The notes beneath the pieces are model-generated. The model saw nothing but the letters and a program-made list of their open reading frames with translations, was not told the origin of the DNA and ran no database searches. 64,000 bases of DNA from Chloroflexota bacterium (GTDB lineage: Bacteria; Chloroflexota; UBA11872), in assembly GCA_026708035.1 (NCBI GenBank), contig JAPOVQ010000025.1, positions 1-64,000 on the forward strand, read 5' to 3'. The stretch's first letter is position 1; every line of letters starts with the position of its first letter. Below are positions 1 to 64,000 of this stretch, piece by piece. A program made the translations under genes and the position numbers.

Positions 1-2
1 AC

Positions 3-668
3 GTCGACTTCACCATCGTGCACAACATGTCGCCGGGCGTCTTCGCGCTCTACGCGGACGTCGCCCTCGAGGCCGGGCAGCCGACGGTGGCGATCCACAC
101 CTGGCCGCTCATTCCATATATCGGTCCGATGGCGGACTGGTTTGACACCGGCGTGAACGCCCACGTGCCCCGACAGCATGCGATCCCCGGGCGCCTGCTC
201 GATCCCAAAGTCAAAAGCCGCTCGCGCATGCACTACCGGATGGCGCTCAACGAGGCCCAGCGGCGCGGCGACGACACCTGGGCCGTGCTGGTGGACGAGG
301 ATGGCTACCTCACCGAGGGCACCGGGTCCAACTTCTTCATCGTTCGCGACGGCGAGCTGCTCACGCCCGAGCCGCGGCACATCCTGCGCGGCGTGACGCG
401 GCAGAGCATCCTGGACCTGGCCGGCGAAATCGGCGTGCCGGTCCGTGAGGCCAATCTCGAGCCCTACGACGTCATCGTGGCGCAGGAGGCGTTCTTCGCC
501 TCGACACCCTTCGTCATCATGCCGGCCACGCGCTTCAACGACCGCCCCGTCGGCGACGGCGCGGTGGGGACGATCACGTTGCGCCTGCTCGACGCCTTCA
601 GCGAGACCGTGGGCGTGGACATCGTGGCGCAGGCCAAGGCCTACGGCCAGCGCCTCCGTGCCGGCTAG
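3..668 (+). CDS. Class IV (branched-chain type) aminotransferase, 5' truncated by window edge
   Basis: PLP-dependent fold-type IV aminotransferase, related to branched-chain amino acid aminotransferase and D-amino acid transaminase; it would move an amino group between an amino acid and a 2-oxo acid in the cytosol. The frame is open to the left edge, so a GTG at 18 is not the true start; 221 residues are visible of the usual 290-310. Seen directly: the likely Schiff-base lysine in PKVKSRSR (codon 213-215), the EGTGSNFFIV phosphate/cofactor motif, and the GVTRQSILDLA segment typical of the family C-terminal half. Substrate specificity cannot be told from the fragment. It converges on the aquaporin gene with the stop codons directly adjacent and no visible terminator between them. 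Confidence 0.85.
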   Translation, partial: VDFTIVHNMSPGVFALYADVALEAGQPTVAIHTWPLIPYIGPMADWFDTGVNAHVPRQHAIPGRLLDPKVKSRSRMHYRMALNEAQRRGDDTWAVLVDEDGYLTEGTGSNFFIVRDGELLTPEPRHILRGVTRQSILDLAGEIGVPVREANLEPYDVIVAQEAFFASTPFVIMPATRFNDRPVGDGAVGTITLRLLDAFSETVGVDIVAQAKAYGQRLRAG

Positions 669-1364
669 CTAGTCGTCGTCGGCGCTGCGCCGCAGATCGT
701 GCGTGAGCACGCCGACGATGCCCGCGGCCAGTCCGCCGATGATTGGTCCGAGCCAATAGATCCAGTGCGAGTCAAAGTGCCAGTTCACGATGGCGGGTCC
801 CAAGCTGCGCGCCGGGTTCATGGAAGCGCCGGTGATCGCGCCGCCCACCAGGATCAAGGCTCCCAGCGTGGCGCCGATGGCCGCGCCTGCCGCGGCCGCC
901 GGCACTCTGCCGCTCACCGCCACCGCGATGACCACCGAGACCAGCACGAACGTCATCACCGCCTCGAGCAGGAACGCCTGCCCCGCGCTCACGTCGACCG
1001 CCGGCAGGGTCATGGCCGTGCCGGGTCCCATCGGCCAGGTCCATCCGTGCAGCAACGCGCCCAGCAGACCGCCGGCGATTTGCGCCACGAGGTACGACGG
1101 CGCCTGCCGCGGCGAGAACTTGCCGATGGCCGCCAGTCCCAGAGTCACGGCGGGGTTGATGTGGCAGCCGGACACGTGGCCGATGGCGTACACCAGCCCC
1201 GCCAGGATGCAGGCGTGGCCAAAGGCCGGAATGAGCAGATTTCCCGCGGCGACGTCGCCAAAGCCAACTTGCGCCATGGATGTCGTCATCATCGCGACGA
1301 ACACCAAAAGCGTGGTGCCCACGAATTCGGCCAGCAGGGCGCGTGGCTTCAGCGACTCGATCAT
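669..1364 (-). CDS. aqpZ: Aquaporin (MIP family)
   Basis: Water channel of the major intrinsic protein family in the cytoplasmic membrane. Both half-helix signatures are present: HINPAVTLG in the first half and SMNPARSLGPA in the second. The second carries the RSLGPA context of AqpZ-type water channels rather than the NPARD of glycerol facilitators. The chosen ATG at 1364 gives 231 residues, the usual AqpZ length, starting just before the first membrane helix (LLAEFVGTTLLVF); an in-frame GTG at 1397 would add 11 residues. It diverges from the M23 peptidase gene, and a strong inverted repeat that may be a Fur/Zur operator lies between them at 1466-1490. The symbol is given by similarity of motifs; glycerol or other small solutes are not excluded. 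Confidence 0.88.
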   Translation of the reverse strand: MIESLKPRALLAEFVGTTLLVFVAMMTTSMAQVGFGDVAAGNLLIPAFGHACILAGLVYAIGHVSGCHINPAVTLGLAAIGKFSPRQAPSYLVAQIAGGLLGALLHGWTWPMGPGTAMTLPAVDVSAGQAFLLEAVMTFVLVSVVIAVAVSGRVPAAAAGAAIGATLGALILVGGAITGASMNPARSLGPAIVNWHFDSHWIYWLGPIIGGLAAGIVGVLTHDLRRSADDD

Positions 1365-1465
1365 AGGCAAGTCTCGGAACTGGACTTCCGCCGCCACGGA
1401 ATGACGACGTCAGAGCTTCGCGACGAGGATTCTAAGCGGGCCGCCGCGACCTTAGCGGGTGCACC

Positions 1466-1490
1466 CTTATTGCGATATTATCTCAATAAG
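1466..1490. promoter_or_regulatory. Putative Fur/Zur-family operator (25-bp inverted repeat)
   Basis: Near-perfect palindrome: arms CTTATTG and CAATAAG enclose 11 bases, and the inner part GATA-T-TATC is also self-complementary, so 11 of 12 pairs match. The 23-bp core has the same bases as the znu promoter box (50787-50809) at 18 of 23 positions: TTATTGCGA, then four variable bases, AT, one variable base, TCAATAA. It sits between the divergent aquaporin and M23 peptidase genes, about 100 bp before each start. On the minus strand a TAATAT hexamer inside it could be a -10 toward the aquaporin. A Fur-family gene is 3 kb away. Zinc as the signal is inferred from the znu copy. Confidence 0.6.
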
Positions 1491-1555
1491 CGCGAGGCAA
1501 TCGTTGACAATGCGATCGGGGCATGGCCGCGCGTGCCCGATGATCCTGGAGGTCT

Positions 1556-2854
1556 ATGTCTGAACCGCCGGAGGTAACGCACTCGCACCTGTGGCGGCCT
1601 GGCCGCCCCATCAACCGCCGCGCGCTGCTTGGCGCTTCGCTCCTCGGCGCGGCGGCGGTGGCAACGACCCCGCTGCTCGCGCAATCGGTGACCGAGGAAG
1701 AAATAGAGGCCACCGAGCAGGAAATCGAGCGTGTGGACAGTGAGCGGCGCGCCGCCGAAGCGCTGGTAGCGGCGGCGATCGCGCGTGAAAGCACGCTGCA
1801 GCAGCAATTGGCCGTCATCGACCGCGACCGCTACTTGGCTGCCCAGCGGCTTATCCAAGTCAAGCGGGAGCTCGAGACCGTGGAGCTCGAAGTCTTCGAC
1901 ATCAACCAGTCCATCGGCGATCTCAATGACGCGTTGGCCGGCGAGACCTCGGTGCTCGAGCGGAAGGCGCGATCGCTGTATAAGGCGGGCCGCACGACGT
2001 TGTTGGAACAGGTCCTCGCGGCCGACTCGTTCGCCAGCGCGCTCGACCGCGCGGCGTCGCTCGAGCGGTTGCTGGCGCGCGGCGTCGCCGACATCGGCCA
2101 GCTCCGGTTGCGGCGTGGCGAGATTCAGCTGCGCACGGCCGATCTGACGGCCCGTCTGGACCGGCAGCAGGAGTTGCAGGCCGAAGCGCAGTCGATCGAG
2201 GAGGAGCTGGCGCGCAGGTCCGAGGAGCAGCAGGACCTCATCTTCAGCGTGCAGAAGGAGCAGGCGGAGCGCGCGGAGGACGTGCGGGCCTTTGAACGTG
2301 AGTCGGAGGCCATCGCCTACCGCGTGCGGCTTCTACGCGATATCTACGAACGGCAACTCGTTGAAGAGGAGCGTCGGCGGGCCGCCGAGGCGTTGGAGCG
2401 GGCGCAACAGTTCGCCAGAACCGTCATCAGCCAGCAGAGCCCCGGCGCGGCGGGCCCCTACATCTGGCCGCTGCTGGGACTGATCACCACCGAGTACGGC
2501 GGGTGCACTTTTGGGCAGTGTCCCCACCTGGGCATGGACATTGCCGCCTCGTCGGGCACGCCCATCGTCGCGGCCAACGACGGCGTGGTGCTCGCTGCGG
2601 GACTTGTGGTGCCGGGCGACCGTCGGGCGTCTTACGGAATGATCGTGATCATCGCCCACAGCGAGACTGAAGAAACGCTTTACGCCCACCTGGACGACCT
2701 CACCTGGCCCCCACCGGTCGCGCCCGGGCAGTTTGTGAGCCGTGGGCAGACCATCGGGTTCGTTGGCCTCACGGGGTGGACCACCGGTCCCCACCTGCAC
2801 CTGGAATACCGCGTCGGCGGGGCCGCTAGCGACCCACGGCGAGTGCTCGTCTAG
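1556..2854 (+). CDS. Exported M23 (LytM/EnvC-like) peptidase with N-terminal coiled coil
   Basis: Predicted cell-wall hydrolase or hydrolase activator acting outside the membrane. The N-terminus has a twin-arginine-like signal (NRRALLGASLLG followed by a hydrophobic stretch ending near LLAQS). Residues about 45-285 are a long charged coiled coil, as in EnvC/CwlO-type proteins. The C-terminal 120 residues form the LytM/M23 domain with the zinc ligands of the HLGMD motif and the HLHLE motif near residue 413, so it should be catalytically competent, unlike EnvC, which lost these residues. Family role: cleaving peptide crosslinks of peptidoglycan. It stands alone, and a candidate Zur operator lies about 70 bp upstream, so zinc-dependent control is possible. 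Confidence 0.87.
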   Translation: MSEPPEVTHSHLWRPGRPINRRALLGASLLGAAAVATTPLLAQSVTEEEIEATEQEIERVDSERRAAEALVAAAIARESTLQQQLAVIDRDRYLAAQRLIQVKRELETVELEVFDINQSIGDLNDALAGETSVLERKARSLYKAGRTTLLEQVLAADSFASALDRAASLERLLARGVADIGQLRLRRGEIQLRTADLTARLDRQQELQAEAQSIEEELARRSEEQQDLIFSVQKEQAERAEDVRAFERESEAIAYRVRLLRDIYERQLVEEERRRAAEALERAQQFARTVISQQSPGAAGPYIWPLLGLITTEYGGCTFGQCPHLGMDIAASSGTPIVAANDGVVLAAGLVVPGDRRASYGMIVIIAHSETEETLYAHLDDLTWPPPVAPGQFVSRGQTIGFVGLTGWTTGPHLHLEYRVGGAASDPRRVLV

Positions 2855-2876
2855 CGGGCGCCGTCGGCCCGCGCGC

Positions 2877-3218
2877 TCAGTCCAGGCGCCGGAAGAAGCA
2901 CGTCCGCTCGCCGGTGTGGCAGGCGGGCCCGGCTGGGCGGACCTTCACCACCAGGGCGTCGCCGTCGCAATCGATGTGGATCGACTCCACCGTCAGCACG
3001 TTGCCCGAGGTGGCGCCCTTGTGCCACAGCTCTTGCCGACTGCGGCTCCAGAACCACGCCTCGCCCGACTCCTGCGTGAGCGCCAGCGACTCGCGGTTCA
3101 TGTAGGCGAGCATCAAGACCTCGCCTGTCGAGGCGTCCTGGGATATGGCCGGCACCAGCCCGCGATCGTCAAACGTGGGCTGGATTGTTTCGGCTGGCGC
3201 GGAAGCGCGCGTCGACAT
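2877..3218 (-). CDS. hisI: Phosphoribosyl-AMP cyclohydrolase
   Basis: Catalyses opening of the purine ring of phosphoribosyl-AMP in histidine biosynthesis (third step), in the cytosol with zinc and magnesium. The 113-residue protein is the stand-alone HisI form, without the HisE pyrophosphohydrolase domain. Visible motifs: [16 protein letters not shown], the metal-binding [10 protein letters not shown], and the C-terminal [12 protein letters not shown] with the conserved cysteines and histidine. The ATG at 3218 follows a clear GGGAGG Shine-Dalgarno with 9-base spacing; the frame stays open further upstream but that region belongs to the neighbouring gene. No other his gene is in the window. 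It lies 38 bases after the DUF169 gene and may be co-transcribed with it. Confidence 0.93.
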
Positions 3219-3256
3219 CGGATTGATCCTCCCTGGTGGATGTCGCGGCCGCCGGG

Positions 3257-3967
3257 CTAGACGGCCGCTTTCATCTCCTGGTACTGGGCCTCCATGGTTT
3301 CGTTCACCGCCAGCGTTGCGTCGAGACCATCCGCCAGCGTCTCCAGGGCGCTGCCGGGGACGGCGGCCAGTACGTAGGCGTCGGGGATTTCGGTGAATGT
3401 GCGCATGCCGATGCATCCGAGCGAGATCGACGCCGCCTCTCGCCCCGCGGCCGTCGGCAGCACGCCGCAGGCGGGCCGACCGAACACGCCGTCTTGCGGA
3501 CCGGTCCACAGCGTGCCGCCCAGGCTCTCTTCGAGAAACATCGTCTGCTTGGGCGTCAGCCACAGGATCACGTTGTCGGGCTCGAGCGGAAACGTCGCCA
3601 GCGGACCGTAGACGGCGCCCCTCGGTCCGGGATCGAAATGGGGAATGTGGGGAATCTCCTCTTCGCGGATGTAGGCCAGCGAGCACATGTCGCCGACCAG
3701 ACCCATCAGCTCTTCCTGCTTGGCCGGCGGCAGCTCGAATCCCATCACCATCGCCCCAATGGGACAGCCCATGTGTGCCGCCTCGTCGGCGAAGAACACC
3801 TGCTCCTCGGCGCGGCGCCAAAACGTGCAAGCCGACGGCACCGCGTCGGTCCACGCCGCGATCCCTGACGGGGGCGCGTCCACGCGCGCGACCGCCACCG
3901 GCGGATACTCGAGGTCAAGGACGGTCTGAAGTCGGGTGGCCAGATCGGCATAGGGCGTGGACGTCAT
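3257..3967 (-). CDS. DUF169 family protein
   Basis: Member of the DUF169 (COG2043-like) family, whose biochemical role is not settled; members are about 220-250 residues, as here (236). Seen: a conserved Cys set spread over the protein ([44 protein letters not shown]), which suggests metal or cofactor binding, and [15 protein letters not shown] in the middle. No signal peptide or membrane segment. It is followed 38 bases later by hisI on the same strand, but nothing in the sequence ties the two functionally. I recognise the family by the CxFWR and HxxCPIG segments; no function is proposed. Confidence 0.75.
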
Positions 3968-4116
3968 GCGTGCTCCAAAGGCGCGGCAAGCCCGCCAGCG
4001 TCAGCAGGTAGGCACTGCCACGTTCGTAGGTGGGTCTCTCGATGGTGACACAACGAGCCGGATGAATCCCAAACGTGACGACCGGCGCGTTGATTGACTG
4101 TGATTGACGCCGTTTG

Positions 4117-4554
4117 CTAAGTCGCGGTGGTATGGCACGGACCGCACAGCCCATACACTTCCAGGCTGTGGCCGGTCACGGCGAATCCGGTCTCGAGCTC
4201 AACCTCGCTGGTGATCGCGTCGAACGTGCAGCGTTCGATGATTTCGACGGTGCCACAGGTTTGGCACACGACGTGATGCTGGTCGGGGGTCCGGCGCGCC
4301 AAATAGCGGTGTTGCTCCGGTGAGGGATGCACTGTTTCCACCGCGTCGATGTCCCGCAGCAGGTCCAGCGTGCGGTACACGGTGCTCCGCGACGCATCGC
4401 CATCGGATCGCTGCACCGCGCTGACCAGCTCTCCGGCTGAAATCCCGGCGGGCGCGGCATCGATAGCCGCCAGAATCAGACGCCGCTGTCCGGTGACTCT
4501 GCCGCCCGCATCCCGCAGGGCGGTGAGGGTGCGATTGATCCAGGCGGATTTCAT
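4117..4554 (-). CDS. Fur-family metalloregulator (Fur/Zur/PerR type)
   Basis: Metal-dependent transcriptional repressor of 145 residues. N-terminal winged helix (residues about 10-85: GQRRLILAAIDAAPAGISAGELVSA split by the recognition segment ASRSTVYRTLDLL). C-terminal dimerisation/metal domain has HHVVCQTCG and GLCGPCH, the two CxxC pairs of the structural zinc site, plus the HxH-type segment typical of the sensing site. Zinc, iron and peroxide sensors cannot be separated by eye. It is the only such regulator in the window and could be the protein that binds the shared palindromes at 1466-1490 and 50787-50809, but this pairing is inference. No copy of that palindrome lies upstream of this gene. 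Confidence 0.88.
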   Translation of the reverse strand: MKSAWINRTLTALRDAGGRVTGQRRLILAAIDAAPAGISAGELVSAVQRSDGDASRSTVYRTLDLLRDIDAVETVHPSPEQHRYLARRTPDQHHVVCQTCGTVEIIERCTFDAITSEVELETGFAVTGHSLEVYGLCGPCHTTAT

Positions 4555-4767
4555 GGCGGGGCGTGCGTGAATCGGCGCGCCCCAATTATACGGCCTTTCA
4601 GCATTGACAGAGGGTCTCAGTTGTTTCCGAACTCAGCGGTGGTTTGATCGAGCGCCTCTGGCGCCGCACGTGCGGTGCGCGCATTCTCGGCCAGCCACGC
4701 ATGGCCCCCGCGGCTGGCGTGGCACAATTCCCACTGCGCATCCGACGGCTGAGCCTCACCGCTCGAG

Positions 4768-6012
4768 ATGATCAATCCCCTCCACGCCGCGGCGGGCGCG
4801 CTTATCCTCCGTCGCCTCCATCGGTGGTCCGGCAGCACGCTGCGGCTCAAGCTCCCCGACGGCTCGCGGCGCGACTTCGGTCCCAGCGACGCACCTCGTC
4901 GGGTGCATGCGGACGTCCACCACGCGCGCTTCTTTGCGCGCCTGCTCTTGGGCGGCACGACCGGCGCCGGCGAGTCCTACATGGCCGGCGAATGGTCCAG
5001 CACCGATCTGAAAGCCTTGCTGCAAGAGACGCTGCGCAACGGTCCTCGCCTGGGGTTGGAGTCGCACGCCAGTCTGCTCGCGCGGCTGCTGAACGCGTGG
5101 CGCCATCGGCGGCGGGCCAACACCAAGGTCGGCAGCCAGCGGAACATCCACGCGCACTACGACCTTGGCAACGACTTCTACCGGCTGTTTCTCGACGAGT
5201 CGCTCACCTATTCCTGCGCGCGCTGGCCGGAAGGATGTGACGACCTCGCCACGGCCCAGCGAGCCAAGATGCGGGACATCTGCGACAAGCTGGACCTGGG
5301 CCCCGATCACCACGTGCTCGAGATTGGGAGCGGCTGGGGCGGATTCGCGCTTCACGCCGCCCAAACGACGGGGTGCCGGGTGACCGGCATCACGATTTCG
5401 CGGGAGCAGCTTGAGCATTCACGCAAGCGTGTCGCCGAGGCCGGCTTGCGCGACCGCGTGGATATCCAGTTCTGCGACTATCGCGACATCGACGGGCAAT
5501 ACGACCGCGTGGTCTCCATTGAGATGTTCGAGGCCGTCGGGCGTACCTACTGGCGCTGCTTCTTCGAAGTCTGCGAGCGCGTCTTGCGGCCGGGCGGCCG
5601 GATGCTCCTGCAGACCATCGCCATTCCCGACGCCGACGTCGACCTGCCCTATCGCGGAGCCGGATGGATCAGCCGCTACATCTTTCCGGGCGGACTGTTG
5701 CCGGCCATGTGCGAGATTGCCGAGGCTGCGGCGACGCCGCGCGGCGACCTTGCCGTCCGGATGGTGGACGAGATTGGTCCTCACTACGTCCGCACCCTGG
5801 ATACGTGGCGCTCGCGCTTTTGGAGCCGCATCGACGACGTGCGGCGGCTGGGATTCGACGAGACGTTCGTGCGGATGTGGGACTTCTACTTGGCGACGTG
5901 CTCGGCGGCGTTTGCCGTCGGGCAGACGCGCGATGTCCAGGTGCTGCTCGAGCACTTGGGGCAATCCACCGCGCCCCCGAGCCAGGTCATCACCGCCGGC
6001 GCGGCCTTCTAG
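4768..6012 (+). CDS. cfa: Cyclopropane-fatty-acyl-phospholipid synthase
   Basis: SAM-dependent methyltransferase that adds a methylene bridge, or in some relatives a methyl branch, to unsaturated acyl chains of membrane phospholipids. The 414 residues match family length. Seen: N-terminal lipid-binding region, then IHAHYDLGNDFY (about 127-138) and the SLTYSCA segment, the SAM-binding motif VLEIGSGWGG at 183-192, and VSIEMFEAVG, a hallmark of CFA and mycolic acid cyclopropane synthases. The ATG at 4768 has only a weak ribosome site. The next gene, 121 bases downstream on the same strand, is an acyl desaturase, so the pair would make a double bond and then modify it. Whether the product is cyclopropane or a methyl branch cannot be told. 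Confidence 0.9.
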   Translation: MINPLHAAAGALILRRLHRWSGSTLRLKLPDGSRRDFGPSDAPRRVHADVHHARFFARLLLGGTTGAGESYMAGEWSSTDLKALLQETLRNGPRLGLESHASLLARLLNAWRHRRRANTKVGSQRNIHAHYDLGNDFYRLFLDESLTYSCARWPEGCDDLATAQRAKMRDICDKLDLGPDHHVLEIGSGWGGFALHAAQTTGCRVTGITISREQLEHSRKRVAEAGLRDRVDIQFCDYRDIDGQYDRVVSIEMFEAVGRTYWRCFFEVCERVLRPGGRMLLQTIAIPDADVDLPYRGAGWISRYIFPGGLLPAMCEIAEAAATPRGDLAVRMVDEIGPHYVRTLDTWRSRFWSRIDDVRRLGFDETFVRMWDFYLATCSAAFAVGQTRDVQVLLEHLGQSTAPPSQVITAGAAF

Positions 6013-6133
6013 CGGTATCGAGCAAAGATCGGCTTGAACGCCGGTCTTCCATATCTCACCCTTTCTAACGAAGGCTGCGTCCAGACGCCTGGATTCCGAA
6101 AGCAATTGTGGGTGGAGAAGCCCGAGACCCGTC

Positions 6134-7039
6134 GTGAGCTCTGAGGCCGTACCTGCCGCCCGGCGGGACAGTCCCGAGGCAGAATCCTCTTCGCGCCTAC
6201 ACGCCGTCGTTCGCAACCTTCCCTTCACGCTCGTGCACCTCTTGGCACTGGCCGCGATCTGGACTGGCATGAGTTGGCCGGCCGTGGTGGTCTGCCTGGG
6301 GCTCTACTGGATGCGCGTGTTCTTCATCACCGGCTTCTATCACCGCTATTTCTCCCATCGGAGCTATCGCACGTCGCGCGTGTTTCAGGCGGTGATTGCG
6401 TTCCTCGGCACGACCGCCATGCAGAAAGGGCCGCTGTGGTGGGCCGGACACCACCGGTTTCATCACCGGCACTCGGACGACGAGGAGGATGTCCATTCGC
6501 CGCTGCACGGCGGATTCTGGTGGGCGCACATCGGCTGGCTGATCCGCGTGAGCCGGGACGACACGCGCTGGGAAGAGGTCAAGGATTTGGCCCGCTTTCC
6601 CGAGTTGCGCTTCTTCGAGAGCCACTACCGGCTCGGCATGGCGGCCTATGCGGGCGGGGTGATTGGCCTGGGATTCTGGCTGGAGCACGCATTCCCGCAG
6701 ACGGGCGTCACCTGGGGGCAGGTGCTCGTGTGGGGCTTTGTGATCAGCACGGTGATGCTGTGGCACACCACCTATCTCATCAACTCCGGCGCCCACATGT
6801 GGGGTAGCCGCCGCTTCGACACCAAGGACACCAGCCGCAACAACTTTTGGCTGGCGCTGGTCACCATGGGCGAGGGCTGGCACAACAACCACCACCGCTA
6901 TCCCGGGGCCGAGCGCAACGGGTTCTATTGGTACGAAGTCGACGTCACGCACTGGCTGCTCACGGTGCTCAGTTGGCTTGGGTTGGTGTGGGACCTGCGC
7001 CGCCCGCCGCGCCATATCTATGAGAGCGCCTCGCGCTAG
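6134..7039 (+). CDS. Membrane acyl-CoA/acyl-lipid desaturase (delta-9 type)
   Basis: Integral membrane di-iron desaturase that inserts a cis double bond in fatty acyl chains. All three histidine boxes are present: HRYFSH at 70-75, HRFHH at 107-111 and HNNHH near residue 254. They are separated by hydrophobic segments as in stearoyl-CoA desaturase-like bacterial enzymes, and the length (301) is normal. Start is GTG at 6134; the protein begins with a short soluble tail before the first membrane helix (FTLVHLLALAAIW). It follows the cyclopropane synthase gene in the same direction, which supports a role in tuning membrane fluidity. Electron donor partners are not encoded nearby. Confidence 0.92.
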   Translation: MSSEAVPAARRDSPEAESSSRLHAVVRNLPFTLVHLLALAAIWTGMSWPAVVVCLGLYWMRVFFITGFYHRYFSHRSYRTSRVFQAVIAFLGTTAMQKGPLWWAGHHRFHHRHSDDEEDVHSPLHGGFWWAHIGWLIRVSRDDTRWEEVKDLARFPELRFFESHYRLGMAAYAGGVIGLGFWLEHAFPQTGVTWGQVLVWGFVISTVMLWHTTYLINSGAHMWGSRRFDTKDTSRNNFWLALVTMGEGWHNNHHRYPGAERNGFYWYEVDVTHWLLTVLSWLGLVWDLRRPPRHIYESASR

Positions 7040-7263
7040 CCGGCTTAGTCGTCAGGTCGATGCGCTCGCAAGTCCGCTACTGATTTGGCTGCCAGGCGTT
7101 GACGGAGACGATCAACGCCGCGCTGCCTCTACCGTACGGACTGGTTTGCCTGTCGAGCCAGGCACGATGGTGGTCAAGACTTCAGCGAATTGGCGCGCGG
7201 CCGATTTAGACTCTGGCGGTGGCTCCGAGTCTGTGAGGGGCGTTTCAATGGTCGGCACAGCGC

Positions 7264-7291
7264 CGTCATTCCCGCGGAGGTGGGAATTCAC
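7264..7291. repeat. Short palindromic intergenic repeat, family D copy 1
   Basis: Begins GTCATTCCCGCGG and carries a partial inverted repeat (TTCCCGC with GTGGGAA). It is the kind of short dispersed element that, when read through, encodes VIPAxAGIQ-like peptides. Other copies here are at 31552-31580 and 44558-44585. It lies just before the TIGR01777 gene, and a start upstream of it would place the repeat inside the protein, which is why the downstream GTG is preferred for that gene. Confidence 0.65.
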
Positions 7292-7336
7292 GCCCCAGTC
7301 GCTTCCCGACGACTCGCTGGCCGCCAGGGGGGCGCC

Positions 7337-8245
7337 GTGCGCGTAGCGCTCACCGGCGGCAGCGGCCTCATCGGCGGCGCGGTCGCCGCCGCGCTCCTGG
7401 CCGAAGGCCATGAGGTCATCCATCTCGTCCGCCCGCCGCGTCGTTCCGCCGAGGGCCAGGTTGCCTGGGATCCCGTGGCCGGCACCATCGACGCGGGCGG
7501 TCTTGAGGGCCTCGACGCCGTCGTGCACCTGGCCGGCGAGCCGACCACCGCCTGGCGTTGGACGGCTGCCAAGAAGCGCCGCATCTTCGCCAGCCGGGTG
7601 GACGGAACGCGGCTGCTGGCCGAGACGCTGGCCGTATTGCAGTCTCGCCCCCGCGTCTTCGTGTCCTACTCCGCGGTGGGCTACTACGGTGACCGCGGCG
7701 ACGAAGTCCTGCGTGAGGACTGCCCGCCGGGGTCAGGCTTCCTAGCGAAAGTCGCGACCGACTGGGAGGCCGCCGCGCATCCCGCCGCCGGCCGCGAAAT
7801 CCGGGTGGTGCATCTGCGCGGTGCGCCGGTGGTGGCGGGCCACTCCCCGTTCCTGACGCGCCAGGCGCCTGCCTTCAGGCTCGGGCTGGGCGGCCCGTTG
7901 GGCAGCGGCCGCCAGTGGTGGCCCTGGGTGGCGCTGGAGGACGTCGTCGGTGTCATGCGGCACGTGCTGGCGCGTGACGACCTGCGGGGCCCCATCAACG
8001 TCGTGGCCCCGGAGCTGTGCACCAATCTCGAGTTCGCCCGCACATTGGGTCGCGTGCTTGGCCGATCGGCGCTGCTGCCAGTGCCGTCGCCGATACTGCG
8101 CGCAATGATGGGCGAGATCGCCGACGAGATGCTGCTGGCCAGCCAGCGCGTCGAGCCGGCTCGACTGATTGACTCGGGCTACCACTTTCACTTCCCGATG
8201 CTGGAGCACGCCCTGCGCCACGCGCTCGGACGGCCTGGCTCCTGA
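7337..8245 (+). CDS. TIGR01777-type NAD(P)-dependent epimerase/oxidoreductase (YfcH/SDR39U1 family)
   Basis: Extended short-chain dehydrogenase/reductase-like protein of 302 residues, the usual family length. Seen: N-terminal Rossmann motif TGGSGLIGGAVA directly after the chosen GTG, HLAGEPTT in place of the usual active-site region, SYSAVGYYGDRGDE, and the conserved C-terminal segment with DEMLLASQRVEP. Family members include bacterial YfcH and SulA-like proteins; the substrate is unknown. An upstream GTG at 7190 would add 49 residues encoded partly by an intergenic repeat, so I reject it. The gene stands alone between the desaturase and the M24 peptidase. Confidence 0.88.
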   Translation: MRVALTGGSGLIGGAVAAALLAEGHEVIHLVRPPRRSAEGQVAWDPVAGTIDAGGLEGLDAVVHLAGEPTTAWRWTAAKKRRIFASRVDGTRLLAETLAVLQSRPRVFVSYSAVGYYGDRGDEVLREDCPPGSGFLAKVATDWEAAAHPAAGREIRVVHLRGAPVVAGHSPFLTRQAPAFRLGLGGPLGSGRQWWPWVALEDVVGVMRHVLARDDLRGPINVVAPELCTNLEFARTLGRVLGRSALLPVPSPILRAMMGEIADEMLLASQRVEPARLIDSGYHFHFPMLEHALRHALGRPGS

Positions 8246-8314
8246 GACTCGACCGCCGCGCGGCGGTGCGCGAGACTGCCCGCGTCCAGCGCCGCTCGAC
8301 GGTTGAGGGAATCC

Positions 8315-9430
8315 ATGCTCAGCACTGAGGGATGTCGGGCGCGCACGCGCCGCTTGCTCGAATGCGTCGACGCCGACGTGGAAGCGCTCGTTGTCACGCG
8401 GCCCGAGCACGTCTTCTATCTGGCCAATTACATGCCGTCGCCCAACGACATTCACCATCGCGCGCCGCAGTACCTGGTCATCCAACGCGCCGGACCCACG
8501 ACGCTCATTCTCGATGGGTTCGCCAAGCTCGACGGCGAGCCTGCCGTTGATGAGGTTATCCACGGTCATTGGGGCGTGGCGGAGCCCGACGTGACCCGCG
8601 CCCACTGCACGGCCAGCGCGGTCATCGACCTGATTGGCAAGCTCGGGAGCAAGATCATCGGCGTCGAGCGGGCCGCCGTGCCCGCCACGGTCGCCGAGGC
8701 GGCGCCCGAAGTGCGGGACATCGAGCCCCACCTGGGCCTCATGCGCCGGGTCAAGGATCCCGACGAGCTGAAGCTGATCCGCGCCGCCGTGCGAGTCGGC
8801 GAGGCCATGCACGCGGCCTCGTGGGAGTGCCTGGCGCCCGGCATGCGCGAGATCGACGCCTATGCCGCCATCGTGACCGCGGGGCTCGAAGTGGCCGAAG
8901 GCCCGTTCGTGATGATGTGCGAGTTCATCTCCGGTCCGCGGGTCGTGCCGCGCCGCGGCGACCCCGGCCCGCGTGTGATGGAATCCGGCGACAACGTCGT
9001 GATGGACCTGTTTCCCTACGTCAACGGCTACCGCTGCGACCTCACCAACACCATCACCCTCGGCGGGCGGCCCACGCCGGAGCAGCAGTACGCCTTCGAC
9101 GCGGTCCACGAGGCGCTGACGTCCTCCGAGGCCATGATTCGCCCGGGCGTGCGCGCGCAGGAAATCTACGCCGTCCAGGACGCCGTGCTGCGGGGCGCCA
9201 ACCCGGAGTGGGGGCTGCCGGGCCACGCCGGACACTCGCTCGGGCTGGAGCATCCCGAGGCGCCGGACTTCGTGCCCGGCGTCGAAGGCGAGATTCTGGA
9301 GGGCATGGTCATCGCCCTCGAGCCGGGCGCCTACGGCATGCCCTTCCACGGCGTGCGGCTGGAGCACAACTACCTCGTCACCGCCGACGGCCTGGAGCGC
9401 CTCTCCAACCACCGCCTGGGGCTGGTCTAG
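8315..9430 (+). CDS. M24 family metallopeptidase (Xaa-Pro dipeptidase/creatinase fold)
   Basis: Cytosolic pita-bread fold hydrolase: N-terminal creatinase-like domain (residues 1-145) and C-terminal M24 domain. The five metal ligands are visible in order: D231 and D242 (spacing 11, in MDLFPYVNGYRCD), a histidine in GHAGHSLGLEHPE (about 307), E336 in ALEPGAYG and E350 in RLEHNYLV, so a dinuclear metalloenzyme is expected. The ATG at 8315 has GAGGGA four bases upstream; a TTG at 8303 is less likely. Substrates range from Xaa-Pro dipeptides to ectoine-type or other cyclic amides, and neighbours do not settle it. A PhyH dioxygenase follows 104 bases later. Confidence 0.9.
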   Translation: MLSTEGCRARTRRLLECVDADVEALVVTRPEHVFYLANYMPSPNDIHHRAPQYLVIQRAGPTTLILDGFAKLDGEPAVDEVIHGHWGVAEPDVTRAHCTASAVIDLIGKLGSKIIGVERAAVPATVAEAAPEVRDIEPHLGLMRRVKDPDELKLIRAAVRVGEAMHAASWECLAPGMREIDAYAAIVTAGLEVAEGPFVMMCEFISGPRVVPRRGDPGPRVMESGDNVVMDLFPYVNGYRCDLTNTITLGGRPTPEQQYAFDAVHEALTSSEAMIRPGVRAQEIYAVQDAVLRGANPEWGLPGHAGHSLGLEHPEAPDFVPGVEGEILEGMVIALEPGAYGMPFHGVRLEHNYLVTADGLERLSNHRLGLV

Positions 9431-9534
9431 CCCGAGCCGCCCGTCCGCCGCCGACCCTGGGCAACAGTTTGACCGTGACCTGGCCCATGCGGGAAGGTCA
9501 ACCCACCACCAATGAACCTGTGACGGAGGCGGCG

Positions 9535-10386
9535 ATGGCCGTTGAGGCGGCGACGCGGCGGATTGACGATCGGGACTGGGCGGCGCTGACCCTTGGCGAG
9601 CGCATCCGGCAGATCGAGGTCGAGGGCTATCTGGTGCTGCCCGACCTGCTCACGTCCGAGCAGGTGGCCGACCTCAAGGCCGTCACGGCGACCTGGGAAA
9701 CCATCCCCACCGACTACAGCAAGAGCCAGCAGGTGCGCCCCGGCGTAGAGTTTGCCGGCGGTCTGATCAGCGATCTCATCGGGAATCCGCCCGCGCTGGA
9801 GTTCCTGCGCGCGCTCTGCGGGCCGGAAATCATCTTGATGTCGGTGGCCTATGCGCGTTCAGAGCCGGGCCATCCCGGCATCAGCCTGCACACCGACGGC
9901 CAGCCCTACGGATCCAAGATCTTCGGTCAGGGCGGCAGCACGCCGTTTATGGTTCGAGTGCTGTACTACCTCGACGATTTGACGCCCGAGGTCTCGCCAT
10001 TTCGCGTCGTGCCGCGGTCCCATTTGTCCTTCCACGCCGACGCGAATCCCTATCTCCGCTTCGAAGGCCATCCCGAAGAGGTCATGGTGCCCGCCAAGGC
10101 GGGATCAGCCGTGCTGATCAATCACCGCGTCTTTCACGGCAACTTCCCCAACACCGGCGATCGGCCGCGGGAGATGATCGCCATCGCCTATCGGCCGGCG
10201 TGGGCGGGACCGCAGGGCGAGGTGCCGGCCTGGGACGCCGACGCCGTGGCGGCGCTGCCCGACCACGTGCGCCCGCTATTCGCCGATCGCAACACCCGCC
10301 ACTGGCTTCCGGAGGGCGGCAACAAACCCGAGGGCATGCAGTCCGAGGCGCCCGGAATGAACCCCAGCCGCTGGGATCTGGCCTAG
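9535..10386 (+). CDS. Phytanoyl-CoA dioxygenase family protein (PhyH), copy 1
   Basis: Fe(II)/2-oxoglutarate-dependent oxygenase of 283 residues. The iron triad is visible as H119 and D121 (SLHTDG) and H201 (VFHGNFPNTGDRPR), with R210 or R212 as 2-oxoglutarate anchor. The ATG at 9535 is preceded by GGAGG with five-base spacing; an in-frame ATG at 9487 exists but lacks a ribosome site. PhyH proteins hydroxylate lipids, ectoine, phosphonates and many small molecules, so the substrate is open. It is one of three PhyH genes in this window (others at 43693 and 44718), each from a visibly different subfamily. Confidence 0.88.
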   Translation: MAVEAATRRIDDRDWAALTLGERIRQIEVEGYLVLPDLLTSEQVADLKAVTATWETIPTDYSKSQQVRPGVEFAGGLISDLIGNPPALEFLRALCGPEIILMSVAYARSEPGHPGISLHTDGQPYGSKIFGQGGSTPFMVRVLYYLDDLTPEVSPFRVVPRSHLSFHADANPYLRFEGHPEEVMVPAKAGSAVLINHRVFHGNFPNTGDRPREMIAIAYRPAWAGPQGEVPAWDADAVAALPDHVRPLFADRNTRHWLPEGGNKPEGMQSEAPGMNPSRWDLA

Positions 10387-10396
10387 CGGTTCCGAC

Positions 10397-11476
10397 CTAC
10401 TCGACCGCAGGGGGCTCGTTGCCCCACTCGTAGGACGGCACGCGCACGTTGCGCTCCTGCAGCGGCAGCGCCACGCGCGCGCCGCCCTGGAGGTGCGATT
10501 CGTGGAACGCGAATCCGAGCTCGGTTACCAGGCGCGCGCGGTCCAGCCCGCAGATCGAGGGCCGGCCGTCGCGAATCGCGGCCACGAGATCGCCAACGGC
10601 CACGCGGCCGGCATCGGCCAGACCGCCTCGGTCGGGCAGTTCAATAGTCTCGGCCGCCAGGCCCTCGCGGCCCAGGTAGCCGAAGCCTTCGCGCACGCGC
10701 CACACCAGCGCGTCGCTGGCGTCGTTGGTCACCAGCAGTCGACCTTCGCTCCCCAGGACCTCGTAGGCGTGACTCGGCGCGCCCTCGCGCATCACGTGCG
10801 CAAACTTGTTCTCGCCCCAGCCGAACATTCCGCGGCCCGGCGGATCCAGCCGGTCCCGCGCGTCCGCCGGCAGGCTGGAGACGTCGTTGACATAGCCGGC
10901 GGCCCAGGTTGGCTCGGGATGCCCGGCCAGCGTGAGCATCACGTCCAGCCAGTGGCAGCCGTGGTTGAGCAGCTGCGCCAGTCCAAACCCGAACACCGCC
11001 TGAACCTCGCCGATCAGTCCGTCCGCCAGCAGCTCGGCCAGGCGCACGTACGGCGGCCACCAGGCGCGGTCGAGGCCATAGACCACGCCCACGCCGTTGG
11101 CCTCGCACGCGTTGACGATGCGATCGACCTCGTCCATCGTCGTGCACAGCGGCTTCTCGAAAAAGATGCCCCGCACCCCAGCCGCCGCGGCCTGCTCGCA
11201 TTGATCGGCGTGCATGGTTTGCCGCGTGGCGATGCAGACGATGTCGGGATCCACCGCTTCCAGCATCCGCGGGTAGTCTCCGAAATCGGAGATGTGATCG
11301 CCCCACACCGCCTTGAACTCCTGCCGCGTCTCGTCCCCGTAGTCGAAGACGCCGACGATTTCGGTGTCGGGCACCGCGTCGAACGCCGTGGCCCAGTTGT
11401 GGCTCTGCCCCACGCGATCGAGCATGCGGTGGCAGCCGGCAATCGCCACCCGCAGCGGACGATTCGAAGCACTCAT
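10397..11476 (-). CDS. Gfo/Idh/MocA family NAD(P)-dependent oxidoreductase
   Basis: Two-domain dehydrogenase of 359 residues that oxidises or reduces a sugar, inositol or related polyol. N-terminal Rossmann part starts VAIAGCHRM, an unusual variant of the glycine-rich loop in which later glycines are replaced; the catalytic EKP motif is intact at 107-109 (FFEKPLC). C-terminal beta-sheet domain includes NHGCHWLDVML, matching the family histidine of the H-x-x-D type. The gene lies 10 bases after a GNAT-like gene on the same strand and the two are probably co-transcribed. It converges on the PhyH gene with a 10-base gap. Substrate unknown. Confidence 0.88.
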   Translation of the reverse strand: MSASNRPLRVAIAGCHRMLDRVGQSHNWATAFDAVPDTEIVGVFDYGDETRQEFKAVWGDHISDFGDYPRMLEAVDPDIVCIATRQTMHADQCEQAAAAGVRGIFFEKPLCTTMDEVDRIVNACEANGVGVVYGLDRAWWPPYVRLAELLADGLIGEVQAVFGFGLAQLLNHGCHWLDVMLTLAGHPEPTWAAGYVNDVSSLPADARDRLDPPGRGMFGWGENKFAHVMREGAPSHAYEVLGSEGRLLVTNDASDALVWRVREGFGYLGREGLAAETIELPDRGGLADAGRVAVGDLVAAIRDGRPSICGLDRARLVTELGFAFHESHLQGGARVALPLQERNVRVPSYEWGNEPPAVE

Positions 11477-11486
11477 CCGCGACCGC

Positions 11487-12308
11487 CTAGTCTTCCCTGG
11501 GCTTGATGTCGTGGTTCATGGCCCATTCGGGGTAGTAGTTGCGCATTTCGGCGCCGGGAGCCGGGGCGCCCAGCGGCTGCGGCGGCATGCGGAACGGTCC
11601 GGGCACCGCGATCATTTCGCTCCAGATGTGAACCAGCCCCAGCGCGCGTGAGAGCCGCGACGAGGGCACGTTCCAGGTCGAGGTCGTCCACCACACCAGC
11701 TTGCCCTGCTCCAGAATCCAGCGCCCCGCCGCCGCCGCCACCGCCCGCCCCATGCCGCGCAGCTGCTGGTCGGGCGCCGAGTCGATGCCGATCTCGAGCA
11801 ACTCGTCGCTTTCAACGCGAATCGACGCCAAGGAAACCAACTGGCCGTTGTCGAAAATGCCGAATCCGCCGATCGACTCGTCCAACAAGCAGTGCCAGAA
11901 AATCTTGGGATCGGCCGTTGATCGAATCTCGTCGCCGCTGAGATAGACGGGACGCGGGTCGTCGGCCTCGCAAAAGCTCTGCTCGTCGGCCGCCATGCAG
12001 AAGTAGGGCCCCCAGCCGGTGAGTCCGTGGGGAAGCGTGGCCCGGCTGATCTCGTAGGCGCCGTAAATCGAGAAGAGCAGGTCATAGCTCAGTCCGCTGA
12101 GGGCTGCCTCCAGCGCCGGCGCCCAGTCCGGTCGCACCGTCACCACGCCGCGCCCGCCGAGTCCCACGGCAAGAACCGGCGGCCCAAGCTCTAGTCGCGC
12201 GTCCAGGGCTACGACCGGCACTTCGGGCGTCGACAGCGTCTCCAGCGATGCCCCGAGCCGACCTTCCTGCCAGGGCATCAGCCGCTGCCGCAATCGCTCA
12301 ACCGCCAT
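11487..12308 (-). CDS. GNAT-like acetyltransferase-fold protein
   Basis: 273-residue soluble protein. The last third resembles a GCN5-related N-acetyltransferase core: a strand run GQLVSLASIRVE, then an acyl-CoA loop-like QQLRGMGRAVAAAAGRWILE and a final segment WNVPSSRLSRALGLV. The N-terminal 130 residues are not recognisable to me. The ATG at 12308 is preferred over one at 12377 because the extra 23 residues are low complexity. It is followed after 10 bases by the Gfo/Idh/MocA gene, suggesting one transcript. The acceptor substrate cannot be guessed. Confidence 0.55.
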   Translation of the reverse strand: MAVERLRQRLMPWQEGRLGASLETLSTPEVPVVALDARLELGPPVLAVGLGGRGVVTVRPDWAPALEAALSGLSYDLLFSIYGAYEISRATLPHGLTGWGPYFCMAADEQSFCEADDPRPVYLSGDEIRSTADPKIFWHCLLDESIGGFGIFDNGQLVSLASIRVESDELLEIGIDSAPDQQLRGMGRAVAAAAGRWILEQGKLVWWTTSTWNVPSSRLSRALGLVHIWSEMIAVPGPFRMPPQPLGAPAPGAEMRNYYPEWAMNHDIKPRED

Positions 12309-12466
12309 GCAGGTCGGCTCCCATCGCCGTGGCCGGGCCTTCGCCGCGGAGCGCGTCGCCCCGCCGGCTGCGTTCACTCGGGGATCGTAGCAGCCGGTTG
12401 CGGCCGCGACCGCTCCGCTGATCGCGGTGTAACCTTGCGGCAGTCGTCGGCGCCCAGGAGTCGCAG

Positions 12467-13285
12467 GTGAGAAACCTCAAGTTCTTGCTCACTGCCGCGG
12501 GCATCGTGCTGTTTTTTGTGTTTATCAGCGGATTGATGTTTTGGGCCGCCGCCACCTGCGGCGAGGTCATGCGGGCGGAAGCGGAGGCCACGCCGGTGGC
12601 TACGCCCGCCTTGCCGCCGGCGGGAGCGCAAGCCGCCGACGAGGGCTTCGGTCCGGTGCAACTGATCGGCGTGCTGTTGCTCGGCGGTGGCCTTTACTAC
12701 TTCTGGCGCCGCCAGCGATCGCTCTACGAGTCCATCAAGGCCCGCGAGGGACCGACGCTGAACACGCGCGTTCGCAGCTCGATCGCCCAGCTCAACGTTT
12801 CGCACGAAGGCGAACCGGTGATCGAGGAGCGCATCCGGGGCATCGAGGAGCTTGGGAAGATCGTGCAGGAGTCGCCGCAAGACTACTGGCCGGTGATGGA
12901 CGTGCTGAGCCGCTACGTGCGCCAGAACGCTTCACTCGATTTGGAACGCGCGGACGATCCCGAGATCGTGCGCCCGGACGTGCAGATGGCCATGACCACC
13001 ATCGGGGCTCGCCGCCACACGCGGCGCGGCAGTGATCGGTTGAACCTCTCCGAGACGGACCTCCGCGGCGTCCATCTGCCGGGCGCACACCTCGAGCGCG
13101 TGGACCTCTCAGGGGCCCGACTGGACGGCGCCGTGCTGATCAACGCCCATCTCGAGCAAACGGACCTCACCGGCGCGAATCTCACGCGCGCGGATCTGCG
13201 CGGCGCGCAGGGAGTTTCGAGCGCCCAGTTGGACGCAGCCGTCACCGCCAGCTCGACCCAGCTCCCGGAGGACGTGGCGCCCTAG
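12467..13285 (+). CDS. Membrane-anchored pentapeptide-repeat protein
   Basis: 272 residues starting with GTG. Residues about 5-28 form a hydrophobic membrane segment; a second lies near 62-82 (GPVQLIGVLLLGGGLYYFW) after a proline/alanine-rich linker. Residues about 85-165 are a soluble helical part, and about 190-250 hold pentapeptide repeats of the A(D/N)Lxx type (LSETDLRGVHLPGAHLERV and following), which fold as a right-handed quadrilateral beta helix. The first loop between helices would be about 35 residues. Function unknown; the repeats usually mediate protein contacts. It ends 4 bases inside the convergent dxs stop region, so the two 3' ends overlap. Confidence 0.8.
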   Translation: MRNLKFLLTAAGIVLFFVFISGLMFWAAATCGEVMRAEAEATPVATPALPPAGAQAADEGFGPVQLIGVLLLGGGLYYFWRRQRSLYESIKAREGPTLNTRVRSSIAQLNVSHEGEPVIEERIRGIEELGKIVQESPQDYWPVMDVLSRYVRQNASLDLERADDPEIVRPDVQMAMTTIGARRHTRRGSDRLNLSETDLRGVHLPGAHLERVDLSGARLDGAVLINAHLEQTDLTGANLTRADLRGAQGVSSAQLDAAVTASSTQLPEDVAP

Positions 13286-15168
13286 GACGCGGTGGTGCGC
13301 CCTTCGAGCGTCAACGGCCAGTCGGCCGCGGTCGACTCCTCGCTAGTGTGCTGATCTACCAGCCCACGCGCCGCGTCCACGATGCCGTCGACGCTCAGCC
13401 CGTGCGCCGCGCGCAAGCTGTCCGCGGGTCCGTGATCCAGGAAGCGATCCGGCAGGCCCAGGCGGCTCACCGTGATATCGCGCCGGCCATGGTCGGCCAG
13501 CAGCTCGAGCACGGAGCTGCCGAAGCCGCCCATGCGATTGTGGTCCTCGATCGTCACCACGCGTCCCGTCCGCTCAGCCACCTGCACGATCAGCTCCGTG
13601 TCAAGCGGCTTGACGAAGCGCGGGTTGACGACCGCGGCGTGAATGCCGTGGTCGGCCGCCAGGACTTCAGCAGCTTGCATCGCCGGATGCACGGCCCACC
13701 CAATTGGCAGCAGGGCGACGGTACCGCCTTCGCGGAGCACTTCGCCGCGACCAATGGGCATCTGACGCAGCGGCTCGTCGCAGGGCACCCCGCGGCCCGC
13801 GCCGCGCGAATAGCGAATCGCGAATGGCCGATCCGAGGCGATGGCGGTTGCCAGCAGGTGTCGCAGCTCGTTTTCGTCCTTGGGCGCCGCGACCACGAGG
13901 TTGGGAATGGCGCGCAGATAGGCCAGGTCGAGCACGCCGTGATGGGTGCGGCCGTCGTCACCCACGACTCCGGCGCGATCAACCCCCAGCACGATCGGCA
14001 GTTCCTGGATCGCGATGTCGTGCACGATCTGGTCGAACGCACGCTGGAGGAACGTCGAGTAGATGCACACCACCGGCCGCAGGCCCTGGGTGGCCAGGCC
14101 GGCGGCCAAGGCGAGGGCGTGGCTTTCGGCGATGCCCACGTCGTGCACGCGCCCCGGCAGCGCCTGCTGCAGATCCGCGAGCGCAGTGCCTTCCAGCATG
14201 GCCGCGCTCACCGCGACGATTCGCGGGTCATCCTGCGCCAACTCGGCCAGGGTTTGCGCCAGAATCTTGCTATAGCTCGGCGCCACGGTTGCCCCGACCG
14301 CCTGCGCCGTGCCCGGCTGGTGCAGCGTCACCGGATCGCTCTCGGCGGCGGGGAGTCCCCGCCCCTTTTGCGTAAACACATGCACGGCGACCGGTCGTCG
14401 GAGCGCCTTGGCCGCCTGCAGCGCTTCTTCCAGGGAGCGAAGGTCATGACCGTCAATGGGACCCTGGTAGGCGAAGCCGAACGCCCCGAAGAACTCCTGG
14501 GCCGATCCCGAAGGCGAGGTGGGCGCGGTCTCGCGCTGGGACGGGGTGAAGCGGCTGTCCGGTGCGGGCGGCGTCCAGTCGTAGTGCCGACCCTGGCCCA
14601 GGTTGCGGCCCAGCGCCCCAACATTGGGCGAGATCGACATCCCGTTGTCATTCAGAATAAGCACGAGCGGCAAGCCGAGATCGCCCGCATGGTTCAGCGC
14701 CTCGAATACGACGCCGGAGGTGAATGCCCCGTCCCCAATCACCGTGACGACCGAGGCGTCGTCGCCGTGGACGCGGCTGGCCAGGGCGACGCCCGCGCCG
14801 GCCGATACGCCCGTGCCGGCGTGCCCGGCGCCGATGACGTCGTGCGGGCTCTCCTCGCGCGCGGCGAATCCCGACAACCCGCCCGGTTGACGCAAACTCT
14901 TGAAGTCGTCGGCGCGTCCCGTCACGAGCTTGTGCGCGTAGGCTTGGTTGCTCGTGTCCCAGATAATCGGGTCTCGGGGGCTTTCGAAGACCCGGTGCAG
15001 GGCCAGCGTCAGCTCGACCACTCCGAGATTCGAGGCGAGATGACCGCCGTTGGCCTGAACCGTGTCGATGATCTCGGCGCGAATCTCGTCGGCCAACGCC
15101 GCCAGCTCGTCGGCGGCAAGCTGGCGCAAGTCGGCCGGCTCACGAACGCGATCGAGAATTCGGTTCAC
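13282..15168 (-). CDS. dxs: 1-deoxy-D-xylulose-5-phosphate synthase
   Basis: Thiamine diphosphate-dependent enzyme joining pyruvate and glyceraldehyde 3-phosphate, the first step of the MEP isoprenoid pathway. All family landmarks are present: the N-terminal helix pair, GHAGTGVSAG (a variant of GHSSTSISA), the ThDP motif GDGAFTSG ending at the NDN, and the transketolase pyrimidine domain with DRAGVVGDDGRTHHGVLDL and APKDENEL. Start: the GTG at 15168 has GAGGGGG four bases before it and gives 628 residues; a start at 15195 would add nine. No other isoprenoid gene is in the window. It is convergent with the pentapeptide-repeat gene. Confidence 0.95.
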   Translation of the reverse strand: MNRILDRVREPADLRQLAADELAALADEIRAEIIDTVQANGGHLASNLGVVELTLALHRVFESPRDPIIWDTSNQAYAHKLVTGRADDFKSLRQPGGLSGFAAREESPHDVIGAGHAGTGVSAGAGVALASRVHGDDASVVTVIGDGAFTSGVVFEALNHAGDLGLPLVLILNDNGMSISPNVGALGRNLGQGRHYDWTPPAPDSRFTPSQRETAPTSPSGSAQEFFGAFGFAYQGPIDGHDLRSLEEALQAAKALRRPVAVHVFTQKGRGLPAAESDPVTLHQPGTAQAVGATVAPSYSKILAQTLAELAQDDPRIVAVSAAMLEGTALADLQQALPGRVHDVGIAESHALALAAGLATQGLRPVVCIYSTFLQRAFDQIVHDIAIQELPIVLGVDRAGVVGDDGRTHHGVLDLAYLRAIPNLVVAAPKDENELRHLLATAIASDRPFAIRYSRGAGRGVPCDEPLRQMPIGRGEVLREGGTVALLPIGWAVHPAMQAAEVLAADHGIHAAVVNPRFVKPLDTELIVQVAERTGRVVTIEDHNRMGGFGSSVLELLADHGRRDITVSRLGLPDRFLDHGPADSLRAAHGLSVDGIVDAARGLVDQHTSEESTAADWPLTLEGRTTAS

Positions 15169-15245
15169 AATGCCCCCTCGGCCAAGACCGGCCAATTCCC
15201 GATGGTGCCTGCTTTATGACCAACGCGCAAAGCCAGCCTCGCGGA

Positions 15246-15290
15246 GGTCCGGTCCCCTCTCCCTTGACGGGAGAGGGATAGGGTGAGGGT
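15246..15290. repeat. Intergenic palindromic repeat, family A copy 1
   Basis: Consensus seen here: GGTCCGGTCCCCTCTCCC, short loop, GGGAGAGGG, A/C TAGGGTGAGGG. The CCCTCTCCC/GGGAGAGGG arms form a nine-base stem. Five copies occur in the window (15246, 19875, 22211, 32981, 39924), all between genes. This copy lies in the divergent gap between dxs and the 2-hydroxyacid dehydrogenase operon. Confidence 0.8.
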
Positions 15291-15335
15291 GACCGTGCGC
15301 AACACTCTCGCCGCCCAGGCGCCGCGGATTCCAAC

Positions 15336-16349
15336 GTGACTCGAAACGAAGCCAGCCGTCGCCCGCGCGTGCTCAGCCTGGTCGAGTTGGCCGGACCCGC
15401 GGTGGACCGCCTGCGGCGTGTTGCGGATCTCACGCTGCGCCCATGGACCGAGACCCAGGAGCTCGTCGATCCGCTCGACCTCGCGGCGGAGATCGAGGAG
15501 CACGGCTATGGCGCCCTGTTCATCGAGGCGGACTTCATATTCGAGGAAACGATTGTCAGGGCGCCGACGTTGCGGTTCGTGGGGATTTGCCGCGTCGACC
15601 ACCGCCACGTCGACCTTGACGCGGCCGCGGCTGCCGGTGTGGTCGTGGCCAACACTCCGGGCCGCAACTCGCAGGCAGTCGCCGAGCTCACGCTGACGCT
15701 CATGCTCAATCTGGTGCGCCCGGTGATCGAGGCCTCGGCGTTCGTCGCGGATGGCGCCTGGGCCGATCCCACCGGCGGATACTTCGGATTTCGCGGCACG
15801 GAGCTCGGCGAGCAGACCGTCGGCATCATCGGCCTGGGAGCCATTGGGCGGCGCACGGCGGCCCTGCTGCGACCATTCGGCTGCCGGATCCTGGCCAGCG
15901 ATCCGGCAGTCACCGCGGCGGAGATGCAGGCGCTCGGCTGCACCGCCGTGTCGCTTGACGAGCTGCTCGCCGCCTCAACCGTGGTCGTGGTGCACTGTCC
16001 GGCGCTCCCCCAGACACAGGGCCTCATCGATGCCGACGCCCTGAACAGGCTGCCGGCCGGAGCGCGACTGGTCGCCACGACCGGCGAGGGCGTGGTGGAT
16101 ACCGAGGCCCTGGCCGCCGCCCTCGAGGACGGCCGGCTCGCCGGCGCCGCGCTCGACGTGTTCGAGACGCATCCGCTGCCTCCCGACCACCCGCTGCTTT
16201 CCGCGCCGAACGTGATCCTCACGCCGCACATCGGCGGGGCGACGGACGTCACCATTGCGCGGCACTCCGACATGATCGTGGACGACTACCTACGCTTTCT
16301 GGCGGGTGAGCCCCTCCGCAATCCGGTTCCGCCGCACGTGCCTTCATGA
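15336..16349 (+). CDS. D-2-hydroxyacid dehydrogenase family protein with altered catalytic Arg
   Basis: 337-residue member of the D-isomer-specific 2-hydroxyacid dehydrogenase family (phosphoglycerate dehydrogenase-like), GTG start at 15336. NAD-binding motif GLGAIG at 167-171 region, NTPGRNS hinge motif, catalytic glutamate E277 (DVFE) and histidine H298 (TPHIGG) are present. The catalytic arginine normally found in the (N/V)xxRG segment is missing: the aligned stretch here reads VATTGEGVVD, with glycine at position 250. First gene of a four-gene overlapping operon with an FGGY kinase, class II aldolase and a small protein, so a sugar-acid substrate is plausible. The Arg loss means either altered chemistry or loss of dehydrogenase activity. 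Confidence 0.85.
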   Translation: MTRNEASRRPRVLSLVELAGPAVDRLRRVADLTLRPWTETQELVDPLDLAAEIEEHGYGALFIEADFIFEETIVRAPTLRFVGICRVDHRHVDLDAAAAAGVVVANTPGRNSQAVAELTLTLMLNLVRPVIEASAFVADGAWADPTGGYFGFRGTELGEQTVGIIGLGAIGRRTAALLRPFGCRILASDPAVTAAEMQALGCTAVSLDELLAASTVVVVHCPALPQTQGLIDADALNRLPAGARLVATTGEGVVDTEALAAALEDGRLAGAALDVFETHPLPPDHPLLSAPNVILTPHIGGATDVTIARHSDMIVDDYLRFLAGEPLRNPVPPHVPS

Positions 16350-17809
16350 CGAGTGGGACCGCCTATCTCGGCGTCGACATCGGCTCGTCGGGGACGCGCG
16401 TGGCGGCGCTGGATTCAACGGGGAAGATTCGCGCCGTTGCAAGGCGGACGCGTCCGCGCAAGCCCATGGTCATCACCGATCTCGAGCGCACCCTCGACGT
16501 CGAGCGCATCTGGTCCGAGGTCGCGGCGTGCGTATCCGAGGTCGCCGCTCAGTGCGGCGAGGTCCGGTCGCTCGGCCTCTGCGCCATGCGCCAGACCCTG
16601 ATCGTGGTTGACGACGAGGAGACGGTGCTCTTTGCCTCGGGCAACGACGACCTGCGAGCGTCGCTCTACGGCGCCGCCATCGACGCCGCCCACGGGGACG
16701 CCCTCATGCGACAGACGGGCCGCGCCCTTGCCGCGATCTACTGGCCCGGCAAGCTGGCCTGGCTCGAAGCCGAAGCGCCCGAGGTCATGGCGCCCGCCAA
16801 AGCGCTGACAACTCTCGAAGGCTGGATTGTGCGGCGCCTCACCGGTGCTGAATCGATTGGCTCGGTGAGCGCCGCCGAAACCGGCGCCCGTTCGATCCCC
16901 GAGAAGCGCTGGCTGAACACCGTGCTTCCTGACTGGACCCATCCACTGCTCCCGCCGGTCGCGGACGGCGACGCCGCCTGCCGGATGCCCGCAACCCAGA
17001 CCCGTACCCTCGGGCTGCCCCGGGGTCTGCCGGTCGCGATGGGCGTACCCGATACGCATGCGGCCGAGCTGGGCTCGCGGACGGTGGGTTTCGCCGACGG
17101 AGACTGCGTGACCGCCGGGTGGAGTCTCACGATCGTGCGGCCGCAAGCGGCATGGGACGCCGAGGCCCCCATTTGGCGCGGCGAGCGCATCGGCGGCGAA
17201 TACCTGGCCGAAAGCAACGCCGGCGACCTGGCCAGCGGCTATGCCTGGCTGAGCCAGGGCGGTGACGGCGAGTTGACCGATCTCGCGAGCCCGACCGACT
17301 CCGCGGCCGAGCGCGGGATATTCGCCACCACCGGCGCTCGCGTCATGGACGTGGCGACCGCGGGCCTCGGGGCCGCCGGCGTGGTATCGCCGATGCCCTT
17401 CGCCGAAGGCGTGCCCACGCGCGAGCTGCTGGCCACGGCGGTGCTGGAGGACATGGCCTTTGCCGTGCGGGGAAATCTGGAGCGCCTGCCCCCGCCGATC
17501 GGCGATGACGCGCCGGTGCGCTTGACCGGCGGGTTTGCCGCCGCTCCCGCCGCGGGCCCCATCCTGGCGAACGTGCTCGGCGCGCCGGTGGCGGCTTACC
17601 CCGGCCTTCCCATTACGGCCATCGGCGCGGCGATTTGTGGAGCGGCGGCGTCCGGCGATTTCACGCTCGATGAGGCCGCGGCGAAGCTGTCGCCGGCGCC
17701 AGAAATCCACGAGCCGGACCCCTCGGCAGCGCGCGCGTACGATGGACACTACGCGTGCTGGGTGGATCTGCGATCCCGGCTGGAGGCTTTTGTGCAAGAG
17801 ACGCTATGA
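16346..17809 (+). CDS. FGGY-family carbohydrate kinase
   Basis: ATP-dependent sugar kinase of 487 residues, related to xylulokinase and glycerol kinase. Seen: N-terminal phosphate-1 loop GVDIGSSGTR, a middle hinge with PVAMGVPDTHA, and the C-terminal adenosine-binding LTGGFAAAPAAGPILANVLG. The gene starts inside the previous stop (4-base ATGA-type overlap) and itself overlaps the aldolase start by 4 bases, so the operon is translationally coupled. With an aldolase next, the logical scheme is phosphorylation of a ketose or keto-acid and then retro-aldol cleavage. The exact sugar cannot be inferred. Confidence 0.88.
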   Translation: MTSGTAYLGVDIGSSGTRVAALDSTGKIRAVARRTRPRKPMVITDLERTLDVERIWSEVAACVSEVAAQCGEVRSLGLCAMRQTLIVVDDEETVLFASGNDDLRASLYGAAIDAAHGDALMRQTGRALAAIYWPGKLAWLEAEAPEVMAPAKALTTLEGWIVRRLTGAESIGSVSAAETGARSIPEKRWLNTVLPDWTHPLLPPVADGDAACRMPATQTRTLGLPRGLPVAMGVPDTHAAELGSRTVGFADGDCVTAGWSLTIVRPQAAWDAEAPIWRGERIGGEYLAESNAGDLASGYAWLSQGGDGELTDLASPTDSAAERGIFATTGARVMDVATAGLGAAGVVSPMPFAEGVPTRELLATAVLEDMAFAVRGNLERLPPPIGDDAPVRLTGGFAAAPAAGPILANVLGAPVAAYPGLPITAIGAAICGAAASGDFTLDEAAAKLSPAPEIHEPDPSAARAYDGHYACWVDLRSRLEAFVQETL

Positions 17810-18471
17810 ATTCCGCCGCAGCGCGAGCCGCGGTGCTCGCGGCCCGGCAAGCCATGTACCGCGAAGATCTGGTCGTGGGCACGGCGGGCAATGTCAGCGT
17901 CCGCGCCGACGGCCACGCCGACGCCATGCACATCACGCCCAGCCGCATGCCGTCCGACGAGACGACGGTCGACGACATCGTGACGGTGACCTTCGACGGC
18001 GATCCCATCGAGGGCGACCGCATCCCGTCCGTCGAATGCCTCATGCACGGGGCGGTCTATCGGGCGCGGGAGGACGTTCGCGCGGTGGTCCACGCGCACC
18101 CCGTGTTTTCCAGCGTGCTGGCCGTCCGCCATGAGGCAATCCCGCCCATCCTCGACGAGCAGGTCGTGTACGTCGGCGGTGAGGTCGCAGTCAGCGATTA
18201 CGCGCCGTCCGCCACCGAGGAGCTGGCGGAGGCGACCGTGGCCGCCTTGGGTCCGCGGATGGCCGTGCTGCTGGCCAATCACGGCACCCTCGCGGTGGGA
18301 TCTGATCCCGAGCATGCGCTCGAAGTCACCCGGCTCGTCGAACGCCTGGCCCAGATTTGGTATTTCGCCGACGCCCGACCGGGGAGCCAGCTGCTGCCGG
18401 AAGACGTGGCGGCGGCCGAACGCGATATCTTTCACATGCAACGACAGGTCGAGGTCGATCAATGGCGCTGA
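17806..18471 (+). CDS. Class II aldolase/adducin family protein
   Basis: 221-residue zinc aldolase of the L-fuculose-phosphate/L-ribulose-phosphate epimerase fold. Likely zinc ligands H96 and H98 (VVHAHP) and H159 (ANHGTL), with the catalytic-type glutamate E77 (SVECLMH) all present; GTAGNVSVR near the N-terminus is the phosphate-binding loop. ATG at 17806 overlaps the kinase stop by four bases, and the next small gene starts 10 bases before this one ends. It should cleave or epimerise the phosphorylated product of the kinase. Aldolase rather than epimerase is the more common role beside an FGGY kinase, but both remain possible. Confidence 0.87.
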   Translation: MNSAAARAAVLAARQAMYREDLVVGTAGNVSVRADGHADAMHITPSRMPSDETTVDDIVTVTFDGDPIEGDRIPSVECLMHGAVYRAREDVRAVVHAHPVFSSVLAVRHEAIPPILDEQVVYVGGEVAVSDYAPSATEELAEATVAALGPRMAVLLANHGTLAVGSDPEHALEVTRLVERLAQIWYFADARPGSQLLPEDVAAAERDIFHMQRQVEVDQWR

Positions 18472-18830
18472 AGGTTCCGGGATTCCTCTTGCGGCGGCTC
18501 TACGTGAAAGGCAGCCTCCGTGCCACAGCCGACGGGTTCGCGCTGAACCTTTCCAACACGCTGGGGTCGGGATACGCCCGGCGACTGCTGCCCGTGGTGG
18601 TTAACGGTGTGCAGGTCGATCTGTCGGACTGTTTCTTCGAGGTTGACGGCGTCGAGCACGGGTTTGCCGAGGTCACGCCGGAGTCGCCCTTCAGCCTGGC
18701 GATGAACAAGACGTCGACGCTGGTCGTGCGCGGCGTCTCCCTGCCCGACGGCCCGGTCACGCTTCGTCTCGGCTTCGAGGTGCAGGGACTTGGAGACCTG
18801 TCCTTCGAGATCACGGACACGGCCGCCTAG
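18462..18830 (+). CDS. Small conserved-looking protein of unknown function (122 aa), sugar operon member
   Basis: ATG at 18462 lies within the last codons of the aldolase gene, so translation is probably coupled. 122 residues, no signal peptide, strongly beta-type composition: alternating segments such as GSLRATADGFALNLSNTL, LLPVVVNGVQVDL and PVTLRLGFEVQGLG suggest a small beta sandwich. The pattern weakly recalls the small DUF6379-type beta subunits of C-glycoside-cleaving enzymes, but I cannot confirm this by eye. Its fixed place in the operon suggests an accessory subunit or a mutarotase-like or binding role; that is inference only. Confidence 0.6.
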   Translation: MALKVPGFLLRRLYVKGSLRATADGFALNLSNTLGSGYARRLLPVVVNGVQVDLSDCFFEVDGVEHGFAEVTPESPFSLAMNKTSTLVVRGVSLPDGPVTLRLGFEVQGLGDLSFEITDTAA

Positions 18831-18871
18831 CCGGCGGCGCGCCGCGGTTCGCGGCTCGCGCCCGGGATAGC

Positions 18872-19855
18872 ATGCGCTGCTTCGTCACCGGAGCCACCGG
18901 CCAGCTCGGAAGCGCGCTCGTCCGCGAACTCACCGCCGGCGGCCACCACGTCACGGCGCTGGTGCTGCCGGGCGACCCATGGGCGGCGCCGGCATTCGAG
19001 GGACTCGATGTCCGCCAAGTGCCGGGCGACCTGAGGGACCCGACGTCGTTTCCGGATGATGTCTTCGACTGGGTCTTCCACCTGGCCGCGAACCAGTCGT
19101 TTTACCGGCGCGATCACCAGATCCAATGGGAGGTCAACGTCGAAGGCGTGGCGCACCTGCTCACGTGGCTGGCGGCGCACCCGCCGAGGCGCTTCGTCCA
19201 CGTCAGCTCGCTCGCGGCGGTGGGGCTCGCGGACCGGCTCGAAACGCCGATGGACGAGATGACACCGTTTGAGGCGGCGGAGCACGGGCTGATGTACGCC
19301 ATGTCCAAGCAGGCGGGAGAACGGCTGGTGCTCAGGGCAGCGTCGCGGGGACTTCCCGCGGTGGTGGCCAATCCGGGCACGGTGCTCGGCCCGTGGGACC
19401 GCGGCGGCCACGCCTGGCGCCTGTTGCGGCCGCTGGTGGGCGGCTGGGTCCGGGCCGTGCCGCCCGGGGGCAACAGCCTGGTCGACGCGCGCGACGTGGC
19501 GCGCGGCCTGCTGGCCATGGCCGCCGGCGCCCGGGCTGGTCAACGCTACCTGCTCACCGGCCACAACCTCACCTACCGACACCTCGCTCAGCGGGCGGGA
19601 CGCATCGCCGGCAACACCGGGCCGATCGTCACCCTGCCGCGTTGGTTACTTACGGGGCTCAGCGTCACGGTCGAGCCGCTCGCCGACCTTGTGGGCATCG
19701 CTCCGCCAATCGCCCATGATGAAGCTGTCACCGGGAGAAGCTACCTGTACTTCAACGCCAGCAAGGCCCATCGGGACCTGGGCTTCCGGGCGCGGCCGCT
19801 CGACGACACGCTGCTCGACACCCTTGAGTGGTACGCCGCCGCCGGACTCAGTTAG
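18872..19855 (+). CDS. NAD(P)-dependent epimerase/dehydratase (extended SDR, dihydroflavonol-reductase-like)
   Basis: 327-residue extended short-chain dehydrogenase/reductase. N-terminal Rossmann motif TGATGQLGSALV starts at residue 6; catalytic YAMSK at about 149-153 gives the Tyr and Lys, and HVSSLAAVG supplies the serine. C-terminal substrate domain resembles dihydroflavonol 4-reductase or hopanoid-associated sugar epimerases, whose substrates vary widely. ATG at 18872, 41 bases after the small operon protein, so it may be co-transcribed with the sugar operon or begin its own unit. No membrane segment is seen. Confidence 0.85.
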   Translation: MRCFVTGATGQLGSALVRELTAGGHHVTALVLPGDPWAAPAFEGLDVRQVPGDLRDPTSFPDDVFDWVFHLAANQSFYRRDHQIQWEVNVEGVAHLLTWLAAHPPRRFVHVSSLAAVGLADRLETPMDEMTPFEAAEHGLMYAMSKQAGERLVLRAASRGLPAVVANPGTVLGPWDRGGHAWRLLRPLVGGWVRAVPPGGNSLVDARDVARGLLAMAAGARAGQRYLLTGHNLTYRHLAQRAGRIAGNTGPIVTLPRWLLTGLSVTVEPLADLVGIAPPIAHDEAVTGRSYLYFNASKAHRDLGFRARPLDDTLLDTLEWYAAAGLS

Positions 19856-19874
19856 TCCCCAGGCGCTTCGGCAG

Positions 19875-19975
19875 GGTCCGCCCCCTCTCCCACCGGGAGA
19901 GGGTCGGGGTGAGGGGTCCGGATGCCACCGACACTCGGGTCCGCCTCCCGTAGGGGCGCCACTTGTGGGCGCCCG
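19875..19975. repeat. Intergenic repeats: family A copy 2 and family B copy
   Basis: 19875-19916 is family A (CCCTCTCCC, short loop, GGGAGAGGG, then GTGAGGGG). 19950-19975 is family B, of the form GTAGGGGCGCC..TTGTGGGCGCCCG. The two elements lie back to back between the convergent SDR and cupin genes and could also fold as bidirectional hairpins at their 3' ends. Confidence 0.7.
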
Positions 19976-19981
19976 TTCGGC

Positions 19982-20365
19982 TTACTCCGCCGGCTCGTCC
20001 AGAAAGACCGTCTGCCGCGCCTCGCTGGAAAACGCCACCAGCAGCGTCGCCGTGTCCTCGCCGACGTTGATCGCCCGGTGCCGTACACCCTGGGGCACAT
20101 GCAACAGCGATCCCGCGGACAACGTGACCGTCTGCGTCCCGATCGTGTGCTCGATCGTGCCCTCGGCGACAAACACCAGCTCGTGGCAGTTGGGGTGATA
20201 GTGCTCCGGATTCGAGGAGCCGGGCTCGAACTGGGCGCGCCCAAACGTCATCCCGCTGCCGGGCGTCAGGTTTTCGTCTGCCAGCCACTCGAGCGACACG
20301 CCCGGCACGTAGTCGCGCCGGCCGCGCCCCACCGTCACCACGCGCGGTTCTTCCGCCTCGCTCAT
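19982..20365 (-). CDS. Single-domain cupin protein
   Basis: 127-residue small beta-barrel protein. Cupin motif 1 is visible as HYHPNCHELVFVAEG (metal-binding His and Glu, with an inserted C-H pair) and motif 2 as PQGVRHRAINVGED. No signal peptide. Such proteins are metal-dependent isomerases, dioxygenases or sugar/regulatory binders; nothing here picks one. It sits alone, head to head with a TIM-barrel isomerase-like gene (120-base gap), and converges on the SDR gene. Confidence 0.85.
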   Translation of the reverse strand: MSEAEEPRVVTVGRGRRDYVPGVSLEWLADENLTPGSGMTFGRAQFEPGSSNPEHYHPNCHELVFVAEGTIEHTIGTQTVTLSAGSLLHVPQGVRHRAINVGEDTATLLVAFSSEARQTVFLDEPAE

Positions 20366-20485
20366 CGACTCCGCCTTCCTCGCCTCGGGATGCCTTCGCG
20401 CGGCGTCAGCCTACGCTACTCCGTCGCCGCCCGAATCCCGCTGCTACCCTGACGACCCCCGACGAACCACACCCAGGCGACATCC

Positions 20486-21349
20486 ATGGCGGCACCGGCA
20501 TCCCCCGAACCACCCAGACTCCTTCAGCTGGCCGCGATCAACAGCTTCATGGGCCACCCCAGCCCGGATCGCGAGTGGAGCTTCGAACGCAAGATCGCGG
20601 AGGTGGCCGAGGCCGGATTCGACGGGTTCACCGGACGGGCGCCGCCGATCACTCGGCAGATGGTGGACGACTCGGGCCTGCTGTTCTGGTGCACGGCCGA
20701 CATCGAGACTGCCCGTGACGTCAAGCCCGCGCTCATGGCGGCGCAGGAAGCCGGCGCGGCGACGGTGAACGTGCAGATGGGCAACCACGACACGCCCACG
20801 CGTTCCGCGGTGGCGCTGGCCCGCCGCACGCTCGCCGCGGCGGACGAAATCGGGATTGAAGCGGCGATCGAGGTGCACCGGGACACGGCCACCGAGACGC
20901 CCGAGAAGGCCTATGCCCTGGCGGACGGCTTCGCCAAGGCCGAAGGCCGGCTGCTGCCCATGGTGTGGGACCACTCCCACCCGGCCGTGATCAAGCACTT
21001 GCCGCCGCCGTTCGCCGGGCGCCTGCTCGACCGGCCCGAGCTGGTCCAAAACTCGAACTGGTTTCACCTGCGCGCCTTCAACGGGCATCACGCACAGGTG
21101 CCGGTGATCGACGGCGACGGCAATCCGACGCCCGAGTTCCACGACTGGATCGAGTTCGTCGACGAGCTGATCCAGCTCTGGCTGGCGGCCGCGGGCCCTG
21201 GCGCCACGCTGTGGACCTGCCCCGAGATGATCGCCAGCGGCTACCGGCTGTCGGTATTCACGGACAACTGGAGCCAGGCGCTGTTCATCCGCAACGCCGT
21301 CGACGACGTCTGGGACCGCCGCCTACCCGATTGGTCGCCGCCGGCCTAG
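20486..21349 (+). CDS. Sugar phosphate isomerase/epimerase-like TIM-barrel protein
   Basis: 287-residue protein of the xylose-isomerase-like/AP-endonuclease 2 superfamily. Candidate metal ligands appear at strand ends: E in IEVHRDT, D and H in VWDHSH, H in FHLRAFNGHH, and E in WTCPEM. The last 40 residues end in a short Pro/Trp tail. ATG at 20486. Relatives epimerise ketoses or act on inosose or hydroxypyruvate; the specific substrate is unknown. It lies alone between the cupin and the hsp20 gene, followed by composite repeats. Confidence 0.75.
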   Translation: MAAPASPEPPRLLQLAAINSFMGHPSPDREWSFERKIAEVAEAGFDGFTGRAPPITRQMVDDSGLLFWCTADIETARDVKPALMAAQEAGAATVNVQMGNHDTPTRSAVALARRTLAAADEIGIEAAIEVHRDTATETPEKAYALADGFAKAEGRLLPMVWDHSHPAVIKHLPPPFAGRLLDRPELVQNSNWFHLRAFNGHHAQVPVIDGDGNPTPEFHDWIEFVDELIQLWLAAAGPGATLWTCPEMIASGYRLSVFTDNWSQALFIRNAVDDVWDRRLPDWSPPA

Positions 21350-21382
21350 GGGCACGTCCGCTCGCCCGAATCTCAGGCTCCT

Positions 21383-21492
21383 TGTAGGGGCGCCCCTAGT
21401 GGGCGCCCGTCCGGGACGATCCGGGCAGCCACGAGGGCTGCCCCTACACGGAGCCATCCTGGCCGGTGGCCCGAGCTGCGTGCAGCCTGGGA
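21383..21492. repeat. Composite intergenic repeat, families B and C
   Basis: 21383-21449 holds family B in mirrored form: TGTAGGGGCGCCCC..GTGGGCGCCCG followed by GGGCAGCCACGAGGGCTGCC and CCTACA, so the outer TGTAGGGG and CCCCTACA pair. 21464-21492 is family C (GGTGGCCCGAGCTGCG..GCAGCCTGGGAG). The same order B-C recurs at 25225-25339 and 34569-34766, so B plus C behave as one composite unit. Confidence 0.75.
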
Positions 21493-21558
21493 GTCCCTCC
21501 GCTGCACCTGCCATTGGTGACCCCACAGGAAATACCTGCGCTTTTGCAATGAAACTTA

Positions 21559-21588
21559 CTTGACAGAGATACACTCAAGTCTTACGAT
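21559..21588 (+). promoter_or_regulatory. hsp20 promoter overlapped by a HAIR-type HspR operator
   Basis: A near-consensus sigma-70 type promoter is visible: -35 TTGACA at 21560-21565, 17-base spacer, -10 TACGAT at 21583-21588. Overlapping it at 21559-21579 is CTTGACA-N7-ACTCAAG. The established HspR-associated inverted repeat (HAIR) is CTTGAGT-N7-ACTCAAG; the right arm matches 7 of 7 and the left 5 of 7, the two differences being exactly those that create the -35 hexamer. Downstream, the predicted leader holds a small hairpin (GGTCCG/CGGACC at 21611-21627) and the Shine-Dalgarno GGAGGAGGA. HspR itself is not encoded in the window. Confidence 0.75.
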
Positions 21589-21644
21589 GCCTCCGACAGA
21601 TCGAATCGGCGGTCCGAGAGGCGGACCGCACGGAGGAGGACACG

Positions 21645-22076
21645 ATGGCCACCATTCAGCGTTGGGATCCGTTCCGCGAGTTGCTCGGTATTCACGACGC
21701 CATTGGGCGTCCCTGGCGCCGCACGGCGCTGCCCACGCGCGCATCCTCGTGGGTGCTGCCGGTCGACGTCCGCGAGGATGAGAACGCGATCGAGATCAGC
21801 GCGTCGCTGCCCGGCGTCGCCAAGGACGACATCGAGGTTTCCGTCGAGCACGGCGTGCTCACCATCGAGGCCAAGACCGCCGTTGCGGACGAGGCCGCAA
21901 GCGACGGCTACGTGCTGCGCGAGCGTCGCGCTGGCAGCTTCCGACGCGCCCTGCGCCTGTCGGATCGGGTGGACGCCGCCGCGGCGACGTCCCGCTACGC
22001 CGACGGCGTGCTCACGGTGACCGTGCCCAAGCTGGAGACCAGCAAGCCCAAGCGCATCGAAGTCACGGTCTCCTAA
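21645..22076 (+). CDS. hsp20: Small heat shock protein, Hsp20/alpha-crystallin family
   Basis: ATP-independent holdase chaperone of 143 residues. The alpha-crystallin domain spans about residues 35-130: VLPVDVREDENAIEISASLPGV, then KDDIEVSVEHGVLTIEAK and the GSFRRALRLSDRVD segment, ending with YADGVLTVTVPK, the conserved strand before the C-terminal tail. The N-terminal arm is short. Strong Shine-Dalgarno four bases before the ATG. The promoter carries a HAIR-like operator, so heat induction by release of HspR is likely. A 12-bp stem terminator follows the stop. Confidence 0.95.
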   Translation: MATIQRWDPFRELLGIHDAIGRPWRRTALPTRASSWVLPVDVREDENAIEISASLPGVAKDDIEVSVEHGVLTIEAKTAVADEAASDGYVLRERRAGSFRRALRLSDRVDAAAATSRYADGVLTVTVPKLETSKPKRIEVTVS

Positions 22077-22090
22077 CCACCTCCCCCCAC

Positions 22091-22122
22091 GGCGGCGGCC
22101 CGGGCACGCTCGGGCCGCCGCC
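22091..22122 (+). terminator. Terminator hairpin after hsp20
   Basis: Perfect 12-bp stem: GGCGGCGGCCCG (22091-22102), eight-base loop, CGGGCCGCCGCC (22111-22122), followed by GGCGCGTTTCC with only a short T run. It starts 15 bases after the hsp20 stop. Confidence 0.7.
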
Positions 22123-22210
22123 GGCGCGTTTCCACCTTGCTTGGGCGGCGCGGGCGATCGAAGTGCGCAACGTCAGTCAGCGCCCGCCATTTCTTCGCAT
22201 CGGCGCCGAA

Positions 22211-22252
22211 GTCCGGCCCCCTCTCCCTGAGGGAGCGGGCTAGGGTGAGGGG
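22211..22252. repeat. Intergenic palindromic repeat, family A copy 3
   Basis: GTCCGGCCCCCTCTCCC, short loop, GGGAGCGGG, CTAGGGTGAGG. One arm base differs from the other copies. It lies in the 309-base gap between hsp20 and the next gene; the rest of that gap (22123-22210 and 22253-22385) shows no gene or recognisable signal. Confidence 0.75.
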
Positions 22253-22385
22253 CGCGCGGGGCAGCGATTCCACTGGGTGCATGATTCAGGAAGCTGCATC
22301 ACGCACTTCCGAATAGACGGGCTCTCGCCGCCCCGCTACCGTTCTCGCAGCCGCCGCTTAGGCCGGACGGCCCGGAGACGCTTGC

Positions 22386-23345
22386 ATGAAGGTCCTGATT
22401 GTCCCGCACGCCGACTACTACGTCCTGCCGACGGACGAGCTTCGCGCGGAGTTTCCCGACGCGACCTTCGTCGAGCCGGAAACCCCGGAAGAGCGGCTGC
22501 GTGAGGTCGTCGACTCGGACGCCTTCTACGGCACCCCCACCAGCGAAGAAATGCGGGCGGCCACGCGCCTTCGCTGGATCCACAATCCCGGCATGGGCAT
22601 CGACCGGCTGATGAAGGTGCCCGAGATCGTCGCCTCCGACGTCGTGATCACCAACTCGCCCGGTCCCCACACCAACCCCATGGCCGATCATGCGTTCATG
22701 TTCATCCTGGCCCTCGCGCACCGCCTGGTGGAGTCGCTGGACGACCAGCGGCAGCGCGTCTGGGACACGGTGAAATACAACAATCGCATGCTGCCGCTCA
22801 ATGGCAGCCGTTTGGGCATCCTCTCGATGGGCGGCGTCGGTCGAGCCGTCGCCCAGCGCGCGCTGCCGTTCGGCATGCACGTCTATGCCATGGATCCCAG
22901 CCCCACCGACATTCCCGCCGGCGTGCGCAAGGTCTACCCGCCTGAGGAACTCGACGAGATGTTGCGGCACACCGACTGGCTGGTCGTCACGTCGCCGTTC
23001 ATTCCCCCGACGGCCAACCTGATCAACGCCGCGCGCATGTCGCTCATGCCCGAGGGCTCGCACATCGTCGTCGTGTCCCGCGGCGGGATCGTGAACGAGG
23101 ACGCGCTGGCCGAGGCGCTGCACAGCGGCCACATCGCGGGCGCGGGGATCGACGCGACGGCCGTTGAGCCGCTGCCGCCGGACAGCCCGCTATGGACCGC
23201 GCCCAACATCCTCCTCTCGGCGCACACCTCGGCAATGAGCACTACGCTTGCCGCCGAGCGGCAGGAGATCTTCTTCGCCAACCTGCGCCGCTTCGCCCAA
23301 GACCGCCCACTGGCGTTCGTCTGCCCCGTCGGCCGCGGTTACTGA
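22386..23345 (+). CDS. D-2-hydroxyacid dehydrogenase family protein (complete catalytic set)
   Basis: 319-residue NAD-dependent D-isomer-specific 2-hydroxyacid dehydrogenase, most like the hydroxypyruvate/glyoxylate reductase-type branch. Seen: NSPGPHTNPMADHAFMFIL hinge, NAD-binding GILSMGGVGRAVAQ (variant of GxGxxG), catalytic Arg in VVVSRGGIVNE, Glu in AVEPLPPDSPLW, and His in LLSAHTSAMS. The Arg is retained here, in contrast to the paralogue at 15336. ATG at 22386. The Rieske protein gene follows after 91 bases on the same strand. Substrate unknown. Confidence 0.87.
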   Translation: MKVLIVPHADYYVLPTDELRAEFPDATFVEPETPEERLREVVDSDAFYGTPTSEEMRAATRLRWIHNPGMGIDRLMKVPEIVASDVVITNSPGPHTNPMADHAFMFILALAHRLVESLDDQRQRVWDTVKYNNRMLPLNGSRLGILSMGGVGRAVAQRALPFGMHVYAMDPSPTDIPAGVRKVYPPEELDEMLRHTDWLVVTSPFIPPTANLINAARMSLMPEGSHIVVVSRGGIVNEDALAEALHSGHIAGAGIDATAVEPLPPDSPLWTAPNILLSAHTSAMSTTLAAERQEIFFANLRRFAQDRPLAFVCPVGRGY

Positions 23346-23436
23346 GCCTTAGCCACCCAATCGCACGGATCGTCCCGCTTGGCGGCGGCGCGCCGCGGTG
23401 GGAGCATTGGGACACGGGCGGCCGGAGGTCGGGCCC

Positions 23437-25182
23437 ATGACACGTGACGGCAAGGTCAACGCCGGAAAGCTAAGCGACCTCGCGCCCGGCCGCTGCCACG
23501 GACTGCGCGTCAACGGGCGCTCCCTGGTGCTCGTCCGCGACGGCGACGCCGTGCACGCGCTCGACAATCGCTGTCCCCACATGGGGTTTCCGCTCGACCG
23601 CGGCAGCGTGGACGACGGGATTCTCACCTGCCACTGGCACCACGCGCGCTTCGACGTCACGACTGGCGGCACGTTCGATCTTTGGGCCGACGATGCGCCC
23701 GCGTTCCCGACCGAGGTGATCGACGGCGATGTCTGGATCGACCTGCGGGTCGACCGCGACGAGCTGTCGCATCACCGCCGCCGTCTGCGCGACGGCTTGG
23801 AGCGAAACCTGTCGCTGGTCATCGCCAAGGCGGTCATCGGTCTGCTGGAAGCCGGCGCGGACCCGCGCGAGCCGTTTCGCATTGGGCTGGAGTTTGGGGT
23901 GCGCTACCAGTCGGACGGCTGGGGGCAGGGTCTCACCGTGCTGACCTGCATGATGAACCTGCTGCCCCGATTGTCGCGCGACCAGCACGCTCGGGCGCTG
24001 TTTCACGGGCTGTCGAACGTGGCGAGCGACTGCGCCGGGGCCGCGCCTCGCTTCCCCGCCGGGCCGCTGCCCGACGCCCCTGCCGATCCCGCCGCGCTCA
24101 AACGCTGGTTCCGGCGCTCCGTCGAGGTTCGCGACGCCACCGGCGCCGAACGCTGCCTGCTCACCGCCGTGCGTGCGGGCTTCGAGCCGGAATCCCTGGC
24201 GGACATGCTCTTCGCCGCCGCGACCGACCATCGCTACCTCTCCAGCGGTCATGTGCTCGACTTCACCAACAAGGCGCTGGAGGCGCTGGACATCGCTGGC
24301 TGGGACCTTGCCGAGGGCGTGCTCGCGTCGCTGGCGCGCGGCTACGCCAACGCGCAGCGCATGGAGGAGTCCAACGCCTGGCGACGGCCGCACGATCTGG
24401 TCGCGATCCTCGAGGCGACTTTCCAGGAAATTCCGGAGGCGTCGGCACCGTTCGATGGGTCAACCCCGTGGCCCGACCGCGGAGCGTTCGTCAAGACCGT
24501 CCTAGGCGACGATCCCGACGCCATCGCCGACTCGCTCACGGTTGCGCTGCGCTCAGGCGTCGGCCCGGTGCAGCTCGCTGAGGCCGTGGTTCAAGCGGCG
24601 GTCGCGCGCGTGGCGCGCTTTCATGTCAGCAACGAGTTCGGCGACTGGGATCGCGCGCTGCACACGCTGTCCTTCGCCAATGCGGTTCGCTGCGGCTTGA
24701 TGCGGTCGCCGTCGAGCGAGCTGGTGCGCGGCGTCTACGACGCGGCCATGAGCGTCTATCTCGACCGCTTCCTCAACGTGCCGCCGGCGCGCGTGCCGGG
24801 TCTCAACGGCCAGTCGCCGGCGCTGAGCTCCACGTTGCTAAGGCAATTGCCCGACATCCTGGACCGGCGGCAGCGCGTCGACGACGCCGCGCGGCTGGTG
24901 GTCGAGTACCGGGCCGGCGATGGGCGCGACGACGAACTCCTCGCGGCCATGGGCGGCGCGCTGCTGCGTGAGGACCGCAACTTCCACACCATCCAGTCGA
25001 TCGAGGCCGCCATGCGGCAGTTCGACCTAACGACGCAATCCGACGACGCCACGATGGCGCTGGTGGCCGGCGCACGATATCTCGCGGCCCATGCCCCCAC
25101 CGTGCGCGCCCAGGGCCAGACCTTCCAGATCGCCCAGCGCCTGCACCGCGGCGAGGCGCTCTACGAAGAATCGCCGGCCTGA
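23437..25182 (+). CDS. Rieske [2Fe-2S] domain protein with long helical C-terminal region
   Basis: 581 residues. The N-terminal ~105 residues are a ferredoxin-like Rieske domain with both ligand pairs: C46-P-H48 and C65-H-W-H68, so one [2Fe-2S] cluster is expected. There is no following ring-hydroxylase catalytic domain; instead about 470 residues of mostly helical, repeat-like sequence (segments such as LTCMMNLLPRLSRDQHARALFHGL) follow, with several conserved-looking histidines. No signal peptide or membrane helix. ATG at 23437 with GGAGG nine bases upstream. The combination suggests an unusual redox enzyme or electron carrier whose partner domain I cannot name. Confidence 0.75.
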   Translation: MTRDGKVNAGKLSDLAPGRCHGLRVNGRSLVLVRDGDAVHALDNRCPHMGFPLDRGSVDDGILTCHWHHARFDVTTGGTFDLWADDAPAFPTEVIDGDVWIDLRVDRDELSHHRRRLRDGLERNLSLVIAKAVIGLLEAGADPREPFRIGLEFGVRYQSDGWGQGLTVLTCMMNLLPRLSRDQHARALFHGLSNVASDCAGAAPRFPAGPLPDAPADPAALKRWFRRSVEVRDATGAERCLLTAVRAGFEPESLADMLFAAATDHRYLSSGHVLDFTNKALEALDIAGWDLAEGVLASLARGYANAQRMEESNAWRRPHDLVAILEATFQEIPEASAPFDGSTPWPDRGAFVKTVLGDDPDAIADSLTVALRSGVGPVQLAEAVVQAAVARVARFHVSNEFGDWDRALHTLSFANAVRCGLMRSPSSELVRGVYDAAMSVYLDRFLNVPPARVPGLNGQSPALSSTLLRQLPDILDRRQRVDDAARLVVEYRAGDGRDDELLAAMGGALLREDRNFHTIQSIEAAMRQFDLTTQSDDATMALVAGARYLAAHAPTVRAQGQTFQIAQRLHRGEALYEESPA

Positions 25183-25224
25183 CCGAAACCGGTCCGCCGG
25201 CTCGCCACCGTGGTGATCCCGCCC

Positions 25225-25339
25225 TGTAGGGGCGCTCCTTGTGGGCGCCATTGGGAGAGACGCGGGCAGCCACGAGGGCTGCCCCTACATCGAAAAAGAC
25301 CACCCGGTGGCCCGGGCTGCGGGCAGCCCAGGAAGTCCC
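25225..25339. repeat. Composite intergenic repeat, families B and C
   Basis: TGTAGGGGCGCTCC..GTGGGCGCC, then GGGCAGCCACGAGGGCTGCC with CCTACA, then CGGTGGCCCGGGCTGCGGGC and AGCCCAGG. Same B-C order and spacing style as 21383-21492 and 34569-34766. It lies between the convergent Rieske and amidohydrolase genes, where its stems could also serve as a two-way terminator. Confidence 0.75.
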
Positions 25340-25354
25340 CGCCCGAACGATCCC

Positions 25355-26479
25355 TTAGGCCGCTCCGTTCGTCGACGGCGTCGCGAAGTCGAAGATCTTC
25401 AGCGCCGTTTCGCCCATGATCTTGCGCTTCGTCTCCGCGGGAAACGGCTTGATCATCACCTCGCGCGGGTGGTCGAAATCGTGGTGGGGCCAGTCCGAAG
25501 CGAAAACCACGTGGTCCGTGCCGTCGATCAGGTCGATCAGCGTCACCAGGTCTTGCGGCCGTTCCGGCTCTTCCACCGGCTGCGTGCAAAAGTAGAACTC
25601 GCGGATGTAGTGGCTCGGCGGCTTCGCGAGCAAAGGCGCCTGGTGCCGCAGCTCGTGGTACTCCTTGTCCAGGTGCCACAGGACGTAGGGCACCCATGAG
25701 ACGCCGCCCTCCGTGAACACGACGTTCAGGTCCGGGAAGCGCACCGGCATCCCCGTCTCGATCATGCTGAAGATGTTGGCCATCAGCGCGAACCCGTGCT
25801 CCACCGAGTGCCGGCCCAGTTGGGTCGCGAACTGCTCGGTGTTGAAGGGGAAGTTCGTGTGCAGAATGCCTCCCACGCTGTGCAGCATCACGGGACAGTT
25901 GGTCTCCTGGGCGGCCTCGAAGATGGGGTCGTACATCGTGTGGCCCCACAGGGGGCGAACCGCGCACGTTGGCAGGAATACGCCCACAAAGTCCTTGCGT
26001 GAGCCGTACTTCCGAATCTCGCGCGCGGCGTCCTCCGGGTCCTGCGGCGCGGCGAGGACGGTGCCGTACAGCCCCCGCGCCGGGTCCACCCAGCGCTCCG
26101 CCAGCCAGGCGTTGAAGGCCCGGGCCACCGCCGCCGCGAAGTCGGCCTGCGGCAGGACCGCCATCCGCAGCAGAAAGTCGGGAAACAGGATGGCGATGTC
26201 GATGGACATGGCGTCCAGGTCTTCGCGCATCTGGTCGGCGGTCGCCACCGTGCGGTGCGTCAGACCGCGCCCAGGCACCGGGAGGTCGAAGGGCGTGGCC
26301 GGCGCGTATCCCGGAGCTTCCAGGTAGCGGCGCGGCACGTCGCCCAAGTGCTCCAGGGCCACGCGCCACGGCTCGTCGCAATAGGGCGCCAGCGCCTCGG
26401 GGGGATCGTTGGCGTGCACGTCGCAGTCGACGATGACGAGGTCGTTGACCGTGAGCGGACGTTCGCGCTGGGCCGCCAT
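25355..26479 (-). CDS. Amidohydrolase-2 family metal-dependent hydrolase/decarboxylase
   Basis: 374-residue TIM-barrel enzyme related to 2-amino-3-carboxymuconate-6-semialdehyde decarboxylase and gamma-resorcylate decarboxylase. Metal-site residues: the DxH pair in VDCDVHAND (D20, H22), H in VMLHSVGG, and D in FASDWPHHD. ATG at 26479 is chosen because the 26 residues upstream of it are not family-like. It is not closely similar to the two amidohydrolases at 34768 and 38985. Members are non-oxidative decarboxylases or hydrolases of aromatic-type acids; the substrate cannot be read from sequence. Confidence 0.82.
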   Translation of the reverse strand: MAAQRERPLTVNDLVIVDCDVHANDPPEALAPYCDEPWRVALEHLGDVPRRYLEAPGYAPATPFDLPVPGRGLTHRTVATADQMREDLDAMSIDIAILFPDFLLRMAVLPQADFAAAVARAFNAWLAERWVDPARGLYGTVLAAPQDPEDAAREIRKYGSRKDFVGVFLPTCAVRPLWGHTMYDPIFEAAQETNCPVMLHSVGGILHTNFPFNTEQFATQLGRHSVEHGFALMANIFSMIETGMPVRFPDLNVVFTEGGVSWVPYVLWHLDKEYHELRHQAPLLAKPPSHYIREFYFCTQPVEEPERPQDLVTLIDLIDGTDHVVFASDWPHHDFDHPREVMIKPFPAETKRKIMGETALKIFDFATPSTNGAA

Positions 26480-26633
26480 GTGTGTGCTCGTTGGGTTGCG
26501 GGAGGCTGATTCTAGCCCGCAACGATCTTCTCCGTGCCCGACTAACGTGTTGGGCATGCGCGCGTCGCCGACACCGTCGGTTGATAGGTGTTAGATGCGT
26601 CGCCGACCTAGCAGGCTCCCGACGTCGGGGCGG

Positions 26634-28880
26634 CTAGGTTGCGGGGATTATTTGGTAGGCCACCGTTTCCGGAATCTGCGGTTCGGTCGTCAGCGTGATG
26701 CCGTCCGCGTAGCGAACCACGTGCGTCCCGCCTCCGATCCAGGCCCAGTTCTTGCCGAACGCGTTGAACGTCTGGCGCGGCGCGGCGAGCGTGAGGTCGT
26801 GGGAGCCAGGGCTGAGCGTCTGCTCGTTGCCGACATGGTCGGAGAGGTAAACGGCGTCGTCGGACGTTGCCTCGTCGGTCGCAAAGGTGAGCGTCAGATC
26901 GATCGGTGCACGCTTGCGGTTGTAGAACACGCTGGTGATGAATCCTGGTCCCGGCAAATCGATCCGGACCGGCCCGGCGTATGCGTTGGCCGCGCGCTCT
27001 CCGCGAATGTTCGGCCACTTTGCGCGCTGGGGATGTTGCCGGGTGACGTGCGACAAATAGCGCACGGCCACGCGCGCCCCTTGCCCCGAGACTTGCGACA
27101 GCGGAAAGTTGACCAGCTTGTGCAGGGCAACCTCGTCCGCGCCGCCGACCAATGCGTTGGCCACGGCCTGGATGATGAAGTGCGCCACGTCCGTGTCGTC
27201 GAAGTGGGCGCCCAGCCCGGGATCGTCCTGCAGGCCCGCCTCCATCACGACGACCCGGCGACTGCCGGCCAGTGGATCCGGTTCGCCCACCGTTACCGAG
27301 AGACCGTCGAGCGCCGTGCGGTAGTTGGCGGCCATTTCATACACCCGCTCGGGCTCCTTGTGCAGCGTGAGGGACATGTCGTGGAACCAGAAGTTCTTGG
27401 CAACCAGGGCCTCGCGATCGGTCTGCCCGGCCAGGAAGCTCACCCAGCCGTCCCAGAACCGCATCTGTCGCGGCGTGTTGTCACAGCGCCGATTCACGAC
27501 GCTGAGCGATGGAAAGATCAGGCGCGCCCCGGGGTCGGCGGCGATCATGGCGTCGTAGGCCACCTGCACCAGGCGGTAGAGCAGGCGCTCGCGCTCGGCG
27601 TCGTCGATCTCGACCGCGGCGGCCGGGCCCGAGCCGTCGGTGCGGTCCACCCAGCGCTTGTGCGGTTCTCCGCCCCAGGCATAGCCCGGCATCTCCGGGC
27701 GACAGATATCCGGCTCGTTCGCCGGAATCCAGCGTGAGATCCAATTCAGGCCCGACGACGACGGCGTGGATCCTCCGTCGAGCGGCCGGCGACTCTCGAC
27801 CACCCCGCGGACGAACCGGCCGAAGTGGTTCGACGGATCGGCGGCCGGCAACTCGAGCCCGTTGGGCGGGTTGAACTTCGCGGGCTCGGACACCCCGCCG
27901 CCCGCGTACGCCGGCGTGAACTGAAGCAGCCCGATGACTTCCCTCGAGACTCGAAAGTTGCGGTCGGTGGCGATCGTGGGCAGCGCGGCGTCGCTGTACG
28001 CGTCCATGCCGCTCCAAATGAACTGCTCGCGGGCCCACCAGAGCCCAAGGCGGTTCATGTGGTCAATGCCGGCGGCGACACCCTGCTCGCTGGCCAGGGT
28101 GCATCCGAAACCGGGGTCGATGCCTTTGTCCGTGCCCGGGAGGTCGTCCGAGATGCCGGATGCTTCGTCCGAAAGCGCGAACTCCTCCGGGGCGACGGCG
28201 GCGGTCGGCAGGTGGCTGGGCTGGCCCTGGAAATAGGCCCGATAGCGCTGGCCCAATACGCCAAGGCGGACAGTCCCGCCTACCCTTTCGAGGCCAAGAT
28301 TGGCGAAGAGGTTTCGCACCTTGCCGGCAAAGCTGCGCGGCCGGGATCGCGCTACACCCGCTTGCAGGCCTGGATTGTCGGTGATGAAGGCTGCAATCGC
28401 TGGATCGACCGCCGTCACGTGGCTGTATTGGGGCCAGCCGTCGAACTCGAGCTTGGTCGCGTTCGAGAAGCTGGGTGACACGGGCGGCCCGTCCACGATG
28501 CGATCGACGATGGGCGCAAGGCGCGCCGCGCCGCCGGCCAGCGGCTGGGAGAACATCGCGCAGGCGAACAGTTGGTACCAGTTGTCGGCGTCGCGCCACA
28601 CGCGGCTGATCGGCGGGCCGTACCACGCGTGGCCGCCGGCCGCGTCGTAGAGCGTCCAGAAGTTCGGACCGGCAGGGTCGTCGCGGACGTAGAAGCCCGA
28701 AAGACCTCCGTCGATCGGGAAGAAGGCCCCGTCCACCGTCTCGATCGCGTCCGGCGGAAGCAGCTGCTCAGCGCCGAGGGCAGGCGGCGACGTCGTGACT
28801 CGGGCAATGCCCCCGGCGGCAAGCGCCGCCATGACGGCGAGAAACCGACGCCGGCTCAGGATGGCCGCGTGACTTGACAC
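26634..28880 (-). CDS. Exported glycoside hydrolase clan A-like protein
   Basis: 748 residues, GTG start. A twin-arginine signal is clear (SRRRFLAVMAALAAGG, cleavage probably after ALGA). Residues about 40-240 form an N-terminal domain with a YVRDDPAGPNFWTLYDA segment I do not recognise; about 250-600 look like a (beta/alpha)8 barrel of GH clan A: RWIPANEPD carries the acid/base-type NE motif (E389) and VVVMEAGLQ the nucleophile-type glutamate (E547). The C-terminus (about 640-748) is beta-rich, like a carbohydrate-binding or jelly-roll domain. Probably secreted folded, acting on extracellular polysaccharide. The GH family number cannot be assigned by eye. Confidence 0.62.
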   Translation of the reverse strand: MSSHAAILSRRRFLAVMAALAAGGIARVTTSPPALGAEQLLPPDAIETVDGAFFPIDGGLSGFYVRDDPAGPNFWTLYDAAGGHAWYGPPISRVWRDADNWYQLFACAMFSQPLAGGAARLAPIVDRIVDGPPVSPSFSNATKLEFDGWPQYSHVTAVDPAIAAFITDNPGLQAGVARSRPRSFAGKVRNLFANLGLERVGGTVRLGVLGQRYRAYFQGQPSHLPTAAVAPEEFALSDEASGISDDLPGTDKGIDPGFGCTLASEQGVAAGIDHMNRLGLWWAREQFIWSGMDAYSDAALPTIATDRNFRVSREVIGLLQFTPAYAGGGVSEPAKFNPPNGLELPAADPSNHFGRFVRGVVESRRPLDGGSTPSSSGLNWISRWIPANEPDICRPEMPGYAWGGEPHKRWVDRTDGSGPAAAVEIDDAERERLLYRLVQVAYDAMIAADPGARLIFPSLSVVNRRCDNTPRQMRFWDGWVSFLAGQTDREALVAKNFWFHDMSLTLHKEPERVYEMAANYRTALDGLSVTVGEPDPLAGSRRVVVMEAGLQDDPGLGAHFDDTDVAHFIIQAVANALVGGADEVALHKLVNFPLSQVSGQGARVAVRYLSHVTRQHPQRAKWPNIRGERAANAYAGPVRIDLPGPGFITSVFYNRKRAPIDLTLTFATDEATSDDAVYLSDHVGNEQTLSPGSHDLTLAAPRQTFNAFGKNWAWIGGGTHVVRYADGITLTTEPQIPETVAYQIIPAT

Positions 28881-29007
28881 TTAGGTCGCTGCTCCGATGT
28901 TAGGGCGGAACCACAAACGGCGAGGGGCGTTTCCGCACCCTACTAGAGCTTTGGAATCCCCGTGCTTGCGCCCGCCCGCTCCAGGCGTGCGGGTTTCGCG
29001 ATCGCCT

Positions 29008-31356
29008 CTAGGAGGCGACGCCCGGCTCGTCCGCTTCAGCCGATGACGGCGAATTCAAGCGCACGGGCCACCAGTTCCAGCGGCGCAGCAGGATCACCAG
29101 GCTGGGCACGAACAGCGCGCGCACGACGAAGGTATCCAGCAGGACGCCCAGCATGACGGCAAACCCCAGCTGGAAGATGTCGCGCAGCGGCAGCGTGGCC
29201 AGGATCGAGAAGGTGCCGGCGAGGATCAGGCCCGCCGAGGTGATGACGCCCCCAGTTCGCGCCACCGCCAGACGTGTGCCTTCCACCAGTCCCCGCGCCC
29301 GAATCTCCTCCCGGACGCGCGACATGATCAGGATGTTGTAATCCGCTCCCAGCGCGGCCAGGAAGATGAACATGAAGACGGCGTTCTGATAGCCCACGCC
29401 GGGATGTCCCATCAGGTTCTGGAAGATGACGACGGAAATGCCCAGCGCGGAGAGAAAGCTCAGCAGCACGCTGCCGATGAGATAGGTGGCCGCGACCAGG
29501 CTGCGTAGCAGCAGCAACAGGATGAACCAGATCAGCACCACCACGATCGGCCCGACAAGCCGAACGTCGGTGTTCACCGAGGCCCACGCGTCCGTTTGCA
29601 GCGCGGTTGGGCCGCCGACCAGGACCATGGCGTCGGCCAGGCTGGTGCCCTCGACCGTGCTCCGCGCCGTCGCGCGGACTTCGTCGATGCGCTCGATCGC
29701 CGGGATGCCGTAGGGATCGTCTTCCATCACCACGTCCAGCCGGGCGGTGCTGCCGTCGGGCGAAATGAAGCGGCCGGCGGCGAGGAAGGCCTCGATCACG
29801 GCTTGCATTTGCGGGTCGGCGTTCGCCGGCGGACGGGCCGCCGGGGCGCCGGTTGGCGCGCCGCCCTGGAGCATTCCGGGAGGCAGGTTGGCGACGGCGG
29901 CTTGCAGCACAGCAGGATCCACTGCCGGCGCCTCGCCCGTGGGCCGGGTGGGTCCACTCACCCGCGTGACGCCCGGGATGTCGGCGATGGCCTGGGCCAC
30001 GCGGTCGATGTCCACCAGGCTGGCCAGGACGTTGTCGGTACTCAGATAGACGTTCGTTGGCGCCAGGTTCCCGGCGCCGAAGCTGTCGTCCATGATCTGC
30101 GCGCCGATCTTCGACTCGGCGTCGTCCGGGAAACCGTCAATGAAGCTGAAGTTGGGGGTGAGCGTCGGCGTGCCGGCGGCGAAGACCACCAACAGCACGA
30201 AGGTCGCCGTGAATGTGGCCACCGGGCGGCGGGTCACGAAATCCGCGACGCGCGACCAGACGCGGGAGTGCTCGGTGCCGGTCACGTGCATGCGCCCGGG
30301 CCAGAAGGCCGCGCGTCCCAGCAGCACCGCCATGGCTGGGATGAAGGTGAGCCCGCTGAGCAGCATCAGGAACATTGCCAGCGCCAGCACCGGCCCCATC
30401 GTCTGAAACGACCCGAACGTGGCCAGCAGCAGCGCGAGCATGGCCGCGATGGTGGTGCCGGCGCTGGACGCAATCGCGGGTCCCACCCGGCGCAGCGCCA
30501 CCTGCATGGCGCGCCAGCGGTCGGGCTGTTGCCGCAGCTCCTCCCGATACCGGGCCACGATGAAGAGCGTGAAGTCGGTGCCGGCGCCGAACATGAGCAC
30601 CGACATCAGCGCCGTCACCTGGCTATTGAGCAGCAGCCCGGCGTTTTCGGCCAGCGTCGCCGCCACACCCTGGGCGATCACCAGCGTCCACCCCACGCCG
30701 GCCAGGGGGAGCAGGGCCAACGCGGGCGAGCGGTAGATCAGCAGCAACAGCACCAGGACGAAGAGCACGGTGAAGAGCGTCACGCGGAAGTCGATCGACG
30801 CGAACACCTCTACGGCGTCGGAGATGATTCCCGCGGGTCCGGTGATGGCGACGGTGAGACCGGCAGCGGCGGTTCCGGCGCGCGCCTGGTCGCGAATCCA
30901 GCGAATGACTTCGCGAAACTCCTCCTCTGCCGGAGAGCCGCTGATCGTCACGATCGTCGTCACGGTGGTGCCGTCCGGCGCCAGCAACGCGCTGCCCGCC
31001 ATCGGCGACGCGGTGCTCAGGGCGAGCACGCTTTGAATGCCGGGAGGTGCGTCGGCCGCTTGCAGCGCCTCGTCCACCCGCGCCACGGCCGCCAGATCCG
31101 AGTCGGACAGGCCCTCGGGTTGATGGAAGACGACGATCGCGGGAATCCCCTGCCCCCGCGGGAACTTTTCCCGGACCAGTTGCAGGACGCGCAGGGACTC
31201 CGAGCCGTCCGGGAGGAAGTTCTCCTGCTCGTTGGTGGTGACGTCGGACAGCGGCGGCGCCGAGACGACCACGGCGGCGCCCACCACGCCCCAGATGGCG
31301 ATGACGATCGCCGCCCGGCGCCAACTGGTGGCAAAGCTCGCAACTAGCCCGAACAT
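29008..31356 (-). CDS. MMPL/RND-type membrane transporter
   Basis: 782-residue integral membrane protein of the MMPL branch of the RND superfamily. Layout: one N-terminal helix, a soluble extracellular loop (about 35-175), five to six helices including MSVLMFGAGTDFTLFIVARYREEL with the GxxxDF/Y motif of helix 4, a second loop (about 400-560), and a second helix set containing AALGADYNILIMSRVREE, the matching D-Y motif. These paired Asp-Tyr/Phe motifs are the proton-relay signature. Such proteins export lipids or hydrophobic compounds. ATG at 31356. No partner genes are adjacent. Confidence 0.9.
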   Translation of the reverse strand: MFGLVASFATSWRRAAIVIAIWGVVGAAVVVSAPPLSDVTTNEQENFLPDGSESLRVLQLVREKFPRGQGIPAIVVFHQPEGLSDSDLAAVARVDEALQAADAPPGIQSVLALSTASPMAGSALLAPDGTTVTTIVTISGSPAEEEFREVIRWIRDQARAGTAAAGLTVAITGPAGIISDAVEVFASIDFRVTLFTVLFVLVLLLLIYRSPALALLPLAGVGWTLVIAQGVAATLAENAGLLLNSQVTALMSVLMFGAGTDFTLFIVARYREELRQQPDRWRAMQVALRRVGPAIASSAGTTIAAMLALLLATFGSFQTMGPVLALAMFLMLLSGLTFIPAMAVLLGRAAFWPGRMHVTGTEHSRVWSRVADFVTRRPVATFTATFVLLVVFAAGTPTLTPNFSFIDGFPDDAESKIGAQIMDDSFGAGNLAPTNVYLSTDNVLASLVDIDRVAQAIADIPGVTRVSGPTRPTGEAPAVDPAVLQAAVANLPPGMLQGGAPTGAPAARPPANADPQMQAVIEAFLAAGRFISPDGSTARLDVVMEDDPYGIPAIERIDEVRATARSTVEGTSLADAMVLVGGPTALQTDAWASVNTDVRLVGPIVVVLIWFILLLLLRSLVAATYLIGSVLLSFLSALGISVVIFQNLMGHPGVGYQNAVFMFIFLAALGADYNILIMSRVREEIRARGLVEGTRLAVARTGGVITSAGLILAGTFSILATLPLRDIFQLGFAVMLGVLLDTFVVRALFVPSLVILLRRWNWWPVRLNSPSSAEADEPGVAS

Positions 31357-31799
31357 CTAGCGCAACCCTATGTCGATGGCACTCGTCGGTTTGTGAACAA
31401 ATGTACGAAGTCCCGTCGGTCCTATCTTTCGCGCCGGGGCTCTTACGTCGCAGAATTGGCACATGGGTACGCAGGCCAAAACGCAACCGAAACCGTCGGC
31501 GCGGGCGGCAACCAGCGGTGCGCATCCTGCACGACGCTGGCTGCTTGCGTCCGTCATTCCGGCGAAGGCCGGAATCCAGTCCGGGTTGCGACGGCTTCTT
31601 AAGCTAGCGGTTGATCCCATCCAACCTCACCGCGCTGGGTCTATCCCCTCCAGTCCACGCGGCCGTGTGCCCGTGCGGGGCGCCTGGGAGTCCGCCTGCG
31701 GCTGGGAGGCGCGCTGGAACGCCTGGCTGGCCAGTCCCTCCGGTCCCATGTGGCGCGGCGACGGGGAGCAGCCCCACCGCCGCTAGTTCCGGCCGACCG
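31357..31799. other. 443-base intergenic region with one repeat, no gene seen
   Basis: Separates the MMPL gene from the 3' end of the Ldh-type gene, so it should contain the MMPL promoter. The only recognisable element is the family D repeat at 31552-31580. Short open frames in it overlap the repeat or lack ribosome sites. The stretch 31640-31790 is locally GC-rich with inverted repeats but nothing I can name. Confidence 0.5.
31552..31580. repeat. Short palindromic intergenic repeat, family D copy 2
   Basis: CGTCATTCCGGCGAAGG followed by CCGGAATCCAG; TTCCGGC and GCCGGAA form the stem. Matches copies at 7264-7291 and 44558-44585. Confidence 0.8.
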
Positions 31800-32846
31800 T
31801 CAGGCGATGTCCAGCCCCAGGGAAGCCGCGCTGTCCACCAGGTCCTGCCACACGTCGTCGTGCAGCGGAATCCCGTCGCGCTCGCGTTGCAGTCGCGTGC
31901 GCGCTTCCAGGTCGCCGGGCGCCAGCACTTCGCTGAACCCCGGCGCGGGCTCCGCCGCGTGCACCTGGTCGACCAGCTCCCTCGCGCCGCTCAGGTAGGC
32001 GTCCATATCGCGGAAGAGGTCGGACTTGGCGAACAGCATCGTCACGCCTTGGTGGCGCATGATGTCCCCGCCGCGTACCTCTTCGGCGTAGTCGTCCGAT
32101 CCGGAGAAGGTGCGCCCCAGAAACTCGGCGGCCATCATCAGCGCGTAGCCCTTGTGGCCCCCGAAGGGAACATGGCCGCCGCCGTCGAAGAACGCCTGCG
32201 GGTCGGTCGTCGGATTCCCGTCGGCATCGACGATGCTGCCCGGCGGCAGCGTTTCGCCGCGCTTCTGGGCGTTGACCACCTTCACGCCCGAGAGCGCCGT
32301 GGTCGCGAAGTCGAACATCATCGGCGGCGCGCCCGCCACGGGAAAGCCCATCGCGATCGGGTTGGTATGCAGCACGCGCGTGCGACCGCCGTAAGGCACC
32401 GTCTGCGGATCGACGGCGCCGAAGCCGCCCGCGCACACCAGCGAGACCAGGCCCTCCGCCGCGGCCATCTCCACGTAGTGCCCCAGCCGCCCGATGTGAT
32501 GCGATTGGACCAGCGAAACCAACGCCAGTCCCGACGCCGCCGCCTTGCCGATGCCGAGCTCGGCGCCGTACTTCGCCGCCACCTGCCCGAATGTCCAGTT
32601 GCCGGTCACCAGCGCCCCGCCGTCGAGGTCTTTGAGGGCTTCCGGCCGCGCCCGCGGCAGCAGTTGCTCGGCCCTGATGGCGTCGACGTACCCCGAAAGC
32701 TGCGTGACCCCATGCGTCACGACGCCGCTCATGTCGGCGATGACCAGGTGGTTGGCAACGTCGACCGCGTTTTCGGCTGATGCGCCGGCGGCCTCCAGGA
32801 TGTCGAGCACGATCCGCCGCAGCTCACCCGCTTGTTTCGTGACCAT
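31800..32846 (-). CDS. Ldh family NAD(P)-dependent oxidoreductase (malate/L-lactate dehydrogenase type 2, AllD-like)
   Basis: 348-residue cytosolic dehydrogenase of the type-2 malate/lactate dehydrogenase fold, which includes ureidoglycolate, 2,3-diketogulonate and sulfolactate dehydrogenases. Seen: the conserved MSGVVTHGV histidine region, QSHHIGRLGHYVE, NPIAMGFPV and GGHKGYALMM. ATG at 32846. It is unrelated in sequence to classic MDH/LDH. It belongs to a run of minus-strand catabolic genes (34.8-43.4 kb) but is separated from them by repeats and the orphan LivK gene. The substrate is probably a 2-hydroxyacid, identity unknown. Confidence 0.88.
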   Translation of the reverse strand: MVTKQAGELRRIVLDILEAAGASAENAVDVANHLVIADMSGVVTHGVTQLSGYVDAIRAEQLLPRARPEALKDLDGGALVTGNWTFGQVAAKYGAELGIGKAAASGLALVSLVQSHHIGRLGHYVEMAAAEGLVSLVCAGGFGAVDPQTVPYGGRTRVLHTNPIAMGFPVAGAPPMMFDFATTALSGVKVVNAQKRGETLPPGSIVDADGNPTTDPQAFFDGGGHVPFGGHKGYALMMAAEFLGRTFSGSDDYAEEVRGGDIMRHQGVTMLFAKSDLFRDMDAYLSGARELVDQVHAAEPAPGFSEVLAPGDLEARTRLQRERDGIPLHDDVWQDLVDSAASLGLDIA

Positions 32847-32980
32847 GGCTTCGTCCTCGTTCCAGCGCGCTACGACTGCCCGCTACCGATGGTGCGCCAT
32901 GCCATGCCCGGCCGCCACCCCGTGGTCGACGCCCGCCACGCCGACCCGTGCGAAATCCCACAAATGGGGCGTCAAGAGCC

Positions 32981-33024
32981 GGTCCGATCCCCTTTCCCTT
33001 GGAGGGAGAGGGCTAGGGAGAGGG
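32981..33024. repeat. Intergenic palindromic repeat, family A copy 4
   Basis: GGTCCGATCCCCTTTCCC, short loop, GGGAGAGGG, CTAGGGAGAGGG. Slightly diverged from copies 1 and 5. It lies in the 251-base gap upstream of the Ldh gene. Confidence 0.75.
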
Positions 33025-33097
33025 TCCTCTGGGGCCTGGGCGTGGGGTGTCGACCGTGTAGGAATAATTCGCCGGCGCAGGTGCGCCAGTGCTGGCG

Positions 33098-34324
33098 CTA
33101 GTTCTCAAAAAGCACCACGTCGATGTCCTCGATCCGCTCGTCGGTCGTGTAGCGCCAAATGCCGATGTAGCCCCGGCGCAGGTCGCCGTTCGCGTCCCAA
33201 TCCAGCGTCCCCGACGCGCCGTCGTAGTCGACCGCATCGCCGGCGCTCAGGATCTCGAGCGCCCGCGCGATGCCCTCCGGCCCCGCGAACACGACCTCTC
33301 CCGGTCCGCCACCCACCGCGCGCAGTTGGTCGCGGATCGACGGGCCGTCGGTGCTCCCGGCCGCCTCGGTCGCCAGCGCCACGGCGATGGTGGCGTCGTA
33401 GACCTCGCGGACGTACGTGCCCGCCGGGGGATCGCCGTAGGCGTCCAGGTAGTCCTCCTCCCACCGAGCGGCTGACTCGCTGGCTGGTGGAGGGGCCGGC
33501 CCGGTGCCGTACATGCCGCCCAGCGCGGCCCCGCCGATCGCCTGGACCAAGGCCGGGCTCTTGACGCCGTCGCTGAAGACGAAATGGTCGTAGATGCCCT
33601 GTTCGAGCGCCTCGCGCAGAATGATCTCGGTCTCCGTCGAGAAGGCGATCAGGATCAGGGCCTGGGCGCCGCCGGCGGCGGACTGGCGCAGGGCGTCGGC
33701 GAACGTGGTCTGATCGGGTTCGACTGCCACGGTGGTGATGGCGCCGTCCCACGCGTTTTCAAATGATTGGACCAATCCCTGCCCCCAGGCGTCGTTGCGG
33801 TAGATCGCGCCCACCTTGTCGAAGCCGCGTTCCCGGGCGACTCGCGCCAGGACCGGTCCCTGCGCCACGTCGGACAGGGCGACCCGGAAGAAGAAGTCGT
33901 CGTCCGCGGCATTGGTCAATCGCGGCGACGTGGCCGAGGGGCTGACGACGGGAATCCGGGCCGGTCCGGCCACGCGCTCGATCACGGCCAGCGAGTTGGC
34001 GCTGGTGCTGGGACCGACGAGCGCATGCACGCCCTCGTCCTCGATCAGCCGCCGCGCTTCGACGACTGCCGTGTCCGGGTCGAGCGCGGTGTCGCCGACC
34101 GCTGTCTCGACCAGGCGACCAAACACGCCGCCGGCCTCGTTGAGATGCGCCACCGCCAGCTCGAAAGCCCGTTGCCGGTCCTGGGCATTCTGCGGCGACC
34201 CCTCGCTGATGTACGTCAGCAGCCCGAGCTTCAGCGGCTCCGGAGGCGCCTCGCCGCACGCCGCCAGGCAGACCGACAGCACGCCCGCCGCCAGCAGCCA
34301 GGCAGCGCGCAATCTAATTGACAT
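33098..34324 (-). CDS. Branched-chain amino acid-type (LivK-like) substrate-binding lipoprotein, orphan
   Basis: 408-residue periplasmic-binding-fold type I protein of the Leu/Ile/Val-binding family. Lipoprotein signal with lipobox LAAC (cysteine about residue 23), so it would be tethered outside the membrane. Seen: LGLLTYISEGSPQNAQDR, GGVFGRLVETAVGDTALDP, VGPSTSANSLAV and ATSPRLTNAADDDFFFR, all typical of the family ligand-facing loops. ATG at 34324 is chosen since it starts the signal peptide directly; a start at 34384 would add 20 basic residues. No permease or ATPase genes of the Liv type are near, so it must use a distant transporter or act as a sensor. Confidence 0.85.
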   Translation of the reverse strand: MSIRLRAAWLLAAGVLSVCLAACGEAPPEPLKLGLLTYISEGSPQNAQDRQRAFELAVAHLNEAGGVFGRLVETAVGDTALDPDTAVVEARRLIEDEGVHALVGPSTSANSLAVIERVAGPARIPVVSPSATSPRLTNAADDDFFFRVALSDVAQGPVLARVARERGFDKVGAIYRNDAWGQGLVQSFENAWDGAITTVAVEPDQTTFADALRQSAAGGAQALILIAFSTETEIILREALEQGIYDHFVFSDGVKSPALVQAIGGAALGGMYGTGPAPPPASESAARWEEDYLDAYGDPPAGTYVREVYDATIAVALATEAAGSTDGPSIRDQLRAVGGGPGEVVFAGPEGIARALEILSAGDAVDYDGASGTLDWDANGDLRRGYIGIWRYTTDERIEDIDVVLFEN

Positions 34325-34510
34325 AACACTCCACCACTTAGTGCCGGGTCGCCGGCGACGCGCCTCCACGCCTCGTCGACGCAATCCTCACGATTGGTAT
34401 GCGCGTCGCAGTCTCCCATGGCAACACCCGTAGCAGGTGTTGCGCTTCGTTTGTGAACCTTGGGATTCTGGTCCGAAGCACCTTCATCGTCATTCCAGGC
34501 GCCTCACTCC

Positions 34511-34538
34511 TGTCATTCAGGGCGAAGCGAGGAATCTA
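34511..34538. repeat. Short intergenic repeat, family E
   Basis: TGTCATTCAGGGCGAAGCG followed by AGGAATCTA; resembles the common GTCATTC..GAGCGAAGCGAAGAATCT element. Single clear copy in this window; a partial relative begins at 34485. Confidence 0.55.
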
Positions 34539-34568
34539 AGGGGCGGAAGGGGCACGGCTCCCTCGGCT

Positions 34569-34766
34569 GTAGGGGCGCCCCTAGTGGGCGCCCGCCCTAC
34601 TCCAACCTCAGCGGCCCGGTGGCCCAGGCTGCGGGCAGCCTGGGAGATACAACCGCCGCCCGTCCCACGCTGCACGCAGCGCGGGCCACCGAAGATTTCG
34701 GGCAGCCACGAGGGCTGCCCCTACACGGCCTCTTCCGCTGTAGGGGCGCCCCAGGTGGGCGCCCGC
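34569..34766. repeat. Composite intergenic repeat array, families B and C
   Basis: Three B-type and two C-type pieces in one run: GTAGGGGCGCCCC..GTGGGCGCCCG at 34570, GGTGGCCCAGGCTGCGGGC..GCCTGGGAG at 34618, CACGCTGCACGCAGCG..GGCCACC at 34669, GGGCAGCCACGAGGGCTGCC..CCTACA at 34700, and a last B copy at 34738 that runs into the stop codon region of the amidohydrolase gene. The rest of the 443-base gap (34325-34510) holds no gene I can support. Confidence 0.75.
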
Positions 34767-34767
34767 T

Positions 34768-35610
34768 CTACTCCAAGCCCAGCAGCTCCAGCGAGTTGCG
34801 ATGGATGATCCCGTCGAGAACCTCCTCGGGAATCCGCGGCAGGTTCGTGCCCTCCACCTGGTCGTTCAGGCGGCGCATATCGTCCATGCCCTCCTGCGGC
34901 GTCCAGAGCGGGAAGTCGGAACCGAACAGCAGCTTGTCGGCCACACCCCACTCGACCATCAGCACCAGGGCCTCCCACGCCTGGTAGGGCCGCACCCAGC
35001 CGCCGCCCGAGACGTCGGCGTAGACGTTGGCGTGCTTGCGAATGACCACCGCGCAGTCCCGCTGCCAGGGATGCGCCATGTGCGCGATCACGAACTTGAG
35101 GTCGGGGAACGCCTGCGCCACCTCGTCGATCAGCAGCGGATGGCTGTACTTGAGAATCGCCCGCGGATTCGGCTGCGTGCCCATGTGCGACAGAATCGGG
35201 AGTCCCAGGCGCTGGGCCTTCTCGTAGAGGGCGAAATAGACCGGATCCGCTGGATTGAAGTGCGCCAGCATGGGATAGATCTTGATCCCGCGCAGGCCCA
35301 GGTCCACGCCCCGGTCGATCTGGTCGAGATAGCCGTCCTCGGTCGGATCGATTCCCATGAACCCGATGAGCTTGTCCGGGTCCCTGGCCACCCATTCGGC
35401 GGTGAAGTCGTCGGGACTCAGCATGCCGCAGGCCAGCGCGCGCACGCCGAAGACGATGGCCCGATCAACCGCTTCCATCGCCTCCGCATATTTCTCGAAC
35501 GGCAGCGGCTGCATGGGCGCATACCCCGCCCGCACATCGGCCCGCCGCGACGCTGCGCTCACGTGCTCCGGCTGCAGGCAATGCGTATGGACGTCGACGA
35601 TCATGGGCAT
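34768..35610 (-). CDS. Amidohydrolase-2 family hydrolase, paralogue 1
   Basis: 280-residue metal-dependent TIM-barrel hydrolase. Metal ligands: the N-terminal HxH in VDVHTHCLQ, H in ILSHMGTQPN, H in FVIAHMAHPW, and D in LLFGSDFPLW. By hand alignment it is about 84% identical to the protein at 38985-39827 with no gaps, so the two come from a fairly recent duplication. The gene between them and upstream enolase-family dehydratase suggests a catabolic cluster (lactone or acid hydrolysis). Its 3' end abuts a B-family repeat. Shine-Dalgarno AAGGAA lies just before the ATG at 35610. Confidence 0.85.
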   Translation of the reverse strand: MPMIVDVHTHCLQPEHVSAASRRADVRAGYAPMQPLPFEKYAEAMEAVDRAIVFGVRALACGMLSPDDFTAEWVARDPDKLIGFMGIDPTEDGYLDQIDRGVDLGLRGIKIYPMLAHFNPADPVYFALYEKAQRLGLPILSHMGTQPNPRAILKYSHPLLIDEVAQAFPDLKFVIAHMAHPWQRDCAVVIRKHANVYADVSGGGWVRPYQAWEALVLMVEWGVADKLLFGSDFPLWTPQEGMDDMRRLNDQVEGTNLPRIPEEVLDGIIHRNSLELLGLE

Positions 35611-35804
35611 TCCTTCCGCCTATCCCCGGGGATCCGCTGAGCCCTCCCGCGCCCAAGATATCGCGACCCAACGAGTCCGCGCTGCTATTCGCAGCGTGAG
35701 CGCGACTCCGGGCGTGCGGGTGATTTGTCAAACTTCGGAACAGATTCCCGTGATCGGTCTAGCGGGCGTCCTTGGTGTGGGGAGGTCCTGGCCGACGCGC
35801 CTGG

Positions 35805-37550
35805 CTATTCCGGCGGCGTGGTACGGCCGTCGTCAGCGCCCCAGCAGACCGCAGTGCCGTCGAGGCGCAAGCCGCAGCTGAAGTTATCGCCTACGACGAC
35901 CGATGCAAATGAGACTGTCGGCGGAGAAGCCTGACCCTCGTCGTCCAGGCCCCAACAGGCGACGGTGCCGTCGGTGCGCACGCCGCAGTTGTGGGAACTC
36001 CCGGCGCTGATCGAGACAAATCCACCGGCAGGCGGCGTGGCCTGACCGCCGAAATCAGATCCCCAGCAGACAACGGCGCCGTCCACTCCAATTGCGCAAG
36101 CGTGGTTGATGCCGACGCTCAGCGAGGTGAAACGGCCTGTCGGTGCCTGCGTCTCATCGTTCTCGTGCGCTTGCCCCCAACAGGCCACGGTTCCGTTCGC
36201 GCGTAGGCCACAGGTGTGGCTCCAACCGGTGCTTACGGCTGTGAAGGTGTCTGGCGGGGGCGAGGCATTGCCGTGCCTATTCGATCCCCAGCACTCGACC
36301 AGCCCCTCGCTGGTCACCCCGCAACTGTAGTCATTGCCGACGCTGACCGAAACAAAGCTCCCAGCGGGCGCGGTAGCCTCGCCGAATTGGTTTAGGCCCC
36401 AGCATTTGACCGAACCCTTCGGTCGCACGCCGCAGCTATGTCTAAGGCTAATGCTGATTGAGGCGAAGGGCGGAGACGGGAGCTCGTGAAGATGGTCATT
36501 CGGGACCCGCCCCCAGCAGTCGACGGCCCCATCGGGGCGGATGCCGCATACGTGCCAGCTCGCAGCGCTGAGGGTGGTGAATACGCCCGGGAGTGGCGAC
36601 GTGCGTCCGTTGTCATAGCCCCAGCAGGCGATCGATCCGCCGACCCGGAGGCCGCAGGAGTGATCTTCTCCGACGGTGACGGAGCTGAAGGCGCCCGGCG
36701 GTGGCGTGGATTGACCGGCTTCGTCGGCTCCCCCGCACACCACCGTTCCGTCAGTGCGCACCCCGCACGCGTGCACAAAGCCGAGGCTGACGGAACGAAG
36801 TGCACCCGGCAGCTCTACCCCGTCGCGTACATGGCCCCAGCAGGCGATGGCCCCATTTGAGCGCACGCCGCATGCGTAGGAGGTTTCGGTGCTAATGGCG
36901 ACGAACGTGCCTGACGGCGGCTTCGCACGTTCGCTGCGCTGGTCTCCCCAGCAACTCAGTGTGCCGTCGGTACGCACACCGCAGCTATAGCGACTGCCGG
37001 CACTCACTGCTGAGAACGTGCCGGGTGGCGGGGTAGCCTGGCCGATCTCGTTGTCTCCCCAGCAGGCTACGGTGCCGTCAGTGCGCACGCCGCATGAATG
37101 CCCGCTTCCGGCACTGACGGACTGAAACGTGCCGGTGGGCGCAAGCAATAGCTCGTCATCGTCGGCACCGCCCCAGCAGGTAATGGTCCCATCTGTGCGC
37201 ACGCCGCAGCTATGGGTTGAACCGGCGCTGATCGCGGTGAAGGCGCCCGGAGGTGAGCTAGCCTGGCCCTTGTAAGACCCGATCCGGGTCGTGTTTCCGC
37301 CCCAGCACTCGACGGTGCCATTAGTGCGGATGCCGCAGGTGTGGCGGTCGCCGGCACTGACGGCGATCCAGTCACCAGATGCGGGCGGCTCGGTTGGTGC
37401 CGTCGTCGGCGTATGGTCGGCCGTCTCGGGTGCATCGACAGCAACGTCGCATGCGGCCGCGGCGACGATGACGAGGGAGAAGGCAGCCGAAATGGCCCCA
37501 ATTTTCCGCGTCAGGCCATGGCAGCCGCTACTCCTGAGTCGTGCAAGCAA
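35805..37550 (-). CDS. Exported RCC1-repeat beta-propeller lipoprotein with 14 repeats
   Basis: 581 residues. N-terminal signal with a lipobox-like AAAC (about residue 34), so probably surface-anchored. The rest is 14 consecutive RCC1-type repeats of about 36-40 residues, each with the core xxxSAGxxHxCGVRTDGTVxCWG and a Pro-rich turn PPGxF; 14 equals two seven-bladed propellers. Nearly every repeat has two cysteines (CG and CWG) about 12 apart, suggesting intra-blade disulfides outside the cell. Base composition is somewhat less GC-rich than neighbours. RCC1 propellers bind proteins or other ligands; the bacterial role is unknown. It has no evident link to the catabolic genes flanking it. Confidence 0.85.
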   Translation of the reverse strand: MLARLRSSGCHGLTRKIGAISAAFSLVIVAAAACDVAVDAPETADHTPTTAPTEPPASGDWIAVSAGDRHTCGIRTNGTVECWGGNTTRIGSYKGQASSPPGAFTAISAGSTHSCGVRTDGTITCWGGADDDELLLAPTGTFQSVSAGSGHSCGVRTDGTVACWGDNEIGQATPPPGTFSAVSAGSRYSCGVRTDGTLSCWGDQRSERAKPPSGTFVAISTETSYACGVRSNGAIACWGHVRDGVELPGALRSVSLGFVHACGVRTDGTVVCGGADEAGQSTPPPGAFSSVTVGEDHSCGLRVGGSIACWGYDNGRTSPLPGVFTTLSAASWHVCGIRPDGAVDCWGRVPNDHLHELPSPPFASISISLRHSCGVRPKGSVKCWGLNQFGEATAPAGSFVSVSVGNDYSCGVTSEGLVECWGSNRHGNASPPPDTFTAVSTGWSHTCGLRANGTVACWGQAHENDETQAPTGRFTSLSVGINHACAIGVDGAVVCWGSDFGGQATPPAGGFVSISAGSSHNCGVRTDGTVACWGLDDEGQASPPTVSFASVVVGDNFSCGLRLDGTAVCWGADDGRTTPPE

Positions 37551-37719
37551 GCCTAGACCGCCCCAGTTTCTCGAGCCTCCCTACAAAACAGTACGCAGCC
37601 AGCGGCCAAAGCGTTCCGTTTAGTCCAAATAGTCGCGAGCCCCTGCGAGAGGTAGCTGCCCGCGCCCCCACTCGCGGGGCACCCGACGGCTCTATGGTTC
37701 GACCAAGCCCGCCGTCACC

Positions 37720-38913
37720 TCACCGCAGCTGATCGCGCCCCTTGAAGGACGGCACGTTCAACCGCAGCGTGGGCCGGTGCAGGTCGTAGAGGTCCATCGG
37801 CTGGTAGGGATGGTCCTTGGCGGCCTCCTCGTTGAACTCCACGCCGAGGCCCGGCCGGTCGGGAATCTCCAGCCAGCCGTCCTCGACCTTCAGCGGGTTC
37901 GCGCACACCTCGAACCGCCACGGCTCCGGCGGGAAGTGCTCCAGCGTCAGGAAATTCGGGACGCAGGCCGCCATCTGCACCGCCGAGGCGTAGGACACCT
38001 CGCCGTTGGGGTTGTGCGGCGCGAACGCGGCGTAGTGCGAGTCGGCGATGGCCGCGATCTTGCGCGCCTCGAGCATCCCGCCGCAGTGGGCCATATCCGG
38101 CTGCACGATATCGGCGCCCCCGTGGTTCAGCAGCTGCTGGAAGCTGAAGATCGTGAACAGGCGCTCGCCTGTCGCGATAGGAATGTTGAGCTTGCTGCGG
38201 ACGTAGGCCATGGCGTCCAGGTCTTCGTGGGGGATGGGCTCCTCGAAGAAGGTGATGTTGTATTCCTCCACCGCCTTCCCGGCGCGCACCGCGTTGCCCA
38301 CGGTGTTGAAGATGCCGTTGCAGTCGATGTAGAGGTCGATGTCGGGCCCCACGGCTTCGCGCACCGCGCCCACGGCGTCGACGCCGGTGTTGAGGATGTT
38401 GTTGTCCATGCGATAGAAGTCGATGCCCTCGCGGGCGCCCCACGGGTTGAATTTCATCCCCTGCACGCCCAGCTTCAGCGCGGCCTTGGCGGCCTCGGCC
38501 ATCTGCTCCGGGCTCATGCCCTGGCGGTACCAGGCGTTGCCGTAGAGCTTCACCCGGTCCCGCACCTTGCCGCCGAGCAGCTCGTAGACGGGCACGCCGA
38601 GCGCCTTGCCCTTGATGTCCCACATGGCCGTTTCGACGCCGCTGATCGCGCTCGTCAGCACCGCGCCGCCCCCGTAGAACGCCCGCCGGTACAGCTCCTG
38701 GAAGTGCTTCTCGATCTCGAACGGATCCTTGCCCATGAGATAGCGCTTCAGCTCGTGCACGGCGGTTTCGGCCGTCGCCGACCGGCCCTCGAGGGTGGCC
38801 TCCCCGATGCCGTGCAGGCCGTCGACGTCGGTCTCCATCTTGACGATCAGCCAATTGCGCCACGACCCCCCGACGAGAAAGGTCTTGATGTCCGTGATTT
38901 TTCTTGGTCGCAT
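37720..38913 (-). CDS. Enolase superfamily (MR/MLE) dehydratase, galactonate/mannonate dehydratase-like
   Basis: 397-residue magnesium enzyme that would dehydrate a sugar acid to a 2-keto-3-deoxy acid. N-terminal capping domain has the 20s/50s loop region and SAISGVETAMWDIKGKALG. Barrel ligands: D in LYIDCNG, E in FFEEPIP, and E in IATGERL; the catalytic His of the DgoD/ManD branch appears in AFAPHNPNGEV. The lysine pair of muconate enzymes is not evident. ATG at 38913. It lies downstream of the sugar ABC importer and between the two amidohydrolases, so import, lactone opening and dehydration of a sugar acid is a consistent scheme; the acid is unknown. Confidence 0.88.
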   Translation of the reverse strand: MRPRKITDIKTFLVGGSWRNWLIVKMETDVDGLHGIGEATLEGRSATAETAVHELKRYLMGKDPFEIEKHFQELYRRAFYGGGAVLTSAISGVETAMWDIKGKALGVPVYELLGGKVRDRVKLYGNAWYRQGMSPEQMAEAAKAALKLGVQGMKFNPWGAREGIDFYRMDNNILNTGVDAVGAVREAVGPDIDLYIDCNGIFNTVGNAVRAGKAVEEYNITFFEEPIPHEDLDAMAYVRSKLNIPIATGERLFTIFSFQQLLNHGGADIVQPDMAHCGGMLEARKIAAIADSHYAAFAPHNPNGEVSYASAVQMAACVPNFLTLEHFPPEPWRFEVCANPLKVEDGWLEIPDRPGLGVEFNEEAAKDHPYQPMDLYDLHRPTLRLNVPSFKGRDQLR

Positions 38914-38984
38914 GGGCGTGCAGCTCCTTGGCGTGAGTCGCCGGGTTCGCGGTGGTTCGGGCCTGGCTTAGACGTGTCTGCCGA

Positions 38985-39827
38985 TCATTCGAGCCCCAGC
39001 AGCTCCAGGGTGTTGCGGTGGATGATTCCCTCGATCACGTCGTCCGGGATGCGCGGCAGGTTCGTGCCCTCCACCTGCTCGTTCAGGCGGCGCATCTTCG
39101 TCATGCCCTCCTCGGGCGTCCAGAAGGGGAAGTCCGAGCCGAACAGCAGCTTGTCGGCCACGCCCCACTCGACCATCAGCACCAGGGCCTCCCAGGCCGA
39201 GTAGGGCCGCACCCAGCCCGCGCCCGAGACGTCGGCGTAGACGTTGGCGTGCTTGCGGATCACGACCGCGCAATCGCGTTGCCAGGGATGGCCCATGTGC
39301 GCGATCACGATCTTCAGGTCCGGGAAGGCCTGCGCCACTTCGTCGAACAGCAGCGGCTGGCTGTACTTCAGGATCGCCCGCGGATTCGGATGCGTGCCCA
39401 CGTGAGACAGGATCGGCAGCTCCAGGCGCTGGGCCTTCTCGTAGAGGGCGAAGTAGAACGGATCGGCGGGATTGAAGTGCGCCAGCATGGGATAGATCTT
39501 GATCCCGCGCAGCCCGAGCTCGACGCCGCGCTCGATCTCCTCGAGATAGCCGTCCTCGGTCGGATCGATGCACATGAACCCGATGATCCGGTCCGGGTCC
39601 TTCGCCACCCACTCGGCGGTGAAGTCGTTGGGACTCAGGGCGCCGCACGCTAGGGCGCGCACGCCAAAGACGACGGACTTGTCCACCACGCGCATGGCTT
39701 CTTGATAGGTTTCGAACGGCAGCGGCTGCATGGGCGGATACCCCGCCCGTTCGTCGGCGCGGCGCGAGGCCTCGCTCACGTGATCCGGCTGCAGGCAGTG
39801 CGAGTGGACATCGATGATCACGGGCAA
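38985..39827 (-). CDS. Amidohydrolase-2 family hydrolase, paralogue 2
   Basis: 280 residues, same metal ligands as paralogue 1 (HSH near the N-terminus, H in ILSHVGTHPN, H in IVIAHMGHPW, D in LLFGSDFPFW). About 44 substitutions separate the two, several of them in the substrate-facing half (for example MRVVDKSV against MEAVDRAI, EGMTKM against EGMDDM). It lies 71 bases upstream of the dehydratase gene and is probably co-transcribed with it, which makes it the better candidate for the pathway enzyme. Its upstream gap carries family A repeat copy 5. Confidence 0.85.
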   Translation of the reverse strand: MPVIIDVHSHCLQPDHVSEASRRADERAGYPPMQPLPFETYQEAMRVVDKSVVFGVRALACGALSPNDFTAEWVAKDPDRIIGFMCIDPTEDGYLEEIERGVELGLRGIKIYPMLAHFNPADPFYFALYEKAQRLELPILSHVGTHPNPRAILKYSQPLLFDEVAQAFPDLKIVIAHMGHPWQRDCAVVIRKHANVYADVSGAGWVRPYSAWEALVLMVEWGVADKLLFGSDFPFWTPEEGMTKMRRLNEQVEGTNLPRIPDDVIEGIIHRNTLELLGLE

Positions 39828-39923
39828 ACCCTCCGTGCATGTGCATGCGAAATCGGCATCAGCGCGAGAATCCGGTGGTCAGTCGTCCTGGTCGGCAGCG
39901 GACGCTTTCGGGCTTTTCCGCCG

Positions 39924-39970
39924 AGGTCCGGTCCCCTCTCCCCTCGAGGGAGAGGGCTAGGGTGAGGGGG
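39924..39970. repeat. Intergenic palindromic repeat, family A copy 5
   Basis: AGGTCCGGTCCCCTCTCCCC, TCGA, GGGAGAGGG, CTAGGGTGAGGGGG. Longest stem of the five copies. It lies between the sugar permease and amidohydrolase 2 genes, so it may separate their transcripts. Confidence 0.8.
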
Positions 39971-40035
39971 CCTCCGAGCAACGCTTCCGCCGAACGTATG
40001 CGAAATGAGGCTGAGTTCTCCGCCACCCGGAATCC

Positions 40036-40890
40036 TCATCCCTTCACGGCCCCTGCGGTGATGCCCCGCACCAGCCCCCGCTGCAAAATCAGCACGATGA
40101 TGAAGATCGGCACCGCCGACAGCGTCGACGCCGACATCGCCACCGCCCAGTCGGTGGCCGTCTGCTCGGCCGTGAACGTCGTGCTCACGCCGATCGGCAG
40201 CGTCTTGACGTCGGACGTGGTGGTGAACACCAGGGCGAACAGGAACTCGTTCCAGGCCAGGATGAACGCGAACAGCGCCGTCGCCACGATGCCGGGAACC
40301 GAGAGCGGCAAAATCACCCGGAAGAGCGCCCCCAGGCGGCTGGCGCCGTCCACCATGGCCGCTTCCTCGAGGTCGCGCGGCAGCGATTGGAAATAGCTTC
40401 GCAGCAGCCACAGGCAGAACGGCACCGAAAACGTGGTGTAGGTGATGATGAGCGCAACCAGGTTGTTCGCCAGGTTTAGCGCCACGACGATCTTGAACAA
40501 CGGAATCAGCAGCAGCACCGATGGGACGGTGTACGTCAGCAGCGCGAACCGCCCGATGGCCTCGCCGCCCGGAAATCGCAGCCGAGCGAGGCTATAAGCG
40601 CCGAGCGTGGCGACGGCGATGGACACAAACGTCGTTCCCGTCGCGACGATCAGGCTGTTGAGCGCGAATCGCAGGAAGACCGGGTCGAACGCCACAACGG
40701 CCATGTGGTCCCCGACGAACGCGCGGGGGAGCAGGATTTCCCCGAGATCCCGCCGCAGAAAAGTCTCCACGGGGCTGATCGACCCCACGACCATGAAATA
40801 GATCGGGAACACGGCGAGAAACGACAGGAACAGGCCGAGCATGGCCCGCGGGCGATGATTGGCCGTGAGGACTTTGGCCACGCGCCTCAT
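40036..40890 (-). CDS. Sugar ABC transporter permease, MalG/LacG type
   Basis: 284-residue inner-membrane permease of the CUT1 sugar importer family, six predicted helices. The ATPase-contact EAA loop is visible as DLEEAAMVDGASRLGALFRVILP. The N-terminal helix (GLFLSFLAVFPIYFMVVGSI) and the large periplasmic loop with the VETFLRRD segment are typical of the MalG side. ATG at 40890 overlaps the stop of the upstream permease gene by four bases. No ATPase gene is found beside it, as in systems served by a shared MsmX-like ATPase. Confidence 0.9.
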   Translation of the reverse strand: MRRVAKVLTANHRPRAMLGLFLSFLAVFPIYFMVVGSISPVETFLRRDLGEILLPRAFVGDHMAVVAFDPVFLRFALNSLIVATGTTFVSIAVATLGAYSLARLRFPGGEAIGRFALLTYTVPSVLLLIPLFKIVVALNLANNLVALIITYTTFSVPFCLWLLRSYFQSLPRDLEEAAMVDGASRLGALFRVILPLSVPGIVATALFAFILAWNEFLFALVFTTTSDVKTLPIGVSTTFTAEQTATDWAVAMSASTLSAVPIFIIVLILQRGLVRGITAGAVKG

Positions 40891-41801
40891 CGTTGCGATT
40901 CTTCCTCGACCCAGCCGACGCGGAGCATGATCAGCGACAGCAGCACCACCAGCACCACCATCACGGCGGCGATGGCCGAACTCATGCCGACGTTGTATTC
41001 GCGGAAGCCCGCCGTGAATACCTGCATCGGCAGCGTGAGAGTCGCTCGCGCCGGACCCCCGCCGGTGAGGAGGTACACCATGTCGAAGGAGTTGAACGTC
41101 CAAATGGTGCGCAGGACCAGCACGATGACGAGGACGTAGCGCAGCGCCGGCACCGTGATGTGCCAGAACATCTGCCACGCCGAGGCCCCATCGACCTTGG
41201 CGGCCTCGTACCAGTCCTCGGGAATCGTCTGCAGGCCCGCCAGCAGCACCAGGAAGGTCCATGGCAGGCCCTTCCAGGTGTAGACCGCGATCAGCGAGAT
41301 CATGGCCGTGACGCCTTCGGAGAGCCAGGCGATCGGCTCGTCGATGATGTGCAGCAGCTGCAGGAATGCGTTGATGGGTCCGAACTGCGGATGCAGCAGC
41401 CAGACCCACACGAAGGCCGTCACGAAGGACGGGATCACCCACGGCAGGATGTTGAGCGTTCGGAAGAGCCCGCGGCCGCGATAGCTCGCGTTCACGGCGA
41501 GGGCGATGATCATGCCGATGATCACCTCGCCGGCCACGGCGCCGGCGGTCAGCACCACGCTGTTGATGACGACTTTCCAAAAGCCGCCATCGGACACCAA
41601 CCGCACGAAGTTGTCGAGCCCGACGAACTCGGCGGGATCGTTCGGCCGTAGCAGGCTTTCTTTGAAGAACGCCAGCCACATCGTCGAGATCATGGGGTAG
41701 AGCACGACGGCGGCAATGAGCGCGACGGTTGGAAGCAGCAGCCCTATGCCCAGGAGCCGCTCGGAATTGCGCAGGCTGAGGCCTCGAATACCCCACCTCA
41801 C
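40887..41801 (-). CDS. Sugar ABC transporter permease, MalF/UgpA type
   Basis: 304-residue partner permease with six helices, GTG start at 41801. EAA loop reads WYEAAKVDGASAWQMFWHITVP. The segment FVGLDNFVRLVSDGGFWKVVINSVVLT before the transmembrane core is a family hallmark. It pairs with the permease at 40036 (four-base overlap) and follows the solute-binding protein gene by 67 bases; that gap contains a strong hairpin. The set would import a sugar or sugar acid for the downstream dehydratase and amidohydrolase. Confidence 0.9.
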   Translation of the reverse strand: MRWGIRGLSLRNSERLLGIGLLLPTVALIAAVVLYPMISTMWLAFFKESLLRPNDPAEFVGLDNFVRLVSDGGFWKVVINSVVLTAGAVAGEVIIGMIIALAVNASYRGRGLFRTLNILPWVIPSFVTAFVWVWLLHPQFGPINAFLQLLHIIDEPIAWLSEGVTAMISLIAVYTWKGLPWTFLVLLAGLQTIPEDWYEAAKVDGASAWQMFWHITVPALRYVLVIVLVLRTIWTFNSFDMVYLLTGGGPARATLTLPMQVFTAGFREYNVGMSSAIAAVMVVLVVLLSLIMLRVGWVEEESQR

Positions 41802-41812
41802 CGTGGTATGCA

Positions 41813-41850
41813 GGGGGCGGGCCCGCGGCTAGCGCCGACGGCCCGCCCCC
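41813..41850 (-). terminator. Hairpin between binding-protein gene and permease genes (attenuator-like)
   Basis: GGGGGCGGGCC (41813-41823) pairs with GGCCCGCCCCC (41840-41850): 11 bp plus an inner 4-bp stem (CGGC/GCCG). It lies after the stop of the binding-protein gene and before the permease GTG, the position where many sugar importers have a partial terminator or RNA-protecting stem that keeps binding protein in excess. No T run follows on the coding strand. Confidence 0.6.
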
Positions 41851-41868
41851 AAGACTGCACTCGATCGA

Positions 41869-43359
41869 CTAGTTCTCGTCGATCACCTTTTGGACTTCGG
41901 CCTCGGCCCAAGCCGCGGCGTCCTCGGGGCTTTCACCGTCGAACACCATGATGAACATGTCCTTCACGATGTTACGAGCGGTCACGGTCCCGAGAAGTCC
42001 CGAGCCCTTGGACCCGTACTTCGATCCGCCGACCCACGCCATCTGCGAGGCGTCCACGCCTGCGCGGATGATGTGCGCCACCGGTGCGATGCGCGGGTGG
42101 CCCCAATATTCGTCGCTGTTCTGGACATCCACGTGCGTCGGCGCCCAGCCGATCACCGTGCTCTGGAACCACTCCTGGTAATTCGGGCGATCGAAGAGCG
42201 CCGCGAAGAACTCCGCCATGCGGTCGGGGTAGTCCGTCTGCGTGGTGATGTTGAGGATGTTCATCCCCGCCAGCCCGGCGCCCGTGCCGGCCACGCTCGG
42301 CTGCGCGACGGCGGCCACCTGCTCCAGCATTTCCGGCTTGTCGGCCAGGAAGGTGCCGGAGAACGAGGTCGACGAGACCATGTGCGCCGTGGCGCCGCGG
42401 ATGAACTCGGTTCGACCGTGGCCTTCGTGGCGGGCTGCCGCGCCCGGAGCTGATACGTCGTCCAGGGCTTTCGCCAGCTTGAGCGCCGCGATGGTGCCCT
42501 CGCTGTTGATCGAGTTGTTGCCGTTCTCGTCGAAGACGTACGCGTCATGCGCCGGCATCAAGCTCCACGCCATCTTGGGATGGGCGTCCAGCAGGTAGGT
42601 GAAGTAGCCGTAGATGTCCGGCGGGTTGTTCAGCGCCTGGGCGTTCGCCAGGATGTTGTCCCACGAGTCCGGGTCCGGCAGACCGTGCTGCGCGTAGAGG
42701 TCGCTGCGGTAGTACAGGATGTGGGGCCACAGGAACTGCGGCACGCCGTAGTTCACCCCGTCCACCGCGGTGGCGTTGAGGTCGTTCTCGCCAAAGACGT
42801 CGCGCCCCATCAGGTCCAGCGCGTCCGTCGCCGGCGCCACGATCTCCTGCCCCGACCAGCTCCAGGTTGCGTCCGGCTGGCTCCAGACCATGTCCGGCAG
42901 CGTGCCGGCGGCCTTGGCCGCCAGGATCTTCGGCTCGGTCTCGCGGAATGGCACCACTTCGCGGTTCATTCGCACGTCGGCTGAAATGCCGGCGCGGGCG
43001 AACCACGCGTCCTGCGCCGCGACGCCGAGAGGTCGCGTCTCAAAGTCCCAGAACGAGATGTCGAGGATTTCCCGCTCGACCATGACTTCCTCGACCACTC
43101 GCTGGGTGATGACCTGCTGGACCGGAACTTCCTTGATGACTTCCTGCTTGACGATCTTCTCGACCGCGACTTCCTTGATCACTTCCTTGGTGACGACCGT
43201 CTCGACCGGAACTTCCTTGATGACTTCCTTGGTTACGACTTCGGTTTCGCCGCAGGCGCCCAGGATCATCGCGACGGTCGCGGTCCCACCGGCCGCCGCG
43301 GCCAGACGGAACAAGCGCCGCCGGCTCAGCGTTCCAGTTCGACTCGAACTTCCTGTCAT
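41869..43359 (-). CDS. Family 1 extracellular solute-binding lipoprotein with 14-residue-repeat stalk
   Basis: 496-residue sugar-binding protein. Signal: twin-arginine-like LSRRRLFRLAAAAGG followed by lipobox LGAC (C36). Residues 41-98 are a stalk of four 14-residue repeats (VVTKEVIKEVPVET, VVTKEVIKEVAVEK, IVKQEVIKEVPVQQ and VITQRVVEEVMVER), then the binding domain from about residue 99 with family 1 features (FGENDLNATAVDGVNYGVPQ, ILYYRSDLYAQHGLP). The same stalk type occurs in the family 5 proteins at 56.9-63.8 kb, although the binding domains are unrelated. First gene of the importer operon; GAGGAG lies upstream of the ATG. Confidence 0.88.
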   Translation of the reverse strand: MTGSSSRTGTLSRRRLFRLAAAAGGTATVAMILGACGETEVVTKEVIKEVPVETVVTKEVIKEVAVEKIVKQEVIKEVPVQQVITQRVVEEVMVEREILDISFWDFETRPLGVAAQDAWFARAGISADVRMNREVVPFRETEPKILAAKAAGTLPDMVWSQPDATWSWSGQEIVAPATDALDLMGRDVFGENDLNATAVDGVNYGVPQFLWPHILYYRSDLYAQHGLPDPDSWDNILANAQALNNPPDIYGYFTYLLDAHPKMAWSLMPAHDAYVFDENGNNSINSEGTIAALKLAKALDDVSAPGAAARHEGHGRTEFIRGATAHMVSSTSFSGTFLADKPEMLEQVAAVAQPSVAGTGAGLAGMNILNITTQTDYPDRMAEFFAALFDRPNYQEWFQSTVIGWAPTHVDVQNSDEYWGHPRIAPVAHIIRAGVDASQMAWVGGSKYGSKGSGLLGTVTARNIVKDMFIMVFDGESPEDAAAWAEAEVQKVIDEN

Positions 43360-43692
43360 CCCTCACTCCTCTGCTCGTGCGGGGCGCATGAGGTCGCCGC
43401 CGCATAACCGGTCAATACGGGCACAACGTTGGCTGGAAGTATATCGCCTGAGTGCGTTCGGGCATGACGCAACGCACTGGAACGGGCGCAAATCCGGCAC
43501 CCATTGGAATCGGCGTGGTCTTGCGCGGCGCGCAGTCGGATTCGCCCGCACCTTTGCACGGTTGTTGGCGATTGCGCTGTATATCACGAAGCGGATTCAC
43601 GCTTCAACCGCGGCGGCGCGCGATTGCCGCCTGCGCCGCACGCGCTCCGCATGCCACACTGCGCCCATAGGATCGTGGACCGAGGTGCGGCG
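43360..43692. other. 333-base divergent intergenic region
   Basis: Separates the sugar-importer operon (leftward) from PhyH copy 2 (rightward) and should contain both promoters. It has AT-rich stretches around 43436-43450 (GGAAGTATATCG) and 43578-43590 (GCTGTATATCACG) that could be -10 regions, but no -35 at proper spacing that I trust. No repeat family, RNA or gene is seen; short frames here lack ribosome sites. Confidence 0.4.
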
Positions 43693-44550
43693 ATGGACCC
43701 GACTTGCTTGGAATTCGCACTTACCGACTCCGAGGCGGCGACCTTCGAGCGGGATGGATTTCTCGTCGTCGAAGACGCGCTCTCCGACGCCAAGGTCGCC
43801 GAGCTGAGCGAGCTGATGGACCGGCTGGTCGCGAGCGGCGGCTACACCCACACGCCGCACGGCGCCCGCGCCGGTCGCGTGAACGCCATCGACGTCGCCG
43901 GTCTGGATCCCGCCCTGATCGAGCTGGTGGATCATCCCCGCACGCTCCCGAAGGTGTGGGGAATCCTCGGCTGGAACATCCACCTCTATCACAGCCACTA
44001 CATCACGGCGGAGCAGATTGACCGGCCCTCCAACGGGGGCGCCGAGGCCACGCTCGGCTGGCACCAGGACTCCGGGCAAATCAACCAGGACCTCGAAACC
44101 AATCCTCGCCCGCGGCTCTCGCTCAAGGTGGCCTACTTCCTCAGCGACGCCAGCGAGCCCGACCGGGGCAACTTCTGGGTGCTGCCCGGCAGCCACCTGC
44201 GGAATGAAATCGAAATTCCCGCGTCCGGTCGCGGCCAGCCGGACGGCGCCATGCCGGTTTGCGTGTCGCCCGGCACCGCGGTCCTCTTCGACCGACGGCT
44301 CTGGCACGCCGGATCGCCCAACTACGCGCCCATCGTGCGCAAGGCGCTCTTCTACGGCTATTCCCATCGCTGGGTGCACGCCCGCGACGAGGTGACCGTG
44401 CCGCCAGATCTCTGGGAGGCGGCCGATCCCATCCGCCGGCAACTGCTCGGCTATTCCACGAGCCAGCACGGACGCACGTCCCCCACGGACGAGGACGTTC
44501 CCCTGCGGGGCTGGCTGGAGCAGCACCAGCCGGCCATGGCGGCGCGCTAG
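43693..44550 (+). CDS. Phytanoyl-CoA dioxygenase family protein (PhyH), copy 2
   Basis: 285-residue Fe(II)/2-oxoglutarate oxygenase. Iron ligands H124 and D126 (GWHQDSGQ) and H205 (RLWHAGSPN), with R216 as the probable 2-oxoglutarate anchor. RGNFWVLPGSHL is the usual strand before the second histidine. ATG at 43693; the frame is open further left but without family-like sequence. It is convergent with a third PhyH gene at 44718. Similarity to copy 1 is limited to the fold motifs, so different substrates are likely. Confidence 0.88.
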   Translation: MDPTCLEFALTDSEAATFERDGFLVVEDALSDAKVAELSELMDRLVASGGYTHTPHGARAGRVNAIDVAGLDPALIELVDHPRTLPKVWGILGWNIHLYHSHYITAEQIDRPSNGGAEATLGWHQDSGQINQDLETNPRPRLSLKVAYFLSDASEPDRGNFWVLPGSHLRNEIEIPASGRGQPDGAMPVCVSPGTAVLFDRRLWHAGSPNYAPIVRKALFYGYSHRWVHARDEVTVPPDLWEAADPIRRQLLGYSTSQHGRTSPTDEDVPLRGWLEQHQPAMAAR

Positions 44551-44557
44551 AAGTCTT

Positions 44558-44585
44558 CGTCATTCCGGCGAGAGCCGGAATCCAG
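44558..44585. repeat. Short palindromic intergenic repeat, family D copy 3
   Basis: CGTCATTCCGGCGAGAG followed by CCGGAATCCAG; stem TTCCGGC/GCCGGAA. It begins 8 bases after the stop of PhyH copy 2. Confidence 0.8.
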
Positions 44586-44595
44586 ATATGCCTAG

Positions 44596-44700
44596 GACGT
44601 AGGGGCGAGTTTCAAACCCGCCCGATCACAATCCGTTCGCCCTGAGCGACGTCGAAGGGCGTGGTTCGACAAACCCTGTCCTGAGCCTGCCGAAGGGCTC
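44596..44700. repeat. Further intergenic repeats (B-like remnant and family F)
   Basis: 44598-44626 reads ACGTAGGGGCGAGTTTCAAAC followed by CCGCCCGATCAC in a B-like arrangement. 44632-44700 is family F: CGTTCGCCCTGAGC..GTCGAAGGGC, then GTGGTTCGACAA and TGTCCTGAGC..GCCGAAGGGCTCACCAC, two inverted halves of the widespread CCCTGAGC-TCGAAGGG element. With family D at 44558 this fills the gap between the two convergent PhyH genes. Confidence 0.65.
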
Positions 44701-44717
44701 ACCACAAGCGCTGAACG

Positions 44718-45713
44718 CTACGCGCAGAGCGGGTGGTTGATGTCCCAGCGCAGCCCGGTGGTCTCCGGCGGATGAGCCACGAGCCGCTCGTGCGCCTCGA
44801 TCCACTGCCGCCGCCACTCGCGGTGGTCGCGCAGTTCGGATGACGGATTCGAGCGACTGCGGGCGATGAACCCCGGCAGGTAGCCGCGGCCCGAAGGCGC
44901 GTCCGGGTGCTGATAGCGCAGGTCCAGGCTCATGCGCACGCTGTCGCCCAGGTTCGGCATCGCGCCGTGCATCAGGTGGCGGGAGAACACGATCACCGAT
45001 CCCGCGCGCACCGGCAGCGGCTGCGTGCGTTCCTTGGACATGATCCCGTCGGGCAGGTGGACGCCGCTCGCGGGGTTCGGACAGTGCTGCGCCAGACCCT
45101 GCCGATGACTCCTCGGAGCGATCTTCAAGCACCCGTCCGCCGCCATGGCGTCGCTCAGGGCCACCCACGCGGTGATCATGTCGGTGTCGTCGGCCTCGCG
45201 CGACTGCACCGCGTGGTCCTGGTGCCACGGGGTCGCGCGGCCAAGGCGGTCGTCCTGGGCCAGAAATCGCTCGGGAACCTTGAGCCGGGCGTGCTGGATC
45301 GGACACGAGTAGATCTCGGATCCCACGAACGGCTCGACGACGTCCAGCAGCTTGGGGTGGCGTAGCAGATCGAAGGCGGGCTTGCCCAGGTAGGGGTCCC
45401 GGTCCGCCGTGGCGACCGTGTTGGGCCGGATCGAGGGATCGAACGGCGCCCCGTCAATCTTGCCGGCGCACTCCGCGAGGTACATCAGCTTCGCCTGGAG
45501 GTCGCCGTCGCGCGGCCACGCCGCGAGTTGCTCCGCCGTCAGCTCCTCATCGGCCAGGCGTTCCGCGATGCGCTCGAAGTCCTCGAACAGCGCGGCGAAG
45601 TCGCGCTCGGGATCGAACACGCCCTCGAAGATCACCCAGCCCTCGCGCTCGAAGTGCGCGAGCTTCTCCGCCAGCTCGTCAGTGCTCTCGACCGGCGCCG
45701 TTTCGACTGCCAT
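44718..45713 (-). CDS. Phytanoyl-CoA dioxygenase family protein (PhyH), copy 3
   Basis: 331-residue member with complete iron site: H164 and D166 (PWHQDHAV), H249 (HLMHGAMPNLGD), and R260 (SVRMSLDLRYQ) for 2-oxoglutarate. Longer than copies 1 and 2 because of an N-terminal helical part (residues 1-75) and a C-terminal extension with EWRRQWIEAHERL. ATG at 45713. It is convergent with copy 2 and divergent from nothing obvious; the chromate-transporter gene downstream on the same strand is upstream in transcription order. Substrate unknown. Confidence 0.88.
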   Translation of the reverse strand: MAVETAPVESTDELAEKLAHFEREGWVIFEGVFDPERDFAALFEDFERIAERLADEELTAEQLAAWPRDGDLQAKLMYLAECAGKIDGAPFDPSIRPNTVATADRDPYLGKPAFDLLRHPKLLDVVEPFVGSEIYSCPIQHARLKVPERFLAQDDRLGRATPWHQDHAVQSREADDTDMITAWVALSDAMAADGCLKIAPRSHRQGLAQHCPNPASGVHLPDGIMSKERTQPLPVRAGSVIVFSRHLMHGAMPNLGDSVRMSLDLRYQHPDAPSGRGYLPGFIARSRSNPSSELRDHREWRRQWIEAHERLVAHPPETTGLRWDINHPLCA

Positions 45714-45827
45714 TCGTGGTTCCCCAGGCTGGCCTCAACCCTGCGCCCCTCAGGATACGCCAACGCGCCGGGCTAGCCACTTTTTCTGGTGTCAACGAGT
45801 GAGAGAAACGGCCTTCGAGTGGCCTGG

Positions 45828-46916
45828 CTATTGCACGACCAGCTGATAGATCACCCCCAGCACCGCCCCCGCGGGCACGAGCCACGTCGCCGTCGTGCGG
45901 AAGCGAATCACGAGCGCCAGCGAAACCGCCGCCAGCACGCCCGTGAACACGTCCACGATTGCCGCGCGCCCCAGCGTGGCCGCCACGCCGATCATCAGGG
46001 CGATGGCCGCCGCGTTCACCCCGTCCAGAAACCCGCTCGCCCGCCGATCGGCGCGCACCCGCGCCACCAGCGGGTTCAGCATGGCGACGAAGACGAACGA
46101 CGGCAGGAATATCGCCACCGTCGCCAGCACCGCCCCCGACCAGCCGCCGAGGATGTAGCCCACGAAGCTGGCGGTGGTGAACACCGGGCCGGGCGTCATC
46201 TGGCCCACCGCCACCGCGTCCAGCAGCTGCTGCTGGGTCAGCCAGCCCAGCCGGTCCACGAAGTCGCCCTGCATGAAGGCCAGTAGCACGTAGCCGCTGC
46301 CGTAGAGCACCGCGCCGATCTTGAGAAACAGCAAGAACAAGTGGCCCAAGCTGAAGGTGCTCGCCGCCGTGAGGACGGCCGGCATCGCACCCAGCGGCAG
46401 CAGGCCGAACAGGGCGCGGCCCCCGGGTCCGGGCCACTCACGGGCTCGGGCGAGCAGGCCGATGCCGCCCGCCGCGGCCAGCAGGATCAGCTCGTTGACG
46501 CCCACGATGTAGAGCGTGAGCACGCCGACCGCCAGTACCAGCGTCCACACCTTGCCCAGCGCGGTCTTGGCCAATCCGACGATCGCGTTGACCACGATCG
46601 CGATCACCGCCGGCTTGATGCCGTAGAGCGCCCACTGCAACGCGGGAACCTCGTTGAACTCGACATAAACCCACGCCAGCCCGGTCACGATCAGAAAGGC
46701 CGGCAGGATGAATAGCGCGCCCGCGGCCACCAGCCCCCGCCAGCCGGCGCGCTCCAGGCCCAGATGAATCGCCATCTCGGTGGAGTTGGGACCGGGAATC
46801 AGGCTGGTCGCGCCCACCAGATCCATGAACCGCTGGTCCGAGAGCCACTTGCGGCGGTTGACCGCTTCCTCGCGGAACATGGCGATGTGGGCCGCCGGCC
46901 CGCCGAAGCCCAGCAC
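45828..46916 (-). CDS. chrA: Chromate transporter (CHR/ChrA family), start unclear
   Basis: Two-domain CHR-family membrane protein. Domain 1 starts GFGGPAAHIAMFREEAV and contains SLIPGPNSTEMAIHLG; domain 2 starts about residue 195 with LFLKIGAVLYGSGYVLLAF and has MTPGPVFTTASFVGYILGGW. Both FGG/YGSG and PGP signatures are present. Family members export chromate or related anions. Family-like sequence (LREVSALFLKLG) continues upstream of the GTG at 46916 to an in-frame TGA at 46986-46988, yet the 23 codons between contain no ATG, GTG or TTG, only a CTG at 46952. So the true start may be non-canonical or the 5' end may be altered. Confidence 0.82.
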   Translation of the reverse strand: MLGFGGPAAHIAMFREEAVNRRKWLSDQRFMDLVGATSLIPGPNSTEMAIHLGLERAGWRGLVAAGALFILPAFLIVTGLAWVYVEFNEVPALQWALYGIKPAVIAIVVNAIVGLAKTALGKVWTLVLAVGVLTLYIVGVNELILLAAAGGIGLLARAREWPGPGGRALFGLLPLGAMPAVLTAASTFSLGHLFLLFLKIGAVLYGSGYVLLAFMQGDFVDRLGWLTQQQLLDAVAVGQMTPGPVFTTASFVGYILGGWSGAVLATVAIFLPSFVFVAMLNPLVARVRADRRASGFLDGVNAAAIALMIGVAATLGRAAIVDVFTGVLAAVSLALVIRFRTTATWLVPAGAVLGVIYQLVVQ

Positions 46917-47172
46917 GCCGAGCTTGAGGAAAAGCGCCGAAACTTCGCGCAGCGCGCCGCGGCGCTCAGACGGTGTCTCTACTAGTCAACTCCTTCGCCA
47001 CGGGCTGACTTCGCGTTTGTCGCAATGGTCGGTACGCAGTTGTAGCAGTCGGCCGTCGTCGTGCGGGTTTGCCCCGCGGCGAAGCGGCACCGTGGGCGGC
47101 CTGTTCCGCTAAACTCAGCCACTCCCGCGCAGTCTATTCAGCGCGGCATCGCCCACAGCGAGCGAGAGCGCC

Positions 47173-48672
47173 ATGCCACGGACCAACTGCCTGTCGATGC
47201 TGCTCAATGACGACATCGCCGACTGCGACACGCTCGCGTTTCGGGTCGAGCCGGCGGTCCCCGATCCGGCCAATCCGCTGCTCGAGCCGCACTTCCCCTG
47301 GGACAGCGGGTCGGTGTTCGCCCACGGCACCTTCGTCAAGGACCCCATCGACGGCCTGTGGAAGGGCTGGCATCTCTCGACGCCAGCCGGCGAGGAGCGG
47401 TTCGAGGCCTTCCGGCGCCTGACCTACTGCGAGTCCGAAGACGGTGTCAACTGGACCCGGCCCGAGCTCGACATCGCCCCCCAGCCCGGATATCCGAAGA
47501 CCAACATCATCTTCGACCACGACTCGGGCGGCGCGTCGCAGTTCGCCTCCGTGCTCATCCATCCGGACGAGGAGCCCGAGCGGCGCTACGAGATGTTCGC
47601 CATGCGCGTGCCGGGGCGGCCCGAGGGCATCGGCGCCAACTTCATTCCCGGCATTCCGCGGCGGCCCGGCGAGGACCGGCATCCGACGGCCGTCTATCGC
47701 TATTTCTCCTCGGACGGCATCCATTGGAACGCCGAGGAGGGGCCGCTGCTCGAGGTGATGACGATCGGCAACCGCATGATCATGCCCTACACCACGCCCA
47801 TTGGCGGGGCCGACCACTCGGCCTACTTCAAGGCCGAGGACGGGGGCTACGAGCTGATCCAAAAGGTCGGGACGACCATGCATCCCGGCGGCGCCATCCC
47901 CTACGACTGCTTCCCGATGGGCCGCCGCGTGATCGGCCGGCGCACCAGTCCGGATGGATCGAACTGGTCGCCGATCGAGGTCATCATCGAACCCGATTGG
48001 AAGGACGCCCAGGACCTCCAGTTCATGGAGCTGGCCCCGCTGAAGGTCAAGGGCGGACACCTGGGCCTGCTCTGCTGCTACAACCTGCGCGAGCAGACGA
48101 TCAACTGGCAGTTCGCGGGCAGCGCCGACCGCCGCATCTGGGAGCGTCCGGCGCGCCGCCCCACGCTCGACAACACGCCGCTCGGCGACTACGGCGGCGG
48201 CATGCTCTGGCCCACTCACAGCTTCATCGAGCACGAGGGCCGCGTCTATATGTATTACGGCGCGCTCGAAGGCGTCCACGGCGACATCTTTTCCGACCAG
48301 CCGTCACTCCACATCTTCAATGGCGCCCTCTGCCGCGCCAGCTGGGAGCTCGATCGCTACTGGGCGGCGGTGTCCGCCTCGGGCGGCGTCAACGTCGGTA
48401 CGCTCACCACCCACCCGTTGCCCGCGGCTGGCAAGCAACTGCTGCTCAACGCGGCCACTTCCACGGTTGGCCCGGGCGAGCTAGCGGTCGAGCTGCTCGA
48501 CCCGGACGGCAACCCGATCGAGGGCTTCAGCCGCGACGACTACGTGGCCTGGCACGGCGACGCCAAGGCGCAGCCGGCGCGCTGGTCCGGCGGCAGCGTG
48601 GCTCCGCGCGACGACGTGGCCGCGAAGTTCTACCTGCGGCGCTCGCGGCTCTACGGCTTTGCCTGGGAATAG
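47173..48672 (+). CDS. Five-bladed beta-propeller glycosidase-like protein
   Basis: 499-residue cytosolic-looking protein (no signal peptide). Repeating strands with the pattern of GH43/GH32/GH130-type propellers are seen: CESEDGVNWTRPEL, YRYFSSDGIHWNAEEG, RRTSPDGSNWSPIEV and GSADRRIWERP are the blade-type DGxxW motifs, about five in all. A C-terminal beta domain (from about 400) ends with ARWSGGSVAPRDDVAAKFYL, a segment seen in uncharacterised glycosidase-like proteins. It overlaps the following GH127 gene by 14 bases, so the two probably act together on an arabinose-containing glycan. The catalytic acids cannot be assigned by eye. Confidence 0.65.
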   Translation: MPRTNCLSMLLNDDIADCDTLAFRVEPAVPDPANPLLEPHFPWDSGSVFAHGTFVKDPIDGLWKGWHLSTPAGEERFEAFRRLTYCESEDGVNWTRPELDIAPQPGYPKTNIIFDHDSGGASQFASVLIHPDEEPERRYEMFAMRVPGRPEGIGANFIPGIPRRPGEDRHPTAVYRYFSSDGIHWNAEEGPLLEVMTIGNRMIMPYTTPIGGADHSAYFKAEDGGYELIQKVGTTMHPGGAIPYDCFPMGRRVIGRRTSPDGSNWSPIEVIIEPDWKDAQDLQFMELAPLKVKGGHLGLLCCYNLREQTINWQFAGSADRRIWERPARRPTLDNTPLGDYGGGMLWPTHSFIEHEGRVYMYYGALEGVHGDIFSDQPSLHIFNGALCRASWELDRYWAAVSASGGVNVGTLTTHPLPAAGKQLLLNAATSTVGPGELAVELLDPDGNPIEGFSRDDYVAWHGDAKAQPARWSGGSVAPRDDVAAKFYLRRSRLYGFAWE

Positions 48673-50662
48673 CGGCGGGCGCGCCACCGAGCCGCGCTGG
48701 CGGCTCGCGGGGGCGGTCGATACGACCGACAGCCCCCATGCCCGCCTGCGCCCCGTGCCGATTCACGCCGTCACGATGGGCGACGGCTTTTGGAAGCCGC
48801 GCCTGGAAGGCAACCGCACAGCAGGCATCGCCGCCTTTCTGGCGTGGCTGGATGAGGACGGCCAGGTCGCGCCCTTCCGCGCCTTCGCGCACTACGCGCG
48901 GACCGGCGATCCCTCTCGAATCGAAGGTGCGCTCGACACCATGCGCGCCAGCTTCGAGGGCCGCAACAGCCGCCGCATCCGCCACTCCTGGCGCGCGGCG
49001 GTCGCGAAGGTGGTCGAGGCCTGCGCCTTCACGCTGCAATCCGTGGACGACCCCGACCTGCGCGCGCTCATGGACGAGCTGGTCACCGGCATCGTGGCCG
49101 CGCATGACAGCGACGAGTTCTGGTCCGCGTACTACGGCGACGACTTCGAGAATTCCTATCAGCTCGCCACGCCGGGTCACCTGATCCAGGCCGCCGTCGC
49201 GCATCACCGGACCACCGGGGAGACGAACTTCCTCGACGTGGCCGTCCGCGTCGCGGACGCCATCGCGGCCAAGTACGAGGGCCGCGAGTTCGCCGAGCAT
49301 CCCTGCATCGAGATGGCGTTGGTGGAGCTTTGGCGCGCGACCGGCGAAGAGCGCATCTTCCGGCTGGCGGCGCACTTCACCGCGCTGCTCATGGAGCAGG
49401 AACCGGAGATCGGCCCCCATACCGGCAAGGGCCGCTGGGAGCACTTCAATTGTCACGTCGTGCGGCAGACCTACCTGCCCGGGGGAGCGGCGGATCTGCT
49501 GGCGGAGCGACACGATTCGGCGCTCCATGCCCAGTTGCACGCCATCTGGCGCGACATGATGCGCGGCAAGCTGCAGGTCACCGGGCACATTGCGGTTGAC
49601 CACTGGATGCCCGAGCGCATCACGCCGGAGTCCTTCGCCCTCACGGAGGGCGCCCTCGGCAACGTGCTCGACCACATCAACCACGGCTTCGAGCTGTGCG
49701 AAAGCGTCGGCAACGTCATGTGGAGCTGGCGCATGCTCATGCTCGACCCGGACGCCGCCTACGCCGACCAACTCGAGCGAGCGCTCTACAACGGCCTGCT
49801 CCCGCACGTCGGCCTCGACGACCGCAGCTGGTTCTATCTGTGCCCGATGCTGTCGGACGGTGACCATCCGGCCCGCAACCAATGGGGCAACCCGGCCACC
49901 GGCTGCTGCGGGGCCAACGCGGTCCGGTTCATGCCCTCGGTGCCGTCCTATATGTTCACCACGTCCGACGACGGCGTGTGGGTGCACCTCTACGACGCCT
50001 GTCGCATCGACTGGCATCTGCCCGACGGATCGCCGATCGGCGTGGACGTGCGCACTACCTACCCGTGGAGCGGGCGCGTCGAATTGCAACTCGACGTCGC
50101 GGAGCCCGCGGAGTTCGCGGTGCATCTGCGCATTCCCGGCTGGTGCGACGGCGCGAGCGCCGTTGTCAATGGAGAGCCGGTCGCCGACCCAATCAGTCGA
50201 GGGGCATATCTCGCGCTGCGGCGCATCTGGACCGCCGGCGACCTGATCACGCTCGACCTGCCGATGCCGGTGGTGGGCATGGAGGCCGATCCGCGGGCGG
50301 AGGAATTTCGCGGCAAGACGGCCCTCATGCGCGGACCGTTGCTCTACTGCTTCGAGGGCGTCGACAACCCTGCGACGGGCATTCGCAATCTGGCGGTCGA
50401 GTCGGGCGCGGACATTCGGCCCTTCACGCCGGAGACCGAACCCGAGGCGCTTTATCAGGAGGCGGCGGACGTGCCGGCGTTTCTGCCGCACGACCGCTCC
50501 GATCTCTTGGGCGGCGTGACCGTGCTCCAGGGTCCCGCCGCCGGGCGCGATGACGGCGCCGACCTGACGGCCATTCCCTTCTATGCCTGGGCCAATCGCG
50601 GCCCGACGCCAATGACCGTGTGGATCGATTGGGCCGACGGCGAGGGACGTCGAGCGACCTAG
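48659..50662 (+). CDS. GH127-family beta-L-arabinofuranosidase-like glycoside hydrolase
   Basis: 667 residues of the DUF1680/GH127 family. The zinc-cysteine active site known from the Bifidobacterium enzyme is fully recognisable: E345-L-C347 (GFELCESVG) and the pair C416-C417 (TGCCGANAVRF), where one of the vicinal cysteines is the nucleophile. An (alpha/alpha)6 barrel precedes, and beta domains follow (VELQLDVAEPAEFAVHLRIPGW). TTG start at 48659 overlaps the upstream gene; the protein has no signal peptide, so it would act on imported oligosaccharides. Family activities include beta-L-arabinofuranosidase and related arabinosidases. Confidence 0.85.
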   Translation: MPGNSGGRATEPRWRLAGAVDTTDSPHARLRPVPIHAVTMGDGFWKPRLEGNRTAGIAAFLAWLDEDGQVAPFRAFAHYARTGDPSRIEGALDTMRASFEGRNSRRIRHSWRAAVAKVVEACAFTLQSVDDPDLRALMDELVTGIVAAHDSDEFWSAYYGDDFENSYQLATPGHLIQAAVAHHRTTGETNFLDVAVRVADAIAAKYEGREFAEHPCIEMALVELWRATGEERIFRLAAHFTALLMEQEPEIGPHTGKGRWEHFNCHVVRQTYLPGGAADLLAERHDSALHAQLHAIWRDMMRGKLQVTGHIAVDHWMPERITPESFALTEGALGNVLDHINHGFELCESVGNVMWSWRMLMLDPDAAYADQLERALYNGLLPHVGLDDRSWFYLCPMLSDGDHPARNQWGNPATGCCGANAVRFMPSVPSYMFTTSDDGVWVHLYDACRIDWHLPDGSPIGVDVRTTYPWSGRVELQLDVAEPAEFAVHLRIPGWCDGASAVVNGEPVADPISRGAYLALRRIWTAGDLITLDLPMPVVGMEADPRAEEFRGKTALMRGPLLYCFEGVDNPATGIRNLAVESGADIRPFTPETEPEALYQEAADVPAFLPHDRSDLLGGVTVLQGPAAGRDDGADLTAIPFYAWANRGPTPMTVWIDWADGEGRRAT

Positions 50663-50785
50663 TCCTCCCGGCCGCTCAGACCGCGACTTCGGATGTGTGG
50701 CCGCCGGATAGTCGATGTGCCGTGTCGCTGCACGGCCGGCGCATCGCTCGCTCTGCGGATGAGCCGCTGGGGGCGACGCTCGTCC

Positions 50786-50823
50786 TTTATTGCGACTGCA
50801 TGTCAATAAATGTATATTGCGAC
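50786..50823 (+). promoter_or_regulatory. znu promoter with overlapping Zur-type operators
   Basis: Promoter: -35 TTGCGA at 50790-50795, 17-base spacer, -10 TATATT at 50813-50818. Operator 1 (50787-50809) has arms TTATTG and CAATAA separated by 11 bases and is identical to the box at 1467-1489 in 18 of 23 positions. A second overlapping inverted repeat, CAATA-N6-TATTG (50804-50819), shares its left arm with the first and covers the -10, and ATTGCGAC is repeated at 50789 and 50816. A bound Fur/Zur dimer pair would block RNA polymerase. Zinc-responsive repression is inferred from the operon it controls. Confidence 0.7.
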
Positions 50824-50861
50824 GCTATGTCGGTAAGCAAGTCTCCATCGGAGGTCCGTCT

Positions 50862-52124
50862 GTGAGATTCCGCATCGTGCTCGCCGCGCTCTTCGGCGTG
50901 CTGATCCTGGCTACGGCCTGCGGCGAAAGCGACGAGAGGCCTGAGCGAACCGCGGCCGTTGCGACCCCAACGCCCGCTGCCGCCGAAGCGGCAGCGTCCG
51001 GCGACTCGAGCTCCGAGCCCCTCACGGTCATCGCGACGATCTACCCGCTGGGGTACTTCGCCGAGCGTGTCGGCGGCGACCGCGCTGAAGTCACCGTGCT
51101 CGTTGAACCCGGCGTCGAGGCGCACGGCTACGAAGTCACGGCGTCCGAATTGCGGACGCTCGGCGACGCCGACGTGATCGTGATGAACGGGATCGGTCTC
51201 GAGCCTTGGATGGAACGGGCGATACACGCCGTCGAAGACGAGATTTCGGCGATCGTCGTGGAAGCGGCCGACCCGGCGCTGGCTATGGAAGGCGAAGTCC
51301 ATATGCACGACGACGAAGAAGGCCATCACGACGATGAGGAAGGCCATCACGACGACGAGGAAGGCCATCACGACGACGACGAGGAAGGCCATCACGACGA
51401 CGACGAGGAAGGCCATCACGACGACGACGAGGAAGGCCATCACGACGACGACGAGGAAGGCCATCACGACGACGATGAGGAAGGCCATCACGACGACGAC
51501 GAGGAAGGCCACCACGACGACGAGGAAGGCCATCACGACGAGGACGAAGAAGGCCACCATGACGACGAGGAGGGCCACCACCACCACGGGGAGGGCGGGC
51601 TCGACCCGCACTTCTGGCTAAGCCCGACGATGGCCGCGCGACAGGTCGAGCGCATTCGTGACGCCTTCATCACGGCGGATGCGGCCAACGCCGCCGCCTA
51701 CCGGCAAAGCGCGGACGAACTGATGGCCGAGCTGGCCGACCTGGACCAGGAGTTCAAGGACGGTCTCGGCGCCTGCCAGCACGAGCACTTCGTGACTTCG
51801 CACGCGGCCTACGGCTATCTGGCCGCGCAATACGGCCTCGAGCAGATCGCGCTGGCCGGATTCTCACCGGAAGTGGACCCCTCGCCGCAGCGGCTGGCCA
51901 GCGTCACGGACCGCGTGACCGACCTAGGCCTGGGGCATGTCCTGGTCGAGCCGGTGCTCAGCGACCGCCTCGCGCAGACGGTTGCCCGCGAAACCGGCAT
52001 CGAGCTCCGGGCCATCCACGCCATCGAGAGCGTGACGGGGAACGAGCTCGATGCGCACGGCGATTACTTCGGCCTCATGCGCGACAACCTGGCGGCTCTC
52101 AGGCTCGCCTTGGAGTGCGAGTGA
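50862..52124 (+). CDS. znuA: Zinc ABC transporter substrate-binding lipoprotein 1 with His/Asp-rich loop
   Basis: 420 residues, GTG start after GGAGG with seven-base spacing. Lipobox LATAC (C20). Cluster A-1 metal-binding fold: likely ligands H88 (VEAHGYE), the histidine of LDPHFWLSP (about 250) and that of TSHAAYGYLA, with an acidic residue in HAIESV. Between residues 149 and 246 is an extreme low-complexity loop of 12 units of DDEEGHH or DDDEEGHH, likely a zinc-capturing arm. Its DNA is a run of 21- and 24-bp units (51306-51594), prone to length change. First gene of the znu operon, directly under the palindromic operator. Zinc rather than manganese is indicated by the His-rich loop. Confidence 0.92.
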   Translation: MRFRIVLAALFGVLILATACGESDERPERTAAVATPTPAAAEAAASGDSSSEPLTVIATIYPLGYFAERVGGDRAEVTVLVEPGVEAHGYEVTASELRTLGDADVIVMNGIGLEPWMERAIHAVEDEISAIVVEAADPALAMEGEVHMHDDEEGHHDDEEGHHDDEEGHHDDDEEGHHDDDEEGHHDDDEEGHHDDDEEGHHDDDEEGHHDDDEEGHHDDEEGHHDEDEEGHHDDEEGHHHHGEGGLDPHFWLSPTMAARQVERIRDAFITADAANAAAYRQSADELMAELADLDQEFKDGLGACQHEHFVTSHAAYGYLAAQYGLEQIALAGFSPEVDPSPQRLASVTDRVTDLGLGHVLVEPVLSDRLAQTVARETGIELRAIHAIESVTGNELDAHGDYFGLMRDNLAALRLALECE

Positions 52125-52305
52125 TGACGTCGCCGCGGCCGCAGGGCCTCTCATCGAGTAGAACCATGTGACTTTCGCCCACCGCAAGGCGGTGCATGAC
52201 GAATCCCACGGCACCCACGTCAGGGCGGCGGCGCAAGGATCCGCGGCTTCGGGCCGCGGTTCCCGGCGCTACCCGGACCGGTTCGGAGGTTCTGCAAGGC
52301 GAAGG

Positions 52306-52348
52306 CTAGGGCGACGCCGGCCACGCACTTTCGCGTGGGGCGCCCTAG
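52306..52348 (+). other. Stem-loop between the two znuA genes
   Basis: CTAGGGCG (52306-52313) pairs with CGCCCTAG (52341-52348), and inside it CCACGC (52321-52326) pairs with GCGTGG (52333-52338). No T run follows, so it looks like a stabilising or attenuating intercistronic stem rather than a full terminator. A small palindrome GACAC-TAT-GTGTC lies just after (52352-52364). The rest of the 269-base gap shows no gene and no copy of the Zur-type box. Confidence 0.5.
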
Positions 52349-52393
52349 AGTGACACTATGTGTCGAGAAGAAATCGCCGTCGGAGCTTGGTCA

Positions 52394-53617
52394 ATGAGAT
52401 TCCGCATCGTGATCGCCGCCATTCTCGGAGCGCTCGTCTTCACCGCCGCCTGCGGCGAAAGCGACGACGCTTCCGACCGGCTCCAGGTTGTCGCCACGAT
52501 CTATCCGCTGGGGTACTTCGCCGAGCGTGTCGGCGGCGACCGGGCCGAGGTTGAGGTGCTGGTCGGGCCCGGAATCGAGGCCCACAGCTTCGAGCCTACG
52601 CCGTCCGACTTGCTGGCGCTTGGCGATGCCGACGTGATCGTCATGAATGGGATCGGGCTCGAGCCCTGGATGGACGGCGCGATCGACGCCATCGGGGACG
52701 ACCTGACCGCGATCGTCGTGGAGGCGGCCGACCCGACGCGGGCCATGGAAGGCGAGGTTCACACCCACGGTGAGGATGAAGCTGACCACCACGACGATGA
52801 AGGCGACCACGGCCACGAGGACGCCGATGAAGAGGGGCACCACGACGACGAGGATGCCGACGACGAGGGCCATCACCACGACGAAGACGAAGGCGAGCAT
52901 CACGACGAGGAGGCCGATGAAGAGGGCCATCACCACGACGAAGACGAAGGCGAGCACCACGACGAGGATGCCGACGAAGAAGGCCACCACCACGACGAGG
53001 ACGAGGGTGAGCACGGCGACGAAGAGGGGCACCACGACGAAGACGGCGAGCACCACGATGAGGACGGCCACCACGAGGGTGAAGAGAGCGCACTCGACCC
53101 CCACATGTGGCTCAGTCCCACGCTCGCCGCCCTTCAGGTCGAGCGCATCCGCGACGCCCTTGTTTCGGCGGACGCGGACAACGCCGACGGCTACCGGCAG
53201 CGCGCGGATGAACTCATCGCCGAGCTCAACGCCCTGGAGCAGGAGTTCGCGGAGGGTCTCGCCGCTTGCAAGCACGATCACTTCGTGACCTCGCACGCGG
53301 CGTATGGCTACCTGGCCGCGCAATTCGGCCTGGAGCAGATTCCGGTTGCCGGGCTATCCGCCGACGTCGAGCCCTCGCCCCAGCGGCTCGCGAACGTCAC
53401 CGACCGGGTGACGGAGCTGCAGTTGGGCCATGTCCTGGTCGAGTCCGTGCTCAGCGACCGCCTCGCGCAGACCGTCGCCCGCGAAACCGGCATCGAGCTC
53501 CTCACGATCCACGCCATCGAGAGCGTGACGCCGAACGAGCTCGAGGCGCACGGCGACTACTTCGGACTCATGCGTGACAATCTTGCGAACCTCAGGATCG
53601 CCTTGGAGTGTGAATGA
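52394..53617 (+). CDS. znuA: Zinc ABC transporter substrate-binding lipoprotein 2 with His-rich loop
   Basis: 407-residue paralogue of the preceding gene (matching signal MRFRIV..AxFGxL-type and lipobox TAAC, C20; most of the fold nearly superimposable). Ligands H64 (IEAHSFE), H in LDPHMWLSP and H in TSHAAYGYLA. The loop (about 122-234) is His/Asp/Glu-rich but built from different, longer units (DADEEGHHHDEDEGEHH type) than copy 1, so the two loops expanded separately. ATG at 52394. Its stop overlaps the ATPase start by four bases, so this copy is coupled to the transporter core. Confidence 0.92.
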   Translation: MRFRIVIAAILGALVFTAACGESDDASDRLQVVATIYPLGYFAERVGGDRAEVEVLVGPGIEAHSFEPTPSDLLALGDADVIVMNGIGLEPWMDGAIDAIGDDLTAIVVEAADPTRAMEGEVHTHGEDEADHHDDEGDHGHEDADEEGHHDDEDADDEGHHHDEDEGEHHDEEADEEGHHHDEDEGEHHDEDADEEGHHHDEDEGEHGDEEGHHDEDGEHHDEDGHHEGEESALDPHMWLSPTLAALQVERIRDALVSADADNADGYRQRADELIAELNALEQEFAEGLAACKHDHFVTSHAAYGYLAAQFGLEQIPVAGLSADVEPSPQRLANVTDRVTELQLGHVLVESVLSDRLAQTVARETGIELLTIHAIESVTPNELEAHGDYFGLMRDNLANLRIALECE

Positions 53618-54393
53618 CGTGCTCTGAGTCGCCATCGCGTCCCGTCATCGAGTGGGATTGCGTGACGTTCGCCTACGGCGAGACGGTGGCGGTGGAGGAC
53701 GTGTCGCTCACCATCCGTGCCGGGGAGCTGGCGGCGATCTTGGGCCCCAACGGGAGCGGCAAGAGCACGCTGATCCGGCTCGCCCTCGGTCTGCTCCGCC
53801 CGCTATCGGGCGCCGTGCGGCTTTTCGGGCGCGATGCGGTGGACTTCGCCGACTGGGACCGCGTCGGCTACATGCCGCAGGTGATCGCCGGGACCTGGCG
53901 CGACTTTCCCATCACCGTCGCGGAGACGGTGGCCCACGGGGCCTATCGCGGCATCTCCCCCCTCGCGCTGTTTCATCGCTCCGAGCGCCCCGAGGTCATC
54001 GAGGCGCTCGAGGCGGTGGGCATGGCGTCCTACAAGGGGCGGCGTCTGTCGCAACTCTCCGTCGGCCAGCAGCAACGCGTGCTCTTGGCCCGGGCGCTCG
54101 TGCGCCAGCCGGAGCTGATCGTCCTTGACGAGCCCGCGGCCGGCATTGACGTCTCGGGCGAAGAGCAGCTGTACGCCGTCCTGCGCGACCTCAACCGCGA
54201 GCGCAACATCACCATCGTGCTCGTCTCACACGACATCGGGGCCATGCTGCGCGAGGCCGGCACCGTCGCCTGCATGAACCGCACGCTGGTCCGACACGGG
54301 CCGCCCCACGAGCTCACCAACACGGAGATCGCCATGCTCTACGGCGCGCCCGTCGACGTGCTGGTGCACGACGCGCTCCACGAACACCGCTAG
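53614..54393 (+). CDS. znuC: Zinc ABC transporter ATP-binding protein
   Basis: 259-residue ABC ATPase. Walker A GPNGSGKST, Q-loop region YMPQV, signature LSVGQQQR, Walker B LIVLDEPA, and the H-loop in VLVSHDIG are all intact. The C-terminus has several His residues (VHDALHEHR). ATG at 53614 overlaps the stop of the second znuA by four bases and the permease begins two bases after the stop. Powers metal uptake by the metal ABC importer family; zinc assignment follows from context. Confidence 0.93.
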   Translation: MTCSESPSRPVIEWDCVTFAYGETVAVEDVSLTIRAGELAAILGPNGSGKSTLIRLALGLLRPLSGAVRLFGRDAVDFADWDRVGYMPQVIAGTWRDFPITVAETVAHGAYRGISPLALFHRSERPEVIEALEAVGMASYKGRRLSQLSVGQQQRVLLARALVRQPELIVLDEPAAGIDVSGEEQLYAVLRDLNRERNITIVLVSHDIGAMLREAGTVACMNRTLVRHGPPHELTNTEIAMLYGAPVDVLVHDALHEHR

Positions 54394-54395
54394 TC

Positions 54396-55283
54396 ATGCC
54401 GTCGATCTTTCTCTACGAGTTCATGCTGCGCGCCCTGGCCGGCGGCGTGCTCGTGGGCGTGCTGGCGCCCACGCTCGGGATGTTCGTCGTGCTGCGGCGC
54501 TTTTCGCTCATTGCCGACACGCTGGCGCACGTGGCGCTGATGGGCGTGGCCGTGGGACTGGCGACCAATACGTTTCCCTCGGCGGTGGCGCTCGTGGCGG
54601 CCTCGCTTGGGGCCATCATCGTCGAGCAGCTGCGTTCGCGCGGCCGGCTGCCGGGCGACATGGCCCTGGCCGTGGTGCTCTACGGTTCACTCGCGTTTGC
54701 CGTCGTCGTCATTGGGATCGCCGGCGGCTTCAACGTCGACCTCTTCTCGTTCCTGTTTGGTTCCATTCTCAGCGTGTCCCCACTGGACCTGTGGCTCCTC
54801 GCCGGGATCACGGTCACCGTGGTGCTGTTCGTCGGCGTGTTCTTTGTCGACCTGGCGCAAATCGCGTTCGACGACGATCTGGCGAAAGTGAACGGGGTGC
54901 GGACGGGTGCGCTCAACCTGGCGCTGGCGGTGTTGACCGGCGCCACCATCACCCTGTCGATGCGAGTGGTCGGCGTCCTGCTGGTGGGCGCCATGCTCGT
55001 CGTGCCGGTGATGGTTGGGTTGCGCCTCGCGCACGGCCTGCGGTTCGCCATGGCCACGGCCGTCGTCGCCGGGGTGTTCAGCGCCATCGTTGGATTGACC
55101 ATCGCGTTTTACGTCGACGCCTCGGCCGGCGGCGCCACCGTGCTGACGGCCCTGGGCCTGCTCGGACTGGCCTATCTCTTGACCGCTGTACGACGGTGGC
55201 ATCGCCGGGGGCGTGGCGAATCTCCTGTCCCGGCAGCGAGCCCAAACGGACCGCCGGGTCACCGGCACCACCATCACCACTGA
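54396..55283 (+). CDS. znuB: Zinc ABC transporter permease with C-terminal His tail
   Basis: 295-residue metal ABC permease with eight or nine helices. Seen: LAPTLGMFVVLRRFSLIADTLAHVALMG at the N-terminus (the ADALAHA-type motif) and RVVGVLLVGAMLVVPVM, both family hallmarks. The protein ends in a polar tail finishing HRHHHHH, after the last helix and therefore probably cytosolic, which may bind zinc on the inside. ATG two bases after the ATPase stop. Last gene of the operon; a hairpin follows immediately. Confidence 0.92.
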   Translation: MPSIFLYEFMLRALAGGVLVGVLAPTLGMFVVLRRFSLIADTLAHVALMGVAVGLATNTFPSAVALVAASLGAIIVEQLRSRGRLPGDMALAVVLYGSLAFAVVVIGIAGGFNVDLFSFLFGSILSVSPLDLWLLAGITVTVVLFVGVFFVDLAQIAFDDDLAKVNGVRTGALNLALAVLTGATITLSMRVVGVLLVGAMLVVPVMVGLRLAHGLRFAMATAVVAGVFSAIVGLTIAFYVDASAGGATVLTALGLLGLAYLLTAVRRWHRRGRGESPVPAASPNGPPGHRHHHHH

Positions 55284-55286
55284 GCG

Positions 55287-55309
55287 CCGCCGTCCTGTCA
55301 GGAGGGCGG
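55287..55309 (+). terminator. Hairpin after znuB
   Basis: CCGCCGTCCT (55287-55296), loop GTC, AGGAGGGCGG (55300-55309): ten pairs with one mismatch, four bases after the znuB stop. No T run follows, so termination strength is uncertain. Confidence 0.45.
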
Positions 55310-55470
55310 TTGGCGTGCCACGCGGGGGTACTTGCGGCCTAGGTCCCGGTGGCCGTACCTCCGCGGAGCGGCGCAAGGCTGAGCCTCACGCTATCGGCTG
55401 AACCCGGGCGCCCGACGATCTCAACTGGGAGGATGTGGCGCCACGAGGCAGCGTGCTAGCGTGCGCCCCC

Positions 55471-56634
55471 ATGGTCGACATCGAATTTGTGGATCCTGGT
55501 GCCGCGGCGTCCACGTGCGCCGCAGCCGGCGTACGGAAGCTTGCCTACTACGCCCAGGGCGTGCTGAACGGCCACGCCTGGGTCGCCTGTGAGCGTCCGC
55601 CCGGTTCGGACCGCATCGAATTTGGTGCGCCGGAGCCGACTGAACCTAGCGCGGCGCTGCTCAAGCGCCGCATCGACGAGGCCCACGCGGCCGGCCTGCG
55701 AGTCGATGCCTACAGCATTCTCGGCCTTGCCGGCGTCTGGGCGGGATCGCGCCACCAGGTGCCGCGCGTCATTGAACCTGTTGGTCGAGTGCCGCGATTT
55801 GCCGTCGAGCACCCCGAATTCATGTCCAAGGCCCGTGACGGCCGTAGCTGGCTCGACTGGGACGTCGGTGAGCCGGTGCTGGGCTACGACGTGGGCTATC
55901 TAGCTCTGGCGCACCCCGAAGTGCGGGCCTATGCGCGCCGCGAGCTGGTGGCCTTCGCCCGGGACTTCGGGGCCGACGGGGTGCAGCTGGAGTTCCTGCC
56001 CGTGCTTGCGGCCGGCGAGAGCGTGTGGCCGTTGGGATACGACGACCCGGCGCTTGCCGAGTACCGCCGGCGGTTTGGCGTGGATCCGCGATCGCGGCCC
56101 GCGGACGACCCGGCCTGGGCGCGGCTGCGGGCGGAATATGTGACGCAATTCTTTCGGGAGCTGCGCCGCGACCTCGAAGCCTTGGGGCGGCCGGTGGAGG
56201 TCGCGGCGGCCACCGAGGGCATATGGGCCCGACCCGACGAGGCCTACAAGCTCGGCCTGGACTGGCCGGCGTGGGTCGAGGAGGGCCTGGTCGACGCAAT
56301 CAATCCGCGCTTCTTTCTCAACGACCCGCTCTATCCGCCAAGCGACCCATCAAGCGAGGCGGGCTCCTGGCTCGCCGATATCGATCGCATCGAGCGCGAG
56401 GTGGCCACCGTGCGCGGCGTGGTTGGCAATCGATGTCGGGTGTGTGCCACGGCGATTGCGTCGAACGCGCCCGCGAATGAGCCCGTGTCGGTCCTCGTCG
56501 AGCGAATCGTCGCCGCCGCTCGGGCCATGGTCGCGTCGGGATCCGACGGTTTTGGGATCTACACCGACGCGCGCGTCACCGGCGACGACGCCTTCTGGTC
56601 CGGTCTCAGACGCATCCACCAAGGCCGGTTCTAG
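55471..56634 (+). CDS. TIM-barrel glycosidase-like protein (GHL10-type), function unknown
   Basis: 387 residues from ATG 55471 (a GTG at 55435 would add 12). No signal peptide. The central segment LAHPEVRAYARRELVAFARDFGADGVQLEFLP has the pattern of glycosyl-hydrolase-like GHL10 and GH-clan barrels: a strand ending in an acidic pair after an HPEVR helix start. The first part (KLAYYAQGVLNGHAWVACERP) and last part (GSDGFGIYTDARVTGDDAFW) fit barrel strands 1 and 8. It lies directly upstream of the solute-binding array, and decayed pieces of its 3' end occur in the two later spacers, so it was part of the ancestral duplicated unit. Confidence 0.55.
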   Translation: MVDIEFVDPGAAASTCAAAGVRKLAYYAQGVLNGHAWVACERPPGSDRIEFGAPEPTEPSAALLKRRIDEAHAAGLRVDAYSILGLAGVWAGSRHQVPRVIEPVGRVPRFAVEHPEFMSKARDGRSWLDWDVGEPVLGYDVGYLALAHPEVRAYARRELVAFARDFGADGVQLEFLPVLAAGESVWPLGYDDPALAEYRRRFGVDPRSRPADDPAWARLRAEYVTQFFRELRRDLEALGRPVEVAAATEGIWARPDEAYKLGLDWPAWVEEGLVDAINPRFFLNDPLYPPSDPSSEAGSWLADIDRIEREVATVRGVVGNRCRVCATAIASNAPANEPVSVLVERIVAAARAMVASGSDGFGIYTDARVTGDDAFWSGLRRIHQGRF

Positions 56635-56854
56635 CAGGCGGCGCGAGGTCGGGCGCCGTGCGGCGGCCCGCCGTCTTCCGCATCGGGCCTTCTCGCCCAT
56701 GGACGGCTGATGTAGAAGGGCTGCCGTGACTTCGGGTATTCTCACCGGTCGCGGCGTTGCCCAAATGTATGGATAATGCGCCGCTGGAAAGCCGCCGCCG
56801 CGGGTGGTCCGCGGAGCGGTGGTACCGCCATGTCGGTGGCAAGGGGAGGTTTGT

Positions 56855-58918
56855 ATGAAGCATGTTGCGGGGCGTGTCATGACCCGCCGCAATCTGTTGC
56901 GCGGTGCGTCCGCCGGCCTATTCGGGGCCGCCGGCGCGGCCGTGCTGGCCGCGTGTGGCGAGGCGCAAGTCGTCGAAAAAATCGTCACGCAGGAAGTGAT
57001 CCGCGAGGTCCCGGTTGAGACCGTCGTCACCAGGGAAGTGGTGAAGGAGGTCCCGGTCGAGTCCGTGGTCACGAAGGAAGTCGTCAAGGAAGTCGCGGTC
57101 GAAAAGATCGTGACGCAGGAAGTGATCAAGGAAGTCGTCAAGGAAGTCGAAGTCGTCAAGGAAGTCCCGAAGGAAGTCGTCAAGGAAGTCGAAGTCATCA
57201 AGGAAGTTCCGAAGGAAGTCGTCAAGGAAGTCCTCGTCACGAAGGAAGTCGAGGTCATCAAGGAAGTCACGGCCGAGATGATGATCCCGGAGGGTCCGCT
57301 CAGCGGCGAAGTGCTGACGCTGAGCGCCAGCCGCGCCAACACCCAGGACATCTTCACGCAGTTGCGCCAGGTCAGCAGCACGCAGGCCTTCGTCACTGAC
57401 TACGTCTTCATGCCCCTGTGGTATGGCGACACGTGGGGCATGGGCGAGACGCCGGCGATGACCGGTCAGTGGGCGCCGGGCGTGGCCAACGGCTGGGAAG
57501 AGGTCGAGCGCAACCGCGTCTACAACTTCACGCTCAATCCCGACGTGGGCTGGCATGACGGCGCACCGTTGACCGTCAGCGACGTGCTGTTCGGCATCGA
57601 GATGGCGTTCGACACGAACTACAACAACAACAAGCACAAGCAGGATTGGGGCGACATCGCCGGCGCCAGGGCCTGGGGCGACAACCCGACCGACAGCGCC
57701 GAGGACATCGAGGGCATCTCCGTCATCGACGAGATGACGATCCAGGTTGCGCTCGAGAAAGAGGACCCGGACTGGTGGGCGGCGGGGAGCAAGATCTTCC
57801 CCATGGCGCGCCACCACTACGCGGGCCTGGACAAGGCGATCGCGACCGAGGCGCGGGCCACGAGCCTGCTCGGCAACGGCCCGATGATCTGGGAGCGCTA
57901 CGTCACCCAGCAGTTCGCCGACTTGACGGCGAACAAGAGCTACGCCTACGGCGCGCCGTATGTGGATGACTACATCGTGCGCTACGGCGACGGCGAGGCG
58001 CTGAACGCGGCCACCGAGGCCAACGAGCAGCCCAACCCGATCGACTTCCATCGCGCGGCTGGCGGCTCACGGACCGAGGCCTTCGCGCGGCTGGCGGCAC
58101 AGCCGCACCTGCGGCCGTTCCCGCAGCGCTCGCCGTTCGGCGGGCACGTGTTCTTCAACCAGACCGCCGAGATCTTTGCGGACATGACCCTCGAGCAGCA
58201 ATCGCTGGTGATCGAGGCCATGGTGCGCGCGGTCGACCGCGAGACGATGAACAACGAGCTGTACGGCGGCACGCTGTTCATCTCCGACTACATCTTCGAG
58301 CACATCGCGCTGTTGCAGGACCCGCCGGAAGGCACCTTCCGCGACCTGTCCTACGACCCCGACGAGGCCCGGGCCCTGCTCGAAGAGGCCCAGTGGGACT
58401 CGGAGAAGGAGATCAAGTGGATCAAGTGGGGACCGCCGTCTGCCGCGGACCTGGCGCTCAAGGACTACTGGGCCCAGGTTGGCGTCAAGACCGAGTTCCT
58501 GCTGGTCGACGGTTCAGCCGTGATCGAGAAGCTGTACCAAGAGCGCGTGCACGACATGGTCATGGCGAACATGGGCGGCGGCCAGAACGCCTTGGACGCG
58601 TGCCTGCGCGTGTGCAGTGACAAGGTGTACGAGCTCGGTGGGTGGAACCACTCGAACATCAACCGCCCGTGGATCGACGAGATGTACGCGGCGGTGTTCG
58701 CGGCTGAGTCACAGGAAGAGAAGCGCGAAGTCTGGCTGGAGCTGGCCGCCCGGTTGCACTCCAAGGGCAACATGGTGGCCGGTCTGCTGTGGCGCGGTTC
58801 GCTGCTGAACCTGTACCACCGCCGAGTCCAGGGCGCCTTCTGGATGCAGCACTACGCCATTCCGGTTCGGTCCCCGATCAACCAGGTGTGGATCGACCCG
58901 TACTGGGAAGAGCGGTAG
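56855..58918 (+). CDS. Family 5 extracellular solute-binding lipoprotein, array copy 1
   Basis: 687-residue peptide/nickel/oligosaccharide-type binding protein. Twin-arginine signal (TRRNLLRGASAGLFGAAG) with lipobox LAAC (C34). Residues 39-139 form a stalk of 14-residue repeats (VEKIVTQEVIREVP type, then KEVPKEVVKEV units). The binding domain starts about residue 150, with the family 5 lobe motifs WHDGAPLTVSDVLFGIEMAF and the cleft region around NNNKHKQDWGDIAGA. GGGGAGG lies five bases before the ATG. It is followed by a conserved hairpin. No permease or ATPase for it is in the window. Confidence 0.9.
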   Translation: MKHVAGRVMTRRNLLRGASAGLFGAAGAAVLAACGEAQVVEKIVTQEVIREVPVETVVTREVVKEVPVESVVTKEVVKEVAVEKIVTQEVIKEVVKEVEVVKEVPKEVVKEVEVIKEVPKEVVKEVLVTKEVEVIKEVTAEMMIPEGPLSGEVLTLSASRANTQDIFTQLRQVSSTQAFVTDYVFMPLWYGDTWGMGETPAMTGQWAPGVANGWEEVERNRVYNFTLNPDVGWHDGAPLTVSDVLFGIEMAFDTNYNNNKHKQDWGDIAGARAWGDNPTDSAEDIEGISVIDEMTIQVALEKEDPDWWAAGSKIFPMARHHYAGLDKAIATEARATSLLGNGPMIWERYVTQQFADLTANKSYAYGAPYVDDYIVRYGDGEALNAATEANEQPNPIDFHRAAGGSRTEAFARLAAQPHLRPFPQRSPFGGHVFFNQTAEIFADMTLEQQSLVIEAMVRAVDRETMNNELYGGTLFISDYIFEHIALLQDPPEGTFRDLSYDPDEARALLEEAQWDSEKEIKWIKWGPPSAADLALKDYWAQVGVKTEFLLVDGSAVIEKLYQERVHDMVMANMGGGQNALDACLRVCSDKVYELGGWNHSNINRPWIDEMYAAVFAAESQEEKREVWLELAARLHSKGNMVAGLLWRGSLLNLYHRRVQGAFWMQHYAIPVRSPINQVWIDPYWEER

Positions 58919-58968
58919 CGCTCACCGCGATGCCCCTGCCCTGAGCAGCGGCACCCGCGGACAGCGAA

Positions 58969-58996
58969 GAGCCGGCGGTCATTCGACCGCCGGCTC
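58969..58996 (+). terminator. Conserved hairpin after array copy 1
   Basis: GAGCCGGCGGTC, loop ATTC, GACCGCCGGCTC: 12-bp perfect stem 51 bases after the stop. The same stem follows copies 2 (61336-61363) and 3 (63825-63860), and the bases from the stop to the stem are almost identical between copies 1 and 3. No T run, so it may act as an RNA end-protecting stem or a two-way terminator. Confidence 0.6.
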
Positions 58997-59063
58997 GTCG
59001 GCGTCTTGGCGATGTGCGGCTTCCCACGGACGCGCCGGGGACCGAAAGAGTCGGGGGATAGCC

Positions 59064-59093
59064 ACCGACACGCGCGTCATTTCCGGTGAAGAA
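59064..59093 (+). pseudogene. Possible eroded remnant of the GHL10-like gene, spacer 1
   Basis: Decodes as TDTRVISGE, parallel to TDARVTGDD near the end of the protein at 55471. Only about 30 bases are alignable, so on its own this would be weak; it gains support from the longer remnant at the equivalent place in the next spacer. The rest of the 321-base gap 58919-59239 holds the hairpin and the conserved leader. Confidence 0.4.
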
Positions 59094-59130
59094 AATTTGC
59101 CCGCCCATAGTTGATTCGGTTAATCTCTCG

Positions 59131-59239
59131 CCCCGCGGCGTGGCCGGGAAGATGCAAGGCGCGCCGCCCCGATACCTTTCGCCGCGGAGCGTTCGCCTAG
59201 CGGTGCGCCGCCGCCAGGACGGCGGCAGGGGAGGCTGGC
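59131..59239 (+). promoter_or_regulatory. Conserved leader of array copy 2 with hairpin before the ribosome site
   Basis: About 100 bases shared with 61610-61717: CCCCGCGGCGTGGCCGGGA, GATGCAAGGCGCGCCGCCCC and GATAC blocks, then CCTAGCGGTGCG, a 7-bp hairpin (GCCGCCG/CGGCGGC, 59207-59226, six-base loop) and AGGGGAGG just before the ATG. The hairpin sits next to the Shine-Dalgarno and could modulate its access. Probably includes the promoter, but no clear -35/-10 pair is seen. Confidence 0.5.
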
Positions 59240-61285
59240 ATGAAGGATGTTGCGGGACGGGTCATGACCCGTCGGAATCTGTTGCGCGGTGCGTCCGCTG
59301 GCCTCGTCGGAGCGGCCGGCGCGGCGGTGCTGGCCGCATGTGGCGAGGCGCAGGTCGTCGAAAAAATCGTCACGCAGGAAGTGATCAAAGAGGTTCCGGT
59401 TGAGACCGTCGTCACCAGGGAAGTGGTGAAGGAGGTCCCGGTCGAGTCCGTGGTCACGAAGGAAGTCGTCAAGGAAGTCGCGGTCGAAAAGATCGTGACG
59501 CAGGAAGTGATCAAGGAAGTCGTCAAGGAAGTCGAAGTCGTCAAGGAAGTCCCGAAGGAAGTCGTCAAGGAAGTCGAAGTCATCAAGGAAGTTCCGAAGG
59601 AAGTCGTGGTCGAGAAGGTCGTGACCAAGGAAGTCGTCGTCGAGAAGATCGTGACCGCGGAGATGATGATTCCGGAGGGCCCGCTCAGCGGCGGCACGCT
59701 GCGGCACAGCGCCGGCGGCGGCAACACCCAGGACATCTTCAACCCGCTCAAGCAGGTCAGCAGCTCGCAGGCCTACATCACCGACTACGTGTTCCTGCCG
59801 TTGTGGTATGGCGACACCTGGGGCCCGGGTGACACGCCGGCCATGACGGGCGAATGGGACGTGGCTGTGGCCAACCGCTGGGACGAGGTCGAGCGAGGCC
59901 GCGTCTACAACTTCCACATCAATCCGGACGTCAAGTGGCACGACGGCCTGCCGGTGACGGCGGACGACGTGTTGTTCGGCGCCAAGTTGGGCCTGGACAA
60001 GAACTACGGCTCGGGCATGCACAAAAAGGCCTGGGGCCGAATCGAGGGCGCCGAGGCCTGGGGCGAGAACCCCACGGACAACGTGGAGGACGTTCCCGGT
60101 CTGGCGAAGCTGGACGAGATGACCGTGCAGGTCTCAATCGACCGGCCCGATTCCGCCTGGTGGGCGAGCCGCGACTGGCACCTGCCGCCGATGGCCCAGC
60201 ACCACTACGCTGGTCTGGAACCGGCGACAGCGCTCGAGACGCGCGCCACGCACCTTCTGGGCAACGGCCCGATGATTTGGAACCGCTACGTCTCCCAGCA
60301 GTTCGCCGACATGGCGGGGAACAAGGACTTCGCCTACGGCGCGCCGTACGTGGACGACTACGTCGTGCGCTACGGTGACCGGACCGCCTTGGACGCGGCC
60401 ATGGAGGCTGGCGAGCAGGACTTCCACCGCGGGAGCAATATCGAGGCCTTCCAGCGCCTCGCGTCGTTGGCGCACCTGCGGCCGTTCCCGCAGCGCTCGC
60501 CATTCGGCGGGCACGTGTTCTTCAACCAGACCGCCGAGATCTTCTCGGACATGACCCTCGAGCAGCAGTCGCTGATGATCGAGGCCATGGTGCGGGCGGT
60601 GGACCGGGACACGATCAACAACGAGCTCCACGCGGGCACGCTGTTCATCTCGGACTACATCTTCGAGCACGTGGCGCTGATGCAGGATCCGCCCGAGGGC
60701 ACCTTCCGCGCCCTGCCCTACGACCCGGACGCGGCGCGCGCTCTGGTCGAGGAGGCCCAGTGGGACTCCGAGAAGGAGATTCAGTGGATCAAGTGGGGGC
60801 CGCCGTCGCCGACGGACCTGGCGCTGAAGAACTACTGGGAGCAGGTGGGCATCAAGGTTGAGTTCTTCCTGGTCGATGGCTCGGCGGTGATCGAGAAGCT
60901 GTACCAGGAGCGGGTCCACGACCTGGTCCTCGCCAACATGGGCGGCGACCAGTCGGTGGTGGACGCGTGCCTGCGCGTGTGCAGCGACCGGGTGTACGAG
61001 CTCGGTGGCTGGAACCACTCGAACATCAACCGCCCGTGGATCGACGAGGCGTACGCCGACATGTTCGCGGCGGAGAACAACGAGGCGCTGCGCGAGCGAT
61101 GGATCGAATTCGCGACGCGACTCCACTCCAAGGGCAACATGGTGGCCGGGCTGCTATGGCGAGGCTCGCTGCGGAACCTGTATCACAGGCGTCTGCAGGG
61201 CGCGTTCTACATGCAGTTCTACGCCATGCCGGTGCACTCGCCGATCGAGCGGGTGTGGCTGGACGACTACTGGGAAGAACGGTAG
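59240..61285 (+). CDS. Family 5 extracellular solute-binding lipoprotein, array copy 2
   Basis: 681 residues, ATG preceded by AGGGGAGG. Same signal and lipobox (C34) as copy 1; stalk residues 39-138 share most 14-residue units with copies 1 and 3 but end differently (VVVEKVVTKEVVVEKIV). The binding domain has WHDGLPVTADDVLFGAKLGL and differs from copies 1 and 3 around the cleft (KNYGSGMHKKAWGRIEGA; a shorter GEQDFHRGSN segment), so ligand preference probably differs. The last 30 residues and the 3' hairpin are conserved across the array. Confidence 0.9.
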   Translation: MKDVAGRVMTRRNLLRGASAGLVGAAGAAVLAACGEAQVVEKIVTQEVIKEVPVETVVTREVVKEVPVESVVTKEVVKEVAVEKIVTQEVIKEVVKEVEVVKEVPKEVVKEVEVIKEVPKEVVVEKVVTKEVVVEKIVTAEMMIPEGPLSGGTLRHSAGGGNTQDIFNPLKQVSSSQAYITDYVFLPLWYGDTWGPGDTPAMTGEWDVAVANRWDEVERGRVYNFHINPDVKWHDGLPVTADDVLFGAKLGLDKNYGSGMHKKAWGRIEGAEAWGENPTDNVEDVPGLAKLDEMTVQVSIDRPDSAWWASRDWHLPPMAQHHYAGLEPATALETRATHLLGNGPMIWNRYVSQQFADMAGNKDFAYGAPYVDDYVVRYGDRTALDAAMEAGEQDFHRGSNIEAFQRLASLAHLRPFPQRSPFGGHVFFNQTAEIFSDMTLEQQSLMIEAMVRAVDRDTINNELHAGTLFISDYIFEHVALMQDPPEGTFRALPYDPDAARALVEEAQWDSEKEIQWIKWGPPSPTDLALKNYWEQVGIKVEFFLVDGSAVIEKLYQERVHDLVLANMGGDQSVVDACLRVCSDRVYELGGWNHSNINRPWIDEAYADMFAAENNEALRERWIEFATRLHSKGNMVAGLLWRGSLRNLYHRRLQGAFYMQFYAMPVHSPIERVWLDDYWEER

Positions 61286-61335
61286 CGCCTACCGCGATGC
61301 CGCCGCACCGCGCGGCGGCATGAGCCCAGATCGAG

Positions 61336-61363
61336 GAGCCGGCGGTCATTTGACCGCCGGCTC
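61336..61363 (+). terminator. Conserved hairpin after array copy 2
   Basis: GAGCCGGCGGTC, loop ATTT, GACCGCCGGCTC, followed by TTCGG; identical stem to copy 1, 50 bases after the stop. Confidence 0.6.
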
Positions 61364-61423
61364 TTCGGCGTCTCGCAAGTACAGGGTGCCCCATGCACGT
61401 GCCGGCAGCTGGCCGCTTCGCGA

Positions 61424-61493
61424 CCCACAGACGCGCGCGTCATCATCGGCGACGCCTCCTGGTGCGGTCGCCGCATCCACGAGGGCCGTTTCC
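61424..61493 (+). pseudogene. Remnant of the 3' end of the GHL10-like gene, spacer 2
   Basis: Decodes as TDARVIIGDASWCGRRIHEG then RF, against TDARVTGDDAFWSGLRRIHQ then GRF at the end of the protein encoded at 55471-56634. Nucleotide match is roughly 75-80% over about 65 bases with two small in-frame indels. The stop codon of the parent is lost and no long frame precedes it. It shows that the duplicated unit once included the upstream gene. The rest of the 432-base gap carries the copy 2 hairpin and the copy 3 leader; 61500-61609 shows nothing clear. Confidence 0.65.
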
Positions 61494-61609
61494 GGACACG
61501 GGGCCGTGCCACGTCGACGCCTGCGGTTCGGGCTCATGTGGTCCAGGCCGCCCGGCCGAGGAAAAACGGATCCATTCGCGCGCCTCTCTTGGTTTGGGTT
61601 AGGCTTTTG

Positions 61610-61717
61610 CCCCGCGGCGTGGCCGGGATGATGCAAGGCGCGCCGCCCCGATACAGGCGCCGCGGAACATCCGCCTAGCGGTGCGCCGCCGCCAAGTCGG
61701 CGGCAGGGGAGGTTTGC
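61610..61717 (+). promoter_or_regulatory. Conserved leader of array copy 3 with hairpin before the ribosome site
   Basis: Counterpart of 59131-59239: CCCGCGGCGTGGCCGGGA, GATGCAAGGCGCGCC, GATAC, CCTAGCGGTGCG, then GCCGCCG/CGGCGGC hairpin (61685-61704, six-base loop differing in sequence) and AGGGGAGG before the ATG. Stem bases are kept while the loop changed (CCAGGA against CCAAGT). Confidence 0.5.
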
Positions 61718-63778
61718 ATGAAGCATGTTGCAGGACGGGTCATGACCCGTCGGAATCTGTTGCGCGGGGCGTCCGCCGGCCTATTCGGGGCCGCCGGCGC
61801 GGCCGTGCTGGCCGCGTGTGGCGAGGCGCAAGTCGTCGAAAAAATCGTCACGCAGGAAGTGATCCGCGAGGTCCCGGTTGAGACCGTCGTCACCAGGGAA
61901 GTGGTGAAGGAGGTCCCGGTCGAGTCCGTGGTCACGAAGGAAGTCGTCAAGGAAGTCGCGGTCGAAAAGATCGTGACGCAGGAAGTGATCAAGGAAGTCG
62001 TCAAGGAAGTCGAAGTCGTCAAGGAAGTCCCGAAGGAAGTCGTCAAGGAAGTCGAAGTCATCAAGGAAGTTCCGAAGGAAGTCGTCAAGGAAGTCCTCGT
62101 CACGAAGGAAGTCGAGGTCATCAAGGAAGTCACGGCCGAGATGATGATCCCGGAGGGGCCGCTCAGCGGCGGCACGCTGACGCTCAGCGCCAGCCGCGCC
62201 AACACGCAGGACATCTTTACTCCGCTGCGGGCCGTCAGCAGCACGCAGGGATTCGTGTTTGGCTACGTCTATGAGCCGCTGTGGATTGGCGACACCTGGG
62301 GCATGGGCGAGACGCCGCAGATGACGGGTAACTGGGACGCGGCTCTGGCCAACAGCTGGGAGGAAGTTGAGCAGGACCGGTCCTACATCTTCCATCTCAA
62401 CCCGGACATCTGGTGGCACGACCGAACGCGGGTGGTCGACGCCGACGACATCCTGTTCGGCATGGAGATGGCGTTTGACCCGGCCTACAACAACAACAAG
62501 CACAAGACGGCCTGGGGCGACATCGAGGGTGTCAAGGCTTGGGCGGAGAACCCGACCGAGAGCATCACGGACGCCTCGGGCGTGACCAAGATCGACGAGA
62601 TGACGGTCCAGATCGCGATTGAGAGGCCCGACAACAACTGGTGGGCGTCCGGCAGCAAGGTCTTTGCGATGCCGCGGCACCACTTCGCGGGTCTGGACAA
62701 GGCGATCGCGACGGAAGCGCGAGCCGTTGACCTCTTGGGCAACGGTCCGATGATCTTCGAGCGCTACGTCACCCAGCAGTTCGCCGACCTCACGGCGAAC
62801 AAGGACTGGGCCTACGGCGCGCCGTATGTGGACGACTACGTCGTGCGCTACGGCGACGGCGCGGCGCTGGACGCGGCCACCGAGGCGAACGAGCAGCCAA
62901 ACCCGATCGACTTCCACCGTGCGGCGGGCGGCATCGAGGCCTTCTCGCGACTGGCGGCCCAGGCGCACCTGCGGCCGTTCCCGCAGCGCTCACCGTTCGC
63001 GTCCGGCGTGTTCCTCAACCAGACGGCGGAAATCTTCGACGACATGACCCTCGAGCAGCAGTCGTTGCTGATCGAGGCCATGGTGCTGGCAGTGGACCGC
63101 GAGCAGTTGAACAACGAGCTGCACGGCGGCACGCGGTTCATCTCGGACTACATCTTCGAGCACGTGGCGCTGCTGTCGGATCCGCCCGACGGCACCTTCC
63201 GCGACCTGTCCTACAACCCGGACGCCGCACGTGAGTTGCTGGCGGAGGCGAACTGGGACAACAACAAGGTCATCAAGTGGATGCGCTGGCGAGCGCCGGC
63301 GCCGCGTGATCTGGCGATCAAGGCCTACTGGGACGAGGTCGGAATCCAGACCGAGTTCCTGATCATCGACGGCTCCGCCGTGATCGAGAAGCTCTACCAG
63401 GAGCGGGTGCACGATCTGGTGTTCGCCAACATGGGCGGCGACCAGAACCCCGTGGACGCGTGCCTGCGGATCTGCAGCGACCGGCTGTATGAGCTGGGTG
63501 GCTGGAACCACTCGAACATCAACCGGCCGTGGATCGACGAGGCCTACGCGGCGGTCCTCGGCGCGGCTAACGCCGAAGAGCGGCGCGAAGTGTGGCTGGA
63601 GATGGCAACGCGGTTGCACGCGCGCGGTGAGATGGTCTACGGCCAGTTCTCGCGCGGGTCGCTGCTGAACCTGTACCACCGCCGGGTGAAGGGCGCGTTC
63701 TGGATGCAGAACTACGCCATTCCCGTGCGGTCGCCGATCAACCTGGTGTGGATCGACCCGTACTGGGAAGAGCGGTAG
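61718..63778 (+). CDS. Family 5 extracellular solute-binding lipoprotein, array copy 3
   Basis: 686 residues. Signal, lipobox (C34) and the whole stalk (39-139) are identical in protein to copy 1; the DNA is identical for 389 bases (61769-62157 against 56906-57294). The binding domain is clearly diverged (WWHDRTRVVDADDILFGMEM; SSTQGFVFGYVYEPLWIG), though the cleft segment NNNKHKTAWGDIEGV and the C-terminus are close to copy 1. So a fresh 5' module sits on an older binding domain. ATG preceded by AGGGGAGG. Confidence 0.9.
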   Translation: MKHVAGRVMTRRNLLRGASAGLFGAAGAAVLAACGEAQVVEKIVTQEVIREVPVETVVTREVVKEVPVESVVTKEVVKEVAVEKIVTQEVIKEVVKEVEVVKEVPKEVVKEVEVIKEVPKEVVKEVLVTKEVEVIKEVTAEMMIPEGPLSGGTLTLSASRANTQDIFTPLRAVSSTQGFVFGYVYEPLWIGDTWGMGETPQMTGNWDAALANSWEEVEQDRSYIFHLNPDIWWHDRTRVVDADDILFGMEMAFDPAYNNNKHKTAWGDIEGVKAWAENPTESITDASGVTKIDEMTVQIAIERPDNNWWASGSKVFAMPRHHFAGLDKAIATEARAVDLLGNGPMIFERYVTQQFADLTANKDWAYGAPYVDDYVVRYGDGAALDAATEANEQPNPIDFHRAAGGIEAFSRLAAQAHLRPFPQRSPFASGVFLNQTAEIFDDMTLEQQSLLIEAMVLAVDREQLNNELHGGTRFISDYIFEHVALLSDPPDGTFRDLSYNPDAARELLAEANWDNNKVIKWMRWRAPAPRDLAIKAYWDEVGIQTEFLIIDGSAVIEKLYQERVHDLVFANMGGDQNPVDACLRICSDRLYELGGWNHSNINRPWIDEAYAAVLGAANAEERREVWLEMATRLHARGEMVYGQFSRGSLLNLYHRRVKGAFWMQNYAIPVRSPINLVWIDPYWEER

Positions 63779-63824
63779 CGCCCACCGCGATGCCCCTGCC
63801 CCGAGCAGCGGCACTCGCGGACAG

Positions 63825-63860
63825 CGAAGAGCCGGCGGTCACTCGACCGCCGGCTCTTCG
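63825..63860 (+). terminator. Conserved hairpin after array copy 3
   Basis: CGAAGAGCCGGCGGTC, loop ACTC, GACCGCCGGCTCTTCG: 16-bp stem, longest of the three, 46 bases after the stop. Confidence 0.65.
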
Positions 63861-63962
63861 GCGTATTCCGGCGATTGTGACGCGCCCCGGATTGCCGCCT
63901 CGATCACCGGCATCATGGATAATCGCGGCACTGTTTCCCGCGCCGGCTGACGGCGCGGCGCG

Positions 63963-64000
63963 ATGAAGGAACCTGGCGACATGCACTTGGTGCGCTACGA
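63963..64000 (+). CDS. Start of an unidentified gene, cut by window edge
   Basis: An open frame runs to the right edge from ATG at 63963 or 63981; from the second it reads MHLVRY. Many fumarylacetoacetate hydrolase-family proteins begin with a similar MKLVRY, so that family is a weak guess. Only 6-12 codons are visible. A purine-rich AGGAACC lies a few bases before the second ATG. Confidence 0.3.
   Translation, partial: MKEPGDMHLVRY

Follow-up and report, generated by a model that had tools for sequence, protein, structure and literature searches.

Described Zur regulons share a Fur-family regulator, a palindromic box lying over the promoter and a core of targets made up of znuABC and COG0523 genes (PMC6103462). 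The boxes have been described in 7-1-7, 9-1-9 and 23-bp forms, and tandem dimers are known at znu of Escherichia coli (PMC6103462). The COG0523 family has a zinc-linked subset (PMC2770081), and in Vibrio cholerae the M23 endopeptidase ShyB is under Zur control (PMC6381278). Five Chloroflexi genomes are covered by RegPrecise (PMC3840689); for the lineage considered here, no study of Zur came up in our literature searches.

The window analyzed in this work (the whole stretch of 64,000 nucleotides of the Chloroflexota contig JAPOVQ010000025.1) contains a 23-bp palindrome, and its setting resembles the described regulons in the family of the regulator, the palindromic form of the box, the znuABC and COG0523 targets, the operator over the promoter and the tandem sites at znuA. 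Judging from sequence comparisons, we consider it likely that the palindrome is a Zur-type operator, at which a dimer of the zinc-loaded Fur-family protein encoded at 4117-4554 would bind and repress four promoters. This kind of system is well known, while its version in this lineage and the M23/aquaporin promoter among the targets look new. The znu region is organized as follows:

50787-50809, + strand: putative operator 1 of znuA, TTATTGCGACTGCATGTCAATAA, over the -35 element and most of the spacer
50790-50818, + strand: predicted promoter TTGCGA-N17-TATATT (TTGCGA at 50790, 17-bp spacer, TATATT at 50813), from consensus match and conservation
50814-50836, + strand: putative degenerate operator 2 of znuA, ATATTGCGACGCTATGTCGGTAA, over most of the -10 element and the predicted start-site region
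50850-50864, + strand: Shine-Dalgarno sequence GGAGGT and GTG start of znuA1
50862-52124, + strand: znuA1, zinc-type substrate-binding protein (PF01297, E 4.7e-71) with a long loop rich in His/Asp/Glu
52358-53617, + strand: znuA2, paralogue of znuA1 (PF01297); the start is perhaps at 52394
53614-54393, + strand: znuC, ATPase (ABC_tran; best NCBIfam model AztA, under its cut-off)
54396-55283, + strand: znuB, permease (ABC-3; best NCBIfam model AztB, under its cut-off)

The first-pass annotation had noted a 23-bp palindrome overlapping a -35/-10 pair and recurring once more in the window. Both copies and the promoter are present as it described: TTATTGCGACTGCATGTCAATAA at 50787-50809 and TTATTGCGATATTATCTCAATAA at 1467-1489 are the same at 18 of 23 positions. 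What had been read as a second, overlapping half-site is in fact the whole degenerate operator 2, which lies 4 bp beyond operator 1 (27 bp from start to start), does not overlap it and is identical to it at 17 of 23 positions; the end coordinate proposed earlier, 50823, splits this operator in half. The consensus of the palindrome is roughly TTATTG(A/C)GA(C/T)NNN(A/G)TC(T/G)CAATAA. Its symmetry is near-perfect across the copies, TTATTGAGATGTTATCTCAATAA being perfect but for one central pair. The core, GAYNNNRTC, differs from the AATNATT-like centre of the usual Zur box.

The tandem arrangement, with a spacing of 26-27 bp, was revealed in G000, G001, G002, G004 and G005 (one base shorter in G004). 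The operator pair over the -35 and -10 elements is kept in all five genus genomes in which the znuA promoter is assembled; six were examined, and the promoter was not found in G003. Such a position over the promoter elements fits repression. A weak palindrome, AGRGTGACACTATGTGTCGAGAA, is also located at 52347-52369, just before or over the znuA2 start, and shares with the box the core GA-AC/GT-TC. It is conserved in several genomes, and we rejected it as an operator at a weight-matrix score near zero.

The recurrence of the palindrome had been judged unlikely to arise by chance, and the controls agree. In 100 simulated 64-kb windows with the dinucleotide make-up of the real one, the best chance match reached 16 identities, and shuffled windows contained no match with up to three mismatches. 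Some matches with two or three mismatches are clearly background (within the yidC gene and before an ammonium transporter). That the box itself is an AT-rich sequence recurring by chance, or a repeat of mobile or structural origin without a regulatory role, we regard as scarcely credible, given the empty controls and the retention of the box at orthologous promoters across genera while the flanking DNA diverged.

A scan of the 3.46-Mb genome with the symmetric pattern, allowing three mismatches or fewer, yielded three exact matches, the degenerate znuA site and, at a promoter of interest, one match with two mismatches; the remaining matches look like background. In total, five strong copies are found in four promoters: the tandem pair at znuA and single boxes at the M23/aquaporin region, a COG0523 gene and a NikA-like gene. 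The motif is therefore not scattered over the genome, its strong copies standing at four promoters only, mostly of metal-import genes. The yidC and ammonium-transporter matches mentioned above were set aside. A sequence before an ammonium-transporter-like gene, TTAGTAATATTCTGTAGCAATAA (L044, 4486-4508; G000:C18:12485-12507), has similar forms in G004 and G005 and is probably unrelated to the zinc box.

Two of the strong copies lie outside the window, upstream of the COG0523 GTPase gene and of a NikABC-like importer, in operons that are convergent and within 6.3 kb of each other. The COG0523 gene (cobW and CobW_C domains), which the first-pass annotation had foreseen as a target, has its box 20 bp upstream and 11 bp after the -10 element of a predicted promoter, TTGAGA-N17-TACCAT. 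The other box precedes an SBP_bac_5 gene by 19 bp; permease genes of NikB- and NikC-like type come next, and a permease scores above the curated 'nickel transporter permease' cut-off. In this combination of an SBP_bac_5 protein with NikB/NikC-type permeases the operon resembles the CntA and NikABC systems of NCBIfam; unlike them, it has no ATPase genes after it, and the CntA match is far below the cut-off. The other foreseen targets, alternative ribosomal proteins and ZinT, did not come up: in the genome-wide scan no strong box was found at ribosomal-protein paralogues, ZinT or the regulator's own gene. The lack of ribosomal-protein paralogues among the strong matches distinguishes this regulon from known Zur regulons, as do its additional targets, NikABC-like and M23/aquaporin.

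The motif had also been proposed for examination at the znu promoters of relatives, and there it occupies the same promoters as here. Among six genus genomes, the box was detected at znuA in five (in tandem), at the aquaporin/M23 region in all six, at COG0523 in five of the six (COG0523 being the second gene of its operon in G002 and G003) and at the NikA-like gene in three. G004 has, besides, a tandem pair before two genes, the first for a peptide rich in His and Cys (about 80 residues) and the second for a His-rich CDF transporter. At this locus (L080, G004:C5:79000-87000, 3957-5703) the peptide is without a Pfam match, the His-rich part of the CDF protein is its N-terminus, and a Cu/Zn superoxide dismutase is encoded as well, beside znuB/znuC.

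In the sister genus, boxes were found at NikA-like genes, at COG0523 and, in weaker form, at a fur-znuA-znuC-znuB operon. In the 24 genomes of the order, the pattern had 32 matches with two mismatches or fewer, and 30 of them lie at znuA, COG0523, NikA-like, His/Cys-rich peptide plus CDF, or the M23/aquaporin intergenic region; the remaining two are located before an ammonium transporter and at a distance of 90 bp from a contig end, respectively. With the pattern reversed as a control, the same 24 genomes gave zero matches. A weight matrix trained on the genus and the sister genus was applied to five genomes of the next family that had been left out of the training; it found the box before znuA in four of them (scores 16-31) and gave no score of 16 or above in 1 Mb of simulated sequence.

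Elsewhere in Chloroflexota, G045 and G057 have a Fur gene heading znuA-znuC and a 23-bp box with the same outer TTATTGA...TCAATAA arms; in contrast to the box described here, their centre is AAT-N-ATT-like rather than GAYNNNRTC, and their Fur proteins belong to a different clade. Similar palindromes with other centres precede CbiMN (G024, G028) and NicO (G056) genes in distant relatives (L064, L065, L096). In G037, G034 and G033, TTATTGGGA...CAATA palindromes occur near a gene of about 1230-1290 codons that contains two ABC-exporter halves (L062, L063, L066). It should be mentioned that four named relatives are Chloroflexota MAGs and that isolate names such as COS3 and RHO3 point to Coscinoderma and Rhopaloeides, reef sponges from the sampling of PMC8163846, which suggests that the group probably lives in sponges.

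The window encodes one candidate regulator, located 46 kb from znu:

4117-4554, - strand: the only Fur-family protein of the genome (PF01475, E 1.8e-21), proposed Zur

The Fur-family gene reported at this position in the first-pass annotation is thus confirmed, and each of the six genus genomes has one; a search with the sister genus regulator revealed no further significant Fur-family gene in them. The Fur, Zur and PerR models match the window protein about equally. In a tree of 62 Fur-family proteins it groups, with full support, with the protein of G022, whose gene is divergent from znuABC with an operator (score 16.0) in between. The reading of the palindrome as a Zur operator is supported by this adjacency of the regulator's nearest outside relative to znuABC, together with the boxes at znuA and COG0523. 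A palindrome before the regulator gene (4601-4623) was rejected as an operator, as it is not conserved.

In the sister genus, the znu operon begins with the Fur gene and has the box ahead of it; the product of this gene belongs to a separate clade, 26-34% identical. Because the znu-linked Fur there is of a different clade, the box is older than any one sampled regulator clade. The same difference could be taken to mean that a regulator outside the Fur family binds the box, such as one of the two DtxR-family proteins encoded in each genus genome, the Fur gene being unrelated. We find this very improbable, since a Fur-family gene stands next to znu with the box, in various arrangements, in G007-G011, G013-G015, G020, G022 and G023, and 23-bp palindromes are a described form of the Zur box (PMC6103462). 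The two DtxR-family genes are candidates for iron and manganese control.

Returning to the Fur-family protein as the preferred regulator, Arg56, just before TVYR of the recognition helix, is found in the clade of the window protein and in the znu-linked Fur clade of the sister genus, and in the rest of the order's Fur proteins this position is occupied by Leu or Gln. We regard Arg56 as only suggestive, since Arg also occurs there in some of the phylum's distant Fur proteins. In G012 and G021, both incomplete assemblies, the box is present and a search for an Arg56-type Fur gave none. A divergent Fur-like gene of about 130 residues is clustered with COG0523, a 102-residue protein without a Pfam match and a WD40 protein at three loci, near the NikA-like operon in G018 (L086, 11751-15001) and G009 (L087, 1174-3698) and beside znuA in G019 (L144).

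C97, C100, C137 and C140 are invariant in the genus and constitute the structural CxxC...CxxC zinc site. The Zur-type sensor ligands in FurB of Mycobacterium tuberculosis are Asp, Cys, His and His; the matching positions here are E73, R87, Q92 and H94, so that two of the four expected ligands are missing and the sensor site is only partly like that of known Zur proteins. H76, H82, H93, D91 and C109 lie near the site and could serve as alternative metal ligands. Since the sensor residues are unlike the M. tuberculosis pattern, we infer zinc from the targets: His-rich ZnuA proteins, COG0523 and, in one relative, the His/Cys-rich peptide with CDF.

The same protein and operator could in principle respond to nickel, cobalt, manganese or several metals instead of zinc. 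The non-canonical sensor residues, the NikABC-like target with its nickel-type permease and the similar palindromes before CbiMN and NicO nickel/cobalt transporters in distant members of the class and phylum point in this direction. We nevertheless consider it rather unlikely, because ZnuABC with His-rich binding proteins and COG0523 are among the best-conserved shared targets, and the boxes before CbiMN and NicO in distant genomes differ in their core and are accompanied there by Leu-type Fur proteins. Nickel genes do not dominate the regulon either, NikA-like being the sole nickel-type target in the genus, where znuA and COG0523 prevail; NikA/CntA-type systems can also carry zinc bound to a metallophore.

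The other copy in the window, also a putative operator, lies in a divergent intergenic region:

669-1364, - strand: aquaporin of the MIP family, candidate target (PF00230, E 2.7e-56; start codon by judgement)
1467-1489, no strand assigned: putative operator copy, TTATTGCGATATTATCTCAATAA, in 6/6 genus genomes
1556-2854, + strand: EnvC/PcsB-like peptidase of the M23 family with a coiled coil, candidate target (PF01551, E 1.7e-26)

This strong site is separated from the M23 gene by 66 bp and from the aquaporin gene by 102 bp, and lies upstream of both. Unlike at znuA, the box overlaps no recognizable promoter: no acceptable one was found in the region in either direction, and GTTGACAAT has no matching -10 element. 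The latter sequence, located at 1504-1512 between the operator and the M23 gene, is identical in all six genus genomes, while the nearby DNA varies. In sister genera, the box was found at the orthologues of neither the M23 nor the aquaporin gene, and the 1467 site therefore looks like a recruitment at the genus level. The sister genus has M23 genes close to zur-znu; these were rejected as counterparts, having the M23 domain alone in common with the window gene. A Zur-type box ahead of a gene for an M23 peptidase recalls ShyB; unlike that case, the box here stands in a region shared with a divergent aquaporin gene, the candidate target has a coiled coil and resembles EnvC/PcsB, and the host belongs to Chloroflexota. 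The papers found on Zur together with aquaporins do not, from their titles and abstracts, seem to deal with a link between the two.

In the mechanism that we propose, a zinc-loaded dimer of the 4117-4554 protein would bind each palindrome, with two dimers in tandem at znuA. The bound protein would block RNA polymerase by covering the -35/-10 elements of znuA and, in the case of COG0523 and the NikA-like gene, the predicted start region. Under zinc shortage it would release the DNA, allowing ZnuA1-A2-C-B, the COG0523 metallochaperone GTPase and the NikABC-like importer to be made, as well as the M23 cell-wall peptidase and/or the aquaporin from the 1467 site. As for the origin of this arrangement, we tentatively suggest, as a possible though doubtful course of events, that the znu-linked Zur of sister lineages was lost or replaced here by a different Fur clade with an unusual sensor site acting on the same operator type, and that the M23 and/or aquaporin promoter was then recruited into the zinc-starvation response.

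These data provide an uncultured lineage of Chloroflexota with a putative Zur box, a named candidate regulator and a small putative regulon. They may also add another candidate to the cases in which a cell-wall hydrolase is controlled by zinc starvation; such control has so far been described in Gram-negative bacteria, including Vibrio cholerae.
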